Shown here piece after piece: positions 1 to 64,000 of a DNA stretch of 64,000 bases (positions are counted from its first letter, which is position 1; each line of letters starts with the position of its first letter). Source of the stretch: Candidatus Anaerostipes excrementavium (GTDB lineage Bacteria; Bacillota; Clostridia; Lachnospirales; Lachnospiraceae); contig DXEM01000015.1 in the NCBI GenBank assembly GCA_019114985.1, forward strand, positions 1 through 64,000, in the 5' to 3' direction. Made by a program: the position numbers and the translations under genes. Under the pieces are notes generated by a model. That model searched no databases, was not told the origin of the DNA, and worked only from the letters and a program-made list of their open reading frames with translations.

Positions 1-27
1 TCGCTGGTTCGATTCCGGCTCTGGGCA
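1..27 (+). tRNA. 3' end of a tRNA gene, possibly tRNA-Phe (partial)
   Basis: The window opens inside a tRNA. Positions 3-7 (GCTGG) and 15-19 (CCGGC) form the T stem around the loop TTCGATT. Positions 20-26 (TCTGGGC) are the 3' acceptor strand and A27 is the discriminator base. CCA is not encoded. The anticodon is outside the window. The acceptor strand would pair with GCCCAGA, which resembles the GCCCGGA start of many bacterial tRNA-Phe genes, so Phe is a guess. Confidence 0.75.
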
Positions 28-30
28 TTT

Positions 31-68
31 TTTTATTTCATAGGAAACTTCGATCCTATGAAATAAAA
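31..68. repeat. Dispersed palindromic repeat, copy 1
   Basis: A perfect 15-bp inverted repeat: TTTTATTTCATAGGA at 31-45 and TCCTATGAAATAAAA at 54-68, with an 8-base loop. It follows the tRNA directly and could act as a bidirectional terminator. The tail CGCTCCGC that follows is also found after the copy at 34415. Closely related palindromes occur at 13546 and 34415, and degraded versions at 27124 and 32938. Confidence 0.85.
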
Positions 69-160
69 CGCTCCGCGAGGGCGCAAAATGTCCACCGGAG
101 TGGAACGAAGACGCACTGCGACGGTACGGAAAACGTCGCTAAAGCGACCCGCCGCAGGCG

Positions 161-190
161 AAGAATCCTGTAAAACAGGATTCTTTTTTA
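161..190 (+). terminator. Rho-independent terminator
   Basis: Stem AAGAATCCTG (161-170) and CAGGATTCTT (176-185) with a TAAAA loop, followed by a T run. The same stem recurs at 20807-20831 after the SRP RNA. The GC-rich stretch 69-160 before it has no recognisable gene. It holds a small hairpin, GTCGCT/AGCGAC, at 135-148. Confidence 0.75.
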
Positions 191-195
191 ATATG

Positions 196-229
196 GAGAG
201 AATGTTTTTTGAGACATTCTCTCTTTTTT
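196..229 (+). terminator. Second tandem terminator
   Basis: Stem GAGAGAATGT (196-205) and ACATTCTCTC (214-223), followed by a run of T. It insulates the tRNA region from the decarboxylase-tmk operon. Confidence 0.75.
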
Positions 230-270
230 ATAATACTGCGTATATCACAGAGGAAAATGATCATGGAGTA

Positions 271-279
271 TGCTATAAT
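271..279 (+). promoter_or_regulatory. Extended -10 promoter for the decarboxylase-tmk operon
   Basis: TGC followed by a perfect TATAAT at 274-279, giving an extended -10 element. No good -35 box stands at the usual distance. It lies 34 bases before the chosen start codon at 313. Confidence 0.55.
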
Positions 280-312
280 GATAAAAAATATTTTGGCAGA
301 GAGGAAATACGG

Positions 313-1689
313 ATGAAGCCCATATTACAGAGATTAAGTGAACTTGGAGAAAATTATCCCTTTCATATGCCCGGTCATAAGCGTAATTTTATGAGAAACT
401 CTATTCTTGGAGATATTATGTCGATCGATATTACGGAGATTACAGGATATGATGATCTCCATCATCCAAAAGGTATGATTCGGGAATCAATGGATTTTGT
501 AAAAGATGTATACGGCACGCGAGACAGTTATTTTTTGATTAATAGCAGTACGGCGGGCAATCTTGCGGCTATATCTGCAGCATGTCATATTGGAGATAAG
601 ATTTTAATTGCCAGGAATTGTCACAAATCCGTTTATCATGCGGCAGAGCTTTTAGGGCTGCATCCTGTTTATGTCTATCCCGAGGTGGATGCTTATGGCA
701 TTTGCTGTGGAATTACAAAAGAACAGATACAGAAGATTTTGAAAAAGGAGACAGGGATTAAAGCTGCGGTAATTGTATCTCCAACCTATGAGGGAAGAAT
801 ATCAGATATTTCGGGAATTGCTCACTTATTGCATCAGCAGAATATTCCATTGATTGTGGATGAGGCACATGGAGCTCATTTTATATTTGGAGAAGCATTT
901 CCTAAAAGTGCGGTATCATTAGGAGCAGATATTGTGATTCACAGTCTTCATAAGACATTGCCTTCGTTAACACAAACCGGGCTATTGCACTTATGTACAG
1001 ATCGCGTGACAAAAGAGCAAATGCAAAAAAAACTGTCCATCTTTCAAAGCAGCAGTCCATCTTATATTTTAATGGCTTCTATTGATCAATGTATCCACAG
1101 CTGCGCTGAAAATAAGAAAAGTTTTCAACAATATGAAGCTGTTTTGCATAAGATGCGTGGAAAATTAAGTCAATTAGAACACTTAAGCCTGGTTCCTTCG
1201 GATGATATTGGAAAGATTGTAATTTCTGCAAAAGGAACAAATTTAACAGGAAAAGAACTATTCGGCCATTTAAGAGATCGATATCATTTAGAATTAGAGA
1301 TGTCAGAGATTTCCTATGTGATTGCAATGACAAGTATATGTGATACAGAGGAGGCATTATATCATTTGGTTGATGCGCTTTTTGAAGAAGATGCTCAGTT
1401 AGGATATCAGAGAGAACAGGAGAATGAGATCATATTTCCTCATAATAAGGCTGTTTTTTCTATTGAAAAAGCAGTTAGGGAACCGGCCAAGTCAATAGAC
1501 CTGTACAAATCAGAAGGAAAAATTGCCGCAGAGTTCGTCTATTTGTATCCGCCGGGAATTCCGTTGATTGTTCCGGGCGAAGAGATCAGCCGATCAGTAA
1601 TTGAAAAAATTGAACAATACCAGAAGAACCATATGGAAATTATAGGGTACGAAAATAAGAAAATAAAGATTATGAATGAGAGGATATAG
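313..1689 (+). CDS. Orn/Lys/Arg decarboxylase-like PLP enzyme
   Basis: This is a fold-type I PLP-dependent protein of the Orn/Lys/Arg decarboxylase family (YaaO-like), 458 residues. The N-terminus carries the family signature PFHMPGHKRN. The motif DEAHGAHF and the sequence IHSLHKT, whose lysine near residue 214 should bind PLP, are present. A small C-terminal domain ends with YPPGIPLIVPGE, typical of the family. The frame is open back to 88, but the ATG at 313 follows GAGAGGAAATACGG and the promoter at 274, and the family normally begins close to this point. It precedes tmk by 3 bases, the same neighbour as in Bacillus yaaO-tmk. The substrate (lysine, arginine or ornithine) cannot be read from sequence. 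Members at this locus are often poorly characterised. Confidence 0.88.
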   Translation: MKPILQRLSELGENYPFHMPGHKRNFMRNSILGDIMSIDITEITGYDDLHHPKGMIRESMDFVKDVYGTRDSYFLINSSTAGNLAAISAACHIGDKILIARNCHKSVYHAAELLGLHPVYVYPEVDAYGICCGITKEQIQKILKKETGIKAAVIVSPTYEGRISDISGIAHLLHQQNIPLIVDEAHGAHFIFGEAFPKSAVSLGADIVIHSLHKTLPSLTQTGLLHLCTDRVTKEQMQKKLSIFQSSSPSYILMASIDQCIHSCAENKKSFQQYEAVLHKMRGKLSQLEHLSLVPSDDIGKIVISAKGTNLTGKELFGHLRDRYHLELEMSEISYVIAMTSICDTEEALYHLVDALFEEDAQLGYQREQENEIIFPHNKAVFSIEKAVREPAKSIDLYKSEGKIAAEFVYLYPPGIPLIVPGEEISRSVIEKIEQYQKNHMEIIGYENKKIKIMNERI

Positions 1690-1692
1690 GTT

Positions 1693-2310
1693 ATGGGATG
1701 CTTTATTACAATGGAAGGTCCGGATGGATCAGGAAAAACTACGCAAATTCAATTATTAAGAGACTATTTATCTGGAAAGGGTTATGATATAATAGTATGT
1801 AGGGAACCTGGCGGAACAAAGATCAGTGAAGCGATTCGGCAAGTGATTCTGAATAAGGAATTTACGGAGATGGGCAATATGACAGAACTGCTTCTTTACG
1901 CTGCGGCCAGAGCTCAGCTCATGGAAGAAGTAATTCGTCCTGCACTGAAAGAACATAAGATTGTCATATGTGACCGTTTTGTAGAATCTTCTGCGGTATA
2001 TCAAGGAATTGCTAGAGGTATGGGTGTTGATTTAATATATGAGGTGAATCAATACGCTATCGGCGATACATTGCCTGACTTAACTGTAATGATTGATATT
2101 GACGCAGAGACAGGTATTTCCAGGAAGAAGCAGCAGGCAGAATTGGATCGTATGGAGAGAGAGACAATAGATTTCCATAAAAAAGTCGTTTCAGGATATC
2201 GTGAGATTGCAGGGAAGTATCCGGAGCGGATGCTTCGTATTGATGGGAGAGCATCAATCCAAGAGATACACGAGCAGATCACGGCGGCAGTGGATAAAAT
2301 AATTTCGTAA
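1693..2310 (+). CDS. tmk: Thymidylate kinase
   Basis: dTMP kinase converts dTMP to dTDP with ATP in the dTTP pathway. The P-loop is EGPDGSGKTTQ near residues 8-18. The DR motif (CDRFVESSAVYQG) lies near residue 95. REPGGTKISEAIR is the family's thymidine-binding stretch. At 205 residues it has the usual length. Its stop codon overlaps the first possible ATG of the next gene, so translation is probably coupled to holB. In Bacillus, darA and yaaR stand between tmk and holB. Both are absent here. Confidence 0.96.
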   Translation: MGCFITMEGPDGSGKTTQIQLLRDYLSGKGYDIIVCREPGGTKISEAIRQVILNKEFTEMGNMTELLLYAAARAQLMEEVIRPALKEHKIVICDRFVESSAVYQGIARGMGVDLIYEVNQYAIGDTLPDLTVMIDIDAETGISRKKQQAELDRMERETIDFHKKVVSGYREIAGKYPERMLRIDGRASIQEIHEQITAAVDKIIS

Positions 2311-2324
2311 TGAAGGTGACGTAT

Positions 2325-3317
2325 ATGAACAGTTTTGGAAAAGTAATAGGACATGAGAAAATAATTGCTCATTTTGAGGAAGCGATTCAGACAGGGAAGG
2401 TATCCCATGCTTACTTATTGAGCGGTGAGGATGGCAGCGGAAAGATGACGCTGGCAAAAGCATTTGCGAAGGCCTTGTTATGCGAGAATCAGACAGGCTG
2501 CGGAGACTGTACTGCATGCAGACAAGTAGATTCTGGAAATCATCCGGATCTGATTTATATTACGCATGAAAAATACGAGATAAGAGTGGATGAGATAAGA
2601 AAAGGGATCAATGATACAATTGATATTAAACCTTACAGCAGTCCTTATAAGATTTATATTATCGATGATGCGGATCGTATGAATCAAGGAGCTCAGAACG
2701 CACTTTTGAAGACGCTGGAAGAACCGCCGGCTTATGCGGTAATTTTGCTGCTTACGAATAATAAAGACAGATTATTGGATACCATCCTATCAAGATGTGT
2801 GACAATGACGCTCGGGACAATTCGGGAGGAGAAGATTGCTGCTTATTTACAGGAACATACAGATGCCAAAGAAGAAGATATTCGTTTTGCGGCAAGTTTT
2901 TCATTAGGTAATATCGGGAAAGCACTTCATGTGGCAACCACCGAAGAATTCAAAGATATGTTCCAAGAAGCAATCAATATCCTGACACATATAAAAACAA
3001 TGGAGACTTATGAGATTATTTCTTATCTGAAAGATTTAAAAGCGTATAAAGATGAGATCTATGATTTTCTTGATATCGTTACAGTATGGTATCGCGATAT
3101 GCTGATGCTAAAGACAACGGGATCTTTGAATCATTTAATTTATAAAGACAAGTATCGTCAGCTGAAAGAGCAGGAGATTTATATCTCTTTCGAAGGCATC
3201 AGTCACATTTTAGATGAGATAAAAAAGGCCAGGAGAAGATTGACAGCGAATGTAAACTTTGAAGTTGCACTTGAAATGCTGCTTCTTACAATGAAGGAGA
3301 ACGGTAAAGTATGGTAG
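2325..3317 (+). CDS. holB: DNA polymerase III delta' subunit
   Basis: Clamp-loader delta' subunit of the replicative polymerase. An AAA+ fold is seen, with SGEDGSGKMTLAK as Walker A and four cysteines of a zinc knuckle (C-x5-C-x2-C-x2-C) just after it. Further signs are NALLKTLEEPP and a sensor-like LSRC motif. I chose the ATG at 2325 (MNSFGKVIGHEKII) because AAGGTG stands 6 bases upstream. An earlier ATG at 2310 overlaps the tmk stop codon and has no good ribosome site. The product is 330 residues. The end overlaps the start of ricT by 7 bases. Confidence 0.93.
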   Translation: MNSFGKVIGHEKIIAHFEEAIQTGKVSHAYLLSGEDGSGKMTLAKAFAKALLCENQTGCGDCTACRQVDSGNHPDLIYITHEKYEIRVDEIRKGINDTIDIKPYSSPYKIYIIDDADRMNQGAQNALLKTLEEPPAYAVILLLTNNKDRLLDTILSRCVTMTLGTIREEKIAAYLQEHTDAKEEDIRFAASFSLGNIGKALHVATTEEFKDMFQEAINILTHIKTMETYEIISYLKDLKAYKDEIYDFLDIVTVWYRDMLMLKTTGSLNHLIYKDKYRQLKEQEIYISFEGISHILDEIKKARRRLTANVNFEVALEMLLLTMKENGKVW

Positions 3318-4174
3318 AAGTAATTGGAGTACGATTCCGTACTGCAGGAAAAATATATTTTTTCAATCCAAAGGATTTCCAGGTTAAGGCAGGCGATCAT
3401 GTGATCGTGGAGACATCCAGAGGAATTGAATATGGTACAGTAGTGGAAGGCCGCAAAACGGTTAAGGAAAAGTGCTTGGGTGAAGAATTGAAGCCGGTGA
3501 TTCGAATTGCGACAGAGGAAGATGAGAATCAGGCACAAAGAAATCGAGAAAAAGAAAAAGAGGCTTACCATATCTGTCTGAAAAAGATCAAAGAGCATCA
3601 GTTGGAGATGAAGCTGGTGTCAACAGAATATACCTTTGATAATAACAAAGTACTATTTTATTTTACGGCAGATGGAAGAGTGGATTTTCGTGAGTTGGTG
3701 AAGGATCTGGCCTCTGTATTCCGAACAAGGATCGAGCTTCGTCAGATTGGAGTACGTGATGAAGCGAAGATGCTGGGAGGCATTGGGGTTTGCGGAAGAA
3801 AATTATGCTGCAGCACATTTCTTTCTGAATTTGCACCGGTTTCCATTAAGATGGCAAAAGAACAAAGCCTTTCTTTAAATCCTACAAAGATATCCGGAGT
3901 CTGCGGGAGATTAATGTGTTGTCTGAAGAATGAGCAGGAAGCTTACGAATATTTAAACAGCAAACTTCCAAAGATCGGAGAAACCATAAAAGCAAAAGAT
4001 GGAGTCTGCGGAGAGGTACAGAGAGTGGATGTTCTGAAACAGAAAGTAAAATTGATCGTGGAAGATGAAAATGGCGATAAAGATGTGAAGGAATATAAGA
4101 TCGACGATTTGTATATCAAGAAAAAACACAAAGGATGCGCAGGATGCAAGGGTAATGGAAGAAGAAAGAATTGA
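3311..4174 (+). CDS. ricT: RicT/YaaT PSP1-domain protein
   Basis: PSP1-domain protein of the RicT (YaaT) family. In Bacillus it forms the RicAFT complex with RicA and RicF, which carries Fe-S clusters and promotes RNA maturation by RNase Y and sporulation. The cysteines known in the family are visible: C161, C166, C167 in GVCGRKLCC and C198, C203, C204 in GVCGRLMCC. A lysine-rich C-terminal tail contains another C-x2-C. At 287 residues the length is normal. It overlaps both neighbours, so it is part of the tmk-holB operon. No ricA or ricF is seen in the window. Confidence 0.92.
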   Translation: MVEVIGVRFRTAGKIYFFNPKDFQVKAGDHVIVETSRGIEYGTVVEGRKTVKEKCLGEELKPVIRIATEEDENQAQRNREKEKEAYHICLKKIKEHQLEMKLVSTEYTFDNNKVLFYFTADGRVDFRELVKDLASVFRTRIELRQIGVRDEAKMLGGIGVCGRKLCCSTFLSEFAPVSIKMAKEQSLSLNPTKISGVCGRLMCCLKNEQEAYEYLNSKLPKIGETIKAKDGVCGEVQRVDVLKQKVKLIVEDENGDKDVKEYKIDDLYIKKKHKGCAGCKGNGRRKN

Positions 4175-4889
4175 TGATTTAGGAATCAATGGGTATAGAA
4201 TTATACAAAAAAAGAACAGCTTTTGTTTTGGTATGGATGCGGTTCTGCTGTCTGATTTCGCATCGGTAAGACCGGGCGGAAAAGTATTGGACTTGGGAAC
4301 AGGAACAGGGATTATTCCTATTCTTATGGAGGCCAAGACATCAGGTTCGTCTTTTACAGGATTAGAAATCCAGCCGGCTATGGCGGAGATGGCTTCCAGA
4401 AGCGTTCGTTTAAATCATTTAGAAGAAAAAGTCAAGATCGTAGAAGGAGATATCAGAGATGCTTCTACGATTTTTTCTGCGGAAAGTTTTGATGTTATCA
4501 CTTCTAACCCTCCGTATATGATCGATAATCATGGTTTAACGAATCCAAAGGAGAGCAAGGCAATCGCCAGGCATGAAATCAAGTGTAAATTTTCGGATAT
4601 TTCCAAGGCGGCGAAAAGGCTTCTTAAGTACCGAGGAGTTTTGTATCTGGTACACCGCAGTTTTCGGTTAGCGGAGATTCTGAATCAGCTTTCCGAAGAT
4701 GGGATAGAACCGAAAAGAATCCGTTTTGTACATCCATATCAGGATAGAGAATCTAATATTTTTCTTTTGGAAGCGGTCAAAGGGGGAAGATCTAGGATGA
4801 TTGTAGAGCCTCCGTTGATTGTATATAAAGATGTGAACCAATATACGGATGAAATTTATAGAATTTACAGGATGAATTCAAAGGAGTAA
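4155..4889 (+). CDS. tRNA1(Val) adenine-N6-methyltransferase-like protein
   Basis: SAM-dependent N6-adenine methyltransferase of the TrmN6/YabB family. It has a SAM motif (DLGTGTGI, about residues 46-53) and the amino-methyltransferase motif NPPY at 118-121. Members of this family methylate adenine 37 of tRNA1(Val) in E. coli. The target in Firmicutes is less certain. The gene starts 20 bases inside the end of ricT. In Bacillus the replication regulator gene yabA lies between these two genes. The overlap here leaves no room for it. Confidence 0.87.
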   Translation: MEEERIDDLGINGYRIIQKKNSFCFGMDAVLLSDFASVRPGGKVLDLGTGTGIIPILMEAKTSGSSFTGLEIQPAMAEMASRSVRLNHLEEKVKIVEGDIRDASTIFSAESFDVITSNPPYMIDNHGLTNPKESKAIARHEIKCKFSDISKAAKRLLKYRGVLYLVHRSFRLAEILNQLSEDGIEPKRIRFVHPYQDRESNIFLLEAVKGGRSRMIVEPPLIVYKDVNQYTDEIYRIYRMNSKE

Positions 4890-4891
4890 TC

Positions 4892-5743
4892 ATGGCAGGA
4901 ACTTTATATTTATGCGCGACACCCATTGGAAATTTAGATGATATTACATTTCGGGTGATTGATACATTAAAAAAAGTCGATTTGATTGCAGCAGAAGATA
5001 CACGTCATAGTATTAAGCTGCTCAATCATTTTGAAATCAAGACAAAGATGACAAGTTACCATGAATACAATAAATACGACAAAGCCAGAAGTCTGGTAAG
5101 GCAGATGCTGGATGGAAAAGATATTGCACTCATAACAGATGCGGGAACCCCGGGAATCTCAGATCCGGGAGAAGAACTGGTACGTCAGTGTCATGAAGCC
5201 GGTGTGCCGGTGACTGCGCTTCCAGGAGCATGTGCTTTGATCAATGCTTTGATTGTATCAGGCAAGGCTACAAGAAGATTTTGTTTTGAGGCGTTCCTGC
5301 CAGCGGACAAAAAGGAAAGAGGAATGATCCTTAAGGAGCTTGAGAATGAGACCAGAACGATTATTTTATATGAAGCTCCCCACCATTTGGAAAGAACGTT
5401 ACAGGAGCTTTATGAGACTCTTGGAGACCGTCGTATTACGTTATGCAGGGAATTGACCAAAAAGCATGAATCCATTGTGCCAACAACCATAAAAGACTGT
5501 CTGGAGGATCTAAAAGAACATCCTGCAAGAGGTGAGTGTGTGGTTATTATAGAAGGGAAATCATTTCAGGAAATCAAAGAAGAGAGCCGGAAATCTTTCT
5601 TGGAAATGCCGTTGGAAGAGCATATGTCTATCTATTCGGAACAAGGATATTCCAAAAAAGAAGCAATGAAATTGGTGGCGAAAGACAGAGGAGTTGGAAA
5701 GCGAGAGATTTATCAGCAGCTTCTGGAGCTGAAAAATAAGTAA
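4892..5743 (+). CDS. rsmI: 16S rRNA 2'-O-methyltransferase RsmI
   Basis: RsmI methylates the 2'-OH of C1402 of 16S rRNA, in the decoding centre. The tetrapyrrole-methylase fold is recognisable from LYLCATPIGNLDDIT at the N-terminus, AEDTRHS, and DAGTPGISDPG near residue 83. Its length of 283 is typical. It begins 2 bases after the methyltransferase gene and is the last gene of the operon, with a strong terminator 10 bases downstream. Confidence 0.95.
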   Translation: MAGTLYLCATPIGNLDDITFRVIDTLKKVDLIAAEDTRHSIKLLNHFEIKTKMTSYHEYNKYDKARSLVRQMLDGKDIALITDAGTPGISDPGEELVRQCHEAGVPVTALPGACALINALIVSGKATRRFCFEAFLPADKKERGMILKELENETRTIILYEAPHHLERTLQELYETLGDRRITLCRELTKKHESIVPTTIKDCLEDLKEHPARGECVVIIEGKSFQEIKEESRKSFLEMPLEEHMSIYSEQGYSKKEAMKLVAKDRGVGKREIYQQLLELKNK

Positions 5744-5753
5744 TAAAAAAAGA

Positions 5754-5784
5754 ATCGGGAAGTTCCAATTTGGAATTTCCCGAT
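5754..5784. terminator. Bidirectional terminator between rsmI and abrB
   Basis: A stem of ATCGGGAA (5754-5761) and TTCCCGAT (5777-5784), extended inward by TTCCA/TGGAA. A-rich and T-rich flanks fit termination of rsmI from the left and abrB from the right. Confidence 0.8.
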
Positions 5785-5790
5785 CTTGTA

Positions 5791-6054
5791 TTATTCAGAT
5801 ATTGTGAATCCGGCGATTCTTGCTAATTCTTTGATGGATTTCTTAGATACTTTCTTTCCTTTATATTCAATCAAATCATCCATCTCACCAGTGAAGATAT
5901 CTGTAGGATTATATTTTTTTAAAATGATTTTGTCATCATCTACAAATATTTCAAGAGGATCTCTTTCATTCACATCAAAATTTCGACGCAATTCAATTGG
6001 CAGAGTGATCCTGCCTAATTCATCAAGCTTTCGGACAATGCCAGTGCTCTTCAT
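5791..6054 (-). CDS. abrB: AbrB-type transition-state regulator
   Basis: An 87-residue DNA-binding protein with the swapped-hairpin AbrB fold. The N-terminal half (STGIVRKLDELGRITLPIEL, then RRNFDV and LEIFVDDDKIILKKY) is close to Bacillus AbrB, which represses stationary-phase and sporulation genes during growth. The C-terminal dimerisation part is shorter and diverged. Location beside rsmI and metG matches the Bacillus abrB locus. An AAGGAGG ribosome site precedes the start. Confidence 0.9.
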   Translation of the reverse strand: MKSTGIVRKLDELGRITLPIELRRNFDVNERDPLEIFVDDDKIILKKYNPTDIFTGEMDDLIEYKGKKVSKKSIKELARIAGFTISE

Positions 6055-6098
6055 CTGTAACCTCCTTAATTTCTTATATCATCATCATGCTTAAATTA

Positions 6099-6127
6099 AC
6101 CATAGCATACAGTATAAATGTTGTCAA
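6099..6127 (-). promoter_or_regulatory. abrB promoter
   Basis: Read on the minus strand, TTGACA (6122-6127) is followed after 17 bases by TATGGT (6099-6104), with TGC in front giving an extended -10. It stands 45 bases before the abrB start codon. Confidence 0.6.
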
Positions 6128-6158
6128 ATCATTTAATTGTAGTATGAATATATAAATG

Positions 6159-8108
6159 TTAGCAGATCTCAGCACCTGAAGGCATGTCTTTCTCCGGAAC
6201 AACTAAAGCAAGTTCTCCTTTTTCGTTCTCTGCGCAAAGCAGCATTCCTTCGGAAAGGACTCCTGCAAGTTTCGCAGGTTTCAAATTGACGAGAACCATG
6301 ACTTTCTTTCCAACCATATCTTCCGGTTTATAATAAGCTTTAATTCCGGATACGATCTGTTTTACCTGGCTTCCGATTTTGACTTGGGAACATAACAGTT
6401 TCTTGGACTTCTTCACTTCTTCACAGGCAATGATTTCTCCTACCTGGAACTGCATTTTCATAAAGTCATCGAAAGTGATCTCATCTTTTGCCTCAATATC
6501 AATCACCGGTTCCGGTGCGTTTGCCTGTTTCTGAGCTTCCATGATCTTCTCAGCTTTTTCCATGACTTCTTTTTCATCCAATCTTGCAAACAGGATCTCA
6601 GGACTCTCAGTTACCTTTGTCTTGCTGACATAATTCCCAAAAGTATTGAGTTTATCAAATGGAACAGCGGAAGCATTCATTTGTGCCAGAATCTTCTGAG
6701 AAGTCTCAGGCATATAAGGTTCTAAAAGTGACGCCCCAACGGTAATTCCTTCTACCAGATTGTAGAGAACGGTGGCAAGGCGGTCTTTTTGTTCTTCGTC
6801 TTTTGCCAGTACCCAAGGCATCGTTTCATCAATGTATCGATTGCATCTGCGGAATAACTGGAAGATCTCTGTCATGGCGTCAGCGACACGTAATTCTTCC
6901 ATCTTTGCAGCAACTTTATCTCTTGTTCCGGATACAACTGCTTTCAAATCATCATCATAATCGCCGGCAGCGCCTCGATCTTCTACGATTCCGTCAAAAT
7001 ATTTGTTAGACATAGAAATCGTACGATTTACCAGGTTGCCAAGAATATTCGCAAGATCGGAGTTCATACGCTCGATCATTAATTCCCAGGAAATCACACC
7101 GTCTCTCTCAAAAGGCATTTCGTGAAGAACGAAATAGCGAACGGCATCTACGCCAAATACATCCACAAGATCATCAGCGTACAGAACGTTTCCTTTGGAT
7201 TTGCTCATCTTTCCATCACCCTGGAGCAGCCAAGGATGTCCGAATACCTGCTTTGGAAGCGGTACATCAAGAGCCATCAGGATGATCGGCCAGTAGATTG
7301 TGTGGAATCGAATAATATCCTTTCCGATCAGATGAAGATCGGCAGGCCAGAACTTGCCAAATTGATCCGTACTGTTTCCATCACAGTCATATCCAATTCC
7401 GGTGATATAGTTGGTCAGTGCGTCCAGCCATACATAGACAATGTGTCCTTCGTCAAAGTCTACAGGAATTCCCCATTTGAAGGAAGTTCTGGATACACAC
7501 AGATCCTGAAGTCCCGGCAGAAGGAAGTTATTCATCATCTCGTTTTTTCTGGATTCCGGCTGGATAAATTCCGGGTGAGTATTAATATGCTCGATCAGCC
7601 GATCCGCATATTTGCTCAACTTGAGGAAGTATGCTTCTTCCTTAGCCGGCTGTACTTCTCTGCCGCAGTCCGGACATTTTCCATCGACCAGCTGACTTTC
7701 GGTAAAGAAAGATTCACAAGGGGTACAGTAGAGTCCTTCGTATTCTCCTTTGTAAATATCTCCTTGTTCATATAATTTCTTGAAAATCTTCTGTACTTGT
7801 TTTTCATGATCTGCATCCGTTGTACGGATGAATTTGTCATAGGAAGTGTTCATCAGATCCCAGATTCGTTTGATCTCTGCAGCGACATCGTCTACGAATT
7901 CTTTTGGAGTAATACCCTGTTCCTGGGCTTTTAGTTCGACTTTCTGCCCGTGTTCATCAGTACCAGTCTGGAAGAAGACATCATATCCTTCCATTCTTTT
8001 ATATCTTGCAATACTGTCTGCCAGAATGATCTCATATGTGTTTCCGATATGAGGTTTTCCGGAAGTATAAGTAATTGCTGTTGTAATATAATATGGCTTT
8101 TTACTCAT
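6159..8108 (-). CDS. metG: Methionyl-tRNA synthetase
   Basis: Class I aminoacyl-tRNA synthetase that charges tRNA-Met. The N-terminal HIGH-type site is PHIGNTYE and the KMSKS site is GKMSKSKGN. A four-cysteine zinc insert (CTPC...CPDC) lies near residue 127. The C-terminal 110 residues form the EMAP/Trbp111-like tRNA-binding dimerisation domain (FQVGEIIACEEVKKSKKLL). Full length at 649 residues. It is the same neighbour as in Bacillus (abrB-metS) and is transcribed alone from its own promoter. Confidence 0.97.
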   Translation of the reverse strand: MSKKPYYITTAITYTSGKPHIGNTYEIILADSIARYKRMEGYDVFFQTGTDEHGQKVELKAQEQGITPKEFVDDVAAEIKRIWDLMNTSYDKFIRTTDADHEKQVQKIFKKLYEQGDIYKGEYEGLYCTPCESFFTESQLVDGKCPDCGREVQPAKEEAYFLKLSKYADRLIEHINTHPEFIQPESRKNEMMNNFLLPGLQDLCVSRTSFKWGIPVDFDEGHIVYVWLDALTNYITGIGYDCDGNSTDQFGKFWPADLHLIGKDIIRFHTIYWPIILMALDVPLPKQVFGHPWLLQGDGKMSKSKGNVLYADDLVDVFGVDAVRYFVLHEMPFERDGVISWELMIERMNSDLANILGNLVNRTISMSNKYFDGIVEDRGAAGDYDDDLKAVVSGTRDKVAAKMEELRVADAMTEIFQLFRRCNRYIDETMPWVLAKDEEQKDRLATVLYNLVEGITVGASLLEPYMPETSQKILAQMNASAVPFDKLNTFGNYVSKTKVTESPEILFARLDEKEVMEKAEKIMEAQKQANAPEPVIDIEAKDEITFDDFMKMQFQVGEIIACEEVKKSKKLLCSQVKIGSQVKQIVSGIKAYYKPEDMVGKKVMVLVNLKPAKLAGVLSEGMLLCAENEKGELALVVPEKDMPSGAEIC

Positions 8109-8142
8109 GCTAATCCTCCATTTTTGTTATTGCTATTTGTTA

Positions 8143-8171
8143 ATTATAGTACATCTTTTCAGGTTAGTCTA
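8143..8171 (-). promoter_or_regulatory. metG promoter
   Basis: On the minus strand TAGACT (8166-8171), 17 bases, then perfect TATAAT (8143-8148). The leader to the ATG is only about 30 bases, so there is no room for a T-box. Confidence 0.5.
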
Positions 8172-8228
8172 TTTTTTTTCCTCAAAAAATAGTATAATAG
8201 TAGTATTCATGAAAAGAAGGGAGCTTGA

Positions 8229-10013
8229 ATGAAGGGACGAATACCCAAGAGGATATTTGCCGTATGCTTCATCTTTGCGGTCACGGTTTCCGGATGTTCA
8301 ATTCATTCGGAGAATTCAGATCGTGAAGAAAGCCAACAAAAGACAACGATTTCGGTACAGAAAGAATTCGATCAGCACATGGAAGAGGTCTTTCAAGAGA
8401 ATGTATCGGACAATGGAATAGAGCTTCACTATACCCTTGAGGATCCAAAATCTTATGGAATTTCAGAAGAATCTATTTCATTAGGCACAGTTTCTGCAGG
8501 CGGGAAGAAAGAGATTCAGCAGGAACTTGAAGAGATCAAAGAATTTCCGTATGAGAAATTGACGAAAGAACAGCAGGGTACGTATGATGTGTGGAAGGAT
8601 TATCTTACTGCACAAAAAGAGCTGGCCCAATATCCGTACTATGAGACGGTTTTAAGTCCTACCATCGGGGCACAGGCACAGCTTCCTATAACGTTCTGTG
8701 AATTTCGCCTGAAGACGCGGGAAGATGTGAAGAATTATTTTGCATTATTGTCTCAGATCGATACGTATTTTGACTCTATCATTGATTATGAGAAGGAGAA
8801 AGTGAAAAGAGGACTTTTCATGTCGGATGATTGTGCAGATGCCGTAATATCTCAGATTCATGAATTTACAAAAGCAAAAGAAAATAATTCTTTGATTGCT
8901 ACTTTCGAAGATCGTCTTTCATCTGTGAATAATTTGAAAGCCGGAGAAAAGGAATCTTTTCTGGATAAGAACAGAGACATCGTTTTGAAACAGGTAATTC
9001 CGGCATATGAGAAGCTTGCCGGCGATTTGAATTCTTTGAAGGGAAATGGCAAGAATGAGGCAGGGCTTGCCCATTTTAAAAATGGAAAAAATTATTACAA
9101 GGCCCTCGTTAAAAGCAAGACCGGGTCATCCAGATCGATCGATGATATGATTTCAATGACGGATGATAATATCCGGGAATGTGTATCGGAGACGGCTAAG
9201 ATCGCAAACAAGGATCCAAAAGTTTTGGAAGATTTCGCTAATCAAAGTGCGGCAGCCGATATCGGGAAGACGCCGGAACAGATGCTTTCCAAATTAAAAG
9301 ACCGCATCGGAACAAGTTTTCCGAAAGCACCGAAGGCAGAGTATGAGATCAAATATGTCCATTCTTCTTTGGAGAAGGATTTAAGCCCTGCATTTTATAT
9401 GATACCTGCGATGGATGCCTATCAGGAAAATGTAATTTATATCAACCGAAGTCAGATGAATTCTTCCGTCCAGATGTATACAACACTGGCCCATGAAGGA
9501 TATCCGGGACATTTATATCAGAATGTGTATTATGCCTCTAAGAAAGCAGATCCAATTCGTTATATCTTAGATTATCCCGGCTATTCGGAAGGCTGGGCTA
9601 CTTATGTGGAAAGCTGGAGCTATCAGACGGCAGAGGTAAAGGAAAATCAGGAAGATTGGGAGCAATTGAATGTACTTTCCATGGAATTTAACCTTGCACT
9701 TTGCTCCAGAGTGGATTTTGGTGTAAACTATGAAGGGTGGAAAGAAGAGAAAGTAGAAGATTATTTAAAGCAGTTCTATATCCCTGCATCCAATGCGGAA
9801 CACATATTTTCTATGGTCGTCCGCGAACCTGCAAATTATCTTTCGTATTATATTGGGTACAAAGAATTTCAGACACTTGGGGATTATTATAAAGAAAAGG
9901 CAGGAAAAAAATATAGCTTGAAAAAATTTCACAAAATAATGTTAGATGCAGGACCGACAAGTTTTAACATTTTAAAGAAGCGCATCAATGAAAACTTACG
10001 AATGGAGGAATAA
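8229..10013 (+). CDS. DUF885 lipoprotein, probable zinc metallopeptidase
   Basis: A secreted lipoprotein. Residues 1-23 are a lipoprotein signal peptide with the lipobox VSGC. The mature part belongs to the DUF885 family, which resembles M32/M3-type zinc peptidases. The HExxH-like motif is HEGYPGH at residues 422-428, and a downstream glutamate (E454 in SEGWATYVE) could be the third zinc ligand. At 594 residues it is of normal length. It ends 3 bases before PEP carboxykinase and is probably cotranscribed with it. The substrate is unknown. A TATAAT at 8193-8198 may be its -10 box. Confidence 0.85.
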   Translation: MKGRIPKRIFAVCFIFAVTVSGCSIHSENSDREESQQKTTISVQKEFDQHMEEVFQENVSDNGIELHYTLEDPKSYGISEESISLGTVSAGGKKEIQQELEEIKEFPYEKLTKEQQGTYDVWKDYLTAQKELAQYPYYETVLSPTIGAQAQLPITFCEFRLKTREDVKNYFALLSQIDTYFDSIIDYEKEKVKRGLFMSDDCADAVISQIHEFTKAKENNSLIATFEDRLSSVNNLKAGEKESFLDKNRDIVLKQVIPAYEKLAGDLNSLKGNGKNEAGLAHFKNGKNYYKALVKSKTGSSRSIDDMISMTDDNIRECVSETAKIANKDPKVLEDFANQSAAADIGKTPEQMLSKLKDRIGTSFPKAPKAEYEIKYVHSSLEKDLSPAFYMIPAMDAYQENVIYINRSQMNSSVQMYTTLAHEGYPGHLYQNVYYASKKADPIRYILDYPGYSEGWATYVESWSYQTAEVKENQEDWEQLNVLSMEFNLALCSRVDFGVNYEGWKEEKVEDYLKQFYIPASNAEHIFSMVVREPANYLSYYIGYKEFQTLGDYYKEKAGKKYSLKKFHKIMLDAGPTSFNILKKRINENLRMEE

Positions 10014-10016
10014 CTT

Positions 10017-11687
10017 ATGTCAACAAAGGCCTACTACAAACATGAGGAAATCGGAAAAGGGAAACCGGGTTTTTCAAAAACCAGATCCATTATTGAAGCA
10101 GCTTTCTATGGAAACAATGTTGTGGAAGTAAAGGACCTGAAACAAGCGTATGATTTGGCGAAGAATTCACCTGGAACGATTGTAACAGATATGCCGGTAT
10201 ATAAACCGGAGTCAATCGGGCTTGAAGAAGGTACAAAGGTACTGTTATTTAACGATGGTTCTGTTACCGGAAGGTGTGCAGCAGCGCGTGAAATCGCAGG
10301 CGAACCGGGTGTGGATACAGATGCTTTGGATTTGAAAGTTATGGATGCGGTATATGATACCAGATGGACGACATTGTATCATGCGCAGGTGTATATTGGA
10401 CTGGATCCGGAATTTATGGTAAAAGCCCATCTTCTGATTCCGGAAGGAGAAGAAAATATCTTATATTCCTGGATGCTGAATTTCCAGTATGAGTCTGAAG
10501 AATACAATAAGATGTATAAAGAGTCAAAACCAATTGAAGATGAAACAGATATTTATATTTTCTCTGATCCACAGTGGAAAGACAAAGATTACCCGCTTGG
10601 TCTGACTTATTTTAATACAGATACAAACTGTGCGGCTCTGTTGGGAATGAAATATTTCGGAGAACACAAAAAAGGAACGCTGACAATTGCCTGGGCAATT
10701 GCCAACCGTAACGGATATGCATCCTGCCATGGAGGTCAGAAAGAGTACCAGGTATCAAAAGATCGTCATTATGTAGCATCTTTCTTTGGCCTTTCAGGAT
10801 CCGGAAAGTCTACTCTTACTCATGCAATGCATGACAATAAATATGAAAATATTACAGTCCTTCATGATGATGCGTTTATCATTAATACTGAGACAGGAGC
10901 ATCCATTGCGATGGAGCCGACCTATTTTGATAAGACAGCGGATTATCCTACCGGATGCCCGGATAATAAATATTTGCTGACAGCACAGAACTGCTCAGCG
11001 ACATTGGACGATGAAGGAAAAGTCGTTTTGGTTACAGAAGATATCAGAAACGGAAACGGTCGTGCGATTAAGTCCAAATTATGGTCTGAGAACCGCGTGG
11101 ACCGCATCAATTCACCGGTCAGCGCAATTTTCTGGATTATGAAAGATCCGACGATTCCGCCGATTGTAAAAGTAGAGGGAGCTTCCCTTGCTTCTGTTAT
11201 GGGAGCAACACTTGCAACGAAGAGAACAACAGCAGAACGTCTGGCGCCTGGAGTTGATCCGGATAAATTGGTCGTAGAACCGTACGCGAATCCATTCCGT
11301 ACATATCCTTTGGTCAATGACTATAAGAAATTCAGAGACTTGGTAAAAGACCGCCATGTAGAATGCTATATTTTAAATACAGGCGATTTCATGGGCAAGG
11401 ATATTGAGCCATCTGTAACATTGTCATGCCTGGAACAGGTCGTAGAAGGAAAAGCAAAATTCGTTCCTTGGGGACCGTTCAGCAACCTTTCTATGATCGA
11501 AGTGGAAGGTTATATTCCGGACTTTACAAGCGAGAAATATGTGGATAAATTAAAGGCAAGAATGACGGATCGTTTGAACTTCGTATTTGATAAAGACGTA
11601 GAGGACGGAGGATATGATCGTCTGCCGACACAGGCAAAAGAAGCGCTTGCAAAAGTCATCAGCGAAGCTCATGGAATGTTGTCATAA
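10017..11687 (+). CDS. pckA: Phosphoenolpyruvate carboxykinase (ATP)
   Basis: ATP-type PEP carboxykinase interconverts oxaloacetate plus ATP with PEP, CO2 and ADP. In gut Clostridia it may run in the carboxylating direction, an inference from physiology. The kinase P-loop is FGLSGSGKST with K264. The metal-binding HDDAF, a few residues later, is the family's second kinase motif. CHGGQKEYQ and the arginine-rich NGNGRAIKSK are also present. It has 556 residues, slightly longer than the E. coli enzyme (about 540). The ribosome site is GGAGGAA. It sits between a DUF885 lipoprotein and a MarR regulator. Confidence 0.9.
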   Translation: MSTKAYYKHEEIGKGKPGFSKTRSIIEAAFYGNNVVEVKDLKQAYDLAKNSPGTIVTDMPVYKPESIGLEEGTKVLLFNDGSVTGRCAAAREIAGEPGVDTDALDLKVMDAVYDTRWTTLYHAQVYIGLDPEFMVKAHLLIPEGEENILYSWMLNFQYESEEYNKMYKESKPIEDETDIYIFSDPQWKDKDYPLGLTYFNTDTNCAALLGMKYFGEHKKGTLTIAWAIANRNGYASCHGGQKEYQVSKDRHYVASFFGLSGSGKSTLTHAMHDNKYENITVLHDDAFIINTETGASIAMEPTYFDKTADYPTGCPDNKYLLTAQNCSATLDDEGKVVLVTEDIRNGNGRAIKSKLWSENRVDRINSPVSAIFWIMKDPTIPPIVKVEGASLASVMGATLATKRTTAERLAPGVDPDKLVVEPYANPFRTYPLVNDYKKFRDLVKDRHVECYILNTGDFMGKDIEPSVTLSCLEQVVEGKAKFVPWGPFSNLSMIEVEGYIPDFTSEKYVDKLKARMTDRLNFVFDKDVEDGGYDRLPTQAKEALAKVISEAHGMLS

Positions 11688-11726
11688 TTGTTAGAGGTAT
11701 CAGCTTGGTGGAGGAGAGATGTTCCT

Positions 11727-12161
11727 ATGAACAAAGATCAGCTCAATGATATGGTGGTCGATTTATTCCATGGAATTTCTTATCAAGAGGAAAAAGCCGT
11801 TATCACAGAAGAGTTTAAGGATATTTCGAATAAAGATCTTCACATCATCGATGCAATAGGGAAAGATCAGCCGAGAAATATGACGGCGATCGCCAAGGAA
11901 TTAAATATTACAGTCGGTACTTTAACGATTGCGGTGAATAATCTTCTGAAGAAGGGGTATGTAAAGCGTAAACGCGGAGAAAAGGACCGAAGGGTTGTTT
12001 ATATATCTCTTACGGCAAAAGGCAAGAAAGCATATCGCCATCATCGAGATTTTCATCATAAGATGATAGAAGGATTATTGGAACCTCTAAGTGAACAAGA
12101 GGAAGAGATGCTGATTAAAATCATGCAGTATTTTCATGATTATTTCAAAGCAAAAAAATAA
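11727..12161 (+). CDS. MarR-family winged-helix regulator
   Basis: A 144-residue MarR-type repressor. The wHTH covers about residues 35-100: DLHIIDAIG, then the recognition helix in TVGTLTIAVNNLLKKGYV and the wing KRGEKDRRVVYISLT. The frame is open from 11688, but the ATG at 11727 has GGAGGAGAG 8 bases upstream and gives the normal family length. It begins 39 bases after pckA and could be in its operon. The ligand and target genes cannot be told from sequence. It resembles FabT-like MarR proteins, but no fab genes are nearby. Confidence 0.85.
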   Translation: MNKDQLNDMVVDLFHGISYQEEKAVITEEFKDISNKDLHIIDAIGKDQPRNMTAIAKELNITVGTLTIAVNNLLKKGYVKRKRGEKDRRVVYISLTAKGKKAYRHHRDFHHKMIEGLLEPLSEQEEEMLIKIMQYFHDYFKAKK

Positions 12162-12169
12162 AGGTTTAA

Positions 12170-12203
12170 AAAAGGAGATTTTCGCTGAGAGAATCTCCTT
12201 TTA
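12170..12203. terminator. Bidirectional terminator marR / spmB
   Basis: AAAAGGAGATT (12170-12180) and AATCTCCTTTT (12192-12202) form an 11-bp stem around an 11-base loop. It reaches the stop codon of spmB on the other strand and can end both transcripts. Confidence 0.75.
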
Positions 12204-12731
12204 TGACTGAGAAAAAAAGAAACGGCAGAGAAGAACAGAAGCGGCGATTCCCGCAAAGGTCGCCAGTAAAGCTCCGGGCAGTGTGTAGCGCGTTTTTTTG
12301 ATATGCACGCAGGAATAGTAGACGGACATAATATAAAAACAAGTCTCGGTAGAACTTAAAATGACAGAAGAGAGAAATCCTGCGGCAGAATCAGGGCCGG
12401 AGTTTTTGAAGATATCTAATAAAAATCCGGAGGCAGCGGAGGCAGAAAAAAGTTTTGCAAATATAACAGGCAGGACTTCTGTTGGAATTTGAAGAAGCCC
12501 TGCAATAGGAGATAGGAACCGGACCAACAGATCCAAAGCTCCGGAGGATCGAAAAATCTGGATTGCAAAGAAAAGAGCAATCAGCGTCGGCGCAACTTCT
12601 GCAACAATATGAAATCCTTCGGAAACTCCTTTCAAAAAAGGATCATACATCTCTTTACGTTTTAAGAGACCGTAAAGAATGATAGAAAAGATAAGAAACG
12701 GCAAAATTAAGTTGGCAATAAATGAAATCAT
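12201..12731 (-). CDS. spmB: Spore maturation protein B
   Basis: An integral membrane protein of the SpmB family (nucleoside-recognition/Gate domain), about five membrane segments in 176 residues. In Bacillus, SpmA and SpmB are needed for full dehydration of the spore core. The start ATG at 12731 overlaps the spmA stop as ATGA, with GGAAGGA upstream, so the two genes are translationally coupled. A longer reading frame exists upstream but would lie inside spmA. Confidence 0.9.
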   Translation of the reverse strand: MISFIANLILPFLIFSIILYGLLKRKEMYDPFLKGVSEGFHIVAEVAPTLIALFFAIQIFRSSGALDLLVRFLSPIAGLLQIPTEVLPVIFAKLFSASAASGFLLDIFKNSGPDSAAGFLSSVILSSTETCFYIMSVYYSCVHIKKTRYTLPGALLATFAGIAASVLLCRFFFSQS

Positions 12732-13300
12732 GTTTTTCGATCCTTCCATTTGATATAGATAACAGCAGTCAGTGTAGAGCAGCATGTTGCAATGATGCCG
12801 GGAAGTATAATATCAGCCGGATGTACGGAACCGTACTGGGTCCGATATGCGATGATATTGATAGGAATCAGCTGCAAGGATGAAATATTTAAGATCAAAA
12901 AAGAACACATTTCATTGGTTGCAGTATGTTTTGATGGATTTTCTTTTTGAAGCTCTTCCATCGCCTTTAATCCTGAAGGAGTAGAAGCCCATCCAAGCCC
13001 CAGAATATTGGCGGTTATATTGGCGCTGATATATTCCCTGGCTTTGGGGTTTGTCAGATTGGGAAATAAAAAAGATAAAAAGGGCGACAGCAGGGATTGA
13101 AGCTTGTTCGTTATCCCTAAAGAAACTGCCACATTCATAATACCGGACCAGAGACCGACGACCCCAAACATTAGGATGCAAAGTTCAATTGCTTCTTTAG
13201 AGGAGGATAAAATGCTGTCAGACATGGAAGCAATATTTCCGTTCATGCTGCCAACGACCAGTCCAATCAGAATAAGAAGGCTCCATATGTAATTAATCAT
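12728..13300 (-). CDS. spmA: Spore maturation protein A
   Basis: An integral membrane protein, 190 residues, of the SpmA family. Signs are the N-terminal membrane helix, NVAVSLGITNKL, and the conserved GLGWASTPSGLKAMEELQ. It pairs with SpmB in spore-core dehydration and supports the view that this organism makes endospores. An AAAGGAGAGA ribosome site lies just before the start. No clear sporulation sigma-factor promoter was recognised upstream. Confidence 0.92.
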   Translation of the reverse strand: MINYIWSLLILIGLVVGSMNGNIASMSDSILSSSKEAIELCILMFGVVGLWSGIMNVAVSLGITNKLQSLLSPFLSFLFPNLTNPKAREYISANITANILGLGWASTPSGLKAMEELQKENPSKHTATNEMCSFLILNISSLQLIPINIIAYRTQYGSVHPADIILPGIIATCCSTLTAVIYIKWKDRKT

Positions 13301-13374
13301 AGGATTCTCTCCTTTTTAATACAGCTTATTCAAAAAATCCAATCCTATGACTGATAAAAAATGAAAAAAAGGTA

Positions 13375-13403
13375 TTGACAATTGAAAAGAGATAGGGTAA
13401 TAT
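13375..13403 (+). promoter_or_regulatory. tRNA-Gly promoter
   Basis: TTGACA (13375-13380), 17 bases, then TAATAT (13398-13403), placing transcription start about 30 bases before the tRNA. Confidence 0.75.
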
Positions 13404-13436
13404 AGGTTTTGTTGTTGAGCAAGACAATTTACATAT

Positions 13437-13507
13437 GCGGGTGTAGTTCAATGGTAGAACTCCAGCCTTCCAAGCTGATCACGTGGGTTCGATTCCCATC
13501 ACCCGCT
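13437..13507 (+). tRNA. tRNA-Gly (anticodon TCC)
   Basis: A 71-base tRNA. Acceptor strands GCGGGTG (13437-13443) and CACCCGC (13500-13506) pair fully, with discriminator T, as expected for glycine. The anticodon loop is CTTCCAA, giving TCC. T arm is GTGGG-TTCGATT-CCCAT. CCA is not encoded. A terminator follows 10 bases later. Confidence 0.95.
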
Positions 13508-13517
13508 TCGATAAGAT

Positions 13518-13550
13518 AGGATGTATTCAGGAAGAATATATCCTTTTTTT
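13518..13550 (+). terminator. tRNA-Gly terminator
   Basis: AGGATGTATTC (13518-13528) and GAATATATCCT (13534-13544) form the stem, followed by seven T. The T run is also the left end of the next palindromic repeat. Confidence 0.75.
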
Positions 13551-13585
13551 ATTTCATAGGATACTTGGATCCTATGAAATAAAAA
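13546..13585. repeat. Dispersed palindromic repeat, copy 2
   Basis: A perfect 17-bp inverted repeat: TTTTTATTTCATAGGAT (13546-13562) and ATCCTATGAAATAAAAA (13569-13585) around ACTTGG. As with copy 1, it lies directly after a tRNA gene. Confidence 0.88.
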
Positions 13586-13623
13586 GCCCTCTGGGCGAGA
13601 TGTGTTTCTTTAAGGAGGTTTGA

Positions 13624-14571
13624 ATGGAAGAAGAGAAAAGACAATTTGCGGTTTTGATTGATGCAGACAATATCAGTCCAAAGTATGCGGCAATTATTTT
13701 TGATGAGCTGGATGCCTATGGTTTTGCTTCATGCCGAAGGATTTATGGAAATTGGTCCAAGGCCAATGGATGGAATGAAGGGCTCTTGCTGGAATATTCG
13801 ATTGTTCCGGTACAGCAGTTTTCTTATACATCCGGTAAGAATGCAACGGACATGGCGATGGTCATCGATGCCATGGATATTTTGTACGGAAACAAAGTCG
13901 ATGGATTCTGCCTAGTTACCAGTGACAGTGATTTTACCAGACTTGCGATGCGTCTTCGAGAAGAACAAAAATATGTGGTTGGCATGGGAGAATCCAAAAC
14001 TCCGGTGGCGCTTACCAGAGCCTGTAATAAATTTATTCACTTGAATCTGATCTACGAGCAGGATAAAGCGGAGGAAGAAGATAAGACGGAGATTCTTGAA
14101 ACGGAGGAAATTGATAATGTAACTTCTATTGAAGAGATATCCACTACGATTTCTGCGCTGATCAACGAGAATGGAAATGCCCCGGTAGATCTGGCTGTGA
14201 TCGGCAATCGGTTAAATGAGAAATTCTCTGATTTCGATGTGCGAAATTACGGCTATACAAAGTTAAGTGTTTTTATTGATGAAGAGATGAATAATTTTAT
14301 CTTATATCAAGAGGACACCAATTGCTATGTAGCTTTTGAAGAACTTCCATCCCGAGAGATCATTGAAAAAGAAGTGATAGATTTTGTAAAGAAAAACGGA
14401 GGATTTCTGGACAATCTATCTGCCATTACTTTGGAACTTCAAAACCGTCACGGCGGGTTCCATCCGAAAGACTATGGTTACAGCAGGATGTCAAGATTTT
14501 TAAGGAATATCAGCTGTCTTTCTGTGAATGGGAACACTGTCAGATTAAAAGGAAGGAAGCATAAATCATAA
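13624..14571 (+). CDS. NYN-domain nuclease-like protein with two LOTUS (OST-HTH) domains
   Basis: 315 residues in three parts. Residues 7-141 are a NYN/DUF88 (LabA-like, PIN-fold) domain with acidic residues expected of a metal site: D13, D15, D76, and D101/D103 in TSDSDF. After an acidic linker (145-165) come two OST-HTH/LOTUS domains, at about 170-238 and 246-309. Each carries the hallmark Y-G-Y-x-(K/R)-(L/M)-S-x-F. LOTUS domains bind RNA, including G-rich RNA, in eukaryotic proteins such as MARF1, so an RNA-processing role is a reasonable inference. It is a single gene between two terminators. An AAGGAGG ribosome site precedes it. No cellular role is established for this group that I can name. 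Confidence 0.88.
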   Translation: MEEEKRQFAVLIDADNISPKYAAIIFDELDAYGFASCRRIYGNWSKANGWNEGLLLEYSIVPVQQFSYTSGKNATDMAMVIDAMDILYGNKVDGFCLVTSDSDFTRLAMRLREEQKYVVGMGESKTPVALTRACNKFIHLNLIYEQDKAEEEDKTEILETEEIDNVTSIEEISTTISALINENGNAPVDLAVIGNRLNEKFSDFDVRNYGYTKLSVFIDEEMNNFILYQEDTNCYVAFEELPSREIIEKEVIDFVKKNGGFLDNLSAITLELQNRHGGFHPKDYGYSRMSRFLRNISCLSVNGNTVRLKGRKHKS

Positions 14572-14573
14572 AG

Positions 14574-14620
14574 AAAAGCCATTTTCCGTTTCTATAAGAA
14601 CAAAGCGGAAAATGGCTTTT
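14574..14620. terminator. Bidirectional terminator
   Basis: AAAAGCCATTTTCCG (14574-14588) and CGGAAAATGGCTTTT (14606-14620) form a 15-bp stem between the convergent NYN-LOTUS and glutamate-synthase genes. Confidence 0.85.
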
Positions 14621-14626
14621 TATGTA

Positions 14627-16024
14627 TTAAACGTGATCGATATCGGTGTATCCTGCAATCTCATGATTGGTCGTTTTTATATCATTAATATTTAAATCAT
14701 GGATATGACTGTGCCCGGTTATTCGTCCGAACATCTCTAATTCTGCTTTGCAGGCGTTTAAATAGTTGGCAAGACGTTTTGCTGCTGCGTCTTCCTGGAG
14801 TCTTTTTCGAAGTTCCGGATCTTGGGTAGCAGCGCCTACAGGGCAGGTTCCCGTGTTGCAGATCCGATACTGCTGGCATGCTGCAGCGACTAAGGCAGCG
14901 GAAGCAATAGCAATTGCATCTGCACCCATAGCCAAGGCTTTTGCAAAGTCTCCCGGAAGCCGAAGTCCGCCGGTTACAACAAGGTCTATATCAATATTAT
15001 GCTCATCCAGATATTTTCTCGCTCGATGGAGTGCGAAGATCGTAGGGATGGAAGTATTATCTTTTAGGCTTCGAGGACTTGCCCCTGTAGCGCCGCCTCG
15101 TCCGTCGATGGTGACGAAATCTGCATCTGCATAAGCAACCCATTCTAAATCTTGTTCGATATGCCCTGCGGCAATTTTGATGCCGATCGGACGTCCGTCA
15201 GAAGCTTCTTTCAGCCAATCGACCATTCGTTTCAAATCCTGCCTGGTTTCGATATTTGGAAATTTAGATGGACTAATGACGTCCTGTCCCATAGGTTTTC
15301 TGCGGATTTTCGCGATCTCTTCGGTTACTTTATCACCAGGAAGGTGTCCGCCCATGCCGGGTTTTGTTCCCTGCCCAATCTTGATCTCAATCGCATCTGC
15401 TTTTTTCAAATTTTCTTCGGTTACACTATACAAATTCGGAACGTATTCAAAAATATATTTGTAAGCGGCTTCCCGCTCGGACGGAAGAATTCCTCCTTCT
15501 CCGCTGCACATAGCCGTCTTTGCCATGGCGCTTCCTTTTGCAAGAGCTGTTTTCATTTCTTTGGAAAGAGCTCCGAAAGACATATGGGAAACATAGACCG
15601 GCTGGCTGATTGTCATAGGTTTTTTTGCTTTTTTTCCGATGATCGTTGTCGTGTCAACGGGATCCCCATCATTCAAAGGAGCAGGATTTAATTGGGCTCC
15701 CATAATGAGGATATCGTCCCAGGATATGATCGGTTTTAGAGTCCCCATGGCATCTACAATTGATTTTCCGGTCAATGCCATCTGATGAATCATTTCCATC
15801 TGAGGAAACTCGTCGCTATGAGTTTTTGCAAATTCTGCCGGGTAGGCCAAAGGATTTTCATCGGATACAGAAGGAGAAACAGAATCTTCTTCGAGTGGTG
15901 CAAAGGCAGTCTTTTTTGCCTTGCATACCGGGCAGACGTAAGTATCGTCTAAAGACGAGAAAGGCAGATCTTTCGATGTTTCGTCATAGACATATCCGCA
16001 GACGCTGCATTTAAATTTTGCCAT
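14627..16024 (-). CDS. Rubredoxin-fused glutamate synthase (FMN domain)
   Basis: 465 residues. Residues 1-45 are a rubredoxin-like domain with C6, C9, C31 and C34 (two C-x2-C knuckles). From about 75 onward it is the FMN-binding synthase domain of the glutamate synthase large subunit: SHMSFGALS, GQGTKPGMGGHLPG, DGRGGATGASP, and the Fe-S cysteine stretch CNTGTCPVGAATQ. The glutaminase domain of classical GltB is missing, as in archaeal-type and stand-alone GltB2 proteins. The rubredoxin may deliver electrons to the flavin. Whether it makes glutamate, or a different flavin reaction, is not certain. Confidence 0.87.
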   Translation of the reverse strand: MAKFKCSVCGYVYDETSKDLPFSSLDDTYVCPVCKAKKTAFAPLEEDSVSPSVSDENPLAYPAEFAKTHSDEFPQMEMIHQMALTGKSIVDAMGTLKPIISWDDILIMGAQLNPAPLNDGDPVDTTTIIGKKAKKPMTISQPVYVSHMSFGALSKEMKTALAKGSAMAKTAMCSGEGGILPSEREAAYKYIFEYVPNLYSVTEENLKKADAIEIKIGQGTKPGMGGHLPGDKVTEEIAKIRRKPMGQDVISPSKFPNIETRQDLKRMVDWLKEASDGRPIGIKIAAGHIEQDLEWVAYADADFVTIDGRGGATGASPRSLKDNTSIPTIFALHRARKYLDEHNIDIDLVVTGGLRLPGDFAKALAMGADAIAIASAALVAAACQQYRICNTGTCPVGAATQDPELRKRLQEDAAAKRLANYLNACKAELEMFGRITGHSHIHDLNINDIKTTNHEIAGYTDIDHV

Positions 16025-16063
16025 AATACATACCTCCGTTGTGATATTTTCAGATTTTTTTCT

Positions 16064-16092
16064 ATTATACCATAGATTGAAAATTTTCTAAA
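16064..16092 (-). promoter_or_regulatory. Promoter of the rubredoxin-glutamate synthase gene
   Basis: Minus strand: TTTAGA (16087-16092), 17 bases, TATAAT (16064-16069) preceded by TGG as an extended -10. It ends 9 bases from the palindrome of the divergent Xre promoter, so the Xre protein may also affect this gene. Confidence 0.5.
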
Positions 16093-16100
16093 GAAAGATA

Positions 16101-16151
16101 TTGACAACTATCCTTGTCATGTTGTATTATGATGACAAGGATAGTTGTCAA
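16101..16151. promoter_or_regulatory. Xre promoter overlapped by a long perfect palindrome (likely operator)
   Basis: TTGACAACTATCCTTGTCAT (16101-16120) is repeated in exact reverse complement at 16132-16151, with 11 bases between. A further TGACAAG half-motif follows at 16153-16159. The -35 box TTGACA (16101-16106) lies within the left arm and the -10 TATTAT (16125-16130) in the spacer, 18 bases away. This layout fits self-repression by the Xre protein encoded downstream. Confidence 0.75.
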
Positions 16152-16189
16152 AATGACAAGAATCATTAACAAACCAAGGAGGTGGTCGA

Positions 16190-16405
16190 ATGCCGTTGTA
16201 TAATCGTTTGAAGGAATACAGGGCAAGGATTGGAGTAAACCAGCAGCAGATGGGCAAGCTGGCAGGCGTATCAAGGCAGACAATCAGCCAGATTGAGAGA
16301 GGAGACTATTCACCGTCTGTAACGTTGGCTTTGAAGATCGCAAAAGTATTTGAAGTTCGCGTGGAAGATATATTTTGGTATGAGGAGGATGATCAAGATG
16401 AATGA
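16190..16405 (+). CDS. Xre-family (Cro/C1-type) transcriptional regulator
   Basis: A 71-residue protein that is almost entirely one HTH domain (RLKEYRARIGVNQQQMGKLAGVSRQTISQIE...). It has a typical GxSRQTIxxIExGxYxPS recognition region. Small single-domain Xre proteins of this kind often sit before a gene for a membrane protein. Here the stop codon overlaps the start of such a gene. The large palindrome at 16101-16151 is the probable operator. Ribosome site AAGGAGGTGG is strong. The signal sensed is unknown. Confidence 0.9.
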   Translation: MPLYNRLKEYRARIGVNQQQMGKLAGVSRQTISQIERGDYSPSVTLALKIAKVFEVRVEDIFWYEEDDQDE

Positions 16406-17162
16406 AAGAAGAAATGAGATACGAAGAGAAAATCGAAAAGCAATCAAGAAATTCATAGCAGTATTGATTATTTCAGGACTGGTCGGAGCATTGTTAGGAG
16501 GGATCGGAACAGCCTATGCGGGAAAAATCCAGGCGATCGGAGCAGATCATGGCCGAATGATCGGAGAAATCCTTTTTTATGCATTTCCGATTTTGTTTGC
16601 AGGCATTCATATTTGGTCTGCCGCCATTTATCGCAAATATAGAAAGGTCAAGGACTTGTGGGATGGAGAAGATGAGGTTATAGCAGACCGAATTGACAAT
16701 AGGATCAGTTATGTGATATGGGCGGAATGTATTGCAACAGCATTAGGATTTTTGTATTTTGCCCTTCTAATGGGAGCAGACCATTTTAGTACGATGTCCG
16801 TTGGAAAGAAGATAGCTGTGGTGATTATTTTTGTTATGCATTTTGTTTTTATCACGCTGATCCAGCAAAGATGCATTGATCTTACAAAAGAAATGAATCC
16901 GGAAAAACAAGGCAGCGTCTACGATATGCATTTTAATAAAAAGTGGATGGCAAGCTGTGATGAAGCGGAAAAAATGCAGATGTATCAATGTGCATGGGTT
17001 TCCTATCGCGTGACGAATCTTGCTTTTATTTTCACATGGGCATTGACTTTCCTAATGAATGAATTCTTCAATACTGGATTGTTCGCCTGCGGTGTCGTCA
17101 TTTTATTATGGATCATCCAGAACAGCGCTTACTGCTATCAATCCATTCATGGCAAGAAATAA
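16398..17162 (+). CDS. DUF3169-like membrane protein
   Basis: 254 residues. A basic N-terminus (MNERRNEIRRENRKAIKK) is followed by about six membrane helices near 18-38, 55-72, 106-126, 135-155, 205-222 and 228-247. It resembles DUF3169 proteins, which I recall being paired with small Xre regulators. The ATG at 16398 overlaps the end of the Xre gene and has GAGGAGG upstream. The pair is one transcription unit. Its function is unknown. The arrangement suggests a membrane protein whose expression, or activity, is tied to the regulator. Confidence 0.75.
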   Translation: MNERRNEIRRENRKAIKKFIAVLIISGLVGALLGGIGTAYAGKIQAIGADHGRMIGEILFYAFPILFAGIHIWSAAIYRKYRKVKDLWDGEDEVIADRIDNRISYVIWAECIATALGFLYFALLMGADHFSTMSVGKKIAVVIIFVMHFVFITLIQQRCIDLTKEMNPEKQGSVYDMHFNKKWMASCDEAEKMQMYQCAWVSYRVTNLAFIFTWALTFLMNEFFNTGLFACGVVILLWIIQNSAYCYQSIHGKK

Positions 17163-17250
17163 AAAACCCTTCGTTTTCTGTCTTCGCATGATCGTTAATT
17201 TTTGATATAATATTCCAGAAGGATAGAGTTTGCAGAAAGGAATTTCCAGT

Positions 17251-18024
17251 ATGATATTTGAAACTCATGCGCATTATGATGATAAAAAATTTGATCAGGA
17301 TCGAGAAGAGTTGTTGTCCTCCATGAAAGAACATGGGATTGGAACGATTGTAAATGTAGGGTCCGATATGGAAACGTCCCGCTGGACCGTGGAAGCGGTA
17401 AAAAGATATCCGATGATGTATGGGGCAGTCGGTGTACATCCAAGCGAGACAGAAAATATGAAACCAGAAGATATAGAACTGTTAAAAGAGTACAGCAAAG
17501 AAGAAAAGATTGTTGCCATTGGCGAGATAGGCCTGGATTACTACTGGAATGAGCCGGAAAGAGGCATTCAGAAAAAGTGGTTCGAGGCGCAGATGGAATT
17601 GGCAAAAGAAGTTAATCTGCCGATCATTATCCATAGCAGAGAAGCGGCAAAAGATACCTATGATATGATGAAAGCCGCGGATGCAGAGGAGATTGGAGGC
17701 GTTGTCCATTGTTATTCCTATTCCAAAGAGATGTCCCGTAATTTTATGGATCTGGGATTTTATATCGGTATCGGAGGCGTCGTCACTTTCAAAAATGCAA
17801 GAGCTTTGAAAGAAACAGCAGCATATGCTCCGATTGAACGGATTGTCTTGGAAACCGATTGTCCGTATCTTGCACCGGAACCGAATCGGGGAAAGAGGAA
17901 TTCTTCTCTGAATTTAATTTATACAGCACAGGCAATTGCTGAAATTAAGGGAATTTCGACAGAAGAAGTCATAGCGGTGACAGAGGAAAACGCAAGAAAA
18001 TTGTATCGTATGGAAGGGAAATAG
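17251..18024 (+). CDS. tatD: TatD-family metal-dependent DNase
   Basis: A TIM-barrel metal-dependent hydrolase, 257 residues. The metal ligands are visible in ETHAHYDD at the start, GEIGLDYYW, PIIIHSREA, VVHCYSY and ETDCPYLAP. TatD proteins have 3'-5' exonuclease activity in E. coli and may act in DNA repair or RNA turnover. I chose the ATG at 17251 after AAAGGAATTTCC. A TTG start at 17230 is also open. It touches rsmA directly, as in the Bacillus tatD-rnmV-ksgA cluster, but rnmV is missing. Confidence 0.92.
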   Translation: MIFETHAHYDDKKFDQDREELLSSMKEHGIGTIVNVGSDMETSRWTVEAVKRYPMMYGAVGVHPSETENMKPEDIELLKEYSKEEKIVAIGEIGLDYYWNEPERGIQKKWFEAQMELAKEVNLPIIIHSREAAKDTYDMMKAADAEEIGGVVHCYSYSKEMSRNFMDLGFYIGIGGVVTFKNARALKETAAYAPIERIVLETDCPYLAPEPNRGKRNSSLNLIYTAQAIAEIKGISTEEVIAVTEENARKLYRMEGK

Positions 18025-18885
18025 ATGGAAAAATTAAGCAATCCAAAAAAGACAATAGAAGTCATTCAAAAGTATCAATTTGATTTTCAAAAAAAATTCG
18101 GACAGAATTTTTTAATTGATGGAAGAGTGTTGGAAAAGATTATGGATGCGGCTGATATTGGAGCAGAAGATTTTGTTTTGGAGATTGGGCCGGGAATCGG
18201 AACGATGACCCAATATCTTGCAGAGAGAGCGAGACAGGTCATGGCAGTGGAAATTGACCGCAATTTAATTCCAATCTTATCGGAAACATTATCTGACTAT
18301 GACAACGTGGAAATTTTAAATGCGGATATATTAAAAATCGATTTAAGAAAGGCCGTGGAAGAGAAGAACCAGGGAAAGCCAATCAAGGTTGTAGCTAATT
18401 TGCCCTATTATATTACCACACCGATTATCATGGAGCTTTTTGAAAGTGAGATCCCGGTGGATAATATTACGGTCATGGTCCAGAAAGAAGTGGCTGACCG
18501 GATGCAGGCACAGCCGGGTACGAAAGATTATGGAGCTTTATCGTTAGCGGTTCAGTTTTATGCAGAGCCATATATTGTGGCAAACGTACCGCCGAATTGT
18601 TTTATGCCGCGTCCGAAAGTAGGATCTGCGGTGATTCGTCTGACCAGACATCAAAATCCACCGGTTGAGGTGAAAAATAAAAAGCTTTTATTTCAGTTAA
18701 TCCGTGCTTCTTTTAATCAGAGAAGAAAAACCCTGCAAAATGGAATCAAAAATTTTAGCGGGCTTTCCTTCTCCAAGGAAGAAGTGGCAGATGCTTTGGA
18801 ACAGATTGGAGTTTCTCCTACGATTCGCGGAGAGGCATTGAGTCTGGAACAATTTGCAGAGCTTTGCAGCCTACTGGATCGGTAA
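18025..18885 (+). CDS. rsmA: 16S rRNA dimethyladenosine transferase
   Basis: RsmA (KsgA) dimethylates A1518 and A1519 near the 3' end of 16S rRNA. Motifs: KKFGQNFLID, EIGPGIGTMTQ for SAM binding, and the catalytic NLPYYITTP. The C-terminal part FNQRRKTLQN is typical. At 286 residues it is of normal length. Its start codon follows the tatD stop with no gap, so the two are cotranscribed. Its end overlaps the convergent gene by 15 bases. Confidence 0.96.
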   Translation: MEKLSNPKKTIEVIQKYQFDFQKKFGQNFLIDGRVLEKIMDAADIGAEDFVLEIGPGIGTMTQYLAERARQVMAVEIDRNLIPILSETLSDYDNVEILNADILKIDLRKAVEEKNQGKPIKVVANLPYYITTPIIMELFESEIPVDNITVMVQKEVADRMQAQPGTKDYGALSLAVQFYAEPYIVANVPPNCFMPRPKVGSAVIRLTRHQNPPVEVKNKKLLFQLIRASFNQRRKTLQNGIKNFSGLSFSKEEVADALEQIGVSPTIRGEALSLEQFAELCSLLDR

Positions 18886-19902
18886 GATAAAGTATCCAAA
18901 ATTTCCGGTTTTATGAGGTTTCTCCGGGACCGTAATGAATTCCTGGAATCCAAAGAGTTTGGATATGAATGATTTTTCATTGTCAAAAACACCCGGAACT
19001 CCGAGATATCTGCGCCGGGCAGCCGGATTCCATGCCAAAAATAAATGACCGTAATTTCCATAGTTCAGCAAAAGAAATCCGTTGGTCTTAATATCATATG
19101 GAAGTCCGGAGATGGAAGACAGATCTTCTAATTGGATCTTAACGCAAGGAGACAGGCCATAAGCAGGAGGAAGGGGCAATGAGGGATACTCCTTCCAGTC
19201 AAAAGATGACGAAGACATAGGAGGATCCTGCTCTTTGGCGTGTTTTTCCAATTGCAGAGCTTCGATGTATTGGGCAAGGCCGGAGTCTGCATCCTCATTT
19301 TCTGACGGTGATTCTTCTGAAATAGAAGAGTTCATTTCTTCCGGCATAGAAAGACCTTCGGACATATCGTTTTCTTCCGGAGCAGAAAGATCGTTGACCT
19401 CTGAGGCAGAAGGAGGAACTGTCTCAGATTCCGGAACGGAAGGCTGCTGGCTCATTTCTTTTTCTTCGGAAGAAGGAATGTTTTCCGGATTTTCCTGAAA
19501 AAATTTCTTTTCCAAAGGCACAAAATTACGAATTGTAATGGGATGATCGTTCCATTCGGATCCGAAAAAATGATCTTTTGAGTGAAAGATCAGGAAGCCG
19601 TCAATCTGATTCAGATCCATCATAAGAGGATAAGTATTTTTAAATTCTACGATGGTGTCGTTCCTTTGGATCGTATCAAGCAGCGTTCCTTCCATGGTTC
19701 CATGATGGAAATGATAAAAATAAATTTTGTATTCTAACGGTTGATCATTTGTTTTTACATGAAAATACAGCCGGAGCTTTTTTTGACGCTTTTCGATTTT
19801 AGCAAAGCCTACATTCGGTCCTTTCAGACCATGGCTGTATTCGTACAAATATGATACAATTCTTTGATAATCAGACAATGTCATTCTCTCTTTTTGATTC
19901 AT
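18871..19902 (-). CDS. Hypothetical protein, DUF6128/DUF7922-like, with acidic spacer
   Basis: 343 residues from ATG 19902 (MNQKERMTLSDYQ). The N-terminal domain (about 1-140) has the pattern YLYEYSHGLKGPNVGFAKIE, which resembles a Lachnospiraceae family I recall as DUF6128/DUF7922. A Ser/Glu/Pro-rich, low-complexity spacer covers about 145-235. A C-terminal domain has NTNGFLLLNYGNYGHLFLAW-like features and AARRRYLGVPGVF. No signal peptide or membrane helix. The start is unsure: 19884 (MTLSDYQR) is equally possible and neither has a good ribosome site. A longer open frame to 20127 would run through the divergent tadA gene and is unlikely. Function unknown. Confidence 0.7.
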   Translation of the reverse strand: MNQKERMTLSDYQRIVSYLYEYSHGLKGPNVGFAKIEKRQKKLRLYFHVKTNDQPLEYKIYFYHFHHGTMEGTLLDTIQRNDTIVEFKNTYPLMMDLNQIDGFLIFHSKDHFFGSEWNDHPITIRNFVPLEKKFFQENPENIPSSEEKEMSQQPSVPESETVPPSASEVNDLSAPEENDMSEGLSMPEEMNSSISEESPSENEDADSGLAQYIEALQLEKHAKEQDPPMSSSSFDWKEYPSLPLPPAYGLSPCVKIQLEDLSSISGLPYDIKTNGFLLLNYGNYGHLFLAWNPAARRRYLGVPGVFDNEKSFISKLFGFQEFITVPEKPHKTGNFGYFILPIQ

Positions 19903-19947
19903 CTTATGAGGAGAGCGGGAGAAATATGACAGAGAGGAGATAGAGCA

Positions 19948-20433
19948 TTGACGCAGCAGGAAAAATATATGAAGGAGGCAATTCGGCAGGCGAAAAAAGC
20001 AGCAGCGATCGGGGACGTTCCGATTGGCTGTGTCATTGTATATGATGATAAGATTATTGCCAGGGCATATAATCAGAGGAATAAGAGAAAAACGACGTTG
20101 GCCCATGCAGAGCTTCTTGCGATTCAAAAGGCAAGCAAAAAATTAGGAGACTGGAGGCTGGAAGAGTGTACGATGTACGTCACGCTTGAGCCATGCCAGA
20201 TGTGCGCAGGAGCAATCGTTCAGGCCAGAATTCCCAAAGTTGTCATTGGTGCAATGAATCCAAAAGCCGGGTGTGCCGGATCTGTGTTAAATATTTTACA
20301 GGTAGAAGGATTTAATCATCAGACGGAAATTGAACAGGGAGTGTTGGAGGAAGAATGCAGTCAGATGATGTCCGATTTCTTCAGAGAGTTAAGAAGACGC
20401 AAGAAAGAGGCAAAAACTGCAGAGGAGAAATGA
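19948..20433 (+). CDS. tadA: tRNA(Arg) adenosine-34 deaminase
   Basis: TadA deaminates A34 of tRNA-Arg(ACG) to inosine. Zinc ligands and catalytic glutamate are in HAE (AHAELLAI) and PCQMC (EPCQMCAGAI). It starts with TTG at 19948, supported by AGAGGAGA 7-9 bases before and by the usual family N-terminus (MTQQEKYMKEAIRQA). The SRP RNA follows, the same order as tadA-scr in Bacillus. The basic C-terminal tail (RELRRRKKEAK) is common. Confidence 0.95.
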   Translation: MTQQEKYMKEAIRQAKKAAAIGDVPIGCVIVYDDKIIARAYNQRNKRKTTLAHAELLAIQKASKKLGDWRLEECTMYVTLEPCQMCAGAIVQARIPKVVIGAMNPKAGCAGSVLNILQVEGFNHQTEIEQGVLEEECSQMMSDFFRELRRRKKEAKTAEEK

Positions 20434-20443
20434 AATCTTCTGG

Positions 20444-20472
20444 TTGACCTGATGAAAAGTATTTAGTATAAT
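20444..20472 (+). promoter_or_regulatory. SRP RNA promoter
   Basis: TTGACC (20444-20449), 17 bases, perfect TATAAT (20467-20472). Transcription would start near 20479, at a small hairpin (TGCATC/GATGCA, about 20479-20494) that precedes the SRP RNA proper. Confidence 0.8.
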
Positions 20473-20517
20473 AAAATCTGCATCGAAAAGATGCACCAAA
20501 TAATTAAGTCATAAAGC

Positions 20518-20784
20518 TTCCGTGCAGCCGGGGAGGTAGCGGCACCCTATTTCTGAAATCCGCTATAGCAGAGGCCATGGTCTGTTTCGGGCTTCTCTCT
20601 GTAGAGCTGCCCTCTATAAGTGGCGTTGATATTTGGGTCTCGCGCAATAGGAATCTATGAACCGTGTCAGGTCGGGAACGAAGCAGCACTAAGTAGAACC
20701 TCCTATGTGCCGTGAGGGTGCCTGGGTTGAGTTAACTGTAGAGGTAACGTCTGTGGAAAGGAGCACAACGCAGACCGCACGGAT
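20518..20784 (+). ncRNA. ffs: Signal recognition particle RNA, large (Alu-containing) type
   Basis: The 4.5S/6S SRP RNA that joins Ffh in cotranslational protein targeting. The ends CCGTGC (20520-20525) and GCACGG (20777-20782) pair. The 5' part GGGGAGGTAGCGG belongs to the Alu domain, as in Bacillus and Clostridium. The conserved Ffh-binding arm is CAGGTCGGGAACGAAGCAGC. Its GGAA loop is closed by G-C instead of the usual C-G. The 3' part TGCCTGGGTTGAGTTAACTG matches the clostridial RNAs. A T run and a terminator follow. No dnaX is found downstream. Confidence 0.93.
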
Positions 20785-20806
20785 TTTTTTATTTCATAGA
20801 ACACGC

Positions 20807-20834
20807 AAGAATCCTGTTTTACAGGATTCTTTTT
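20807..20834 (+). terminator. SRP RNA terminator next to a half palindromic repeat
   Basis: AAGAATCCTGT (20807-20817) and ACAGGATTCTT (20821-20831), then TTTT. Its stem is the same as that of the terminator at 161-185. Just before it, TTTTTTATTTCATAGA (about 20784-20800) is a left half of the dispersed palindrome. Confidence 0.8.
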
Positions 20835-20842
20835 ATATACGA

Positions 20843-20871
20843 TTGAAGCCTTCGAGCAAGAGTGTTAAAAT
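20843..20871 (+). promoter_or_regulatory. Promoter of the alarmone synthetase gene
   Basis: TTGAAG (20843-20848), 17 bases, TAAAAT (20866-20871), with TGT before the -10 box. Confidence 0.55.
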
Positions 20872-20909
20872 AAAGATAGTGCGAAATCAACGACAAGGAG
20901 GACCAGTGA

Positions 20910-21560
20910 ATGAAAGAATTAGAATTGCCTGATGTAAAAGATGTGTTGATTGAGTATCGTCAGATGCAGCTTTTGTATCGATCTGCATTAAAAGAGATCG
21001 GAACGAAGCTGGAGATTTTAAATGATGAGTTTAAATTTGTCCATAAATATAACCCAATTGAACATATCAAGTCTAGGCTGAAAAGTGAAGAAAGCATTAT
21101 GAGAAAGCTTCTTCGAAAAGGTGTTGATGTGACGGTGGATAATATTCAGAAGTACATAGATGATATTGCGGGTATCCGTGTGATATGTTCTTTTACGCCG
21201 GATATTTATCGGATTGTAGATATGATATCTTCACAGGACGATATTGAAGTTTTGAAGGCGAAAGATTATATGGTGAATCCGAAGCCGAATGGATATCGAA
21301 GTTATCATTTGATTGTAAAGGTTCCGATTTTTTTATCTGATCGTGTCATTCCAACGAAGGTTGAGATTCAGATTCGAACCGTAGCGATGGACTTCTGGGC
21401 ATCTTTAGAACATAAGATTTATTACAAATACGAAGGGAATGCACCGGAATATATCCGCACGGAGTTAAAGGAGTGCGCGGATATGATAGCCTTTTTAGAC
21501 AGCAAGATGCTTGCGATTAATGAAGAAGTCCGGAGCATCAAACAAGATCGGGAATCCTAG
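20910..21560 (+). CDS. relQ: Small alarmone (p)ppGpp synthetase, RelQ type
   Basis: A 216-residue stand-alone RelA/SpoT synthetase domain with no hydrolase, TGS or ACT domain, so a small alarmone synthetase. It makes (p)ppGpp from ATP and GDP/GTP. Motifs: DDIAGIRVICSF, KPNGYRSYHLIV (G-loop) and VEIQIRTVAMDFWASLEH, the synthetase active-site helix. The long helical N-terminus and C-terminus fit the tetrameric RelQ group. The ribosome site AAGGAGG is strong. It is followed by a small conserved gene (21617) with which it may be cotranscribed. Confidence 0.9.
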   Translation: MKELELPDVKDVLIEYRQMQLLYRSALKEIGTKLEILNDEFKFVHKYNPIEHIKSRLKSEESIMRKLLRKGVDVTVDNIQKYIDDIAGIRVICSFTPDIYRIVDMISSQDDIEVLKAKDYMVNPKPNGYRSYHLIVKVPIFLSDRVIPTKVEIQIRTVAMDFWASLEHKIYYKYEGNAPEYIRTELKECADMIAFLDSKMLAINEEVRSIKQDRES

Positions 21561-21616
21561 AAACATTTTGAGCAGCCAGTCATATTATATTATCAATAGA
21601 GTGAAGGAGCGTAGGA

Positions 21617-22006
21617 ATGGCTGTCAGAGAAGGATTAGGAGATTTGCCGATTTTTGATACAGATATTTTGCCGGGACGTCAGAATATCATGCAGGAAGAG
21701 GTAGAAGAAGATGACTATCAGTATATAACGAAGATGTATCCGGCGATCGCGCGGGAAATCCTGGAATTTATCGAGGATCTGTGTGACCGTCTGGAATATG
21801 AAGGAAGCATGATGTTCGATCAATATATGGATCGTACCAATGTACTGACAATGGCGGATAAAGTATATGACAAAGTCAAATACCACGAGAAAGATGAATG
21901 CATGAAAAAGGACAGCATGTTATACCAGATGATTCTTGTGCTGCTTGGCGGAGAAATCTGTCATCGGCGGTGCAGATACAGAAGGAAGAGAAGAATGTTT
22001 TCCTGA
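21617..22006 (+). CDS. Conserved hypothetical protein (129 aa)
   Basis: A small, acidic, probably cytoplasmic protein with no membrane helix. The central region (DYQYITKMYPAIAREILEFIEDLCDRLEYEGSMMFDQ, in parts) is predicted helical. The C-terminus is short and basic (CHRRCRYRRKRRM), and only this tail contains the clustered arginines and cysteines. I do not recognise the family. The same type of small protein is, in my recollection, common in Lachnospiraceae. It begins 56 bases after relQ with a GTGAAGGAG ribosome site and ends before a strong terminator. Confidence 0.7.
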   Translation: MAVREGLGDLPIFDTDILPGRQNIMQEEVEEDDYQYITKMYPAIAREILEFIEDLCDRLEYEGSMMFDQYMDRTNVLTMADKVYDKVKYHEKDECMKKDSMLYQMILVLLGGEICHRRCRYRRKRRMFS

Positions 22007-22036
22007 ACCATTCTTTCTTAAATATTCGTGAATGCT

Positions 22037-22066
22037 GCCGGGGAGAGATCCCCGGCTTTCTTTTTT
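22037..22066 (+). terminator. Strong terminator
   Basis: GCCGGGGA (22037-22044), GAGA loop, TCCCCGGC (22049-22056), followed by TTTCTTTTTT. It ends the relQ unit. Confidence 0.9.
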
Positions 22067-22112
22067 ATGCACATTTTTCTCTAAACTCCTTCTTAAGAAA
22101 GACTTAAAGTGG

Positions 22113-22141
22113 TTGTATAAATATGGGAAAACGGATAAAAT
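22113..22141 (+). promoter_or_regulatory. Promoter of the large membrane-anchored protein gene
   Basis: TTGTAT (22113-22118), 17 bases, TAAAAT (22136-22141), about 30 bases before the start codon. Confidence 0.5.
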
Positions 22142-22171
22142 GAAACATATAAGAATATGAAGGAGAATGGA

Positions 22172-24661
22172 ATGGATCGAGAGAAAGCAATACAAATTTC
22201 TATATTTGGCGTTATTTTTGCTGTCGCTCTTTTTCTATGGAATTATTTTCTTATTGGGAAGAATAACCAAGGAGTGACAGAGACAGCGCAGGCTTCCCTG
22301 CCTGTACTGACCATTGAGACAGACGAAGAAAAAATTAATCAATTGCATGGATATACCAGCGACATTGATGCGGCCACACTTCGCGACAGTATCACCCCGC
22401 TTAGCGGAGATCCTTTCAAAGTAATCATTACAGATGGAGAGAGCGAGGCGGTTTCCTATAAATTGTACGATACAGACAACCGGACAGTACTGGACAATGG
22501 GGAAGCGGCATTTAAGAAAATGAAGAAAGAAGATGCGGCCGAGATCCGGATCAAAGAAAGAATGGAGTCCGGGAAGACGTACCTGATGGAGTTGTCCGTG
22601 GGGACAGAGGATGAAACTGTTCATTATTATACAAGAGTTATTTATGGTACAAGCTTTCATTTAAAAGAATGTCTGGATTTTGCTCAGCAATTTCATAATG
22701 CGACACTGGATGAAGGAAATTCAGAATTTATCAGTCAGTATATGGAGACCAAAGAAGGAACGACAAGCAACAACTTAGCTTCTGTGAATTTATCCTCCAC
22801 GGAAGAAGCGGTAAGTTATGCAAATCTGAAGCCGCAGGTAGAGGAAATCTATCCTCCGGCGGTAAAAGAGATTTCTCAAAATGTGACTTCTGTGGAATTA
22901 AGATTTATTTTATCTGCGGAAAATTCAGAAGGAGTCAAGCAATACTATCAGGTGAATGAATATTTCAGAATCCGTTATTCAGAAGATCGAATGTATTTGC
23001 TGAATTATGAAAGAACCATGGATGCTTACATGAGATATGATGCCATTGATCGCTCCAATAATCGTATTATGATTGGAATCGGGGACAGCGACAGACAGCT
23101 TGTCAGCAAGGACAGCGGAAAAAAGGCAGCTTTTGTGGCTGCAGATGAGCTATGGTATTATGATTATCAGAATTCTTCCATGTATAAGGTATTTTCTTAT
23201 ATTGGAGAAGACTATAGAGAGAGCCGGAATAATTATCCGAAGCATGGAATTCAGATTATGAATATGGATAAAAACGGAAATATGTCTTTCTTGGTATATG
23301 GTTATATGAACCGGGGAAACCATGAAGGGCAGAATGGAATCGCAGTTTATCGTTTTTCTTCCGAGAATCAGTCAATTGAAGAATTGATTTTTATTCCAAC
23401 AGAGGTACAATATGAAGCCATGACAGATGATATTCAGAAAGGTGCGTTCTTAAGTGATGACGAACAATTCTATTTCTATCTGGATGGATCGATTTATCAT
23501 ATCGATATTGATCGGCAGAAGAGTGAGACATTGGCAAAGAATGTGACAGATGACATGGCAATCGTGACCGAAGACGGAATGCTTGCAATCAATGAAAGCG
23601 CGAATAAAGTAAAGATTGTGGACCTTTCTTCTAATAAAGAGTGGAGCATTTCCGGAAAAGAGGGAGAGATTATAAAACCGATCGGATTCATTGAAAAGGA
23701 TTTTGTATACGGTGTTGGAAAAAAAGCGAATATTGTTCGTCAAAAGGATGGTACCTATATGTATCCGCTGAACTCCGTTTATATTCGGGATAAGGATGAG
23801 ATCATCAAAGAATACGGAGAGAGCGGCACTTATATTACAGATGCTGTGATTGACGGAACTACGGTGACTATGACAAAATCAGAAAAACATTCTGATTCTT
23901 ATAAAAAAGTAGAAGATACCTATATTCGATATAAGAATAAGACAGAAAAAAGGGTGACGCTGGAATATGGATACAGCAGCTCAAGATTAAATCAGCTTTA
24001 TATCTCCTTCCCGGATACTGTTTATATTCAAGAGAGACCAATGTGTTTGTCTACGAATGTAAAAGAGCAGGAAAATGTATATAAGATGGAGTTTGTTGAT
24101 AATGAATATAAATACCAGCAGGCTTATGTTTATACAGGAGGCAAATTATCCGGAACTTATTCAAGTATGGCAGATGCGGTCAAAGAGGCAAAAGCCGGAG
24201 GAGGCGTCGTTGTTAATTATGACCAGATGTATCTATGGGAAAAAGGTGTTGCAAAAAATTACGGAAAGGTGGCGAATATTTCATCGGTAAAAGCAAAAGC
24301 AAATGATGAGACTGATATTGCCTGTATCAAAATGATGGCAGACAGCGAAGGAAAAGATGTCTCTTACAATAAAATCAAAAAGATGAAAGGAGATGCGTTT
24401 GACAAATTATTTGAGGCATTTGACAAACAGGCCATGAATTATTCCGGCTGTAATCTGGAGGATATACTATATTCTATCAGCAAAGGGCGGTCAATCATGG
24501 CAAGGAGAAAAGATGGATCTTATATTTTAGTTATGAGCTATAATCAGCAAAAGATTCGATACTACGATCCAAAGACCGGAGAATCCGTTCAGGCAGATCG
24601 AAGCAGTATGGAGAAAGAATTCAAAGAGGCCGGAAATATATTTTACAGTTATGCAAAATAA
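22172..24661 (+). CDS. Large membrane-anchored protein of unknown function with a C39-like C-terminal region
   Basis: 829 residues from ATG 22172, which has AAGGAG 6 bases upstream. An earlier ATG at 22157 has no such site. Residues about 7-26 form one membrane anchor. The rest appears to be outside the cell. The middle has repeated strand-rich stretches such as NMDKNGNMSFLVYGYMNRG and DEQFYFYLDGSIYHID, suggesting a beta-propeller-like sensor region. The last 140 residues look like a C39-type papain-like fold: DIACIKMMADSEGKDVSY, then LEDILYSISKGRSIMARRKD, YILVMSYN and YYDPKTGE. The position where catalytic histidine is expected reads serine, so it may be an inactive domain. Function unknown. 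It lies alone before a class A PBP gene, which suggests a cell-envelope role by location only. Confidence 0.75.
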   Translation: MDREKAIQISIFGVIFAVALFLWNYFLIGKNNQGVTETAQASLPVLTIETDEEKINQLHGYTSDIDAATLRDSITPLSGDPFKVIITDGESEAVSYKLYDTDNRTVLDNGEAAFKKMKKEDAAEIRIKERMESGKTYLMELSVGTEDETVHYYTRVIYGTSFHLKECLDFAQQFHNATLDEGNSEFISQYMETKEGTTSNNLASVNLSSTEEAVSYANLKPQVEEIYPPAVKEISQNVTSVELRFILSAENSEGVKQYYQVNEYFRIRYSEDRMYLLNYERTMDAYMRYDAIDRSNNRIMIGIGDSDRQLVSKDSGKKAAFVAADELWYYDYQNSSMYKVFSYIGEDYRESRNNYPKHGIQIMNMDKNGNMSFLVYGYMNRGNHEGQNGIAVYRFSSENQSIEELIFIPTEVQYEAMTDDIQKGAFLSDDEQFYFYLDGSIYHIDIDRQKSETLAKNVTDDMAIVTEDGMLAINESANKVKIVDLSSNKEWSISGKEGEIIKPIGFIEKDFVYGVGKKANIVRQKDGTYMYPLNSVYIRDKDEIIKEYGESGTYITDAVIDGTTVTMTKSEKHSDSYKKVEDTYIRYKNKTEKRVTLEYGYSSSRLNQLYISFPDTVYIQERPMCLSTNVKEQENVYKMEFVDNEYKYQQAYVYTGGKLSGTYSSMADAVKEAKAGGGVVVNYDQMYLWEKGVAKNYGKVANISSVKAKANDETDIACIKMMADSEGKDVSYNKIKKMKGDAFDKLFEAFDKQAMNYSGCNLEDILYSISKGRSIMARRKDGSYILVMSYNQQKIRYYDPKTGESVQADRSSMEKEFKEAGNIFYSYAK

Positions 24662-24791
24662 TCCGGATTTGTCCAAAAAACTTATACTATGTCGAATCAA
24701 AAACTGCAGAAGTCCTGCATTTTATGTTACAATATAATTATGTGGAAATATTGGAGTATTCCAGCAATAACAGATGAAAGGTGAAAATAAT

Positions 24792-27032
24792 ATGGCTGAA
24801 GAAACTAAGGAAACAAAGAAGATTCTTCCCTGGAAAAAGAAAGATAAGAAAAAAGACAAGAAAAAGAATAAAAAGAAGAGAAGAAAAATTCTTGCAATTA
24901 TTTCTGTTATCTTCTTATTGCTCGTAGTCGTTTGCTGGTTTGCTTTCGGAAGGAAAGCAATGCAGCTTCGAAGTGAGGCAAAAGATATTGTGGAAGAATC
25001 AACCGTAGATACTTTCAAGGCTTCTCAGACAAGTATTGTGTATGATACCAATGGAAAGCAGCTGACGAAATTAAAAGGGGAAAAGGACGCATACTATCTG
25101 TCGTTTCAAGATCTCCCGGAAAATGCGGTCAATGCTATGATTGCAGTAGAAGATCAGAATTTCTATAAGCATAGCGGCGTAGATTACAAAGGTGTTCTTC
25201 GCGCGGCAGTATCTTTCGTTACAAAGAAGGGTGAGATCACACAGGGCGGAAGTACGATCACTCAGCAGCTTGCCAGAACCGTCTTTTTGAACCGGGAAGT
25301 ATCTTGGCAGAGAAAAGTAAAAGAAATGTTCGTAGCAGTAGAGCTTGAGAAAAAATACAGCAAAGAGCAGATTATGGAATTTTATTTAAATAATATCTAT
25401 TTCTCCAATGGATATTATGGAATCCAAGCTGCAAGCAAAGGATATTTTGATAAAGATGCGGACGAGCTTACATTGTCAGAGACGGCTTTCTTATGTTCTA
25501 TTCCGAATGCTCCGACGATGTATGATCCGTTGAAGAATAAGGAAAAGACGCTGACTAGGCGTGATAAGATTTTAAAAGATATGTATGGCGAGGGCATGAT
25601 TTCCAAGAGTGAGTATGAGGATTCTCTCAAAGAGGAAATTAATGTTCAGGACAACAGATCAAATAGTCAGACAGAAAAGAAAAACTATGTGGAGACCTAT
25701 GTGCTTCATTGTGCAACAAAAGAATTGATGAAGCAGAACGGTTTCGATTTCAAGAACTCATTTGATTCGGACAGTGAGAAGGAACAGTATGATGATGAAT
25801 ATGATAAGATGTATGCAGAGTGTAAAAGAAATTTGTACAGCGGCGGATATCGTATTTATACATCCATAGACCCGGATATACAGGATCAGCTGCAGGAAAG
25901 TATTGATAACTCTCTGAGCGGATATACGGAGCAGGATAAAAATGGGATTTATCAGACTCAGGCATCCGGAACCTGTATTGATAATGATACCGGACGCGTT
26001 GTTGCGATTGTAGGCGGAAGAGAACAGGAGAATGTTGGTTTTACGCTGAATCGAGCATACCAGAGTCCAAGGCAGCCGGGAAGTGCGATCAAACCGCTTC
26101 TTGTATTCGCTCCTGCATTGGAAAAAGGGTGGTCAGCAAACTCCATTGTAAATGATAATCCAATGGATAAAAATGATGAACATCATGTCAACAATTCCGG
26201 CGGATCTTATTCCGGACAGATTACTTTTAGAAGAGCAGTGGAGAAGTCCAGCAACGTTGCCACAATGAGAATTTATGAACAGATCGGACCAAATTCGGCA
26301 TTGTCCTATTTGGAAAAGATGAATTTTAAATATTTGCAGGAAGAAGATTATAAATATTACACCACATGTCTTGGAGGATTTACGCGTGGAGCAACATCGG
26401 AAGAGATGGCAGCAGGATATGCCACGCTTGCTAATGACGGTGATTATCGGGAGCCGACCTGTATTAAAAAGATTACGACAGCGGATGGAGAAGAAATTGT
26501 ATCTTCTGATATGAAAAAAAGAGCGGTTTATTCCGAATCTGCGGCTAAGGATATGACAGATATTCTTCAAAGTGTAATTTCAGGAGGAACAGGAAGAGGC
26601 GCCAAAGTCTCTAATATCGATACGGCCGGTAAGACCGGAACAACGAGCAGCAACCGAGACGGATGGTTCTGCGGATACACACCTTATTATACAACGGCAA
26701 TTTGGGTCGGAAGAGATGATAACAAGCAGATGGCAGCGTTGAGCGGAGCATCTTATCCAAAATCAATTTGGACTACGTTTATGAATACAATTCATGAAGG
26801 ACTTTCCGGGGACAGAGAGTTATCCGGAAGCGGCAAAGCAGATGGAGGAACGACGGCTACAACGACAGAAAAGGCATCATCATCAGCTTCAACGACAGCT
26901 ACGACGGAAAGCAGCAGTGAGACAACCACGGAAGCGCCGACGACAGCAGCTCCAACAACGACAACAGCGGCGCCGACAACAACGACAGCGGCTCCATCTT
27001 CAGAAACGAACGCCGGATCCGCAGCACAGTAG
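24792..27032 (+). CDS. Class A penicillin-binding protein (PBP1A type)
   Basis: A bifunctional peptidoglycan glycosyltransferase/transpeptidase, 746 residues. The N-terminus is very lysine-rich, then one membrane helix (about 33-52). The GT51 domain has AVEDQNFYKHSGVD with catalytic E120 and GGSTITQQLARTVFL. The transpeptidase has GSAIKPL (SxxK serine), SSN (KSSNVATMR) and KTGTT. The C-terminal 60 residues are a Thr/Ala/Pro/Ser tail, with repeated TTTAAP, like an extracellular linker. I chose ATG 24792 after AAAGGTG. ATG 24774 is also in frame. An extended -10 element TGTTACAAT lies at 24725-24733. Confidence 0.95.
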   Translation: MAEETKETKKILPWKKKDKKKDKKKNKKKRRKILAIISVIFLLLVVVCWFAFGRKAMQLRSEAKDIVEESTVDTFKASQTSIVYDTNGKQLTKLKGEKDAYYLSFQDLPENAVNAMIAVEDQNFYKHSGVDYKGVLRAAVSFVTKKGEITQGGSTITQQLARTVFLNREVSWQRKVKEMFVAVELEKKYSKEQIMEFYLNNIYFSNGYYGIQAASKGYFDKDADELTLSETAFLCSIPNAPTMYDPLKNKEKTLTRRDKILKDMYGEGMISKSEYEDSLKEEINVQDNRSNSQTEKKNYVETYVLHCATKELMKQNGFDFKNSFDSDSEKEQYDDEYDKMYAECKRNLYSGGYRIYTSIDPDIQDQLQESIDNSLSGYTEQDKNGIYQTQASGTCIDNDTGRVVAIVGGREQENVGFTLNRAYQSPRQPGSAIKPLLVFAPALEKGWSANSIVNDNPMDKNDEHHVNNSGGSYSGQITFRRAVEKSSNVATMRIYEQIGPNSALSYLEKMNFKYLQEEDYKYYTTCLGGFTRGATSEEMAAGYATLANDGDYREPTCIKKITTADGEEIVSSDMKKRAVYSESAAKDMTDILQSVISGGTGRGAKVSNIDTAGKTGTTSSNRDGWFCGYTPYYTTAIWVGRDDNKQMAALSGASYPKSIWTTFMNTIHEGLSGDRELSGSGKADGGTTATTTEKASSSASTTATTESSSETTTEAPTTAAPTTTTAAPTTTTAAPSSETNAGSAAQ

Positions 27033-27055
27033 TTACCGAAAAATAAAAACAGAGA

Positions 27056-27108
27056 AAATACCATATAGTATCGTAGGTGATATATACGGCTATATGGTAT
27101 TTTTTTAT
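27056..27108 (+). terminator. PBP gene terminator
   Basis: AAATACCATATAG (27056-27068) and CTATATGGTATTT (27090-27102), followed by further T. A 13-bp stem with a 21-base loop. Confidence 0.8.
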
Positions 27109-27123
27109 TATTTTATTATTTTA

Positions 27124-27160
27124 TTATTTTATAGAAACTTCGATCCCATGATGAAATAAA
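27124..27160. repeat. Degraded dispersed palindrome
   Basis: TTTTATAGAAACTTCGATCC followed by CATGATGAAATAAAA resembles copy 1 at 31-68, including the loop AACTTCGA, but the inverted repeat is broken by changes and a 3-base insertion. It is preceded by repeated TTATT units. Confidence 0.55.
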
Positions 27161-27200
27161 ACCCTCTTTATCACCGTACTTTCGGCGATAAAAAGGGTTT
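27158..27200 (-). terminator. prs terminator
   Basis: AAACCCTCTTTATC and GATAAAAAGGGTTT pair around CACCGTACTTTCGGC. On the minus strand the stem is followed by TTTATTTCATC, suitable for ending the prs transcript. Confidence 0.65.
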
Positions 27201-27242
27201 CTAATTGACTTAAATATGTTTTGATGTTATTGAACTAATTCA

Positions 27243-28412
27243 TTATTTTCCATATTTTGCAAGATATTCTTTAATTCGATCCGTTGGATTCAACAGATCA
27301 CTGATAGAAGCGTCATGATTCAGCGTATCAATCAGAAGTGCGACATATTTTCCAACGTCTGCGGATACATACCAGTCTCTCTCCAGAAGTTCCGGTGTCT
27401 GATATGTGAGGTTCGTTGTAATAACTTTCTCAATAACTCCTTCTTCAATTGCCTGATCAAAAACGTCCAGACCGTTTGTAAACAATCCAAAAGTAGAAAG
27501 GCAGAAGACTCTTCGTGCATTTCGGCTTTTTAATTGTCTCGCTACATCGATCATGCTTTCACCGGAAGAAATCATATCGTCGATGATTAAAACATCTTTG
27601 CCGTCGAGTGAATCTCCAAGGAATTCATGGGCAACGATTGGGTTGCGGCCATCGACTACTTTTGTATAATCACGTCGTTTGTAGAACATTCCTACGTCGA
27701 CTCCGATAACGTTTGCCATATAAATAGCACGCTGCATAGCACCTTCATCCGGGCTGATTACCATCAGCTTGTCCTTGTTGAACTCAATAGAATCGCACTG
27801 CTCAACCAAAGCCTTTACAAACTGATAAGTTGGCTGTACATTGTCAAATCCGCAAACCGGAACGGCGTTTTGTACACGTGGGTCATGGGCATCGAATGTA
27901 ATGATATTATCAACGCCAAAATGCTGAAGTTCCTGCAGCATAACCGCACAGTCTAAAGATTCCCTTGTACTGCGTTTGTGCTGACGGCTCTCATATAAAA
28001 ACGGCATAATAACATTGATGCTCTTAGCCTTTGCTGCGGATGCACTGATGATACGCTTCAAATCAGAATAGTGATCATCCGGTGACATATGGTTCACATT
28101 GCCGCATAAAGAATAAGTTAAGCTGTAGTTTAATACATCGACTAAGATATAGAGATCCATGTCTCTTACAGATTCCTGAATGACTCCTTTTGCTTCACCG
28201 GAACCAAATCTCGGGCAGGAAGCATCTAAAAGATAAGTATCTCTTAAATATCCGTCGCAGGCAATTGAATTTTGAAATTGCTGGTTGGTTTCTGTTCTCC
28301 ATTTGATAATATAGTTATCGATTTCATTTCCAAGAGTTTTACAGCTTTCAAGAGCTATGATTCCTAATTTGCCGCCAGGAATCTTAGTAAAATTGCGGTC
28401 AGATCGTCTCAT
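27243..28412 (-). CDS. prs: Ribose-phosphate pyrophosphokinase, long form
   Basis: PRPP synthetase makes 5-phosphoribosyl-1-pyrophosphate from ribose-5-phosphate and ATP. Here it has 389 residues, against about 315 for the classical enzyme, with an extended N-terminal half. Signs: NVIMPFLYESRQHKRS, ITFDAHDPRVQNAVP, ISPDEGAMQRA, and the PRPP motif DVLIIDDMISSGESM. In the classical form the loop reads like DDIIDTAGT; here TAGT is replaced by SGES. This long, divergent type may have different control by ADP. Own promoter at 28446-28475. Confidence 0.85.
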   Translation of the reverse strand: MRRSDRNFTKIPGGKLGIIALESCKTLGNEIDNYIIKWRTETNQQFQNSIACDGYLRDTYLLDASCPRFGSGEAKGVIQESVRDMDLYILVDVLNYSLTYSLCGNVNHMSPDDHYSDLKRIISASAAKAKSINVIMPFLYESRQHKRSTRESLDCAVMLQELQHFGVDNIITFDAHDPRVQNAVPVCGFDNVQPTYQFVKALVEQCDSIEFNKDKLMVISPDEGAMQRAIYMANVIGVDVGMFYKRRDYTKVVDGRNPIVAHEFLGDSLDGKDVLIIDDMISSGESMIDVARQLKSRNARRVFCLSTFGLFTNGLDVFDQAIEEGVIEKVITTNLTYQTPELLERDWYVSADVGKYVALLIDTLNHDASISDLLNPTDRIKEYLAKYGK

Positions 28413-28445
28413 GATACATCTCCTTCGTATATTGTTTATAAGTTG

Positions 28446-28475
28446 TTTATATCATCTTAAACATACTTAAGTCAA
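28446..28475 (-). promoter_or_regulatory. prs promoter
   Basis: Minus strand: TTGACT (28470-28475), 18 bases, TATAAA (28446-28451) with TGA before it. The -35 box overlaps the stop codon region of the dnaI-like gene, so prs can be expressed independently of it. Confidence 0.6.
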
Positions 28476-29453
28476 GTTTGATTTTCTAAAACGGATATCA
28501 TCCCCGTATATTTTATGCCAGGAATAGCTTTCAATCAGTCTGGAAAAAATCCTCTCAGAATAAGTATCCCGGAATTGTTTAATGGACAAATTTGTAGAAA
28601 TAATGGTTGATTTCTCTTGAATCAGCCGCTCGTTCAAACACTGAAATAATTGAGAAATAACAAATTTATTGGTCATCTCGGTTCCCAGGTCATCAATGAT
28701 CAAAAGATCGCATTGAAAGATCATATCCAATGAATGTTCCGTATCTTCTTCTTTTTCTTTCTGAAAGGTACGCTTTGCTAAATCGTCAAATAATTGAAAA
28801 GCAGTCGTGTAAACACAGGTATAGCCTTGATCGATGATCTCCTTTGCAATACAGTGGCTCAAAAAAGTTTTCCCAACACCGGTGGAACCCTGAAACAGGA
28901 TGTTCTCATGATTGGGAAAACGATCCAGAAATCCGCGGCAGTGCTGGAGAATCTTTCGGATGTTGGCTCTGGGACTCGGAAGCCCATCCGGCATCATCTT
29001 GTCAGAATAGTATTCCTCCCGGAACATCTGAAAATTCTCTCTCGCTAAGATCTTTTCCATATTTGAATTAGAGTACAGAAGATCAATGACTGCCTGTTGA
29101 AAGCAGCGGCAGCGCTCCTGACCGATATATCCGGTATCTTTACAGAGACTGCAATGATAAATAGGATCTAAGTAATCTCTGGAATAACCGGATTCTGTTA
29201 AAAGAGCTCTTTTCTGTTCTGCCAAACTGTGATTTTCCCTGCGATATTCTGCGGCAGCAGAAGCGTCGTTTCCCATGATCAGTTTTTTCCCAAGAGAAAT
29301 AGAGTTGGAAGCGATCCGGCGGTCGATTTCGCGGATCTCCGGGATCTTTTGATAAATTTCTTTTTTTCTTTCTTCATGCAGATGGTAATTGGCAAGCTGT
29401 CTCTCTTCATAGAGCCGCATGATCTTTTGGTATTCTAAATTAGATAAAGCCAT
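28467..29453 (-). CDS. DnaI/DnaC-like helicase loader ATPase
   Basis: An AAA+ ATPase of the DnaC/DnaI/IstB group, 328 residues. A coiled N-terminus is followed by a zinc-type motif (CSLCKDTGYIGQERCRCF), as in the N-terminal domain of Bacillus DnaI. Walker A is GSTGVGKTFLS and Walker B is CDLLIIDDLGTE. The arginine-finger region SERIFSRLIES is present. It should load the DnaB helicase (encoded at 37092) at origins. It sits 3 bases after dnaD, as one operon. IstB of transposons is excluded by the DnaD partner and the zinc motif. Confidence 0.9.
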   Translation of the reverse strand: MALSNLEYQKIMRLYEERQLANYHLHEERKKEIYQKIPEIREIDRRIASNSISLGKKLIMGNDASAAAEYRRENHSLAEQKRALLTESGYSRDYLDPIYHCSLCKDTGYIGQERCRCFQQAVIDLLYSNSNMEKILARENFQMFREEYYSDKMMPDGLPSPRANIRKILQHCRGFLDRFPNHENILFQGSTGVGKTFLSHCIAKEIIDQGYTCVYTTAFQLFDDLAKRTFQKEKEEDTEHSLDMIFQCDLLIIDDLGTEMTNKFVISQLFQCLNERLIQEKSTIISTNLSIKQFRDTYSERIFSRLIESYSWHKIYGDDIRFRKSNLT

Positions 29454-29456
29454 GTT

Positions 29457-30524
29457 CTAATTCTCCCTGATCTCATCCGAAAACTGTTTCTTCAAAAGCT
29501 GTTCTTCCAATGCGTCAAAATCATAGTCCCGCTGCTTAAAATTATGGACCGGCTGAACCGTATTGGAATTCGCAAAAGTCTTTGGAGACTTCTGGCGCTG
29601 ATAGAAATGCTTCGCTTGCTCCACGGTCATAATCTGGTTATCTTTCCACTGCTTAAGGATCGTGTCTGTGTAAGGGAAGCTTGGTTTATTGATGGCATTG
29701 ATTGTCCGGTTGCATGCTTCAATGACCAAAGACAAGTCAAAATGATCTTTTTCCAGCCATTGCTTCATATACTGTTCCTGGATTGGGGCCGGATTCTGAT
29801 TTAAACCAAATGCCCGCATGATCGCATAGTATTCTTTCTTAAAATTCTTGCTGTGAGCCTTGGCTTCCTCTACGGTCGTAATATTTTCCTCATACCAGTT
29901 AACAGCAACAGACTGCATATAACGGAAACTTTTTTTACCGTTGGAGACACAGTGCTCCACGAGATACTCAATCAGTTCACAGGACATGGAAAGATCCTCA
30001 TACAGATAAAGCAGAATATTCATGTCTGTGCAGGTAAGAGGCTTTCCTATGAACATCTCGCATACATAAAGAAGATAAGAAAATCTATCATCTTCACTTT
30101 TTTGCTGCAGTTCTGATGGAGAAAGGGTCTTCATAGCAGGGATGGCTTCATGTCCGGAAGCAGGAACCGAATGCAGGGCAGCAGCGGATTCCTCAGAAGA
30201 AGGCTCCTGATTCTTAACAGGGCGTGCCTGCCCCGGTACCGGAAGCAGTTCTATGGACTGTATTATGCCGTGATCTCGAACAATCTTCAAAAGAGATTCT
30301 TTTTCCCAGTATTTTAACGCCCGGGCTACATCTCCTTCTGTAAGTTCCAGCACATCCGCAAGACATGGAATACTAAAATTAGCTCCCTCAGATACCATGC
30401 GCAGCAGATAAATGTAAACTTTTATGTATTCTCCATTGGCACGTATCATATAATGATCAACAAATGTATTTGGAAGCAGCGTTCCGCCGGTCGGATATGC
30501 AGTTACGACTTTGATATAATCCAT
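29457..30524 (-). CDS. dnaD: DnaD-domain replication initiation protein
   Basis: 355 residues. The N-terminal winged-helix part (about 1-90: TLLPNTFVDHYMIRANGEYIKVYIYLL, in sections, and LTEGDVARALKYWEKE) and two C-terminal helical DnaD/DnaB2 domains (about 145-220 and 230-300, with YDxIxxxxG-like helices) match the DnaD/DnaB family. Such proteins remodel DNA and help load helicase in Firmicutes. A low-complexity Ser/Glu/Pro linker separates the parts. The stop overlaps nearly into the dnaI-like start. The promoter is at 30557-30585 and a DnaA-box array lies directly upstream. Confidence 0.9.
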   Translation of the reverse strand: MDYIKVVTAYPTGGTLLPNTFVDHYMIRANGEYIKVYIYLLRMVSEGANFSIPCLADVLELTEGDVARALKYWEKESLLKIVRDHGIIQSIELLPVPGQARPVKNQEPSSEESAAALHSVPASGHEAIPAMKTLSPSELQQKSEDDRFSYLLYVCEMFIGKPLTCTDMNILLYLYEDLSMSCELIEYLVEHCVSNGKKSFRYMQSVAVNWYEENITTVEEAKAHSKNFKKEYYAIMRAFGLNQNPAPIQEQYMKQWLEKDHFDLSLVIEACNRTINAINKPSFPYTDTILKQWKDNQIMTVEQAKHFYQRQKSPKTFANSNTVQPVHNFKQRDYDFDALEEQLLKKQFSDEIREN

Positions 30525-30556
30525 AGTGAATTCCCCTTTCCTCTAATCTAATTCTG

Positions 30557-30585
30557 ACTATAACCTAGATATGGAAAAATGTAAA
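30557..30585 (-). promoter_or_regulatory. dnaD-dnaI promoter
   Basis: Minus strand: TTTACA (30580-30585), 17 bases, TATAGT (30557-30562). The start codon of dnaD is about 33 bases downstream of the -10 box. The first DnaA-like box begins 9 bases upstream of the -35 box. Confidence 0.6.
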
Positions 30586-30593
30586 TAGCTCCG

Positions 30594-30769
30594 GAATCCA
30601 CACAAAAATTGTGGAAAAGACTGTGGATAGTGTGGATAATGTGGATAATAAATCTAAAATAACGATAACAAGCCATTTACATAGATTTTATGATTGTGGA
30701 AAAGAGAAAAAGAAATCCACAGGTTTTCTCTTTCACAATTGTGCATAAACCTGTGGATAATGTGGATAA
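30594..30769. promoter_or_regulatory. Dense array of DnaA boxes upstream of dnaD
   Basis: Four exact TGTGGATAA boxes (reverse complement of TTATCCACA): 30631-30639, 30640-30648, 30752-30760, 30761-30769. One-mismatch boxes: 30610-30618, 30622-30630, 30695-30703, 30740-30748. Two-mismatch boxes in the opposite orientation: 30594-30602 and 30713-30721. Boxes at 30622, 30631 and 30640 abut each other at 9-bp steps, and so do 30752 and 30761. An AT-rich stretch (30645-30695) lies between the two groups. The last box touches the murC stop codon. Confidence 0.85.
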
Positions 30770-32155
30770 CTATTTTTTCAGGAGAGAATCACCGATAGAA
30801 TCAACGTTTCCGGCTCCCATAGTTATCAACAAATCATTTTCTTTACAATTTTTTAAAATAAATTCTTCAATCTCTTTAAAATCACGAATGTAGCGGGCAT
30901 CTGTATCATAAGAGGACATCTTGTCCACAATATCTTTGGCGTGTACCAGGCCGTTGTCCTTTTCACGCGCCGCGTAGATATCTGTAACGATGACATGATC
31001 GCTGATACTTAGGGCTTTGGCGAAATCGTCTAAGAAAGCCATAGTTCTCGTATATGTGTGCGGCTGGAAAATACACCAAACCTCACGATGCGGAAAGTCT
31101 TTGCAGGAATTTAAGGTAGCCTCGATCTCTGTTGGGTGGTGCGCGTAGTCATCGATAATGGTAAAACCGTTTAGGGTGCCCTTCAGTTCAAAACGACGTT
31201 TCGCACCGGTAAAACCTAAAAGCCCTTTTTGCACTGCTTCTGCCGGGAGTTCCAGGCGGTCTGCTACGGCAATGGCTGCCAAAGCGTTTTTAATATTGTG
31301 ATCTCCATTCACATTCAGCTGAACGTGGTATTGATAGACACCATTTTTATAGTAATCAAAAGAACTGTGTCCCAGGGCGTCGTGTGCAATATTTTCAGCG
31401 GCAAAATCAAAGCAGTCTTTTCCGTATCCAAAAGTTACGTAATCTGCTTCCAGCCCGTCCACAATATAAGGGATATTGTCAATCTCTCCATTTAATACTA
31501 AATAACCGTAGTCTGGAAGTTTGTGAGCAAAAGCACGGAAAGATTTGCGGATATCGTCAATATCCTTAAAGAAGTCCATGTGGTCTTCTTCTATATTTAA
31601 TATAATACTGATTTTAGGGAAAAACTCTAAAAAACTATTGGTATATTCACATGCTTCCGTAATGAACATGTCGGAATGGCCAACTCGAATGTTGCCGCCG
31701 ATCGCCTCTAAGATACCTCCGACGCTGATCGTCGGATCGGTATCTGCCTCCAAAAGAATGTGAGACAGCATAGAAGTCGTCGTTGTCTTTCCGTGAGTTC
31801 CGGAAACAGCGATTGCATTTTTGTAGTTGTGCATCAGCTGTCCAAGGAGTGTTGCTCGGCTCATAACAGGAATTTCTTTTTTGATTGCCTCCTGGTATTC
31901 TTCGTTGGTATCAAAATTGATTGCAGCAGTATATACGACCAGATCAATATCAGATGTAATATTATCCGCTGTCTGCTGATAGAAGATCTTCGCTCCCTTT
32001 TGTTCCAGATGATCTGTTATCGGAGAATGGTGGATATCAGATCCGGAAACAGTGAAATTCTCTTTGAGCAGAATCTCGGCGAGACCACTCATGCTGATTC
32101 CTCCAATCCCCATGAAATGAATATGAATTGGCTGATGAAAATCTATTTGATACAT
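30770..32155 (-). CDS. murC: UDP-N-acetylmuramate-L-alanine ligase
   Basis: MurC adds L-alanine to UDP-MurNAc, the first amino acid of the peptidoglycan stem. The N-terminal Rossmann part has HFMGIGGISMSGLAE, the central ATP-binding loop is SGTHGKTTTTSM, and ENNHxD-like NIEEDHMDFF and YAHHPTEIEATL are present. 461 residues, full length. It has its own promoter and probably reads toward dnaD, unless stopped in the DnaA-box region, where I see no clear terminator. Confidence 0.96.
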   Translation of the reverse strand: MYQIDFHQPIHIHFMGIGGISMSGLAEILLKENFTVSGSDIHHSPITDHLEQKGAKIFYQQTADNITSDIDLVVYTAAINFDTNEEYQEAIKKEIPVMSRATLLGQLMHNYKNAIAVSGTHGKTTTTSMLSHILLEADTDPTISVGGILEAIGGNIRVGHSDMFITEACEYTNSFLEFFPKISIILNIEEDHMDFFKDIDDIRKSFRAFAHKLPDYGYLVLNGEIDNIPYIVDGLEADYVTFGYGKDCFDFAAENIAHDALGHSSFDYYKNGVYQYHVQLNVNGDHNIKNALAAIAVADRLELPAEAVQKGLLGFTGAKRRFELKGTLNGFTIIDDYAHHPTEIEATLNSCKDFPHREVWCIFQPHTYTRTMAFLDDFAKALSISDHVIVTDIYAAREKDNGLVHAKDIVDKMSSYDTDARYIRDFKEIEEFILKNCKENDLLITMGAGNVDSIGDSLLKK

Positions 32156-32194
32156 AAAATCTATGTCCTTTCTTAAAAATAATCAATATTGGCT

Positions 32195-32261
32195 GTATCT
32201 TATTATCTTGATAAGATACTTCGTTTTTCCTTATTATAAGTCACCGGCATATTTCTTGCAA
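32195..32261 (-). promoter_or_regulatory. murC promoter with leader hairpin
   Basis: Minus strand: TTGCAA (32256-32261), 17 bases, TATAAT (32233-32238). The transcript leader then holds a perfect 9-bp inverted repeat, GTATCTTAT/ATAAGATAC (32195-32203 and 32211-32219), which could be an operator or RNA hairpin. Confidence 0.6.
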
Positions 32262-32344
32262 GAAGGAGAAAGAAATGAAAATAAGTAAAATGAAAGAATA
32301 TAGTAAAATGTAATAATAATTGTTAACAAATAAGAAAAAATTTG

Positions 32345-32373
32345 TTCACATTTCACGATAGAAATGGTATAAT
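32345..32373 (+). promoter_or_regulatory. spoVG promoter
   Basis: TTCACA (32345-32350), 17 bases, TATAAT (32368-32373), with TGG before the -10. The leader to the spoVG start is about 95 bases. The stretch 32262-32344 holds nothing else I recognise. Confidence 0.65.
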
Positions 32374-32475
32374 ATTTATTATCAATATACGGGCTAAATT
32401 ATAAAAGAAGAAGTCGAGAATCAATAGTCCGAAAGCGATTTCAGCTATATTTTATAAAACTAGGAGGAAGACAAC

Positions 32476-32763
32476 ATGCAAATTACAGATGTACGTATTC
32501 GAAAAGTAGCCAAAGAGGGTAAGATGAAGGCCGTAGTGTCCATCACGATCGATAATGAATTTGTAGTTCATGATATTAAAGTAATTGAAGGAGAGAAGGG
32601 ACTATTCATCGCAATGCCGAGCCGCAAGGCAGCGGATGGAGAGTATCGGGATATCGCGCACCCGATTAATTCTGATACAAGGAACATGATTCAGACTTTG
32701 ATCTTAGAACAGTACGAAGCTATGAAGCTTGGGGATATCGACGCTACAGCGCCTGAAATTTAG
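32476..32763 (+). CDS. spoVG: SpoVG RNA/DNA-binding regulator
   Basis: A 95-residue SpoVG protein ([19 protein letters not shown], then [17 protein letters not shown]). In Firmicutes it influences sporulation septation, virulence or capsule genes, and binds nucleic acid. The conserved basic C-terminal helix is slightly short. It has an AGGAGGAAG ribosome site. It is not linked to glmU or purR as in Bacillus. Confidence 0.96.
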
Positions 32764-32788
32764 ATCTTTCAAGAATGTCTTTGGTAAT

Positions 32789-32850
32789 CTTGCCGCAGTG
32801 TGCGCATTCACTTCGCTGTTATCTTCATTATGCGTGCGCCGGCAAGTTTT
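32789..32850 (+). terminator. Long hairpin after spoVG, probable terminator
   Basis: CTTGCCG (32789-32795) pairs with CGGCAAG (32840-32846). GTGTGCGCA (32798-32806) pairs with TGCGTGCGC (32831-32839) using three G-T pairs. Four T follow. The loop is 24 bases. Confidence 0.55.
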
Positions 32851-32859
32851 GCCGAAGAA

Positions 32860-32890
32860 TATATCAGATGGCACATTATCATCTGATATA
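32860..32890. repeat. Perfect 11-bp inverted repeat, function unknown
   Basis: TATATCAGATG (32860-32870) and CATCTGATATA (32880-32890) around 9 bases. No T run follows, so it is not an obvious terminator. Confidence 0.6.
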
Positions 32891-32937
32891 GCGACTTCTT
32901 CTTTAGGAAACTGTGAGAATCGGGAGGGATCCTGGTT

Positions 32938-33000
32938 CTTTTATTATGTTAGCAGGAACTTTATTCCTACTAAATAATAAATACTCCGTTCGGATTGTTT
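32938..33000. repeat. Degraded dispersed palindrome with tail
   Basis: TTAGCAGGAA (32949-32958) and TTCCTACTAA (32964-32973) form a near-perfect inverted repeat inside TTTTATTATG...AATAATAAA. The tail ACTCCGTTCGGATT closely follows the tail GCTCCGCTCGGATT of the copy at 34415, so this is probably an old copy of the same element. Confidence 0.6.
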
Positions 33001-33052
33001 GCTTTGTTCTTTTATCATCCTTATGGTATGATGAAAAGAAGGAGGTTGTGAA

Positions 33053-33241
33053 ATGGAATTTCATGTAGGAGATATCATTAAAATGAAAAAACCGCATCCG
33101 TGCGGAAGCAATGAATGGGAGATTTTAAGAGTCGGAATGGATTTTCGTCTGAAATGTCAGGGATGTGCAAGACAGGTCATGGTCCCGAGAAAGCTGGTGG
33201 AAAAGAATTTTCGGGGATTTATAAAAAAGGCTTGCGAATAA
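33053..33241 (+). CDS. DUF951 small zinc-ribbon-like protein
   Basis: A 62-residue DUF951 protein: FHVGDIIKMKKPHPCGSNEW, then RVGMDFRLKCQGCARQVMVPR. Three cysteines (in HPCG and KCQGC) are conserved in the family and could bind metal. In Bacillus its homologue (YyaB/YyzM group) lies near the rpsF-ssb-rpsR operon, as here. Function unknown. It has the ribosome site GAAGGAGG. Confidence 0.9.
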   Translation: MEFHVGDIIKMKKPHPCGSNEWEILRVGMDFRLKCQGCARQVMVPRKLVEKNFRGFIKKACE

Positions 33242-33337
33242 CGGAAAAATATGATAGAATACCAACTCGTGGTATACAAAAGTATCCTTGCTCTTTTATA
33301 GGAAAAGAGCCATCAGACCAAAAGGAGGTGCAGAGTA
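33232..33337 (+). promoter_or_regulatory. rpsF promoter and structured leader
   Basis: TTGCGA (33232-33237), 17 bases, TAGAAT (33255-33260), overlapping the end of the DUF951 gene. The leader contains ACCA/TGGT (33261-33273) and a strong hairpin GCTCTTTT/AAAAGAGC (33290-33310). Leaders of rpsF operons in many bacteria bind the S6:S18 complex for feedback control. This one is a candidate, but I did not identify the specific motif. Confidence 0.5.
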
Positions 33338-33625
33338 ATGAAGAAATATGAATTAGCATTAGTGTTAAGTGCAAAGATCGAAGACGAAGAACGCGCAGCA
33401 ATGCTTGAGAAAGTTCAGGCAATGATTACTACAGCAGGTGCTACGATCACGAACATCGATGAATGGGGTAAGAAGCAGTTAGCTTACGAGATTCAGAAGA
33501 TGAGAGAAGCATACTACTATTTCATCCAATTCGAAGGTGAAGCTACAGTTCCAGCTGAACTGGAAGAGAGACTTCGTATTGAGGAATCTGTATTACGTTT
33601 CTTATGCGTTAAACAGGATGCATAA
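33338..33625 (+). CDS. rpsF: 30S ribosomal protein S6
   Basis: Ribosomal protein S6, 95 residues (MKKYELALVLSAKIEDEER, WGKKQLAYEIQKMREAYYYF). It binds 16S rRNA with S18 in the platform of the small subunit. First gene of the usual rpsF-ssb-rpsR operon. AAGGAGGTG precedes the start. Confidence 0.97.
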   Translation: MKKYELALVLSAKIEDEERAAMLEKVQAMITTAGATITNIDEWGKKQLAYEIQKMREAYYYFIQFEGEATVPAELEERLRIEESVLRFLCVKQDA

Positions 33626-33645
33626 TTGACAGGAGGGATCCGAAT

Positions 33646-34095
33646 ATGAATAAGGTAGTATTAATGGGAAGACTGACAAGGGACCCTGATGTTCGCTATA
33701 CACAGGGTGACAGACCTTTGGCAGTTGCCAGATATACTTTAGCAGTTAATCGTAGATTTAAGAGAGACAATGAACCGGACGCAGATTTTATCAACTGTGT
33801 GGCATTCGGACGCGCGGGAGAATTTGCGGAGAGATATCTGAAAAAAGGTACGAAGATCGTTGTTTCAGGAAGAATACAGACAGGCAGTTATACGAACAAA
33901 GACGGAATGAGAGTTTATACAACTGACGTTGTGATCGAGGAACAGGATTTTGCAGAGAGCAAAGCAGCCGCAGCACAGAATATGGGCATGGCAGCGGAAG
34001 CTCCTATGCCAAGTGAGCCGAAACCAAGCGCAGCGGTAAGCGATGGATTCATGAATATTCCGGATGGATTAGAAGAAGAGCTGCCGTTTAGTTAA
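33646..34095 (+). CDS. ssb: Single-stranded DNA-binding protein
   Basis: SSB coats single-stranded DNA in replication, repair and recombination. An OB fold covers about 1-105 (MNKVVLMGRLTRDPDVRYTQ, FINCVAFGRAGEFAERYLKKG). The C-terminal tail is disordered and ends in EEELPFS, the acidic tip that recruits partner proteins, with one serine after the usual final F. 149 residues. Placed between rpsF and rpsR. Confidence 0.97.
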   Translation: MNKVVLMGRLTRDPDVRYTQGDRPLAVARYTLAVNRRFKRDNEPDADFINCVAFGRAGEFAERYLKKGTKIVVSGRIQTGSYTNKDGMRVYTTDVVIEEQDFAESKAAAAQNMGMAAEAPMPSEPKPSAAVSDGFMNIPDGLEEELPFS

Positions 34096-34111
34096 TTAGG
34101 AGGTAGAGATC

Positions 34112-34366
34112 ATGGCTTATACAAGAGGCGATTCTCCAGCAAGAAGAAGAGGCGGACGCAGAAGAAGAAAAGTTTGCACATTCTGTACAGAAGCCGATGC
34201 TGTAATCGATTATAAAGATGTTGCAACATTAAAGAAATATGTTTCTGAGAGAGGAAAGATTCTTCCAAGACGTATTACAGGAACATGTGCAAAACATCAG
34301 AGAGCTGTCACAGGTGCAATCAAAAGAGCTAGACACCTTGCTCTTATGCCATATACAGCAGAATAA
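34112..34366 (+). CDS. rpsR: 30S ribosomal protein S18
   Basis: Ribosomal protein S18, 84 residues: an Arg-rich N-terminus ([12 protein letters not shown]), then [31 protein letters not shown] and a basic C-terminal helix. Partner of S6. The CxxC near residue 29 (CTFC) keeps the zinc-type cysteines seen in some S18 proteins. Followed by a strong terminator. Confidence 0.97.
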
Positions 34367-34378
34367 TAAGTTTGATAT

Positions 34379-34419
34379 GCCGGTAAACACTGTGGATGCA
34401 GTGCTTGCCGGCTGTTTTT
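34379..34419 (+). terminator. rpsF operon terminator
   Basis: GCCGGTAAACACTG (34379-34392) and CAGTGCTTGCCGGC (34399-34412) form the stem, then TGTTTTT. The T run overlaps the start of the palindromic repeat. Confidence 0.88.
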
Positions 34420-34453
34420 ATTTCATGGGGAACTCCGTTCCTATGAAATAAAA
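34415..34453. repeat. Dispersed palindromic repeat, copy 3
   Basis: TTTTTATTTCATGGGGAA (34415-34432) and TTCCTATGAAATAAAA (34438-34453): an inverted repeat with one bulge and one mismatch. The tail CGCTCCGC is shared with copy 1. Again it directly follows a terminator T run. Confidence 0.82.
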
Positions 34454-34493
34454 CGCTCCGCTCGGATTCCTGCAGCAACACTGCACAAATTTA

Positions 34494-34522
34494 TGTACAA
34501 ATGGCATCAAGAGAGGTATAAT
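34494..34522 (+). promoter_or_regulatory. Promoter of the gdpP-rplI-dnaB unit
   Basis: TGTACA (34494-34499), 17 bases, TATAAT (34517-34522), about 48 bases before the gdpP start. Confidence 0.55.
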
Positions 34523-34569
34523 AAAGAGTAATTGAAAATTACTTTAAAATATTCGATTAGGAGCAGAAA

Positions 34570-36633
34570 ATGGATATAAAAAATAAAACAAAGATCGATC
34601 AGTATCTGCAGTGGCCGCTGATATCGATGTTATTTTTCATACCCGCTGATATCTTTCTTTTCTTTTTGAATTTACAGTGTGGATTGATTCTGGCCATTTT
34701 TATCGTATTCGGAATTGCGTTTCAAATGGTTGGATACCACTACAATAAGAATGAGATTATGAAAGAATGCATGGGCTTCGTTTTCGAACAAGGTCAGATT
34801 CAGAATTATTTGATTCATGAACTGCCGGTGCCTTATGCGCTTACGGATGGAGATGGCGTCATTTTATGGTCCAATGCGGCATTTGAGAAGATCGCAGGCA
34901 GCAGCAAAGGGAAGCATTTAGCTCAGATTTTTAAGAATTTAAATAAGCATTTGCTGCCGTCTGATGTGAATCACACGATTTCTCATATACATTATAAGAA
35001 GAAAGATGGGGATACCGAAAAGAATTTCTTCTATAAAGTAGAACTCAACAGAATTTTGATAGAAGATTTTACGGGAGAAGATGAAGACAGCTATTCAAAA
35101 CAGATGCTCAAAGATAATTCACTGATCGCGGCATACTTCTTTGATCAGACGCTTCTGAAAAAGTATATGGAGCAGAATGAAAATCAGAGAATGGTAGTCG
35201 GATTGATCTATATTGATAATTACGATGAGATTATCGATGATATCGATGAAGTGAAACGAGCTATGCTGCTTGCAATAGCAGACCGAAAGATCAGCAAGTT
35301 CATCCAGAATGTTTCCGGTATTATTAAGAAGACAGAGAGAGATAAGTATTTCCTGGTATTTGAGCAAAAATATCTGGATAAGATCAAAGAAAATAAGTTC
35401 TGTATTTTGGATGAGATTAAGACAATTAATCTTGGCAATTCCATGCATATGACGTTGAGTATCAGTTTCGGAATTAACGGAGATACGTATCAGGAGAATT
35501 ATGAATATGCCTGTGCCGGCATGGATCTGGCTCTTGGAAGAGGCGGAGATCAGGCTGTGATCAAAGATAGGGAAGAGATTTCTTATTATGGAGGAAACGG
35601 CGAAGAAATTGAGCGCAATACAAGAGTCAAAGCCAGAGTTAAGGCTCATGCTTTGAAAGAGTTGATGGAATCGAAGGAAAATGTAATTATTATGGCGCAT
35701 AAGATTCCGGATCCGGATGCTATGGGAGCAGCAGTAGGGCTTTATCGTTTGGGAATGTCCTTGGGAAGGAAAGCCCATATTATCATGAATGAAGTCACGA
35801 TTTCCGTAAGATCCATCGTTGAGGCGCTTAGAAAGAGCGGCGAGTATGAGGAAGATATGTTCATTGATAACGAGACCGCTCTGGAAATAACAGATGAGAA
35901 TACCCTTTTGGTCGTTGTGGATGTGAATCATGCCAACTATACGGAATGTGAGGAACTTCTTCATCATACGAAGACAGTTGTTATCCTGGATCATCATCGA
36001 AAGAGCAAAGATATGATTAAGAATCCGGTGCTTTCCTATGTAGAACCTTATGCTTCTTCTACTTGCGAGATGGTAGCTGAAATCTTACAATATGTGGATT
36101 CTAAGCCAAAATTAAAGCCGATGGAAGCGAATGCCATGTATTTTGGAATGCTGGTAGACACGAATAACTTTGTAAATAAGACCGGTGTCCGCACATTTGA
36201 AACAGCCGCTTATCTTAAAAGGAATGGAGCCGATCTGAATTTCGTGCGTAAGATGTCCAGGGAAAGCATGGACACTTATCGAATTCGTTCAGATGCGATC
36301 AGTAAAGCGGATATCTTATATGATCATTTTGCAATTGCCACACTGGTTGGAATTGGTGTGGACAGCCCGACCGTAATCGGAGCCCAGGTAGCCAATGAAC
36401 TTTTGGATATTGACGGCATTGAAGCCTCTTTTGTATTAACGAGTGTAGAAGAAAGAGTCTATGTCAGTGCAAGATCCATCGATGAGATCAATGTTCAGAG
36501 GATTATGGAAGAGTTTGGCGGCGGCGGACATTTAACTGTGGCCGGAGCGCAGCTGGTCGATGTATCCTTGGATCTGGCGAAAGAAATCATTATTGATACT
36601 TTGAAAATGTTGAAAGAAAAAGGAGATATATAA
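34570..36633 (+). CDS. gdpP: Cyclic-di-AMP phosphodiesterase GdpP (YybT)
   Basis: 687 residues. Two membrane helices at about 16-34 and 38-55 are followed by a PAS domain (about 80-150), a degenerate GGDEF domain (about 170-305; no GGDEF sequence) and a DHH-DHHA1 phosphodiesterase (about 340-680). Motifs: AHKIPDPDAMGAA, VVDVNH, LDHHRKS, and the terminal FGGGGHLTVAGAQ. It hydrolyses c-di-AMP to pApA at the membrane and so affects potassium, wall and osmotic balance. It is 2 bases from rplI, the usual Firmicutes order gdpP-rplI-dnaB. Confidence 0.95.
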   Translation: MDIKNKTKIDQYLQWPLISMLFFIPADIFLFFLNLQCGLILAIFIVFGIAFQMVGYHYNKNEIMKECMGFVFEQGQIQNYLIHELPVPYALTDGDGVILWSNAAFEKIAGSSKGKHLAQIFKNLNKHLLPSDVNHTISHIHYKKKDGDTEKNFFYKVELNRILIEDFTGEDEDSYSKQMLKDNSLIAAYFFDQTLLKKYMEQNENQRMVVGLIYIDNYDEIIDDIDEVKRAMLLAIADRKISKFIQNVSGIIKKTERDKYFLVFEQKYLDKIKENKFCILDEIKTINLGNSMHMTLSISFGINGDTYQENYEYACAGMDLALGRGGDQAVIKDREEISYYGGNGEEIERNTRVKARVKAHALKELMESKENVIIMAHKIPDPDAMGAAVGLYRLGMSLGRKAHIIMNEVTISVRSIVEALRKSGEYEEDMFIDNETALEITDENTLLVVVDVNHANYTECEELLHHTKTVVILDHHRKSKDMIKNPVLSYVEPYASSTCEMVAEILQYVDSKPKLKPMEANAMYFGMLVDTNNFVNKTGVRTFETAAYLKRNGADLNFVRKMSRESMDTYRIRSDAISKADILYDHFAIATLVGIGVDSPTVIGAQVANELLDIDGIEASFVLTSVEERVYVSARSIDEINVQRIMEEFGGGGHLTVAGAQLVDVSLDLAKEIIIDTLKMLKEKGDI

Positions 36634-36635
36634 CC

Positions 36636-37079
36636 ATGAAAGTTATTTTGTTGGAAGATGTAAAATCTGTTGGAAAAAAAGATGAGATCGTGGAAGTAAA
36701 TAACGGATATGCGAGAAATGTACTGTTTCGCAAGAAACAGGCGGTTGAAGCTACCAAGGCGGCTTTGAATGATCTGAAGCTCCGCAAAGCTCATGATGCG
36801 AAACTTGCGAAGGAAGCGTTGGAAGATGCAAAAAAACTGGCGGAAGAGATCGAAGGAAAGCAGCTGGTAGTTCAGATGAAAGTAGGAAACGGAGGAAGAA
36901 CGTTCGGATCTATTTCCACAAAGGAGATTGCCACAGAGGCAAAAAAACAGCTGGGCTTTGAGCTGGATAAGAAAAAAATGCACTGTGAGCCAATCAAGAA
37001 TCTTGGATTCCACGACGTAGCAATTCGCCTTCATCCGCAGGTAACCGCTACGCTGAGAGTTAAGGTAGAAGAAAAATAA
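36636..37079 (+). CDS. rplI: 50S ribosomal protein L9
   Basis: Ribosomal protein L9, 147 residues: MKVILLEDVKSVGKKDEIVEV, GYARNVLFRKKQAVEAT, a long connecting helix and a C-terminal domain (FGSISTKEIATEAKKQLGFELD). It lies on the L1 side of the large subunit. Tightly packed between gdpP and dnaB. Confidence 0.97.
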   Translation: MKVILLEDVKSVGKKDEIVEVNNGYARNVLFRKKQAVEATKAALNDLKLRKAHDAKLAKEALEDAKKLAEEIEGKQLVVQMKVGNGGRTFGSISTKEIATEAKKQLGFELDKKKMHCEPIKNLGFHDVAIRLHPQVTATLRVKVEEK

Positions 37080-37091
37080 GAGGGAGAAATT

Positions 37092-38435
37092 ATGGATGAG
37101 GCACTTGTAAAAAAGATACAGCCTCATAGCGCTGAAGCTGAACAATCCGTTATCGGCGCTATGATCATGGATCGTGATGCGATTGCGGATGTGATTGATA
37201 TCATTGATCAGGAAGACTTTTATCAAAAACAAAATGGAATCTTGTTCGAGACAATGAAGGAGCTGTATCGGGAAGGAAAGCCGGTGGATCTGGTAACCCT
37301 TCAAAATAAATTGAAGGGGAAAGATGTACCGGAATCCATGAAAAGCCTTGAGTTCATACGAGATTTTCTGGAATCGGTATCCACATCGGCAAATGCCAAA
37401 CAATATGCCGGGATCATTAAGGACAAGGCGACGCTCAGAAAGCTGATCAAGGTCAGCGAAGAGATCACAACGGAATGTTACCTTGGGAAAGACGAAGTAT
37501 CGGAGATTTTAGATCACACGGAAAAAAATGTTTTTGGGCTCCTTCAGGAAGCCAGCGGAAGAGAAGATTTCGTACCGATTGACAAAGTGGTTTTGAATAC
37601 CCTGGATACGATCGAAGCTGCTGCAAGTTCCGAGGGAAGAATTACGGGAATTGCCACAGGATTTACAGATTTGGATTATAAACTCTCCGGACTGCACTCA
37701 TCAGAATTGATTATTGTAGCTGCGCGTCCGGCGATGGGAAAGACCTCTTTTGTATTAAATATCGCTCAGAAAGCGGCAGTGAGGGATCATGTGCCGACGG
37801 CGATCTTCAGCCTGGAGATGTCAAAAGAACAGCTGGTAACCCGTATGATGGCGATGGAAGCAATGGTAGATTCCCAGGCGATCCGTACAGGCGATCTTCA
37901 GGAGATGGATTGGGAAAAGATCATGGAAAGCGCCGGCGATATCGGCCGCTCGTCTTTGATTATCGATGATACTCCTGGAATTACGATTGCGGAACTTCGC
38001 TCAAAGTGCCGGCGTTATAAACAAATGCATGGGCTGGATCTGATTATCATCGATTACTTACAGCTGATGTCCGGCGGAAGACGGTTGGAATCCAGACAGC
38101 AGGAGATTTCTGAAATTTCCAGGTCATTAAAAGCGCTGGCAAGAGAGATGGATGCACCGGTCATTGCGCTGTCGCAGCTGAGCCGGCGTGTAGAAGAGAG
38201 AAAACCGGCAAAGCCGATGCTGTCTGATTTGAGAGAGTCCGGATCCATTGAACAGGATGCCGACGTTGTTATGTTTATTTATCGTGATGAGTACTATAAT
38301 GAAGATTCTGACAAGAAAGGAATTGCAGAAATTATTGTAGATAAACAAAGAAATGGTTCCACAGGGACGGTAGAACTCGTCTGGCTTGGACAATATACGA
38401 AATTCGGAAATAAGGAAAGGGCGCCGCATGCTTAG
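37092..38435 (+). CDS. dnaB: Replicative DNA helicase DnaB
   Basis: Hexameric 5'-3' replicative helicase (DnaC in Bacillus terms), 447 residues. The N-terminal domain begins PHSAEAEQSVIGAMIMD. The RecA-like motor has Walker A AARPAMGKTSFVLN, Walker B LIIIDYLQLMSGG, and DLRESGSIEQDADVVMFI. No intein. It is loaded by the DnaD and DnaI-like proteins encoded at 28.5-30.5 kb. Confidence 0.97.
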   Translation: MDEALVKKIQPHSAEAEQSVIGAMIMDRDAIADVIDIIDQEDFYQKQNGILFETMKELYREGKPVDLVTLQNKLKGKDVPESMKSLEFIRDFLESVSTSANAKQYAGIIKDKATLRKLIKVSEEITTECYLGKDEVSEILDHTEKNVFGLLQEASGREDFVPIDKVVLNTLDTIEAAASSEGRITGIATGFTDLDYKLSGLHSSELIIVAARPAMGKTSFVLNIAQKAAVRDHVPTAIFSLEMSKEQLVTRMMAMEAMVDSQAIRTGDLQEMDWEKIMESAGDIGRSSLIIDDTPGITIAELRSKCRRYKQMHGLDLIIIDYLQLMSGGRRLESRQQEISEISRSLKALAREMDAPVIALSQLSRRVEERKPAKPMLSDLRESGSIEQDADVVMFIYRDEYYNEDSDKKGIAEIIVDKQRNGSTGTVELVWLGQYTKFGNKERAPHA

Positions 38436-38452
38436 AAAGCGCTCTTTTCTTT
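38416..38452 (+). terminator. Probable dnaB terminator
   Basis: AAAGGGCGC (38416-38424) pairs with GCGCTCTTT (38439-38447, one G-T pair), followed by TCTTTCTTTT. The left arm lies within the last codons of dnaB. Confidence 0.6.
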
Positions 38453-38531
38453 CTTTTCAAACTGCAGATCTATATTCTATAAAATGACATTTCTAATTCA
38501 ATCTATATAATCAAAATAAGGAGGAAGAGCC

Positions 38532-39242
38532 ATGTTATCATTTTTGTTTCCGGCGGTTTGTCCTCTATGTCAAACGGAACTTCTTGATAAAAATGAAAAA
38601 GTTTGTAAAGCTTGTGCAAAGAAGGATATCTTTCTTCATGAACCAACCTGTTATTCGTGTGGAAAACCACTGGATCATGCCGAGAAAGAATACTGCGCTG
38701 ACTGCCGAAAGCGGCCAAAGAACTGGGTCCGTAATATTGGATTGTGTACATATGAGGAGCCGGTAAAAAGTTCATTGTTATCGATCAAATATCATAATAA
38801 AAGGGAGTACATCCAATACTATCTCTATGAAACGGAACGAAGAAAAGGAAAATGGCTGAAACAGATTCATCCGGATCTGGTCATACCGGTACCGATGTAT
38901 TGGAGAAAACAAAGGAAAAGAGGATTTAATCAGGCGGAGCTTTTGGCAAAAGGAATTGCTAAAATGATAGGCTGTCCGTCATCACATAAGATCATTCGCA
39001 GAGTCCACGATACGAAGCCATTGAAAACGATGGATCCAGGGCAAAGAAAGAAAAATCTTTCTCATGCATTTATAGGAGATTCGGAGGCCTATCGAAAAGC
39101 AGGATCCCCAAAGAGGGTGCTGATTGTAGATGATATTTATACGACCGGGGCTACGATGCAAGGGGTGTCCGGAGCTCTTTCCAATTTGGGCGTCAAGGAA
39201 ATCTATGGGTATTGTATTGCGGTTGGAAAGGGTTTCTCATAG
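38532..39242 (+). CDS. comFC: ComF-family phosphoribosyltransferase
   Basis: 236 residues. The N-terminus has four C-x2-C pairs (CPLC, CKAC, CYSC, CADC), two zinc knuckles. The C-terminal phosphoribosyltransferase fold has PVPMYWRKQRKRGFNQAELLA and the PRPP loop VLIVDDIYTTGAT. ComFC is needed for DNA uptake in competent bacteria but is widespread outside them. The comFA partner is not in the window. Confidence 0.93.
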   Translation: MLSFLFPAVCPLCQTELLDKNEKVCKACAKKDIFLHEPTCYSCGKPLDHAEKEYCADCRKRPKNWVRNIGLCTYEEPVKSSLLSIKYHNKREYIQYYLYETERRKGKWLKQIHPDLVIPVPMYWRKQRKRGFNQAELLAKGIAKMIGCPSSHKIIRRVHDTKPLKTMDPGQRKKNLSHAFIGDSEAYRKAGSPKRVLIVDDIYTTGATMQGVSGALSNLGVKEIYGYCIAVGKGFS

Positions 39243-39297
39243 CGTTTTTCGTAAACTTTTGCTATAATGGGATCGGACAAAACAGAAAGGAACGATC

Positions 39298-40341
39298 ATG
39301 GAAAAAGAACGTTATGATTTAACCGGATCTTTGCTAGAATGGTACGATTACAATAAACGAATTCTGCCATGGAGAGAAAATAAAGATCCGTATCGCATAT
39401 GGATTTCGGAGATTATGCTGCAGCAGACCAGAGTAGAAGCTGTGAAGCCCTATTTTGACCGTTTTATGGAGGCTTTGCCGGAAGTAGAAGATTTGGCAAA
39501 TGTAGACGATGATCGGCTCATGAAACTATGGGAAGGACTTGGATATTACAATCGCGCCAGAAATTTAAAAGCTGCGGCAAATAAAGTCATGGAAGAGTAT
39601 GGGGGAAAGATACCGGGGGACTATGATGCGCTTTTGTCGCTCAATGGAATCGGCGCTTATACAGCTGGAGCTATTGGATCGATTGCGTTTGATCTGCAGG
39701 TGCCGGCAGTAGACGGTAATGTCATGCGTGTACTTGCAAGAATATGGGGAGATGAATCGGATATTCTCAAAGAAAAGACAAAACGAGAAATGGGAAAACG
39801 GATTTCCGCTTATATACCGAAAGACCGTCCGGGAGATTTTAATCAGGCGTTGATTGAGCTGGGGGCCATTGTATGTGTGCCGAATGGAAAACCGCTTTGT
39901 GATCAATGTCCGTGGGATACGATATGCAAAGCATACAAAGAAGATAAAATTGATCAGCTGCCGGTAAAAACTCCGAAAAAATCAAGAAAGATTGAATATA
40001 AGACAGTTTTCCTTTTAGAGACCGATGATATGGTAGCGCTCCACAAAAGAGGGCAGAAAGGTCTTTTGGCAGGATTGTGGGAATTTCCGAATCTTTCTTG
40101 CAGGATGGACATGGAATCAATCAATGAGCAGGTGAAAAACTGGGGAATCCAGGCAGATCAGATGGAGCCTGCCGGTAAGGGAAAGCATATTTTCAGTCAT
40201 ATTGAATGGCATATGGAAGGAGTAAAAATCCATCTGGAAAAGGAACAGCCGCTGGAAGATTTTCAATGGGTGACCAAAAAAAGTCTGGAAAATCAGTATG
40301 CATTGCCTTCAGCATTTGAAATCTTCCGAAAATTATTGTAA
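39298..40341 (+). CDS. mutY: Adenine DNA glycosylase
   Basis: MutY removes adenine mispaired with 8-oxoguanine. The HhH-GPD part has SEIMLQQTRVEAV, LWEGLGYYNRARNL and SLNGIGAYTAGAIGSIAF. The 4Fe-4S loop is C-x7-C-x2-C-x5-C (CVPNGKPLCDQCPWDTIC), one residue longer in the first spacer than the C-x6 of E. coli. The C-terminal NUDIX-like domain recognises 8-oxoG. 347 residues. An extended -10 promoter TGCTATAAT lies at 39260-39268. Confidence 0.95.
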   Translation: MEKERYDLTGSLLEWYDYNKRILPWRENKDPYRIWISEIMLQQTRVEAVKPYFDRFMEALPEVEDLANVDDDRLMKLWEGLGYYNRARNLKAAANKVMEEYGGKIPGDYDALLSLNGIGAYTAGAIGSIAFDLQVPAVDGNVMRVLARIWGDESDILKEKTKREMGKRISAYIPKDRPGDFNQALIELGAIVCVPNGKPLCDQCPWDTICKAYKEDKIDQLPVKTPKKSRKIEYKTVFLLETDDMVALHKRGQKGLLAGLWEFPNLSCRMDMESINEQVKNWGIQADQMEPAGKGKHIFSHIEWHMEGVKIHLEKEQPLEDFQWVTKKSLENQYALPSAFEIFRKLL

Positions 40342-40363
40342 AATATTGAAGAATGTATATAAT
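40336..40363 (+). promoter_or_regulatory. metQ promoter
   Basis: TTGTAA (40336-40341) overlaps the mutY stop codon, then 16 bases and TATAAT (40358-40363). The leader is only about 20 bases, so no riboswitch or T-box precedes metQ. Confidence 0.55.
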
Positions 40364-40387
40364 TTTAAAAATAAAAGGAGGAAAGAA

Positions 40388-41209
40388 ATGATGAAAAAAG
40401 CATTAGTCATCGCATTGTGCTTTATCACATGCTTTGGAATTTTGACTGCCTGCGGATCGAAAAAAGACAGCGGGGACTCTAAGACTATCGTCATTGGAGC
40501 CAGCCCATCGCCTCATGCGGATATCTTAAAGGCAGCAGAAAAAGAACTGGAAAAAGAGGGATATAAACTGGAAATCAAAGAATATTCCGATTATGTTCAG
40601 CCAAATACAGCTTTGGATGCAGGAGATTTGGATGCAAACTATTTCCAGCACATCACTTACATGGACAACTTTAATGAAGAAAAGGGAACAGATCTGGTAT
40701 CTGCGGCAATGATTCATTATGAGCCGTTTGGAATCTTCCCTGGCAAGACAAAGTCTTTGAAAGATCTGAAAAACGGCGCTTCAGTCGCTGTTCCGAATGA
40801 TACGACCAATGAAGCAAGAGCATTGCTGCTCCTGGAATCCGAAGGTCTTATCACATTGAAAGAAGATGCAGGACTTACAGCAACGAAAAAAGATATCGTA
40901 AAGAATCCAAAGAACTTAGAGATCGAAGAGATCGAAGCAGCGCAGCTTCCAAGATCCATTGAAGACGTAGATCTTGCGGTTATCAACGGAAACTACGCAA
41001 TCGAAGCGGGGCTGAAAGTGGACAAAGACGCATTGGCAGTAGAAGATGAGAATTCTGTTGGTGCGAAGACTTATGGCAATGTCATCGCAGTACGCAAGGG
41101 AGATGAAGATAAAGCATCTATTAAGGCTCTTGTAAAGGCATTGCAAAGCGATACAGTCAAAGATTATATCAATAAAAACTACGACGGAGCAGTCGTACCA
41201 TTATTTTAA
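40388..41209 (+). CDS. MetQ/NlpA-family lipoprotein, methionine transport type
   Basis: 273 residues. A lipoprotein signal peptide ends in the lipobox LTAC. The mature protein matches NlpA/MetQ substrate-binding proteins: IVIGASPSPHADILKAAEKEL, LDAGDLDANYFQH, SVAVPNDTTNEARALLLLE. MetQ proteins bind methionine for the MetNI ABC transporter. No metN or metI is nearby: the ABC genes that follow are of the polar amino-acid type. It may serve a transporter encoded elsewhere. AAAGGAGGAAAG precedes the start. Confidence 0.9.
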   Translation: MMKKALVIALCFITCFGILTACGSKKDSGDSKTIVIGASPSPHADILKAAEKELEKEGYKLEIKEYSDYVQPNTALDAGDLDANYFQHITYMDNFNEEKGTDLVSAAMIHYEPFGIFPGKTKSLKDLKNGASVAVPNDTTNEARALLLLESEGLITLKEDAGLTATKKDIVKNPKNLEIEEIEAAQLPRSIEDVDLAVINGNYAIEAGLKVDKDALAVEDENSVGAKTYGNVIAVRKGDEDKASIKALVKALQSDTVKDYINKNYDGAVVPLF

Positions 41210-41230
41210 TAGAAAAGGAGAAGAAGCATT

Positions 41231-41995
41231 ATGAGAAAGTTTTTAACAGCTGCCCTGACAGGCGTTTTAGCAGCAACTATGTTGTTTGCAGGATGTGGAA
41301 AAAAGGAAGAAGCCAGCGATGGAGGAAAGATTCCTGAAAAAATCGTTGTTGGAACAAACGCAGAATTCCCGCCATTTGAATTTGTCAATGATGATGGAGA
41401 CGTAGACGGATTTGACATGGCTGTCATGAAAGAAGTAGGAAAGAGAATCGGATCTGATGTAGAGATCAAGAACATGGAATTCAAATCTCTGATCGGTTCT
41501 ATGGAATCCGGAAACCTGGATGTGATCGCAGCAGGAATGACCGTAACAGAAGAGAGAGAAAGAAAGGTTGATTTCACAGATTCCTACTATACTGCAAAAC
41601 AGTATGTGATCCAGAAAGAAAACGGAGACATTAAGAAAGCGGAAGATCTGGAAGGATTAACCATTGCAGTTCAGGAAGGAACAACAGGTGACCTGCTGGC
41701 TACAGATGAAATCAAAGACTCTAATGTGAAGAGATTCAAAAAAGGTGTAGACGCTGTTATGGATCTGAAAAAAGGCGGATCCGATGTTGTAATTATCGAC
41801 TCTAACCCGGCACAGGAATTTATCAAAGCAAATGAAGGACTTGAACTTGTAAAAGACCTGTTTGAAGATGAGAAATATGCGTTTGCGGTACAAAAAGATA
41901 ATGCAAAATTAAAAGATGCCATCAACGATGCTCTGGATGAGATGAAAGACGATGGAACTTTTGATAAATTAGTAAAAGAATATATTGGACAGTAG
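41231..41995 (+). CDS. Polar amino-acid ABC transporter, substrate-binding lipoprotein
   Basis: 254 residues with a lipoprotein signal (LFAGC lipobox). It belongs to the SBP_bac_3 family: VVGTNAEFPPFEFVNDDGDVDGFDMAVMKEV (in parts), MTVTEERERKVDFTDSYY and LAVQEGTTGD-like IAVQEGTTGD. This is the type that binds glutamine, arginine, cystine or related amino acids. The exact ligand cannot be told. It stands 21 bases after the MetQ gene and could be cotranscribed with it. Confidence 0.9.
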   Translation: MRKFLTAALTGVLAATMLFAGCGKKEEASDGGKIPEKIVVGTNAEFPPFEFVNDDGDVDGFDMAVMKEVGKRIGSDVEIKNMEFKSLIGSMESGNLDVIAAGMTVTEERERKVDFTDSYYTAKQYVIQKENGDIKKAEDLEGLTIAVQEGTTGDLLATDEIKDSNVKRFKKGVDAVMDLKKGGSDVVIIDSNPAQEFIKANEGLELVKDLFEDEKYAFAVQKDNAKLKDAINDALDEMKDDGTFDKLVKEYIGQ

Positions 41996-42018
41996 TTCAT
42001 AGAAAGGCTTTTTAGACG

Positions 42019-42705
42019 ATGGAGCAGTTAAAATCAGATATTTATCAGGTATTTATAGAAGCAGACCGTTATAAAATGTTTTTAGACGGATTAAAGGTAA
42101 CGATCGGTGTATCGATTGCGGCGGTGCTGCTTGGAATTCTCCTTGGTATGATTCTGGCATTGATGAAGATGACCGAGGTAAGAAAAGGAAAGAAAACGGT
42201 ATTCTCAGTGATTGCCAATATTTATATTGACATTATCCGCGGAACGCCGACGGTCGTACAGCTGTTGATCATTTACTTCCTGGTATTCCAGACACAGATG
42301 GGAATGGTTGCCGGAATCGTAACATTTGGAATTAACAGTTCTGCCTATGTAGCAGAAATCATTCGTGCCGGAATTATGGCAGTGGATAACGGACAGATGG
42401 AAGCAGGACGTTCTCTTGGATTGTCCTATACAGAGACAATGAAGGATATCATTCTGCCGCAGGCGGTCAAGAATATCCTGCCGGCCTTGGGAAATGAATT
42501 TATTGTATTAATCAAGGAAACGGCAATTCTTGGATATGTTGCAATCCAGGATCTGACAAAGGCATCTGATTTTATTGTTTCCAGAACTTATATCATGTTC
42601 GTGCCTTTGATTGGATGTGCGCTGATCTATTATGTGCTGGTGAAGATCCTGACCATTGCACTGAACGCATTTGAAAGGAGGCTCAGACAAAGTGATATAC
42701 GTTAA
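42019..42705 (+). CDS. Polar amino-acid ABC transporter, permease
   Basis: A 228-residue HisM/GlnP-type permease with about five membrane helices. The family's signature is seen in [15 protein letters not shown] and the EAA loop [22 protein letters not shown]. The enzyme works as a homodimer with the ATPase encoded next. Its end overlaps the ATPase gene by 14 bases. Confidence 0.93.
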
Positions 42706-43414
42706 AGATTTACATAAATATTTTGGAAAGCTGGAAGTATTAAAAGGAATTGACTGTCATATCAAAAAAGGCGAATGTGTCTGTGTCATTGGAGCATCCG
42801 GTTCCGGAAAAAGTACATTCCTACGTTGTCTGAATCTTCTGGAGGACCCAACGAAAGGGGAAATTACCATTGACGGAACGAACTTGATGGACAAGAATCT
42901 GGATGTGGATCAGCTGAGAAAAAGAGTTGGAATGGTATTTCAGCATTTTAACCTGTTTCCGCATTTGACGATTCTGGAAAATGTTACCTTAGCTCCGATC
43001 CGGCATAAAATGTACGGTGAAGATGAGGCAAAGGAAAAGGCGATGGAGCTTTTAACGCGTGTTGGTGTTGGAGATAAGGCCGACAGCTATCCGGCGCAGT
43101 TGTCCGGAGGACAGAAGCAGCGTGTGGCCATTGCCAGATCTTTGGCGCTGTCACCGGAAGTTATGCTGTTTGATGAGCCAACTTCCGCGCTGGATCCGGA
43201 AATGGTAGGAGAAGTTCTGGAAGTTATGAAACAGCTGGCTCAGGAAGGAATGACCATGGTAGTTGTAACCCATGAGATGGGATTCGCAAAAGAAGTGGCA
43301 GATCGTGTCTTATTTATGGACGGCGGTGTCATCTTAGAAGAAGGAACGCCGGAGCAGATCTTTGATCATCCGAAAGAAGAGCGAACAAAGACATTCCTAA
43401 GCAAAGTATTATAA
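42692..43414 (+). CDS. Polar amino-acid ABC transporter, ATP-binding protein
   Basis: A 240-residue GlnQ/ArtP-type ATPase. Walker [11 protein letters not shown]-loop [12 protein letters not shown], signature [15 protein letters not shown], Walker [15 protein letters not shown], and H-loop [11 protein letters not shown] at 42692 is the likely start, with AAAGGAGG 10 bases upstream. A TTG at 42671 is also open. With the two genes before it this completes an importer. Confidence 0.95.
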
Positions 43415-43425
43415 AAAGTATAGAG

Positions 43426-43467
43426 AAATCCCTTTGAATTCAAAGTATTGAATCCAAAGGGATTTTT
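43426..43467. terminator. Terminator after the ABC transporter
   Basis: An 18-bp stem with one mismatch: AAATCCCTTTGAATTCAA (43426-43443) and TTGAATCCAAAGGGATTT (43448-43465) around AGTA, then TTT. It may also stop transcripts of the convergent repressor gene. Confidence 0.9.
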
Positions 43468-43515
43468 TCGGTATCAGGATTAAAATCCAGTATTAATTTG
43501 GTACTTTGTTTGTTT

Positions 43516-44235
43516 CTAAATGTGCCTCATACTTCGAGAAAAGAATTCAAAACGGTCATATCGATGTCGTGAAAAAGAATATTCAAAAGGTGTTCCATTA
43601 TCTAAGTATGCGACCTGCTCGACTTCTAGAACAGGTTCTGTATCTTTTAATTCTAAATATTTCTGATCAGAAGGATTGCTGCAGTCAGCTCTGGTGATCC
43701 GAAGAAACCCAGCGATTTTAAAGTTTAATGTTTGTTCTATATAATCGTAGACAGAATGATTTAAAACATCCATATCTAATCCGGGGATTAATGAAGTGCT
43801 CATATAAGTACGTTCTAATACATAAGGCTTTTGATCGATAAGTCTAAGACGATGAATATCATACACAGGATCATTTTTTTGAATACAAAGTTTGTTGGCG
43901 ATTGTTTCATCCGCAAATTTTAACTGAAAATCTAAAATTTTGGAGGTTACATTTTTTTCAGAAGAGTTTGTCAGACCTACGATATGATCTTCTTGAATGT
44001 TAATTTTAGAGGAGAGAGCTCCCGGAGGAAGTACAAAACTGCCTTTTCCTTTTTTTCGGTAAATTAATCCGTCCATAACAAGAAGATCTAAAGCTTTTTT
44101 TATTGTCATGCGGCTGCAATCAAATTCTTGGCATAAGGTCACTTCGTTAGGAAGCTTTTGGTTGTCTTCTTTATAAATACCATCTAATATTCGTTGTTTC
44201 ATTGTTTTATAAATCTGCATATATTTTGGGTCCAT
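43516..44235 (-). CDS. GntR-family (UTRA) repressor of the beta-glucoside PTS operon
   Basis: 239 residues from ATG 44235 (MDPKYMQIYKTMKQRI), which has AAGGAGGA 6 bases upstream. The N-terminal GntR wHTH has KLPNEVTLCQEFDCSRMTIKKALDLL (in parts) and RKKGKGSFV. The C-terminal UTRA domain has RLRLIDQKPYVLERTYM and LEVEQVAYLDNGTPFEYSFSRHRYDRFEF (in parts), the effector-binding fold of BglR/TreR-type repressors, often sensing a sugar phosphate. It is divergent from the PTS operon. Half-sites in its own leader suggest self-control. Confidence 0.92.
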   Translation of the reverse strand: MDPKYMQIYKTMKQRILDGIYKEDNQKLPNEVTLCQEFDCSRMTIKKALDLLVMDGLIYRKKGKGSFVLPPGALSSKINIQEDHIVGLTNSSEKNVTSKILDFQLKFADETIANKLCIQKNDPVYDIHRLRLIDQKPYVLERTYMSTSLIPGLDMDVLNHSVYDYIEQTLNFKIAGFLRITRADCSNPSDQKYLELKDTEPVLEVEQVAYLDNGTPFEYSFSRHRYDRFEFFSRSMRHI

Positions 44236-44254
44236 TATCATCCTCCTTACTAAC

Positions 44255-44280
44255 ATAGACAAATAATAAATATGTCTAGG
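44255..44280. promoter_or_regulatory. Imperfect operator in the repressor leader
   Basis: AGACA (44257-44261) and TGTCT (44273-44277) form an inverted repeat. TGTCTAGG at 44273-44280 is close to the left 8 bases of the TGTCTAGACA operator. It lies between the repressor promoter and its start codon. Confidence 0.5.
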
Positions 44281-44290
44281 CTTTTCAAAT

Positions 44291-44319
44291 AATATAGCAT
44301 ATGTTTAAAAATAAAGCAA
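44291..44319 (-). promoter_or_regulatory. Repressor gene promoter
   Basis: Minus strand: TTGCTT (44314-44319), 17 bases, TATATT (44291-44296), with TGC before the -10 box. Confidence 0.55.
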
Positions 44320-44329
44320 TAAGAGAAAT

Positions 44330-44417
44330 AATTTAAAATAATGTCTAGACAAATTAAGAAAATGAAAACAAAGAATAAACAAATTTAAAATAATGTCTAG
44401 ACAAATTAAGAAAATGA
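44330..44417. promoter_or_regulatory. Two identical 36-bp operator repeats
   Basis: The same 36 bases occur at 44330-44365 and 44382-44417, 52 bp apart from start to start, close to five helical turns. Each contains the perfect palindrome TGTCTAGACA (44342-44351 and 44394-44403). The second palindrome covers the -35 box of the PTS promoter. They are the likely binding sites of the GntR/UTRA repressor. The equal helical face would allow cooperative binding or looping. Confidence 0.8.
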
Positions 44418-44426
44418 GTATATAAT
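44398..44426 (+). promoter_or_regulatory. PTS operon promoter
   Basis: TAGACA (44398-44403), 17 bases, TATAAT (44421-44426). The -35 box is the right half of the second operator palindrome, so repressor binding would block RNA polymerase. Confidence 0.75.
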
Positions 44427-44469
44427 ATGAGTATAGTTAAAGAATGAACCAGAAAGGAAGGTAAAAAGC

Positions 44470-44766
44470 ATGAAAATTTATTTGTTTTGTAGTGGAGGTT
44501 TTTCAACAAGTTTGTTAGCTAATAAGATGAGTGAGGCATATAAGGATAAAGGGAGGAGTGATGTTACTGTAGAAGCAATGGATTTTGGTTCTTTGGATTC
44601 TGTAATTGAAGAAGCTGATGTGATTGTATTGGCGCCGCAGATTGCTTGGGCGAAAGAGCAAGTGGAAGAAGATTATCCGGGGAAGAAAGTTTATTTGTTG
44701 ACGATACAGGAATTTGGATCTATGGATGGAAATATGATTGTAGAAAAAATTGAAAAAGGGGAGTAG
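44470..44766 (+). CDS. PTS lactose/cellobiose-family IIB protein
   Basis: 98 residues, a stand-alone EIIB of the lactose/chitobiose family. The phosphorylated cysteine is C7 in LFCSGGFSTS. It passes phosphate from IIA to the sugar during uptake through IIC (next gene). Ribosome site GAAAGGAAGG. First gene of a six-gene operon. Confidence 0.93.
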   Translation: MKIYLFCSGGFSTSLLANKMSEAYKDKGRSDVTVEAMDFGSLDSVIEEADVIVLAPQIAWAKEQVEEDYPGKKVYLLTIQEFGSMDGNMIVEKIEKGE

Positions 44767-44769
44767 ACA

Positions 44770-46128
44770 ATGAGCGAAAAAAGAGGAGAAAAAAATTTTT
44801 CATTGAAATTTACAGAAGCGGTAAGTAAAATCGCTGGTAATAGATTGCTGTTGACTTTAAGGGATTCATTTGTCTTGGTTGCATCCCTTACATTGCTGGC
44901 AGGATTTACCGTTATGATCAGTTCTGTATTTTTGGATCCCGCAGGAATTATTTTTGGAGAGAGCGGCTTAAACTTAGGAAAGTTGATTTGTGGATCTACA
45001 GAAGCTTTTCAGGCATCAGCATTGAATGGTGTACTGTTAAAAGGACAGGAATTATGTAATGCGTTTACAAAAGGATCTATGTCAATTAATGCGCTTCTTG
45101 TTGTTGTAATTTTTGCTTATACTTTATCAAAACATTATTTCAGAAAGAATAAAGAGCATATGAATTCTGTACTATATGCAACTGCAGCATTCTTTATTTG
45201 CCTTCCTTGGTCTTTTGTAACAGAGGTGAATGGGACAAATGTACAAATCGATGGGATTGTTAATTCAAACTTTTTAGGTCAGCAGGGAATTTTTGCGGGA
45301 CTGATAATTTCAGGAATTGCGGTTGTTCTTTATAATAAACTTTCTGAGAAAAATATAACAATTAAGATGCCGTCTTCTGTCCCTCCTGCAGTGGCAAGAA
45401 GTTTTGAATCTTTAGTGCCGGGACTTCTTACATTGCTTGTATTTATTATAGCAACTGCAGTATGCAATACATTTACTCATACATCTCTTCCAGAATTATT
45501 TTTATCCCTTTTGCAGAAACCAGCAATGGCAATTTCTAAAACAGCGGCATTTGCCTTGGTTTCTCAGATTACATGGCCATTATTTCAATGGTTTGGAATT
45601 CATCCATCCTCTATTTGGAGCCCGATTTTTGGAATGACTTGGGATATTGCTGGAAATGAAAATGTACTTGGAACGGCTCATCATTTATATACAACAATGT
45701 TTATGAATTATTCAACAATTGCAGCAGGAACTTTCGCATTAGCACCTGTTTTAGCGATTTTAATTTTTTCGAAAGCGAAAGCAAGTAAAAAGGTTACAAA
45801 AATTGCTTTAGCACCGGCTATTTTCAATATTTCTGAACCAATTACATTTGGTCTTCCTATTATTTTAAACCCGATTTATTTGGTTCCATTTGTATTAGTT
45901 CAGCCAATTTGTTTCTATATTGCGGTCTTTTTTACTAAGATTGGATTTATTGCTCCGATTTGCAATAATGTCCCATGGACAGTACCTCCGGTTTTATCAG
46001 GATTGTTGTATTCCGGTTCTATTCAGGGAGCATTGGTTCAGTTAATTAACTTGGTTGTAGCAATTGTAATTTATATTCCTTTTGTACGAATTGCAGATAA
46101 AATGGAATTGAAAAAACACGAAGAATGA
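44770..46128 (+). CDS. PTS lactose/cellobiose-family IIC permease
   Basis: 452 residues with about ten membrane helices. CelB/ChbC-type EIIC: SVPPAVARSFESLVPG, WFGIHPSSIWSPIF and the conserved NISEPITFGLPIILNP, which belong to the substrate-binding core. The specific sugar cannot be told but the family imports cellobiose, chitobiose, lactose and other beta-glycosides. It starts 3 bases after IIB. Confidence 0.95.
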   Translation: MSEKRGEKNFSLKFTEAVSKIAGNRLLLTLRDSFVLVASLTLLAGFTVMISSVFLDPAGIIFGESGLNLGKLICGSTEAFQASALNGVLLKGQELCNAFTKGSMSINALLVVVIFAYTLSKHYFRKNKEHMNSVLYATAAFFICLPWSFVTEVNGTNVQIDGIVNSNFLGQQGIFAGLIISGIAVVLYNKLSEKNITIKMPSSVPPAVARSFESLVPGLLTLLVFIIATAVCNTFTHTSLPELFLSLLQKPAMAISKTAAFALVSQITWPLFQWFGIHPSSIWSPIFGMTWDIAGNENVLGTAHHLYTTMFMNYSTIAAGTFALAPVLAILIFSKAKASKKVTKIALAPAIFNISEPITFGLPIILNPIYLVPFVLVQPICFYIAVFFTKIGFIAPICNNVPWTVPPVLSGLLYSGSIQGALVQLINLVVAIVIYIPFVRIADKMELKKHEE

Positions 46129-46142
46129 TGGAGGAATGGACG

Positions 46143-46454
46143 ATGAAAGGATTAGAGAACATACTAATGGAGTTGGTTTGTTATGCCGGAAATGCAAAAT
46201 CTATGGCATTACAAGCTGTTATGAAAGCAGAAAATAAAGATATGGAAGCAGCAAAAGAAAAGCTCCAGGATGCAAAAGGTGAACTTCATAAAGCTCATAC
46301 AATTCAGACAGATTTAATGACCAAAGAGATTCAGGGTGAACCAATAGAAAAATCTATTCTATTGATTCATGCTCAGGATCATTTTATGGCAGCAAATACA
46401 GTAATTGAATTAGCAGAGCGATTTTTAAGATTGTATGAGAATTTTAAGAGGTAG
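46143..46454 (+). CDS. PTS lactose/cellobiose-family IIA protein
   Basis: 103 residues from ATG 46143 (MKGLENILMELVCYAGNAKS), after GGAGG. An ATG at 46125 overlapping the IIC stop has no ribosome site. The family is the trimeric helical IIA-Lac. The phosphoacceptor histidine lies in IHAQDHFM (H76 or H80). Completes the IIB-IIC-IIA set. Confidence 0.93.
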   Translation: MKGLENILMELVCYAGNAKSMALQAVMKAENKDMEAAKEKLQDAKGELHKAHTIQTDLMTKEIQGEPIEKSILLIHAQDHFMAANTVIELAERFLRLYENFKR

Positions 46455-46458
46455 GAAA

Positions 46459-47958
46459 ATGAGCATAAAGCTGGATTCTATATTTACGGATCATATGGTA
46501 ATACAAAGAGAGAAGGAGATTACAGTTTTTGGAACTGGAAATCCAGATGAAAAAGTGGAGGCTTCGTTTGCAGGACAGCAGAGGCAGACAAAAATTGGTG
46601 AGAAAGGAAACTGGAGGATCCAGTTTGAACCATTGAAAGCAGGAGGTCCCTATGTTTTGCAGATAAAATCTGGCGATACATTGATAGAAATTTGCGATGT
46701 AATGATTGGTGATGTCTATGTAGCTGCCGGTCAATCTAATATGGAGTTTTTGTTTGAAAATACAAAAAATGCTCAGGAAGAGCAAGAAGAAACAGCGCAG
46801 ACAGCATTCAGATATTATAAAGTTCCTCAGGTCGAGTATATAAAAGACGGAAAAGAATACCCTCAAATCCCAGAAGAAGGATGGTATGAATGCAATCCGG
46901 AAAATGTAGGAAAAATTTCAGGAGTGGCTTATTATTTTGCAAAAGAATTGCGGAATTACACGGATGTGCCAATTGGTATCATTGGGTGTCATAAAGGCGG
47001 AACAAGTGCATCTTGCTGGGTATCAAAAAAGACATTGAGAGCGGATCCGGAGATTAAAAAGCTGTATTATGATGATTATTATCATGATATACAAGGACAG
47101 ACAGAAGAAGAAGAGGATCTTGCGATTGCAGAATATCAGAAGACTTTGGCAGAATACCAGGAAAAAGTAGAAGAATATCAAAAAAAATATCCGGAAAGAT
47201 CTATGAGCCAGTTAAAACATGATGTAGGACATACTCCATGGCCGGGACCGAAAGGGAAAAAAGACTTTGGAAGACCATGTGGTTTATATAAGACAATGTT
47301 TCAGAAAATAAAAGGAATGCGTTATAAAGCGATATTATGGTATCAAGGAGAAGAAGATACAAAAAATGCATCAGTTTATAAAATTCTGCTTTCAAATTTA
47401 ATTGCTAATTGGCGTGAAGAGCTTAAAGACCAAAAACTTCCATTTTTGGTTATGCAGTTACCAAATTATAACGATGATAAAGTGCCGTTTAGCTGGGCGG
47501 TTTTAAGAGAGCAGCAGCGTAAAGTTGTAGAAGAAACTAATCGTACAGAAATTATTTGTACCCTTGGATGTGGGGAGGAGTTTAACATTCATCCGGCAGA
47601 TAAGTCTGAGGCAGGGAGACGCTTAGGGATTATGGCAGCAGAAATGTTTTATGACGATTCTGTACAAGGGCATGCTCCAAGTTTGTCAGAAGTCCAGAAA
47701 ATAGAAAATGGATATCTCCTGAAATTCAAAAACTGTTATGGACATATATGTGCTGAAAAAGATGAAGAATATTATTTAAATATTTCTTTTGATGGGGTTC
47801 AATTTGAAAAAATTCAGGTGGCATTATCAGGAGAATGTATGGAAATAAAGACGGATAAAGAAGCAAAAATCATCTCATATGGCTGGGAAAATAATCCGGA
47901 CATTTTATTCCGAGGAGCTTCTGGATTACCTTTAATGCCGTTTTATTATAAATGTTAG
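46459..47958 (+). CDS. Sialate-O-acetylesterase-like SGNH esterase (cytoplasmic)
   Basis: 499 residues from ATG 46459 (GAGGTAGGAAA upstream). It matches the SASA/sialate-O-acetylesterase family of SGNH hydrolases: catalytic serine in AAGQSNMEF, the oxyanion/Gly block GCHKGGTSASCW, LWYQGEEDT and the late histidine block NIHPADKSEAGRR. A beta-sandwich domain precedes the catalytic part. There is no signal peptide, unlike many members, so it should act on sugars, perhaps phosphorylated, after PTS uptake. A coil-like stretch rich in YQKTLAEYQEKVEEYQKK lies near residues 227-245. Substrate is not known. Confidence 0.85.
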   Translation: MSIKLDSIFTDHMVIQREKEITVFGTGNPDEKVEASFAGQQRQTKIGEKGNWRIQFEPLKAGGPYVLQIKSGDTLIEICDVMIGDVYVAAGQSNMEFLFENTKNAQEEQEETAQTAFRYYKVPQVEYIKDGKEYPQIPEEGWYECNPENVGKISGVAYYFAKELRNYTDVPIGIIGCHKGGTSASCWVSKKTLRADPEIKKLYYDDYYHDIQGQTEEEEDLAIAEYQKTLAEYQEKVEEYQKKYPERSMSQLKHDVGHTPWPGPKGKKDFGRPCGLYKTMFQKIKGMRYKAILWYQGEEDTKNASVYKILLSNLIANWREELKDQKLPFLVMQLPNYNDDKVPFSWAVLREQQRKVVEETNRTEIICTLGCGEEFNIHPADKSEAGRRLGIMAAEMFYDDSVQGHAPSLSEVQKIENGYLLKFKNCYGHICAEKDEEYYLNISFDGVQFEKIQVALSGECMEIKTDKEAKIISYGWENNPDILFRGASGLPLMPFYYKC

Positions 47959-47974
47959 AAGAAAGGAAAATAAG

Positions 47975-49375
47975 ATGGGAGAAATAGTATCTTTTCCAAA
48001 TAAATTTTGGTGGGGAGCCGCAATGAGCGGACCTCAGATGGAAGGAACAGAGGATAAATTACATGAAAATATAATGGATTATTGGAGTAAAACGCAGATA
48101 GAGGATTTCTTTCATGGAGTTGGTTCAAAAATTACGACGGATTTCTATCACAGATATAAAGAAGATATTCAAATGATGCGTTCTATAGGTATGAATTCCA
48201 TTCGGACATCCATTCAATGGACAAGATTAATTAAAGATTTGGAAACAGGAGAGCCAGATAAAAAAGCCGTGGAATTTTACTCTAATGTGATCAAAGAATG
48301 TAAAAAAAATGGGATAGAGCTAATTTTAAATCTTCATCATTTTGATCTTCCGGTGGAACTTCTCCAAAAATATGGTGGATGGGCAAACAAACATGTTGTT
48401 GACCTGTTTGTAAAATTCGCTAAGACTGCATTCCGATTATTTGGGGATCAGGTGAAATATTGGACTACTTTTAATGAACCTATGGTAATTCCAGAAGCAG
48501 GATATTTGTGTGGTTTTCATTATCCTAAAAAGAAAAATGAGGGAAAGGAAGCAGTGCAAATTATATATAATATTAATTTGGCAAGTGCAAAGTGTGTGGA
48601 AGTTTTTCATGACATGTGTGATGGGGAAATTGGAATTATATTGAATTTGACACCAACATATCCGAGATCTAATGAACCGGAAGATTTAAAAGCATCTAAA
48701 ATCACAGACTTATTTTATAATCGAAGTTTTTTAGATCCTGCAGTTCATGGATATTTTCCGGAAGAATTGACAGAGCTTTTAAGCAAAAATCATGTTTTAT
48801 GGGAAACTACTCCGGCAGAGTTAGATACAATAAGTAAAAATACGGTTGATTTCCTTGGAGTTAATTATTACCATCCTAAACGTGTAAAAGCGAGGGAACA
48901 GGTATTAGAAGCTGAACAGTGGACACCGGAACAGTATTATGAGGAATATGAGATGCCAGGAAGACGTATGAATCCATATAGGGGATGGGAAATTTATCCG
49001 GAAGCCATATATGATATTGCGATGAATGTAAAAGAAAATTACAATAATATTTCGTGGTTTATTTCAGAAAATGGAATGGGGGTCGAAGGAGAAGAACAAT
49101 ATAAGGATTCTGAAGGAAAGATTAAGGACGACTACCGAATTGATTTTTATAAAGAGCATTTATTCCAATTGTCAAAAGGCATAAAGGAAGGAAGTAATTG
49201 TTTTGGATACCATGCATGGACAGGAATTGATTGTTGGTCATGGAACAATGCATATAAAAATCGTTATGGTTTTATTGGACTTGATCTAAAAACTCAAAAG
49301 AGAACCATTAAAAAATCTGGGAATTGGTTTAAAACAGTATCAGAAAATAATGGATTTGTTATGGAGGAAGAATAG
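47975..49375 (+). CDS. GH1 6-phospho-beta-glucosidase (probable)
   Basis: 466 residues, glycoside hydrolase family 1. The acid/base E168 is in TTFNEP and the nucleophile E365 in ISENGMG. FPNKFWWGAAMSGPQMEG is the normal N-terminus. The C-terminal DCWSWNNAYKNRYGF is typical of the phospho-glycosidase branch. Together with the PTS genes this suggests cleavage of a beta-glucoside-6-phosphate, giving glucose-6-phosphate and a free sugar or aglycone. The precise substrate (cellobiose, gentiobiose or an aryl glucoside) is open. Confidence 0.93.
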   Translation: MGEIVSFPNKFWWGAAMSGPQMEGTEDKLHENIMDYWSKTQIEDFFHGVGSKITTDFYHRYKEDIQMMRSIGMNSIRTSIQWTRLIKDLETGEPDKKAVEFYSNVIKECKKNGIELILNLHHFDLPVELLQKYGGWANKHVVDLFVKFAKTAFRLFGDQVKYWTTFNEPMVIPEAGYLCGFHYPKKKNEGKEAVQIIYNINLASAKCVEVFHDMCDGEIGIILNLTPTYPRSNEPEDLKASKITDLFYNRSFLDPAVHGYFPEELTELLSKNHVLWETTPAELDTISKNTVDFLGVNYYHPKRVKAREQVLEAEQWTPEQYYEEYEMPGRRMNPYRGWEIYPEAIYDIAMNVKENYNNISWFISENGMGVEGEEQYKDSEGKIKDDYRIDFYKEHLFQLSKGIKEGSNCFGYHAWTGIDCWSWNNAYKNRYGFIGLDLKTQKRTIKKSGNWFKTVSENNGFVMEEE

Positions 49376-49378
49376 AAC

Positions 49379-50263
49379 GTGTATGCATGTTTTGACTTAG
49401 GTGGAACTTCTTTGAAATATGGCCTGTTAGATGAAACTGGAAAGATATTGGAGAATGGCAAAGTAAAAGTTCATGATGATGTGGAACTTATTTTTGATCT
49501 TATTGAAAAGTTGATAAAATCTTATGAAGAAGCTAATACGATACAGGGAGTATGTCTGTCAACGCCAGGAGCAGTAGATTGTGAAAGAGGAGTTATATAT
49601 GGGTACAGTGCACTTCCGTCGATTCATGGTCCCAACTGGATCCAAGAATTGGAAAAACGTTGTCAACTTCCGGTGAGCATAGAAAATGATGCTAATTGTG
49701 CTGCGTTAGCCGAAGTATATAGAGGTGCCGGGAAGGGATATTCAGATCTTATGTTTTTGGTAATTGGCAGCGGCATTGGAGGTGCCGTAATCAAAGATGG
49801 AAAGATCCATCATGGAAAACATTTATCTGGTGGAGAGTTTGGATATGCTGTTTTTCAACAAAAAGACGGGAAACTGCAAACATATAGTGATTTGGCAGCA
49901 ACCGTTCAAATGGTGGAAAAAGTACGGGAAGCAATGAAGGATGACTCATTAGAAGGGCAGGACGTTTTCCGAATGGCAGAAGAGGGCAGTAAAATCTGTC
50001 AGGAAGCAGTGAAAGAATTTTATTTTCAGCTTGCTGTTGGAATTTACAATTTGCAATATATTTATGATCCAGAGATTATTATATTAGGAGGCGGAGTATC
50101 AGAACAAAAAGACTTTGTTGAACAGATTGAATATCAACTGGATGAAGTTTTGAGAAAGGTAAAAATTGCAGATATTAAGCCTAAAGTTGCTCGTTGTTCA
50201 TTTGGTCCGGATGCTAATTTGGAGGGAGCTTTTCTCCATCATGTAATGAGAGAAAATAAATAG
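49379..50263 (+). CDS. ROK-family sugar kinase
   Basis: 294 residues, GTG start 3 bases after the glucosidase stop. ROK family: N-terminal ATP loop DLGGTSLKYGLLDE, sugar-binding IENDANCAALAE, and GSGIGGAVIKDGKIHHG. The usual zinc-binding cysteines of ROK glucokinases (CxCGxxGC) are absent, as in the BglK/NagK-like and shorter groups. It could phosphorylate the glucose released by the GH1 enzyme. An N-acetylsugar is another possibility. Confidence 0.9.
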   Translation: MYACFDLGGTSLKYGLLDETGKILENGKVKVHDDVELIFDLIEKLIKSYEEANTIQGVCLSTPGAVDCERGVIYGYSALPSIHGPNWIQELEKRCQLPVSIENDANCAALAEVYRGAGKGYSDLMFLVIGSGIGGAVIKDGKIHHGKHLSGGEFGYAVFQQKDGKLQTYSDLAATVQMVEKVREAMKDDSLEGQDVFRMAEEGSKICQEAVKEFYFQLAVGIYNLQYIYDPEIIILGGGVSEQKDFVEQIEYQLDEVLRKVKIADIKPKVARCSFGPDANLEGAFLHHVMRENK

Positions 50264-50294
50264 GCAGTGCAAATATCATTTTAAATAAAAAATA

Positions 50295-50332
50295 AAAGCT
50301 CGTCGGTTAATATGATTGACGAGCTTTATTTT
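50295..50332. terminator. Bidirectional terminator between PTS operon and VanZ-like gene
   Basis: AAAGCTCGTC (50295-50304) and GACGAGCTTT (50318-50327) with inner GGTTAA/TTGAC partial pairing, then ATTTTTTA. A T-rich flank exists on both strands. Confidence 0.8.
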
Positions 50333-51595
50333 TTAATGAAAGATCTGGATAGTAAGTTTCTCTGCGTAAAATATTTTGTTTTTATAGTTTCCTTCGGCTG
50401 TTACAAACGCATCTTTTTTCAAATCCTGAATACTTCCTTGACGGTCTTTATAACTATTTCCGTTTTCATATACATCCCGAACAGTAATTGGAATATCTTC
50501 TTCATAGTGCATTGGAATTTCCAGGCTGGTGCTGCTGGAGACGGTACTTCCGTCTTTTAACTCATAAGAGTCAATTTTATTGATCGTACATTGTCCGTCT
50601 CCGGTCTTTGTAAGATATCCGGTCAGCCTATGAGAATCCTCAGCGCCGAAGGTGATCGTTCCTTCCTGTGCCTGATCTTCCAAATCAGATAGGACAATCA
50701 CGTCTGCAGTGTGTGCATCGGAATTTTTTGAATACCAGATTGTAACACGGGAATGTTTTTTTACAGAGGCTAATTGAGAAGTACTGTATAGTTTGTAAGT
50801 GTTTATCACCTTATTTGGATTCAAACGATCGGAAGCAGATTCCAGGTAATAGATCGTTGTCTCTGCTGTAATAGGAAAATCTGTTTGCTCCGCGTATGTG
50901 TCGTCGAGAGAATTTTGAGCGGTGATTTTTGCATCGCTTCCGGAAGTAAAATATCCGTTAAAGTCAGGTTCCCGATCCGGTATTTTTTCTCCGCCAATAT
51001 TTTCTTCCTGATAATTTGCCAGTCCCAGCCGGTTGCCGAATTCAAAGTATCCAACCGCGAAGGCTCCAAGGAAAGCAAGGATGGAAAGAATCATACTGAT
51101 TTTATAAATTGGAAGGCGGCGCTGTCTGCTGATGGCAGAAATCAACCGATAACATAGAATTCCAAGGAAAGCTCCCGTAATGTTCAAAATGAGATCATCA
51201 ATATCGGCGCTTCCCAGATAAAAACAGTATTGGAGAGTCTCAAACAAGAGGCTTAAAATGCCGGCGCTGAAAAGAATTTTCCACGTACTAAGATTTTCCT
51301 TTCCGAGAAGGGAGAGGAGATATCCATATGGCAGAAAGATCAGAGCATTGCCTGCAATGTTGGAAACGGCCCACAAAAAGTTTTCGGCTGACATCATAGA
51401 GGCAAAGACCCGAAATGTTTGGAATGGTATAAGGTTCAAGGAACGGAAGCCCTGATAACCGTCGGAAAAATGTTCCGGCAGAGATGTCAGAGAGGTATCC
51501 CGAAGCAATATGATTTTGACCAAAATGATCAGATAAAATACGAACATAGCCGAAAATAAGAAACGAAAGTGATCTTGTGTAATTTTTGTCTTCAT
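50333..51595 (-). CDS. VanZ-like membrane protein with extracytoplasmic C-terminal domain
   Basis: 420 residues. Four or five membrane helices in residues 10-190 match the VanZ family: NLIPFQTFR, NIAGNALIFLPYGYLL, SLLFETLQYCFYLGSADIDDLILNITGAFLG (in parts). A further helix (about 165-185) leads to a 230-residue C-terminal region, probably outside the cell, of unknown fold. VanZ itself gives low-level teicoplanin resistance by an unknown mechanism. Most VanZ-like proteins have no known role. It lies 48 bases after the histidine kinase gene and may be in the same operon. Confidence 0.83.
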   Translation of the reverse strand: MKTKITQDHFRFLFSAMFVFYLIILVKIILLRDTSLTSLPEHFSDGYQGFRSLNLIPFQTFRVFASMMSAENFLWAVSNIAGNALIFLPYGYLLSLLGKENLSTWKILFSAGILSLLFETLQYCFYLGSADIDDLILNITGAFLGILCYRLISAISRQRRLPIYKISMILSILAFLGAFAVGYFEFGNRLGLANYQEENIGGEKIPDREPDFNGYFTSGSDAKITAQNSLDDTYAEQTDFPITAETTIYYLESASDRLNPNKVINTYKLYSTSQLASVKKHSRVTIWYSKNSDAHTADVIVLSDLEDQAQEGTITFGAEDSHRLTGYLTKTGDGQCTINKIDSYELKDGSTVSSSTSLEIPMHYEEDIPITVRDVYENGNSYKDRQGSIQDLKKDAFVTAEGNYKNKIFYAEKLTIQIFH

Positions 51596-51643
51596 AAAAA
51601 ACTCCTTTGCTTTTAAAATGGATCAGGCAAAAGAAGTTTATCC

Positions 51644-53107
51644 TTAACGGTGGATCACCAGACTTTGGACAAAAGTTTCCTCTTTCATATAAGAGTTCAG
51701 GATAATATTCGGATACCGCTGCAAAATACGATCTGCGATCAGCAGTCCGTTTCCTCTGCCAAGACCTTTATCGGAAAGGCCGGCAACGACTTCTTTTTGT
51801 GGACGGATCGAATTTTCAATCCGAATTTCCGAGGCATCTTCCCCCTCGGAAAAATAGAGAGAAATTTCTTTGTCTTTGGTATGCATTGCTTCTTCCATTG
51901 CATTGTCCAGAAAAATCCCCAGAATCCGAATGAAGTCAAGAAAATCAATCTCCTCAGGGAATCCCTGCCACGGCAGATCTTGTTGGCAGACAAAATGAAT
52001 CTGACATTTGCCATTGGCAGCTGAAGTCAATTTATAGTATAGGAAGGCCTTTAGCTGTTCGTCCTCAATCTGCTGCAAAGAGGCATACAGATCATTTTTC
52101 TTTAATTCCTCCTGAAAATAAGGATTGATCGTATTTTGAAAATATTCTTTTAATTTCGGGTCTTTGCTGTCTTCAATGAGATAGCTCAAAGTAAAAAGCA
52201 GATTTTTCATGTCATGCTTTAATCCTCGGACCTCAGTGAGGTTCTTTTCCAGATCATTGCTGTACAAAATCAGATTTTCCTCATGCCTTCTTTTGGTGTC
52301 GATGGAGAATCGATATTTAGAAAATTTAAGAAGGATGATCAGGATAAAAAGCTGGATAAAAATAATACCAGAAGAAAATAATGTTGTAAGAGCAGCGATC
52401 TTTTCATATAAGAGCGTATATAAATATTCAGACGCTGCCGGATCAACAGAAGCCGGAATTTGCAGAAGCAAATGCTCGAACAGAAATCCAATGATAAAAA
52501 TGACCAGAGAGCTGATCAAAAAATTTCTGGCAATCTGTGGGTAGGAAGTCTCTAATTGTGAAATCTTATAAAGACGATCCTGAAAAAAATGTCTGACCAG
52601 CTCGATCAGCAGAAAATCCAGCAAAAGTATTCCTGCAGACAGCAGAAAGAAAATGCCGATTTTCGCCAGAGAAGCATTGGGCAGGTGATTGGCTGTCTGA
52701 TAATACAGAAGCTGAAATCCTTGATAAATATAATTTAGGAACATTTGGTTTAATAAAAATAAAATAAATGCGAGCCAGGTGAACAAAACTTTTCCTTGCT
52801 GCAATTGCCGTCGGAATGCACTGATTACAAAAAATACAAAAAAGGTAAAGAAAATCGAAGCATTTACAATTCCGAAGGATTGTGTAATAACGGTAAAGGT
52901 TCCTGCAAATAATAAAAAATAATCAGGCAGTTTCAAATCTAAAAGATTTAAAATCCGAATGGAGAAAATACCGGTAAATGAGATGACAAAATTTTCCATA
53001 AAAGTAGTTCCGGTCATTTTCAAAAAAGGGAAATACAGGCTGAGTCCGACGCAGAAAATAGACAGTGCAAGATAGATCCCGAAATATTTCCTATTTTTTG
53101 TTTCCAT
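51644..53107 (-). CDS. AgrC/ComD-like GHKL sensor histidine kinase
   Basis: 487 residues. The N-terminal half has about six to eight membrane helices up to residue 255, as in peptide-sensing kinases. The phosphoacceptor histidine is in RGLKHDMKNLL. The GHKL ATPase has FLDNAMEEA (N box) and LGRGNGLLIADRIL (G box). This 10HPK-type partners LytTR regulators, here the gene just upstream, which it overlaps by 17 bases. No AgrD-type peptide or AgrB processing protein is seen nearby. Confidence 0.9.
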   Translation of the reverse strand: METKNRKYFGIYLALSIFCVGLSLYFPFLKMTGTTFMENFVISFTGIFSIRILNLLDLKLPDYFLLFAGTFTVITQSFGIVNASIFFTFFVFFVISAFRRQLQQGKVLFTWLAFILFLLNQMFLNYIYQGFQLLYYQTANHLPNASLAKIGIFFLLSAGILLLDFLLIELVRHFFQDRLYKISQLETSYPQIARNFLISSLVIFIIGFLFEHLLLQIPASVDPAASEYLYTLLYEKIAALTTLFSSGIIFIQLFILIILLKFSKYRFSIDTKRRHEENLILYSNDLEKNLTEVRGLKHDMKNLLFTLSYLIEDSKDPKLKEYFQNTINPYFQEELKKNDLYASLQQIEDEQLKAFLYYKLTSAANGKCQIHFVCQQDLPWQGFPEEIDFLDFIRILGIFLDNAMEEAMHTKDKEISLYFSEGEDASEIRIENSIRPQKEVVAGLSDKGLGRGNGLLIADRILQRYPNIILNSYMKEETFVQSLVIHR

Positions 53108-53849
53108 AAATCATTCCTTTCAGTTCATTTCTTAAACGGAAAGAACAGGGTGCGAAAGCTCCGTTGATTAATCGAATCATGCCATCTTCCATGCCAATCA
53201 TATGGCATTTTTGTACGATGACGGAACGATGGCTTCGAATAAATCCGTCGCCTAGCCGTTTCATGGCGTGCTCCATAGATTCCCGCACTGTGATAGAGGA
53301 TCCGTTGATCGTATGATAACAGATGCAGTGTGATTTTGTTTTTACAGCCTCCACATATAAAATATCCTGGATCGGTACATGAATTTCTTCATCGAATCCC
53401 GGGCGGATCGTAATTGTCCGGGTGTCCTTTTTTTTCTGGTGTACCGTGATCTGTTTGTTTGCAAGATAGAGATATTGATAACAGCTGCGGTTCATTTTAC
53501 GGAGATCTGTTGTTTTTTCAATGAAGCCAAAGGGCTCCGTTCCCGATTTTAAAACATCGAGAGCCAGTTCATAATGATTGGTTACAAATACGATCTTTGC
53601 TTCTGGGGTGATGGAACGGATCTGTTTTGCCAGATCGATGCCGTTGAATTCATTATTTCCAAAATCAAGATCCAGGAAAAAAAGATGCTCTTGCGGATGG
53701 CTTCGAAGATAAGAAATCATATCTTTTCCGCTGGTTGAGACGCAGACGATTTTGCCATCGAGCCCTTGATGCAGCAAAATATCTTCAATTTGTTCCTGAA
53801 TGATCTTTAGGATGAACGGATCGTCATCACATAAAATAATCTTTACCAT
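53091..53849 (-). CDS. LytTR-family response regulator (AgrA-like)
   Basis: 252 residues from ATG 53849 (MVKIILCDDDPFILK), with AAAGGAATG upstream. An in-frame earlier ATG at 53885 is less likely. The receiver domain has acidic D8/D9/D10 and the phosphorylation aspartate in LFFLDLDFG. The LytTR domain starts near residue 140 (VPIQDILYVEAVKTKSHCICY, in parts; FIRSHRSVIVQK). It forms a two-component pair with the kinase encoded next. Targets are unknown. Confidence 0.92.
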   Translation of the reverse strand: MVKIILCDDDPFILKIIQEQIEDILLHQGLDGKIVCVSTSGKDMISYLRSHPQEHLFFLDLDFGNNEFNGIDLAKQIRSITPEAKIVFVTNHYELALDVLKSGTEPFGFIEKTTDLRKMNRSCYQYLYLANKQITVHQKKKDTRTITIRPGFDEEIHVPIQDILYVEAVKTKSHCICYHTINGSSITVRESMEHAMKRLGDGFIRSHRSVIVQKCHMIGMEDGMIRLINGAFAPCSFRLRNELKGMIYGNKK

Positions 53850-54175
53850 AACATTCCTTTCTTTTGCCCGATCCCATGTTTTCATGTTTCCAACCTATCA
53901 TAATAAAAAACATGAGAAAAAACATAAATATGCCCGGAAGAAACGACCGGAGCCATGAAAAAAAATGAAACATAACGTTCAGGCCAAAATCGTTTTATTG
54001 GGGCACTTCTATTATAAAAAACAACGAATTTGCATGCAAGGATTGGAATTTTACACATTTTTTTGTAAAAGGTGTATAAAATTCTGCTAAGAATTTCATA
54101 AAAAGCTAGCAAATACGAAAAGATAGAGATACAATAGGTGATATAGAATTTGACGGTCAGAAAGGAGGCTTTTTT
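53850..54175. other. Intergenic region between two-component system and V-ATPase operon
   Basis: No gene seen. It contains an imperfect inverted repeat: GAATTTT-ACAC-ATTTT (54046-54061) against AAAA-GGTGT-ATAAAATTC (54067-54084), with a 2-base bulge. A weak promoter candidate for the ATPase operon is TAGCAA (54107-54112), 17 bases, TACAAT (54130-54135). I did not find a clear pair of LytTR sites. ATTATA-type sequences near 54010-54016 may serve the divergent regulator. Confidence 0.45.
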
Positions 54176-54487
54176 ATGAATGGAATTGCAGAAAAATTGG
54201 CAGAAATCGAAAATACCGCAAGGGCCATTGTAGAAAATGTTGAGAATCAAAAGCATCTGCAGGAAAAGGAGATGCAGGAGAAGAGAGACCAATTTGATCA
54301 GGAGCTGGAAAGGAAGACGAAGGAACGAATCGAGTCCATACGATCGGAATTACAGCAGAATATGGATAAATTGCTAGAGCGTCAGGGAAATGAAAATGAC
54401 AGCGAAATCCGATTCTTAAAACAGGATTTTGAAGAAAACCATACCGCATACGCTGAAGAAATTTTTCAGAAAATCATCGAGATTTAG
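54176..54487 (+). CDS. V-type ATPase G/H-like peripheral stalk subunit
   Basis: 103 residues, almost wholly charged coiled coil (EIENTARAIVENVENQKH, QEKEMQEKRDQFDQELERKT and so on). Position as first gene of the V-ATPase operon and the composition match the small stalk subunit G/H, which pairs with subunit E. Sequence conservation of this subunit is poor, so the call rests on context. Ribosome site AAAGGAGG. Confidence 0.75.
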   Translation: MNGIAEKLAEIENTARAIVENVENQKHLQEKEMQEKRDQFDQELERKTKERIESIRSELQQNMDKLLERQGNENDSEIRFLKQDFEENHTAYAEEIFQKIIEI

Positions 54488-54510
54488 GAAAGCTGGTTAG
54501 GAGGCATAGA

Positions 54511-55578
54511 ATGATCAGAGATGTAATGGAGTACAGCGGGATCGCAGCAAAGATCCGGGCGATGCGGGCGAAACTGCTGAAAGAGGAAGATTACCGTAAG
54601 ATTGCTTCCATGCATACGGTAATGGAAGTGATCTATTATCTGAAAGAGACGAAGTCTTATGGAAGAATGATCAGCCAGATGGATGAGTCGCTCTATCACC
54701 GGGGGAATATAGAAAAGATCCTGATACAATCGCTGTACGATGATTATACAAGACTGTATCGTTTTGGAAGTATCCACCAGAAGAAGTTTCTGAAGATCTT
54801 TATGAAACGATATGAGGTAGACTTGATCCGCTATTGTCTGCGGATTGTATTTAATCATTATAATGCGCCGTTTGATCTGAATTATAAGAAAGCATTTTTT
54901 AACAAATATTCGGATATTCGTATCGATCAGCTGATTAGATCGGAGAATATTGATGATCTGGTTGATCATTTAAAGGATACTGAATATTATGCTCCGTTGG
55001 CGAAGATCCGGGAATCCGGAGCGTCGACGTTGTTTGATTATGATTTGGCGCTGGATCTTTATTATTTTTCTATGTTGTGGAAGATCCGAAAGAAGAAGTG
55101 GAAAAAAGTTGACAACGAAGTTTTGACAAAAGAGCTGGGAACTCAAATTGATCTTTTGAACCTTCAATGGATTTATCGGTCGAAGAAGTATTATCATATG
55201 CTTCCGCCGGATATTTATACGCTCCTGATACCGATCCAATATCGGATCCGGAGAGAAGAGTTTAAAAACCTGGTGGAAGCACCTTCGCTGGAAGAGTTTT
55301 TTAAGGTGCTGAATCAGTCTTTTTACGGGCAGAAATATCAATTTGATGAACAGCATAATGTGGAAAAAGTCGTAAGACGGTACTTAAAACATATTCTTAC
55401 GACGGCCTATCAGAATCATCCCTACTCGCTTGCGAGTGTTTACTCCTATCTTTATATGAAGGAGGGGGAGATTTACCGAATCACGACTGCACTGGAGTGT
55501 ATCCGGTATGGTCTTTCAGAAAAGGAAATCTTGGGATATATTCTGCAGGATTCCAAATATCAAGGAGGTAGTGCCTAA
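54511..55578 (+). CDS. V-type ATPase subunit C (AC39 family)
   Basis: 355 residues, all-helical AC39/subunit C (d in eukaryotes), which joins the central stalk to the membrane ring. Signs: IRAMRAKLLKEEDYRKIASMHTV (in parts), YEVDLIRYCLRIVFNHYN and a repeat of that three-helix unit further on. Its stop overlaps the start of subunit I (ATGA-type overlap). Confidence 0.9.
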   Translation: MIRDVMEYSGIAAKIRAMRAKLLKEEDYRKIASMHTVMEVIYYLKETKSYGRMISQMDESLYHRGNIEKILIQSLYDDYTRLYRFGSIHQKKFLKIFMKRYEVDLIRYCLRIVFNHYNAPFDLNYKKAFFNKYSDIRIDQLIRSENIDDLVDHLKDTEYYAPLAKIRESGASTLFDYDLALDLYYFSMLWKIRKKKWKKVDNEVLTKELGTQIDLLNLQWIYRSKKYYHMLPPDIYTLLIPIQYRIRREEFKNLVEAPSLEEFFKVLNQSFYGQKYQFDEQHNVEKVVRRYLKHILTTAYQNHPYSLASVYSYLYMKEGEIYRITTALECIRYGLSEKEILGYILQDSKYQGGSA

Positions 55579-57527
55579 TGATAGTGAAAATGAAATTCCT
55601 GAGCATTTCCGGTCCCCGAACGGATATTGACCGGGTGACCAGCCAATACTTATCGAAATATGAGATGCAGCTGGAAAATGCGATTACGGAATTAAAGACA
55701 ACCGATAACCTATTGCCGTTTATGGATTTGAATCCATATAAGGATCCATTGGCGAAAGCAAAACAGTATGCTAATATGCTTCCGGATCAGACGATTAAGA
55801 TGGACACCTCCCTTTCTGCGGATGAAATGATTGATCTGATACGGGATTTGAACCATGATTATTTAGAATTGAAAGAAAAGGAAGAGAAAGTTAAGAAAGC
55901 AAAAGAGGAGATCCTGGAGAAACTCCATCAGATGGAACCATTTCAGCCGTTGGAACTGAATATCAAAGAGGTCACGCAATATCATTATATGGTCGTAAGA
56001 TTCGGAAGGGTAAGTCTGGATTATTTTCATAAATTAGAAAAATATTTGTTTGACGATTTAAATGCGATCTTTCTGGAGGGAATTCGAGATGAAAATTATG
56101 TCTATGGGTGTTATTTCGCCGCCCACAAAGAAGCAGGAAAGATCGATTCTGTTTTTAAATCGCTTCATTTTGAGCGAGTGAAGCTTCCGGAAGATTATGA
56201 TGGAATGCCGGCAGAGATCTGCAGAGAAATGAAAGGCCAGATCGAACTTTTGGATCAGGAAGCGGAGGATCTGAAGAAGAAAATGGGAGAATATCTTTCA
56301 GATCATGCGTCAAAGATTCTGGGAGCCCAATATAAGCTGGAAGAATTATCTAATAATTTTGATGTTAGAAAAATGGCGGCCCGCATGGAAAATGACCAGG
56401 AAGATTATTATATCCTTTGCGGATGGATGAGCGAGAAAGATGTAGCCTCATTTATAGAAGAAACCAAAGATGACGACAGGATTACAATTGTAGAAGAGGA
56501 AGGAAGAGAGAAATTTTTCGGGGATCCTCCGACGAAGCTTAAGAATCCGAGATTTTTTCAGCCGTTTGAAATGTTTATTCGGATGTATGGACTGCCGGCC
56601 CATGATGAGATGGATCCAACTGTTTTTGTGGCACTTACGTATACATTTATATTCGGCGCTATGTTCGGAGATGTGGGACAGGGATTATGCTTGTTTGCTT
56701 TAGGCGGATTGATTTATTGGAAGAAAAAGATGGCCTTAGCGGGAATTATATCTATTGCGGGAATCTTTTCTACATTTTTCGGTTTTATGTTCGGAAGTTT
56801 CTTTGGATTTGAAGGAACGATTATAAAACCTATCTGGCTGTCGCCTATGCACGCTATGATGAAACTTCCGTTTTTAGGACAGTTAAATACCGTATTTATC
56901 ATTGCGGTCGCGTTTGGTATGGGATTGATCCTGCTGGCTATGGTGTTCCAGATTATCAATGCATGGAGACGAAAAGACAGGGAGAATATGTTATTTAGCC
57001 CAAATGGGGTTGCCGGCCTGATATTTTATGGTTTTCTTGTAGCGACAATTGTCCTCTATATGACAGGACATAAGACGCCGGGAAATATCTTGATGGCCAT
57101 TTTCTTAGGAGTGCCAATCATATTATTTTTGTTAAAGGAACCGCTGGGACAACTGATCAGCGGTAAGAAAGCAAAAGTGGAAGAAGGCGTCGGAATGTTC
57201 CTGATTCAGGGATTTTTTGAATTGTTCGAGACGATGCTGAGCTTCTTTTCCAATACGATTTCTTTTGTGCGTGTAGGCGCATTTGCAGTTAGTCATGCCG
57301 CAATGATGGAAGTCGTGTTGATGCTTGGAGGAATTACAGATGGAGTGGGAACTCCAAACTGGGCGGTCATTGTGATCGGAAATATCATTGTATGTGCCCT
57401 AGAGGGCCTTGTGGTTGGAATACAGGTGCTCAGATTGGAATATTATGAGATGTTCAGCCGATTCTACCGAGGATCCGGAAGGGAATTCCACCCATATAAT
57501 AATCACGCCAATAAAAATGTAAATTAG
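55578..57527 (+). CDS. V-type ATPase subunit I
   Basis: 649 residues, the a/I subunit. The cytoplasmic N-terminal half has two long coiled-coil stretches (about 95-125 and 215-250). The C-terminal half has about seven membrane helices, from FVALTYTFIFGAMFGDVGQG onward. The proton/sodium half-channel region contains ISFVRVGAFAVSHAAMM with the conserved arginine. It pairs with the K ring, encoded next. Confidence 0.94.
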   Translation: MIVKMKFLSISGPRTDIDRVTSQYLSKYEMQLENAITELKTTDNLLPFMDLNPYKDPLAKAKQYANMLPDQTIKMDTSLSADEMIDLIRDLNHDYLELKEKEEKVKKAKEEILEKLHQMEPFQPLELNIKEVTQYHYMVVRFGRVSLDYFHKLEKYLFDDLNAIFLEGIRDENYVYGCYFAAHKEAGKIDSVFKSLHFERVKLPEDYDGMPAEICREMKGQIELLDQEAEDLKKKMGEYLSDHASKILGAQYKLEELSNNFDVRKMAARMENDQEDYYILCGWMSEKDVASFIEETKDDDRITIVEEEGREKFFGDPPTKLKNPRFFQPFEMFIRMYGLPAHDEMDPTVFVALTYTFIFGAMFGDVGQGLCLFALGGLIYWKKKMALAGIISIAGIFSTFFGFMFGSFFGFEGTIIKPIWLSPMHAMMKLPFLGQLNTVFIIAVAFGMGLILLAMVFQIINAWRRKDRENMLFSPNGVAGLIFYGFLVATIVLYMTGHKTPGNILMAIFLGVPIILFLLKEPLGQLISGKKAKVEEGVGMFLIQGFFELFETMLSFFSNTISFVRVGAFAVSHAAMMEVVLMLGGITDGVGTPNWAVIVIGNIIVCALEGLVVGIQVLRLEYYEMFSRFYRGSGREFHPYNNHANKNVN

Positions 57528-57539
57528 GAGGACATGAAT

Positions 57540-57974
57540 ATGACATCAGCAATTAAATTAGCCATCATCGCAGCGTTTATTTTAAGTGTTTTGCTACCGT
57601 TTGGATATTTTCTGAGGGGTGAAAGGAACAAAAAAAGATATAAAAGAAGCATTGCAGCCAATATTGTGATGTTTTTCGGAGTGATCGTAATCGCAGGCGT
57701 CATGTTGTTTGTGAGTGATCCGGTACAGGCAGCCCAGTCTGCAGGTGATGCCGGGATGTCTACGGGATTTGGATATCTTGCAGCGGCTCTTGCGACCGGT
57801 CTGTCTTGTGTAGGAGGCGGAATTGCCGTTGCCAGTGCAGCAAGCGCTGCTTTGGGAGCAATCAGTGAAGATCCGAGCGCTCTGGGAAAATCTTTGATTT
57901 TCGTTGGTCTGGCAGAAGGTGTCTGCCTTTATGGCCTGATTATCTCATTTATGATTATCGGTCGTTTGGGTTAG
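57540..57974 (+). CDS. V-type ATPase subunit K (membrane ring)
   Basis: 144 residues from ATG 57540. AGGAGGA 7 bases upstream favours it over ATG 57534, which is only 1 base from the site. Four helices are seen: about 4-24, 38-58, 76-106 and 117-140. The ion-binding carboxylate is E126 in VGLAEGVCLYG. Tyr131 lies five residues later, as in sodium-binding rings. But the glutamine of the sodium site in the preceding helix reads glycine (SCVGGGIAV). The first hairpin lacks a carboxylate, as expected for duplicated c subunits. Confidence 0.9.
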   Translation: MTSAIKLAIIAAFILSVLLPFGYFLRGERNKKRYKRSIAANIVMFFGVIVIAGVMLFVSDPVQAAQSAGDAGMSTGFGYLAAALATGLSCVGGGIAVASAASAALGAISEDPSALGKSLIFVGLAEGVCLYGLIISFMIIGRLG

Positions 57975-57991
57975 TCTAAGGAAGTGATGAT

Positions 57992-58300
57992 ATGAAAATG
58001 TATTTGATCAGCGATAATGTGGATACGTTGACAGGAATGCGGCTGGCAGGCGTAGACGGCGTCGTCGTACATGAAAGAGAAGAACTTTATGACGAACTCC
58101 AGAAAGCCATGAACGATGAATCCATCGGCATCGTCCTCTTGACGGAGAAGTTCGGAAAAGAATTTCCGGATCTGATTGATGAGATCAAGTTGGAACGTCA
58201 GATGCCGCTGCTGATTGAGATTCCTGACAGACATGGAACAGGCCGAAAAAAAGATTTTATTACTTCCTATGTCAATGAGGCAATTGGACTGAAATTATAA
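57992..58300 (+). CDS. V-type ATPase subunit F
   Basis: 102 residues, the F subunit of the central stalk: MKMYLISDNVDTLTGMRLAG, VVLLTEKFGKEFPDLIDE-type and a C-terminal part ending YVNEAIGLKL. It has the usual Rossmann-like alpha/beta fold of the family. GGAAGTG precedes the start. Confidence 0.9.
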   Translation: MKMYLISDNVDTLTGMRLAGVDGVVVHEREELYDELQKAMNDESIGIVLLTEKFGKEFPDLIDEIKLERQMPLLIEIPDRHGTGRKKDFITSYVNEAIGLKL

Positions 58301-58328
58301 TGGAAGCGATAGAAGGAAGGTGACAGGA

Positions 58329-58916
58329 TTGACGATAGAGGAAAAGATCGCTCATATCCAAGGCGCGGCGATGGAAGAAGCCAGGAGCCAGGGAAATGAA
58401 ATCATAAAACAACATAAAAGAGCATTGGAATCCATGTATCAGACACATTGTCAGGAAGCAAGGATTCAGGCAGATACGAGGATCAAGGCTGAGACTGCTT
58501 CCGCAAGACAGCAGCTGAATACGGCGGTTTCCAAAGGACAGCTCAGAATACGAAGAGAACTTGGAAGTGTGCAGCAGACTTTAAAAAACGAGCTGTTTAA
58601 GGAAGTCATGCAGATGATTGAAGATTATAAAAAAACCGAAGATTATCTGAAACTATTGGTTTCCTATATTTCAGATGCTGCCAGGTTCGCAGATGGACAG
58701 CCGCTTATGATCTATATCAGCGCATCCGATGAAGAGAAGAAAGATTATTTGGAACAATATACAGGAATGACAGTCACAATTAGTGAAGAAGACTTTATCG
58801 GCGGCGTACGCTCCGTCATTCCGGGGAGAAATATTCTAATCGATCATTCCTTCCGGGGAGCGCTGGAAAAAGAATATCAGGAATATACCTTCAAGGGAGG
58901 TGCAGCAGGTGCGTAA
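58329..58916 (+). CDS. V-type ATPase subunit E
   Basis: 195 residues from TTG 58329 (MTIEEKIAHIQGAAMEE). AAGGAAGG stands 8 bases upstream. A GTG at 58320, three codons earlier, is also possible. A long N-terminal helix is followed by the C-terminal domain that binds the top of the A3B3 head (GGVRSVIPGRNILIDHSFRGALEKEY, in parts). It forms the peripheral stalk with the G/H-like protein. It overlaps the start of subunit A. Confidence 0.88.
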   Translation: MTIEEKIAHIQGAAMEEARSQGNEIIKQHKRALESMYQTHCQEARIQADTRIKAETASARQQLNTAVSKGQLRIRRELGSVQQTLKNELFKEVMQMIEDYKKTEDYLKLLVSYISDAARFADGQPLMIYISASDEEKKDYLEQYTGMTVTISEEDFIGGVRSVIPGRNILIDHSFRGALEKEYQEYTFKGGAAGA

Positions 58917-60675
58917 GACTGGAACAATTTATGGGATTAATGGACCTGTCATTTACCTAAAAGGGGATACCGGGTTCAAAATGTCTGAGATGGTATATGT
59001 AGGAGAAGAAAAGCTAGTCGGAGAAGTCATTTCTCTTGATAAAGAGAGAACAACGATTCAGGTATATGAGGAAACATCCGGTCTGCGTCCCGGCGAAATC
59101 GTGGAGGCAAGCGGGGAAGCAGTTTCTGTTACTCTGGCTCCGGGAATCTTGGATAATATCTTTGATGGAATTGAGAGGCCGTTGGAACGAATTTCCGAAC
59201 AGGCGGGTGCATTTATTACCAGAGGTGTCAGTGTGGATTCTCTGGATTTGCAGAAGCAATGGGAGACTCATATCACAGTATCCGAAGGAGATGTTCTCCA
59301 TGGCGGCGACGTGATTGCCGAAGTGCCGGAGACAAGAGCGATTGTTCATAAATGCATGGTACCTCCGGATCTGGGAGGAACGGTCGTCTTCGCAGCAGAA
59401 GATGGGAAATACACAATACAGGATACGATCGTTACACTGGAATTAGATGACGGTACGAGAAAAGAACTTACGATGGCCCAGAGATGGCCGATTCGTGCCG
59501 CAAGACCGGTACATGACCGGATTCCGGCCAGTGTGCCTTTGATTACTGGTCAGAGAATTCTGGATACGATGTTTCCAATTGCAAAAGGAGGAACAGCGTC
59601 AATTCCGGGCGGATTCGGAACCGGAAAGACGATGACGCAGCATCAGATCGCAAAGTGGTCGGATGCGGATATTATTATTTACATCGGATGCGGAGAACGT
59701 GGAAATGAGATGACGCAGGTTCTGGAAGAATTTCAGGAATTAGTGGATCCAAAGAGCGGAAATCCTTTGATGGACCGGACTGTCTTGATTGCCAATACAT
59801 CCAATATGCCGGTGGCTGCCAGGGAAGCATCCATCTATACCGGGCTTACATTGGCGGAATATTACAGAGACATGGGATATGACGTGGCGATCATGGCGGA
59901 TTCTACATCCAGATGGGCAGAAGCGTTGAGAGAGCTTTCCGGACGTTTGGAGGAGATGCCGGCAGAAGAAGGCTTCCCGGCATATCTTGCATCCAGACTG
60001 TCTGCGTTTTATGAGAGAGCGGGAATGATGCACAATCTGAATGGAAGTGATGGTTCCGTAACGATCATCGGAGCCGTATCTCCTCAGGGGGGAGACTTTT
60101 CAGAGCCGGTCACCCAAAATACGAAACGATTTGTAAGGTGCTTCTGGGGCTTGGATAAATCTTTGGCCTATGAGAGGCATTTCCCGGCAATTCACTGGCT
60201 GACCAGCTACAGTGAATACCTGACGGATCTTGCAGGCTGGTATCATGAAAATGTATCGCCTAAGTTTGTAGATTACAGGAACCGCCTAATGGCCATCTTA
60301 AATCAGGAAAACAGTTTGATGGAGATTGTAAAATTAATTGGCGGAGACGTCCTGCCGGATGATCAAAAATTGACTTTGGAAATTGCGAAAGTTATTCGTT
60401 TGGGATTCCTGCAGCAGAATGCATTTCACAAAGATGATACCTGTGTCTCCATGGAAAAGCAGTTTAAAATGATGGAAGTTATTTTATATTTATTTAAAAA
60501 ATGCCGGGAGTTGGTGGCAAGAGGCATGCCGATGAGCGTCCTGAAAGCTGAGCATATGTTTGAGAGAGTCATTGCCATGAAATATGATGTGCCGAATGAC
60601 AACCTTCAGATGTTGGATTTTTATCATCAGGAAATTGATGATTTCTATCAGAGAGTATTGGAGAAGAACGCATAG
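58909..60675 (+). CDS. atpA: V-type ATPase catalytic subunit A
   Basis: 588 residues from GTG 58909. GGGAGG 8 bases upstream supports it over GTG 58900. The P-loop is [13 protein letters not shown], followed by [16 protein letters not shown] and the catalytic arginine region. The non-homologous insert of A subunits (about residues 110-185) is present ([21 protein letters not shown], in parts). It hydrolyses or makes ATP at three A-B interfaces. Confidence 0.97.
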
Positions 60676-60688
60676 GAGGTAGATTGAG

Positions 60689-62065
60689 ATGTCAATAGAA
60701 TATTTGGGACTTAGCAGCATCAATGGACCTCTTGTGATCCTGGAAGGAGTGCAGGATGCGTTCTTTGATGAAATTGTCGAATTTAAAGTAGACAGGAATG
60801 TGAAAAAAATCGGAAGGATCATAGAGCTCTATGAGGATAAAGCGGTCATTCAGGTATTTGAGGGAACCGAAAATATGTCCCTGAGCAATACAAGAACCAG
60901 ACTGACCGGACGGCCGATGGAAGTTACCTTATCTCCGGATATTTTAGGAAGAACCTTCAGCGGGATTGGCAATCCGATCGATGGACTTGGGCCATTGGTC
61001 TCCGATATCCGCAGGGATGTCAATGGTTTGCCGATGAATCCGGTAAGACGTAAATATCCGAGAAATTATATTCGGACAGGAATATCTGCCATCGATGGAC
61101 TGACGACATTGATCCGAGGACAGAAGCTTCCGATTTTCTCCGGAAATGGTCTTCCTCACGATCAGCTGGCAGCTCAGATCGTAAAACAGGCGTCTCTGGG
61201 AGACGGTTCAGACGAACCGTTCGCAGTTGTGTTTGGAGCTATGGGAGTAAAGCATGACGTTGCCGATTTTTTTCAAAAGACATTTGAGGAAAGCGGCGTT
61301 GCCGACCATGTCTGCATGTTCTTAAATCTTGCCAATGATCCGGTGGTGGAACGTCTGATTACACCGAAAGTCGCGCTGACAGCAGCAGAATATCTGGCTT
61401 TTGACTGCGGCATGCATATTTTGGTTATTTTGACGGATATGACTTCCTTTGCGGAAGCCATGCGTGAGGTTTCCTCTTCGAAAGGCGAAATTCCTTCCAG
61501 AAAAGGATATCCGGGATATTTGTACAGTGAACTTGCGTCATTGTATGAACGCGCCGGCATCATAGAGGGAGCAGAGGGCTCTGTGACACAGCTGCCGATC
61601 CTAACGATGCCGAATGATGATATTACCCATCCGATACCGGACTTGACCGGATATATTACGGAAGGTCAGGTTGTTTTGGATCGTGATCTGAATGGCCAGT
61701 CCATCTATCCTCCGATCAGCGTCCTGCCGTCGCTGTCCAGGCTGATGAAAGATGGGATTGGAGAAGGATATACCAGGGAAGATCATCAGGATCTGGCGAA
61801 CCAGCTGTTTTCCGCTTATGCGAAAGTAGGAGAAGCTAGGAATCTGGCGTCAGTCATCGGAGAAGATGAGCTGTCTCCGGTCGATAAAAAATATCTGGAA
61901 TTTGGTGTGGAATTTGAGAAACGGTATATAGGACAGGGTCATGGGGAAAATCGAACCATGATGGAAACATTGGATCTTGGATGGGAACTGCTTTCTCTTC
62001 TTCCGCGAGAAGAGTTAGATCGAATTGATACGAAGCTGATTGACAAATATCTTCCGAAGAAATAA
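60689..62065 (+). CDS. atpB: V-type ATPase subunit B
   Basis: 458 residues, the non-catalytic B subunit: [50 protein letters not shown], and [20 protein letters not shown]-like [19 protein letters not shown]. The Walker A is degenerate ([13 protein letters not shown]), as usual for B. AGGAGGTAG precedes the start. Confidence 0.97.
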
Positions 62066-62077
62066 AGGAGGAAGCCT

Positions 62078-62695
62078 ATGGATCCTAGAGAGTTTCCAAC
62101 AAAGGGAAATTTAATTCTCGCGAAGAATTCTCTTGCCCTTGCCCGGCAGGGATACGATTTGATGGATAAAAAGCGTAATATCTTGATCCGAGAACTGATG
62201 GATCTGATCGATGAAGCGAAAGATATCCAGAAACAGATCGATACAACATTTACAAGAGCCTATGCATGTCTTCAGCGAGCAAATATTGAGCATGGAATCA
62301 GCAAGGTACAGGAGCTGGCATTCACGGTACCGATTGAAGAATCGATTCAGATCCAGACGAGAAGCATCATGGGAACCGAGATTCCTCATGTAAAATACGA
62401 TGCCCAGGAAAATAGTCTGACGTATTCCTTGATTGATACGTATGAATCCATTGATATTGCCAGGGAAGCTTTCCGTCAGGTAAAGGATCTGACAATCAAA
62501 CTTTCTATGGTGGAAAACTCCGCTTATCGCCTTGCAGCCAGCATCAAGAAGACGCAGAAACGGGCAAATGCGCTGAAAAATATTACGATTCCTACTTACA
62601 GCGCCTTGGTATATAAGATTTCCAATGAGCTGGAAGAAAAAGAAAGAGAAGAATTTACAAGGTTAAAAGTAATTAAGCGTATGAAACAAAAATAA
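62078..62695 (+). CDS. atpD: V-type ATPase subunit D
   Basis: 205 residues, the rotor shaft D subunit. Two long helices at the ends (FPTKGNLILAKNSLALARQG and RRANALKNITIP-like KRANALKNITIPTYSALVY) flank a short middle part. Last gene of the nine-gene operon (G/H-C-I-K-F-E-A-B-D). A terminator follows 32 bases later. Confidence 0.95.
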   Translation: MDPREFPTKGNLILAKNSLALARQGYDLMDKKRNILIRELMDLIDEAKDIQKQIDTTFTRAYACLQRANIEHGISKVQELAFTVPIEESIQIQTRSIMGTEIPHVKYDAQENSLTYSLIDTYESIDIAREAFRQVKDLTIKLSMVENSAYRLAASIKKTQKRANALKNITIPTYSALVYKISNELEEKEREEFTRLKVIKRMKQK

Positions 62696-62727
62696 TCATT
62701 TTTCTGTAAGATGAAATTTCCTCAATA

Positions 62728-62765
62728 GAAAAGGACGAATCCGAAAGATCAGATTCGTCCTTTTC
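62728..62765. terminator. Bidirectional terminator after V-ATPase operon
   Basis: GAAAAGGACGAATC (62728-62741) and GATTCGTCCTTTTC (62752-62765), a perfect 14-bp stem between the ATPase operon and gdhA. Confidence 0.9.
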
Positions 62766-62787
62766 GTATATTTGCATTTAAAATGGA

Positions 62788-64000
<1,213 letters not shown>

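Follow-up and report, generated by a model that had tools for sequence, protein, structure and literature searches.

A conserved array of DnaA boxes upstream of dnaD in Lachnospiraceae, and its possible role in regulating the helicase-loader operon

Between murC and dnaD of Candidatus Anaerostipes excrementavium there is a dense array of DnaA boxes, and this array is conserved across the Lachnospiraceae. Comparative evidence points to a DnaA-binding regulatory region of dnaD-dnaI, and we think it fairly probable that DnaA directly regulates these genes, probably as an upstream activator. This suggests that DnaA may directly control the availability of its loading partners.

An array of DnaA boxes between murC and dnaD

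We analyzed positions 1 to 64,000 of contig DXEM01000015.1, and we will call this whole 64-kb stretch the window. On its minus strand lie, in order, murC (30770..32155, 461 amino acids), dnaD (29457..30524, 355 amino acids, with a DnaB_2 domain), and a DnaI/DnaC-type helicase loader (dnaI; 28467..29453, 328 amino acids). dnaI was identified by its position and its IstB-like ATPase domain. The run continues to prs, and murC-dnaD-dnaI-prs spans 27243-32155 on the minus strand.

The initial annotation reported ten DnaA-like 9-mers in this region, four of them exact, with some at 9-bp steps. Our box scan reproduced these. At 30610-30769, eight boxes have no more than one mismatch; all are on the minus strand and point to dnaD (starts at 30610, 30622, 30631, 30640, 30695, 30740, 30752, and 30761). 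Those at 30631, 30640, 30752, and 30761 are exact. The other two 9-mers, at 30594 and 30713, are weak boxes in the opposite orientation, with two mismatches each. The array was also said to begin 9 bp upstream of the dnaD -35 box; 8 bp lie between the array and the -35 box that we predict.

All eight boxes and three abutting pairs lie in the 248-bp stretch that runs from the stop codon of murC to dnaD. Over 3,000 dinucleotide shuffles of this stretch, the mean was 0.14 boxes and 0.0003 abutting pairs, and no shuffle had more than 3 boxes or 1 pair. Across the genome (2.69 Mb) there are 57 exact boxes, versus 9 matches for a reversed-pattern control. The exact abutting 18-mer has only three copies in the genome: two in the array and one before hpf. 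The array is thus a cluster of boxes beyond chance, within less than 300 bp and outside oriC, and it is predicted to bind DnaA. A search of 27000-33500 against Rfam, with E values up to 1, gave no match within the array; two weak matches outside it (31743-31773 and 32771-32943) are far below the gathering scores.

The array is built of two modules. Module A, on the murC side, begins with two exact abutting boxes immediately downstream of the murC stop codon (30752..30769, minus strand). A third box, TTATGCACA (30740..30748, minus strand), follows box 2 after 3 bp, which is a 12-bp step. Module B, the promoter-proximal tandem of dnaD, has three abutting boxes (30622..30648, minus strand): 30648-30640 and 30639-30631 are exact, and 30630-30622 is CTATCCACA. 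A weaker box, TTTTCCACA, lies 3 bp after module B (30610..30618, minus strand) and is present in 4 of 11 Anaerostipes loci. The inverted weak box GAATCCACA (30594..30602, plus strand) is the one that lies before the -35 box. The distance between modules A and B varies from about 87 to 189 bp among relatives, and we do not claim that it is phased. The initial annotation did not include the two modules, the embedding of module A in a hairpin, or the box in the codons of murC (see below).

A box cluster with an AT-rich stretch could also be a second or alternative replication origin, and the initial annotation had suggested an origin-like element. We consider this extremely improbable. dnaA and dnaN are on another contig, where oriC-like clusters of boxes flank dnaA. 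The GC skew in the window is positive on either side of the array and does not switch there; it is near zero or slightly negative in three places: over the minus-strand genes at 27-32 kb, around 5-8 kb, and at the window's end. In each of three complete genomes of the genus, dnaA is near position 1 kb; the array is found at 52, 71, and 80 kb, so that 50-80 kb separate the two. By eye, we saw no DnaA-trio in the array, and we saw a trio-like run between dnaA and dnaN. The genome has a single DnaA gene, whose C-terminal DNA-binding domain holds GKRDHSTV. In the three complete genomes, dnaD faces the replication fork coming from dnaA; in genome G354 it does not. As a separate observation by eye, exact TTATCCACA sites in G008:C1 show a replication-strand bias: most are on the minus strand in the first portion of the chromosome, and most are on the plus strand in the second.

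The initial annotation also remarked that yabA is absent from its usual locus. This holds more broadly: none of 41 genomes (this one and 40 relatives) has a YabA match over the Pfam cut-off, and there are two weak matches below it. As positive controls, B. subtilis and L. lactis pass the cut-off. The missing match makes promoter control by DnaA, or titration of DnaA, at the array more interesting, but it proves nothing.

Conservation, linkage to dnaD, and spacing to the promoter

We surveyed one genome per genus from 110 genera of Lachnospiraceae. These loci comprise 30 that were returned and 80 that were fetched, with hand-entered strands, out of 159 genera with a match; the genera left out include those with fragmentary N-terminal matches and those fetched earlier. 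There is a box upstream of dnaD in 104 of the 110 genera, an exact box in 96, an abutting tandem in 87, and two separate tandems in 55, which leaves 23 genera without a tandem pair. Box density is 17.3 per kb in the intergenic regions versus 3.1 per kb in the adjacent coding sequence of murC, with the codon box counted. In an overlapping earlier set (L019-L128), murC is adjacent in 102 of 110 loci, and 70 of those have tandem pairs. All 17 Anaerostipes loci, from two collections that may include some of the same species, have two tandems.

Among relatives from the same order but outside the family, a tandem lies within 650 bp before dnaD in 5 of 9 loci (L035, L038, L040, L043, and L046). One of the nine, L045, spans only 235 bp. 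We also scanned the stretch before dnaD in a class-wide sample of 60 of the 281 matching genomes. Seven of the nine genomes from the family have the tandem. The 51 genomes from other families, one of them in the same order, have no tandem and no exact box; they have 15 boxes with one mismatch (0.26 per kb).

The initial annotation had raised the prospect that relatives lose the boxes while keeping the promoter. This is mostly not what we found, with exceptions such as L109, which keeps a promoter-like sequence and has no boxes. L039 has a single box in a 660-bp gap, which also speaks against the proposed regulation. Another exception to the pairing of boxes with the predicted promoter is L317 (genome G339). 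There, murC was not found adjoining dnaD, there is no box within 650 bp of dnaD, and an exact tandem lies about 1.7 kb before it (G339:C14:60016-60033). The boxes of L317 thus seem not to have stayed with dnaD.

In three other loci without murC next to dnaD (L107, L111, and L035), the box pair is still before dnaD. In L107 and L111, dnaD is preceded by a zinc-dehydrogenase-type gene (named in L111 by its likeness to the gene in L107), and in L035, a LytTR response-regulator gene lies between murC and dnaD. In L111, murC has moved to the far side of a prs-like gene, and the 102 bp that follow its stop codon contain no box. Where murC is adjacent, five genera have less than 70 bp between the two genes, and none of these has a box; all 104 genera with a longer gap have at least one. 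Four loci at contig ends (L045, L067, L082, and L108) cannot decide the linkage.

These loci bear on the idea that the array is chiefly a titration cluster that would keep DnaA from oriC soon after initiation, and that its site before dnaD is incidental. The initial annotation named a second DnaA-binding locus, which would be compatible with promoter control. As the main role of the array, we consider titration unlikely: the boxes stay with dnaD in the three rearranged loci, and they are absent from all five genera with little space before dnaD. The displaced tandem of L317 fits titration better, as do the many strong boxes, the missing YabA match, and the distance to dnaA in the three complete genomes of the genus. 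That distance is not fixed, however: in G354, which bears the array, dnaA is about 286 kb away, and in G391, where it is 518 kb away, there are two boxes and no tandem. Titration does have a precedent in B. subtilis, where deletion of six box clusters was reported to cause early initiation (PMC5295017, PMC13220808).

The spacing of the boxes also argues against titration and for control of the dnaD promoter. In the window, the predicted promoter (30557..30585, minus strand) comprises TTTACA at 30585-30580, a 17-bp spacer, and TATAGT at 30562-30557, so that the -10 box starts 59 bp after module B. For the 87 genera with a tandem, we measured how far the best predicted -10 box lies from the end of the tandem nearest to the promoter. 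We tested the 69 genera with a -10 box at 35-95 bp and set aside 18 values above 95. Thirteen distances are at 46-50 bp, 12 are at 55-60, 33 are at 66-72, and 8 are at 78-79. These 66 are near 49, 59, 68, or 79 bp, which correspond to whole helical turns; the other three are 88, 91, and 94 bp. The Rayleigh R is 0.70 at a period of 10, 0.68 at 10.5, and 0.52 at 9.

Because related genera share spacers, we also compared sister pairs. A tree of the C-terminal part of MurC, with 111 tips from all of our sets, gave 55 independent pairs. Their distances differ by 0-2 bp (30 pairs), 7-13 bp (15), 18-26 bp (9), or 42 bp (1), and no pair differs by 3-6 or 14-17 bp. For the 25 pairs that differ by at least 4 bp, p is at most 0.0005 at periods of 10-10.5, relative to uniform draws. 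Gain or loss of boxes could produce steps of 9 bp, so we also removed multiples of 9, which left 18 pairs (p = 0.002-0.0035). Part of the step pattern may still be due to gain or loss of 9-bp units. When spacers were clustered by sequence, the phasing persisted with 54 clusters (p = 4e-12) and with 21 clusters (p = 0.003) and was not significant with 7 or 2. Overall, the geometry is constrained relative to the predicted promoter, and this signal is lost under the strictest clustering. The promoters are predictions. We consider the spacing to be good evidence, if not yet conclusive, for a tandem that has to face RNA polymerase.

By eye, many of the predicted dnaD promoters have an extended -10 box (TGTGCTATAAT or TATGCTATAAT), and in these a common CTATTYYC-like stretch at the -35 region replaces a good -35 box.

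We propose that DnaA would bind the tandem boxes of module B and, from one fixed side of the DNA, would act on RNA polymerase, most probably as an upstream, class I-like activator. We favor activation over repression because the tandem is mostly 46-79 bp before the -10 box, does not overlap the promoter, and is phased. Class I activators, such as those with CRP-type spacing, bind upstream of the promoter at whole-turn distances. Module B resembles their sites in its position; it would differ in that the bound protein, here a putative activator, is the replication initiator.

A hairpin in module A and a box within murC

On the minus strand, module A can fold into a hairpin (30713..30758), in which 30758-30747 pairs with 30726-30715. 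Box 2 forms the 5' arm, and the inverted weak box at 30713 forms the 3' arm. The third box starts within the stem, and the rest of it is in the loop. The hairpin has a predicted folding energy of -18 kcal/mol (z = -3.27). Behind it is a T-rich tail, which ends with another TTTTCCACA box (30695..30703, minus strand) that is present in 11 of 11 Anaerostipes loci.

We looked for similar hairpins in the 103 genera in which murC is adjacent and there is over 100 bp of space. A CCACA...TGTGG hairpin is present within the first 110 nucleotides in 71 of these, with a stem of at least 8 pairs in 69. In most of them, box 2 pairs with an inverted half-box downstream, and a T-rich tail follows in most genera.

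The arms share one register, at a distance of 35 bp, in 45 genera, which were chosen for the five core pairs, so the invariance of the core is not an argument. The next three inner pairs, which were not selected for, are standard in 40, 41, and 42 of the 45 genera (versus 18.6-19.6 expected), and they include all four Watson-Crick types. To count covariation, we used 42 of the 45 genera; three with poor pairing (L316, L338, and L343) had been dropped beforehand, which favors structure. In these, 92.5% of cells pair, versus 75.9% in shuffles, and changes on both sides number 99 versus 35. Four of the five covariation measures were reached by 0 of 500 shuffles, and the fifth was reached by 7 of 500. 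Sliding the alignment by one base reduces pairing to about 40%.

The covarying stem and the T-rich tail suggest that the hairpin is probably the intrinsic terminator of murC. A simple scan of the window for terminators with loops of 3-8 nucleotides detected none. Could the repeats mainly act as RNA, with the likeness to DnaA boxes as a by-product of this terminator? The strong covariation of the inner stem and the T-rich tail would fit, but we think this is quite improbable. Box 1 lies outside the stem, and its conservation almost equals that of box 2; the boxes are therefore more likely to be kept for protein binding. Also, module B is outside the one hairpin that we examined, that of module A; the repeats match the consensus for DnaA; and a box is kept in the codons of murC. 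A box lies directly at the murC stop codon in 73 of the 109 genera with murC adjacent. Among same-strand box pairs from the 110 genera, 169 are at a step of 9 bp versus 38 at 12 bp.

A further box lies within murC. It is an inverted box, TTATCAACA (30823..30831, plus strand), which coincides with the codons TTG-ATA-ACT for Leu-Ile-Thr. These three residues, near the end of murC, are encoded this way in most of the genera with the array. Isoleucine occupies the position in 175 of 182 distinct loci. Its codon is ATA in 133 of the 143 loci with a box within 20 nucleotides of the stop codon, in 8 of the 27 loci where the array is displaced, and in 0 of the 5 loci without boxes. Other isoleucine codons in the same segments of murC are ATA 10-14% of the time. 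When we paired loci on the tree, the link between the codon box and the position of the array was not significant: among 17 contrasting pairs, 8 were for it, 2 were against it, and 7 were ties (p = 0.11). A cruder split found no association in the set of 110 genera (p = 0.72) and an association in another set (p = 0.001). Four loci with the array displaced from murC (L073, L105, L122, and L125) have lost the codon box, and they have a forward box 44 bp before the first tandem.

In our proposal, module A would provide further sites for DnaA and would also terminate the transcription of murC, which would separate murC from dnaD. The weak inverted box in the codons of murC would probably be part of the same DnaA complex.

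Other tandem sites, known systems, and implications

Abutting tandems recur at a few other sites, none of which is as well developed as the dnaD array. All 11 Anaerostipes genomes that we searched have a tandem before hpf. From the matches listed in other genera, we chose 40 stretches away from dnaD with an exact tandem, and 19 of these hold hpf. The third recurrent site is next to mecA or SH3/NlpC-type genes (L366, L367, L371, L378, L385, L388, L357, L358, L364, L372, L374, and L389; these neighbors were identified with Pfam in L366 only). In 11 of these 12 loci, there is an extra box 52-55 bp before the tandem, and we consider this site to be a candidate for titration. The existence of tandems at hpf and near mecA is also a point in favor of titration at the dnaD array.

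Of the 40 hpf loci whose tandem lies within 420 bp, 37 have 92-318 bp between the end of the tandem and the predicted -10 box. By eye, these distances have no clear phase relative to the -10 box, so we do not claim that the tandems at hpf work like the dnaD array. In 22 of 34 hpf loci (such as G000:C27:64677-64746, L003, and L180), a RAAC-N4-KTTTYG-like palindrome lies behind the tandem, at 41-45 bp in 18 loci and at 32-34 bp in 4. These two positions are roughly one helical turn apart. We take the palindrome to resemble an SOS (LexA) box.

Clusters of DnaA boxes away from oriC are known from other bacteria. In B. subtilis they are described at ywlC, ywcI-vpr, gcp-ydiF, yqeG-sda, trmE, and yydA, and DnaA activates transcription of sda (PMC4447404). 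The dnaD array is similar in having several strong boxes away from oriC. It differs in that it lies at the helicase-loader operon, has no gaps within its tandems, is phased to the promoter, and is next to a terminator-like hairpin. Of the 269 regions bound by B. subtilis DnaA in vitro, the 20 strongest, as given in Table 1 of PMC4447404, include none at dnaD. The datA site of E. coli requires IHF, as reported in PMC5295017 and PMC12371093; like datA and other titration regions, the array is a cluster of high-affinity boxes away from oriC, but it is linked to one promoter. The literature matches listed include no paper that describes DnaA boxes at either dnaD or hpf of Lachnospiraceae, which is not proof of absence.

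The array also resembles the double DnaA box regulon of E. coli, in which pairs of boxes precede replication genes. E. coli DnaA is reported to prefer pairs with gaps of 2-3 bp (PMC11317965), whereas the main pairs of the array have no gap (a 9-bp step); its only 3-bp gaps are between boxes 2 and 3 of module A and in the last pair at module B (30622/30610). The E. coli preference raises the question of whether the abutting 9-bp repeats are instead bound by a different transcription factor that shares the motif. This seems quite improbable to us. The motif is the exact DnaA consensus, which is also found around dnaA-dnaN in the same genome, and boxes 2 and 3 of module A do have a 3-bp gap.

Direct control of dnaD-dnaI by DnaA, which the initial annotation had offered as one possibility, has gained comparative support from the conservation of the array, its linkage to dnaD in most of the informative loci, and its helical phasing. 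If DnaA does regulate this operon, the supply of the helicase loader would follow the activity of DnaA. In B. subtilis, DnaD is reported to inhibit the cooperative binding of DnaA (PMC5295017). Given that DnaD restrains DnaA there, control of dnaD by DnaA would close a loop.

A more elaborate version, which we hold only tentatively, is that DnaA acts throughout the Lachnospiraceae as a phase-dependent activator of the loader operon by means of the zero-gap tandems, the terminator hairpin built from boxes, and the box in the codons of murC. DnaA could then set both the termination of murC and the start of dnaD. If true, DnaA would couple initiation and the supply of the loader to the synthesis of the cell wall in bacteria that lack YabA. 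To our knowledge, the control of initiation in Firmicutes that lack YabA has been little studied.

The quantized spacing is a clue, from sequence alone, that DnaA may act as a face-of-the-helix transcription factor, and the zero-gap tandem poses the structural question of how DnaA would pack on abutting boxes. A conserved DnaA-controlled promoter for the helicase loader, if confirmed, would directly connect the activity of the initiator with the loading of the helicase in a large family of gut bacteria.
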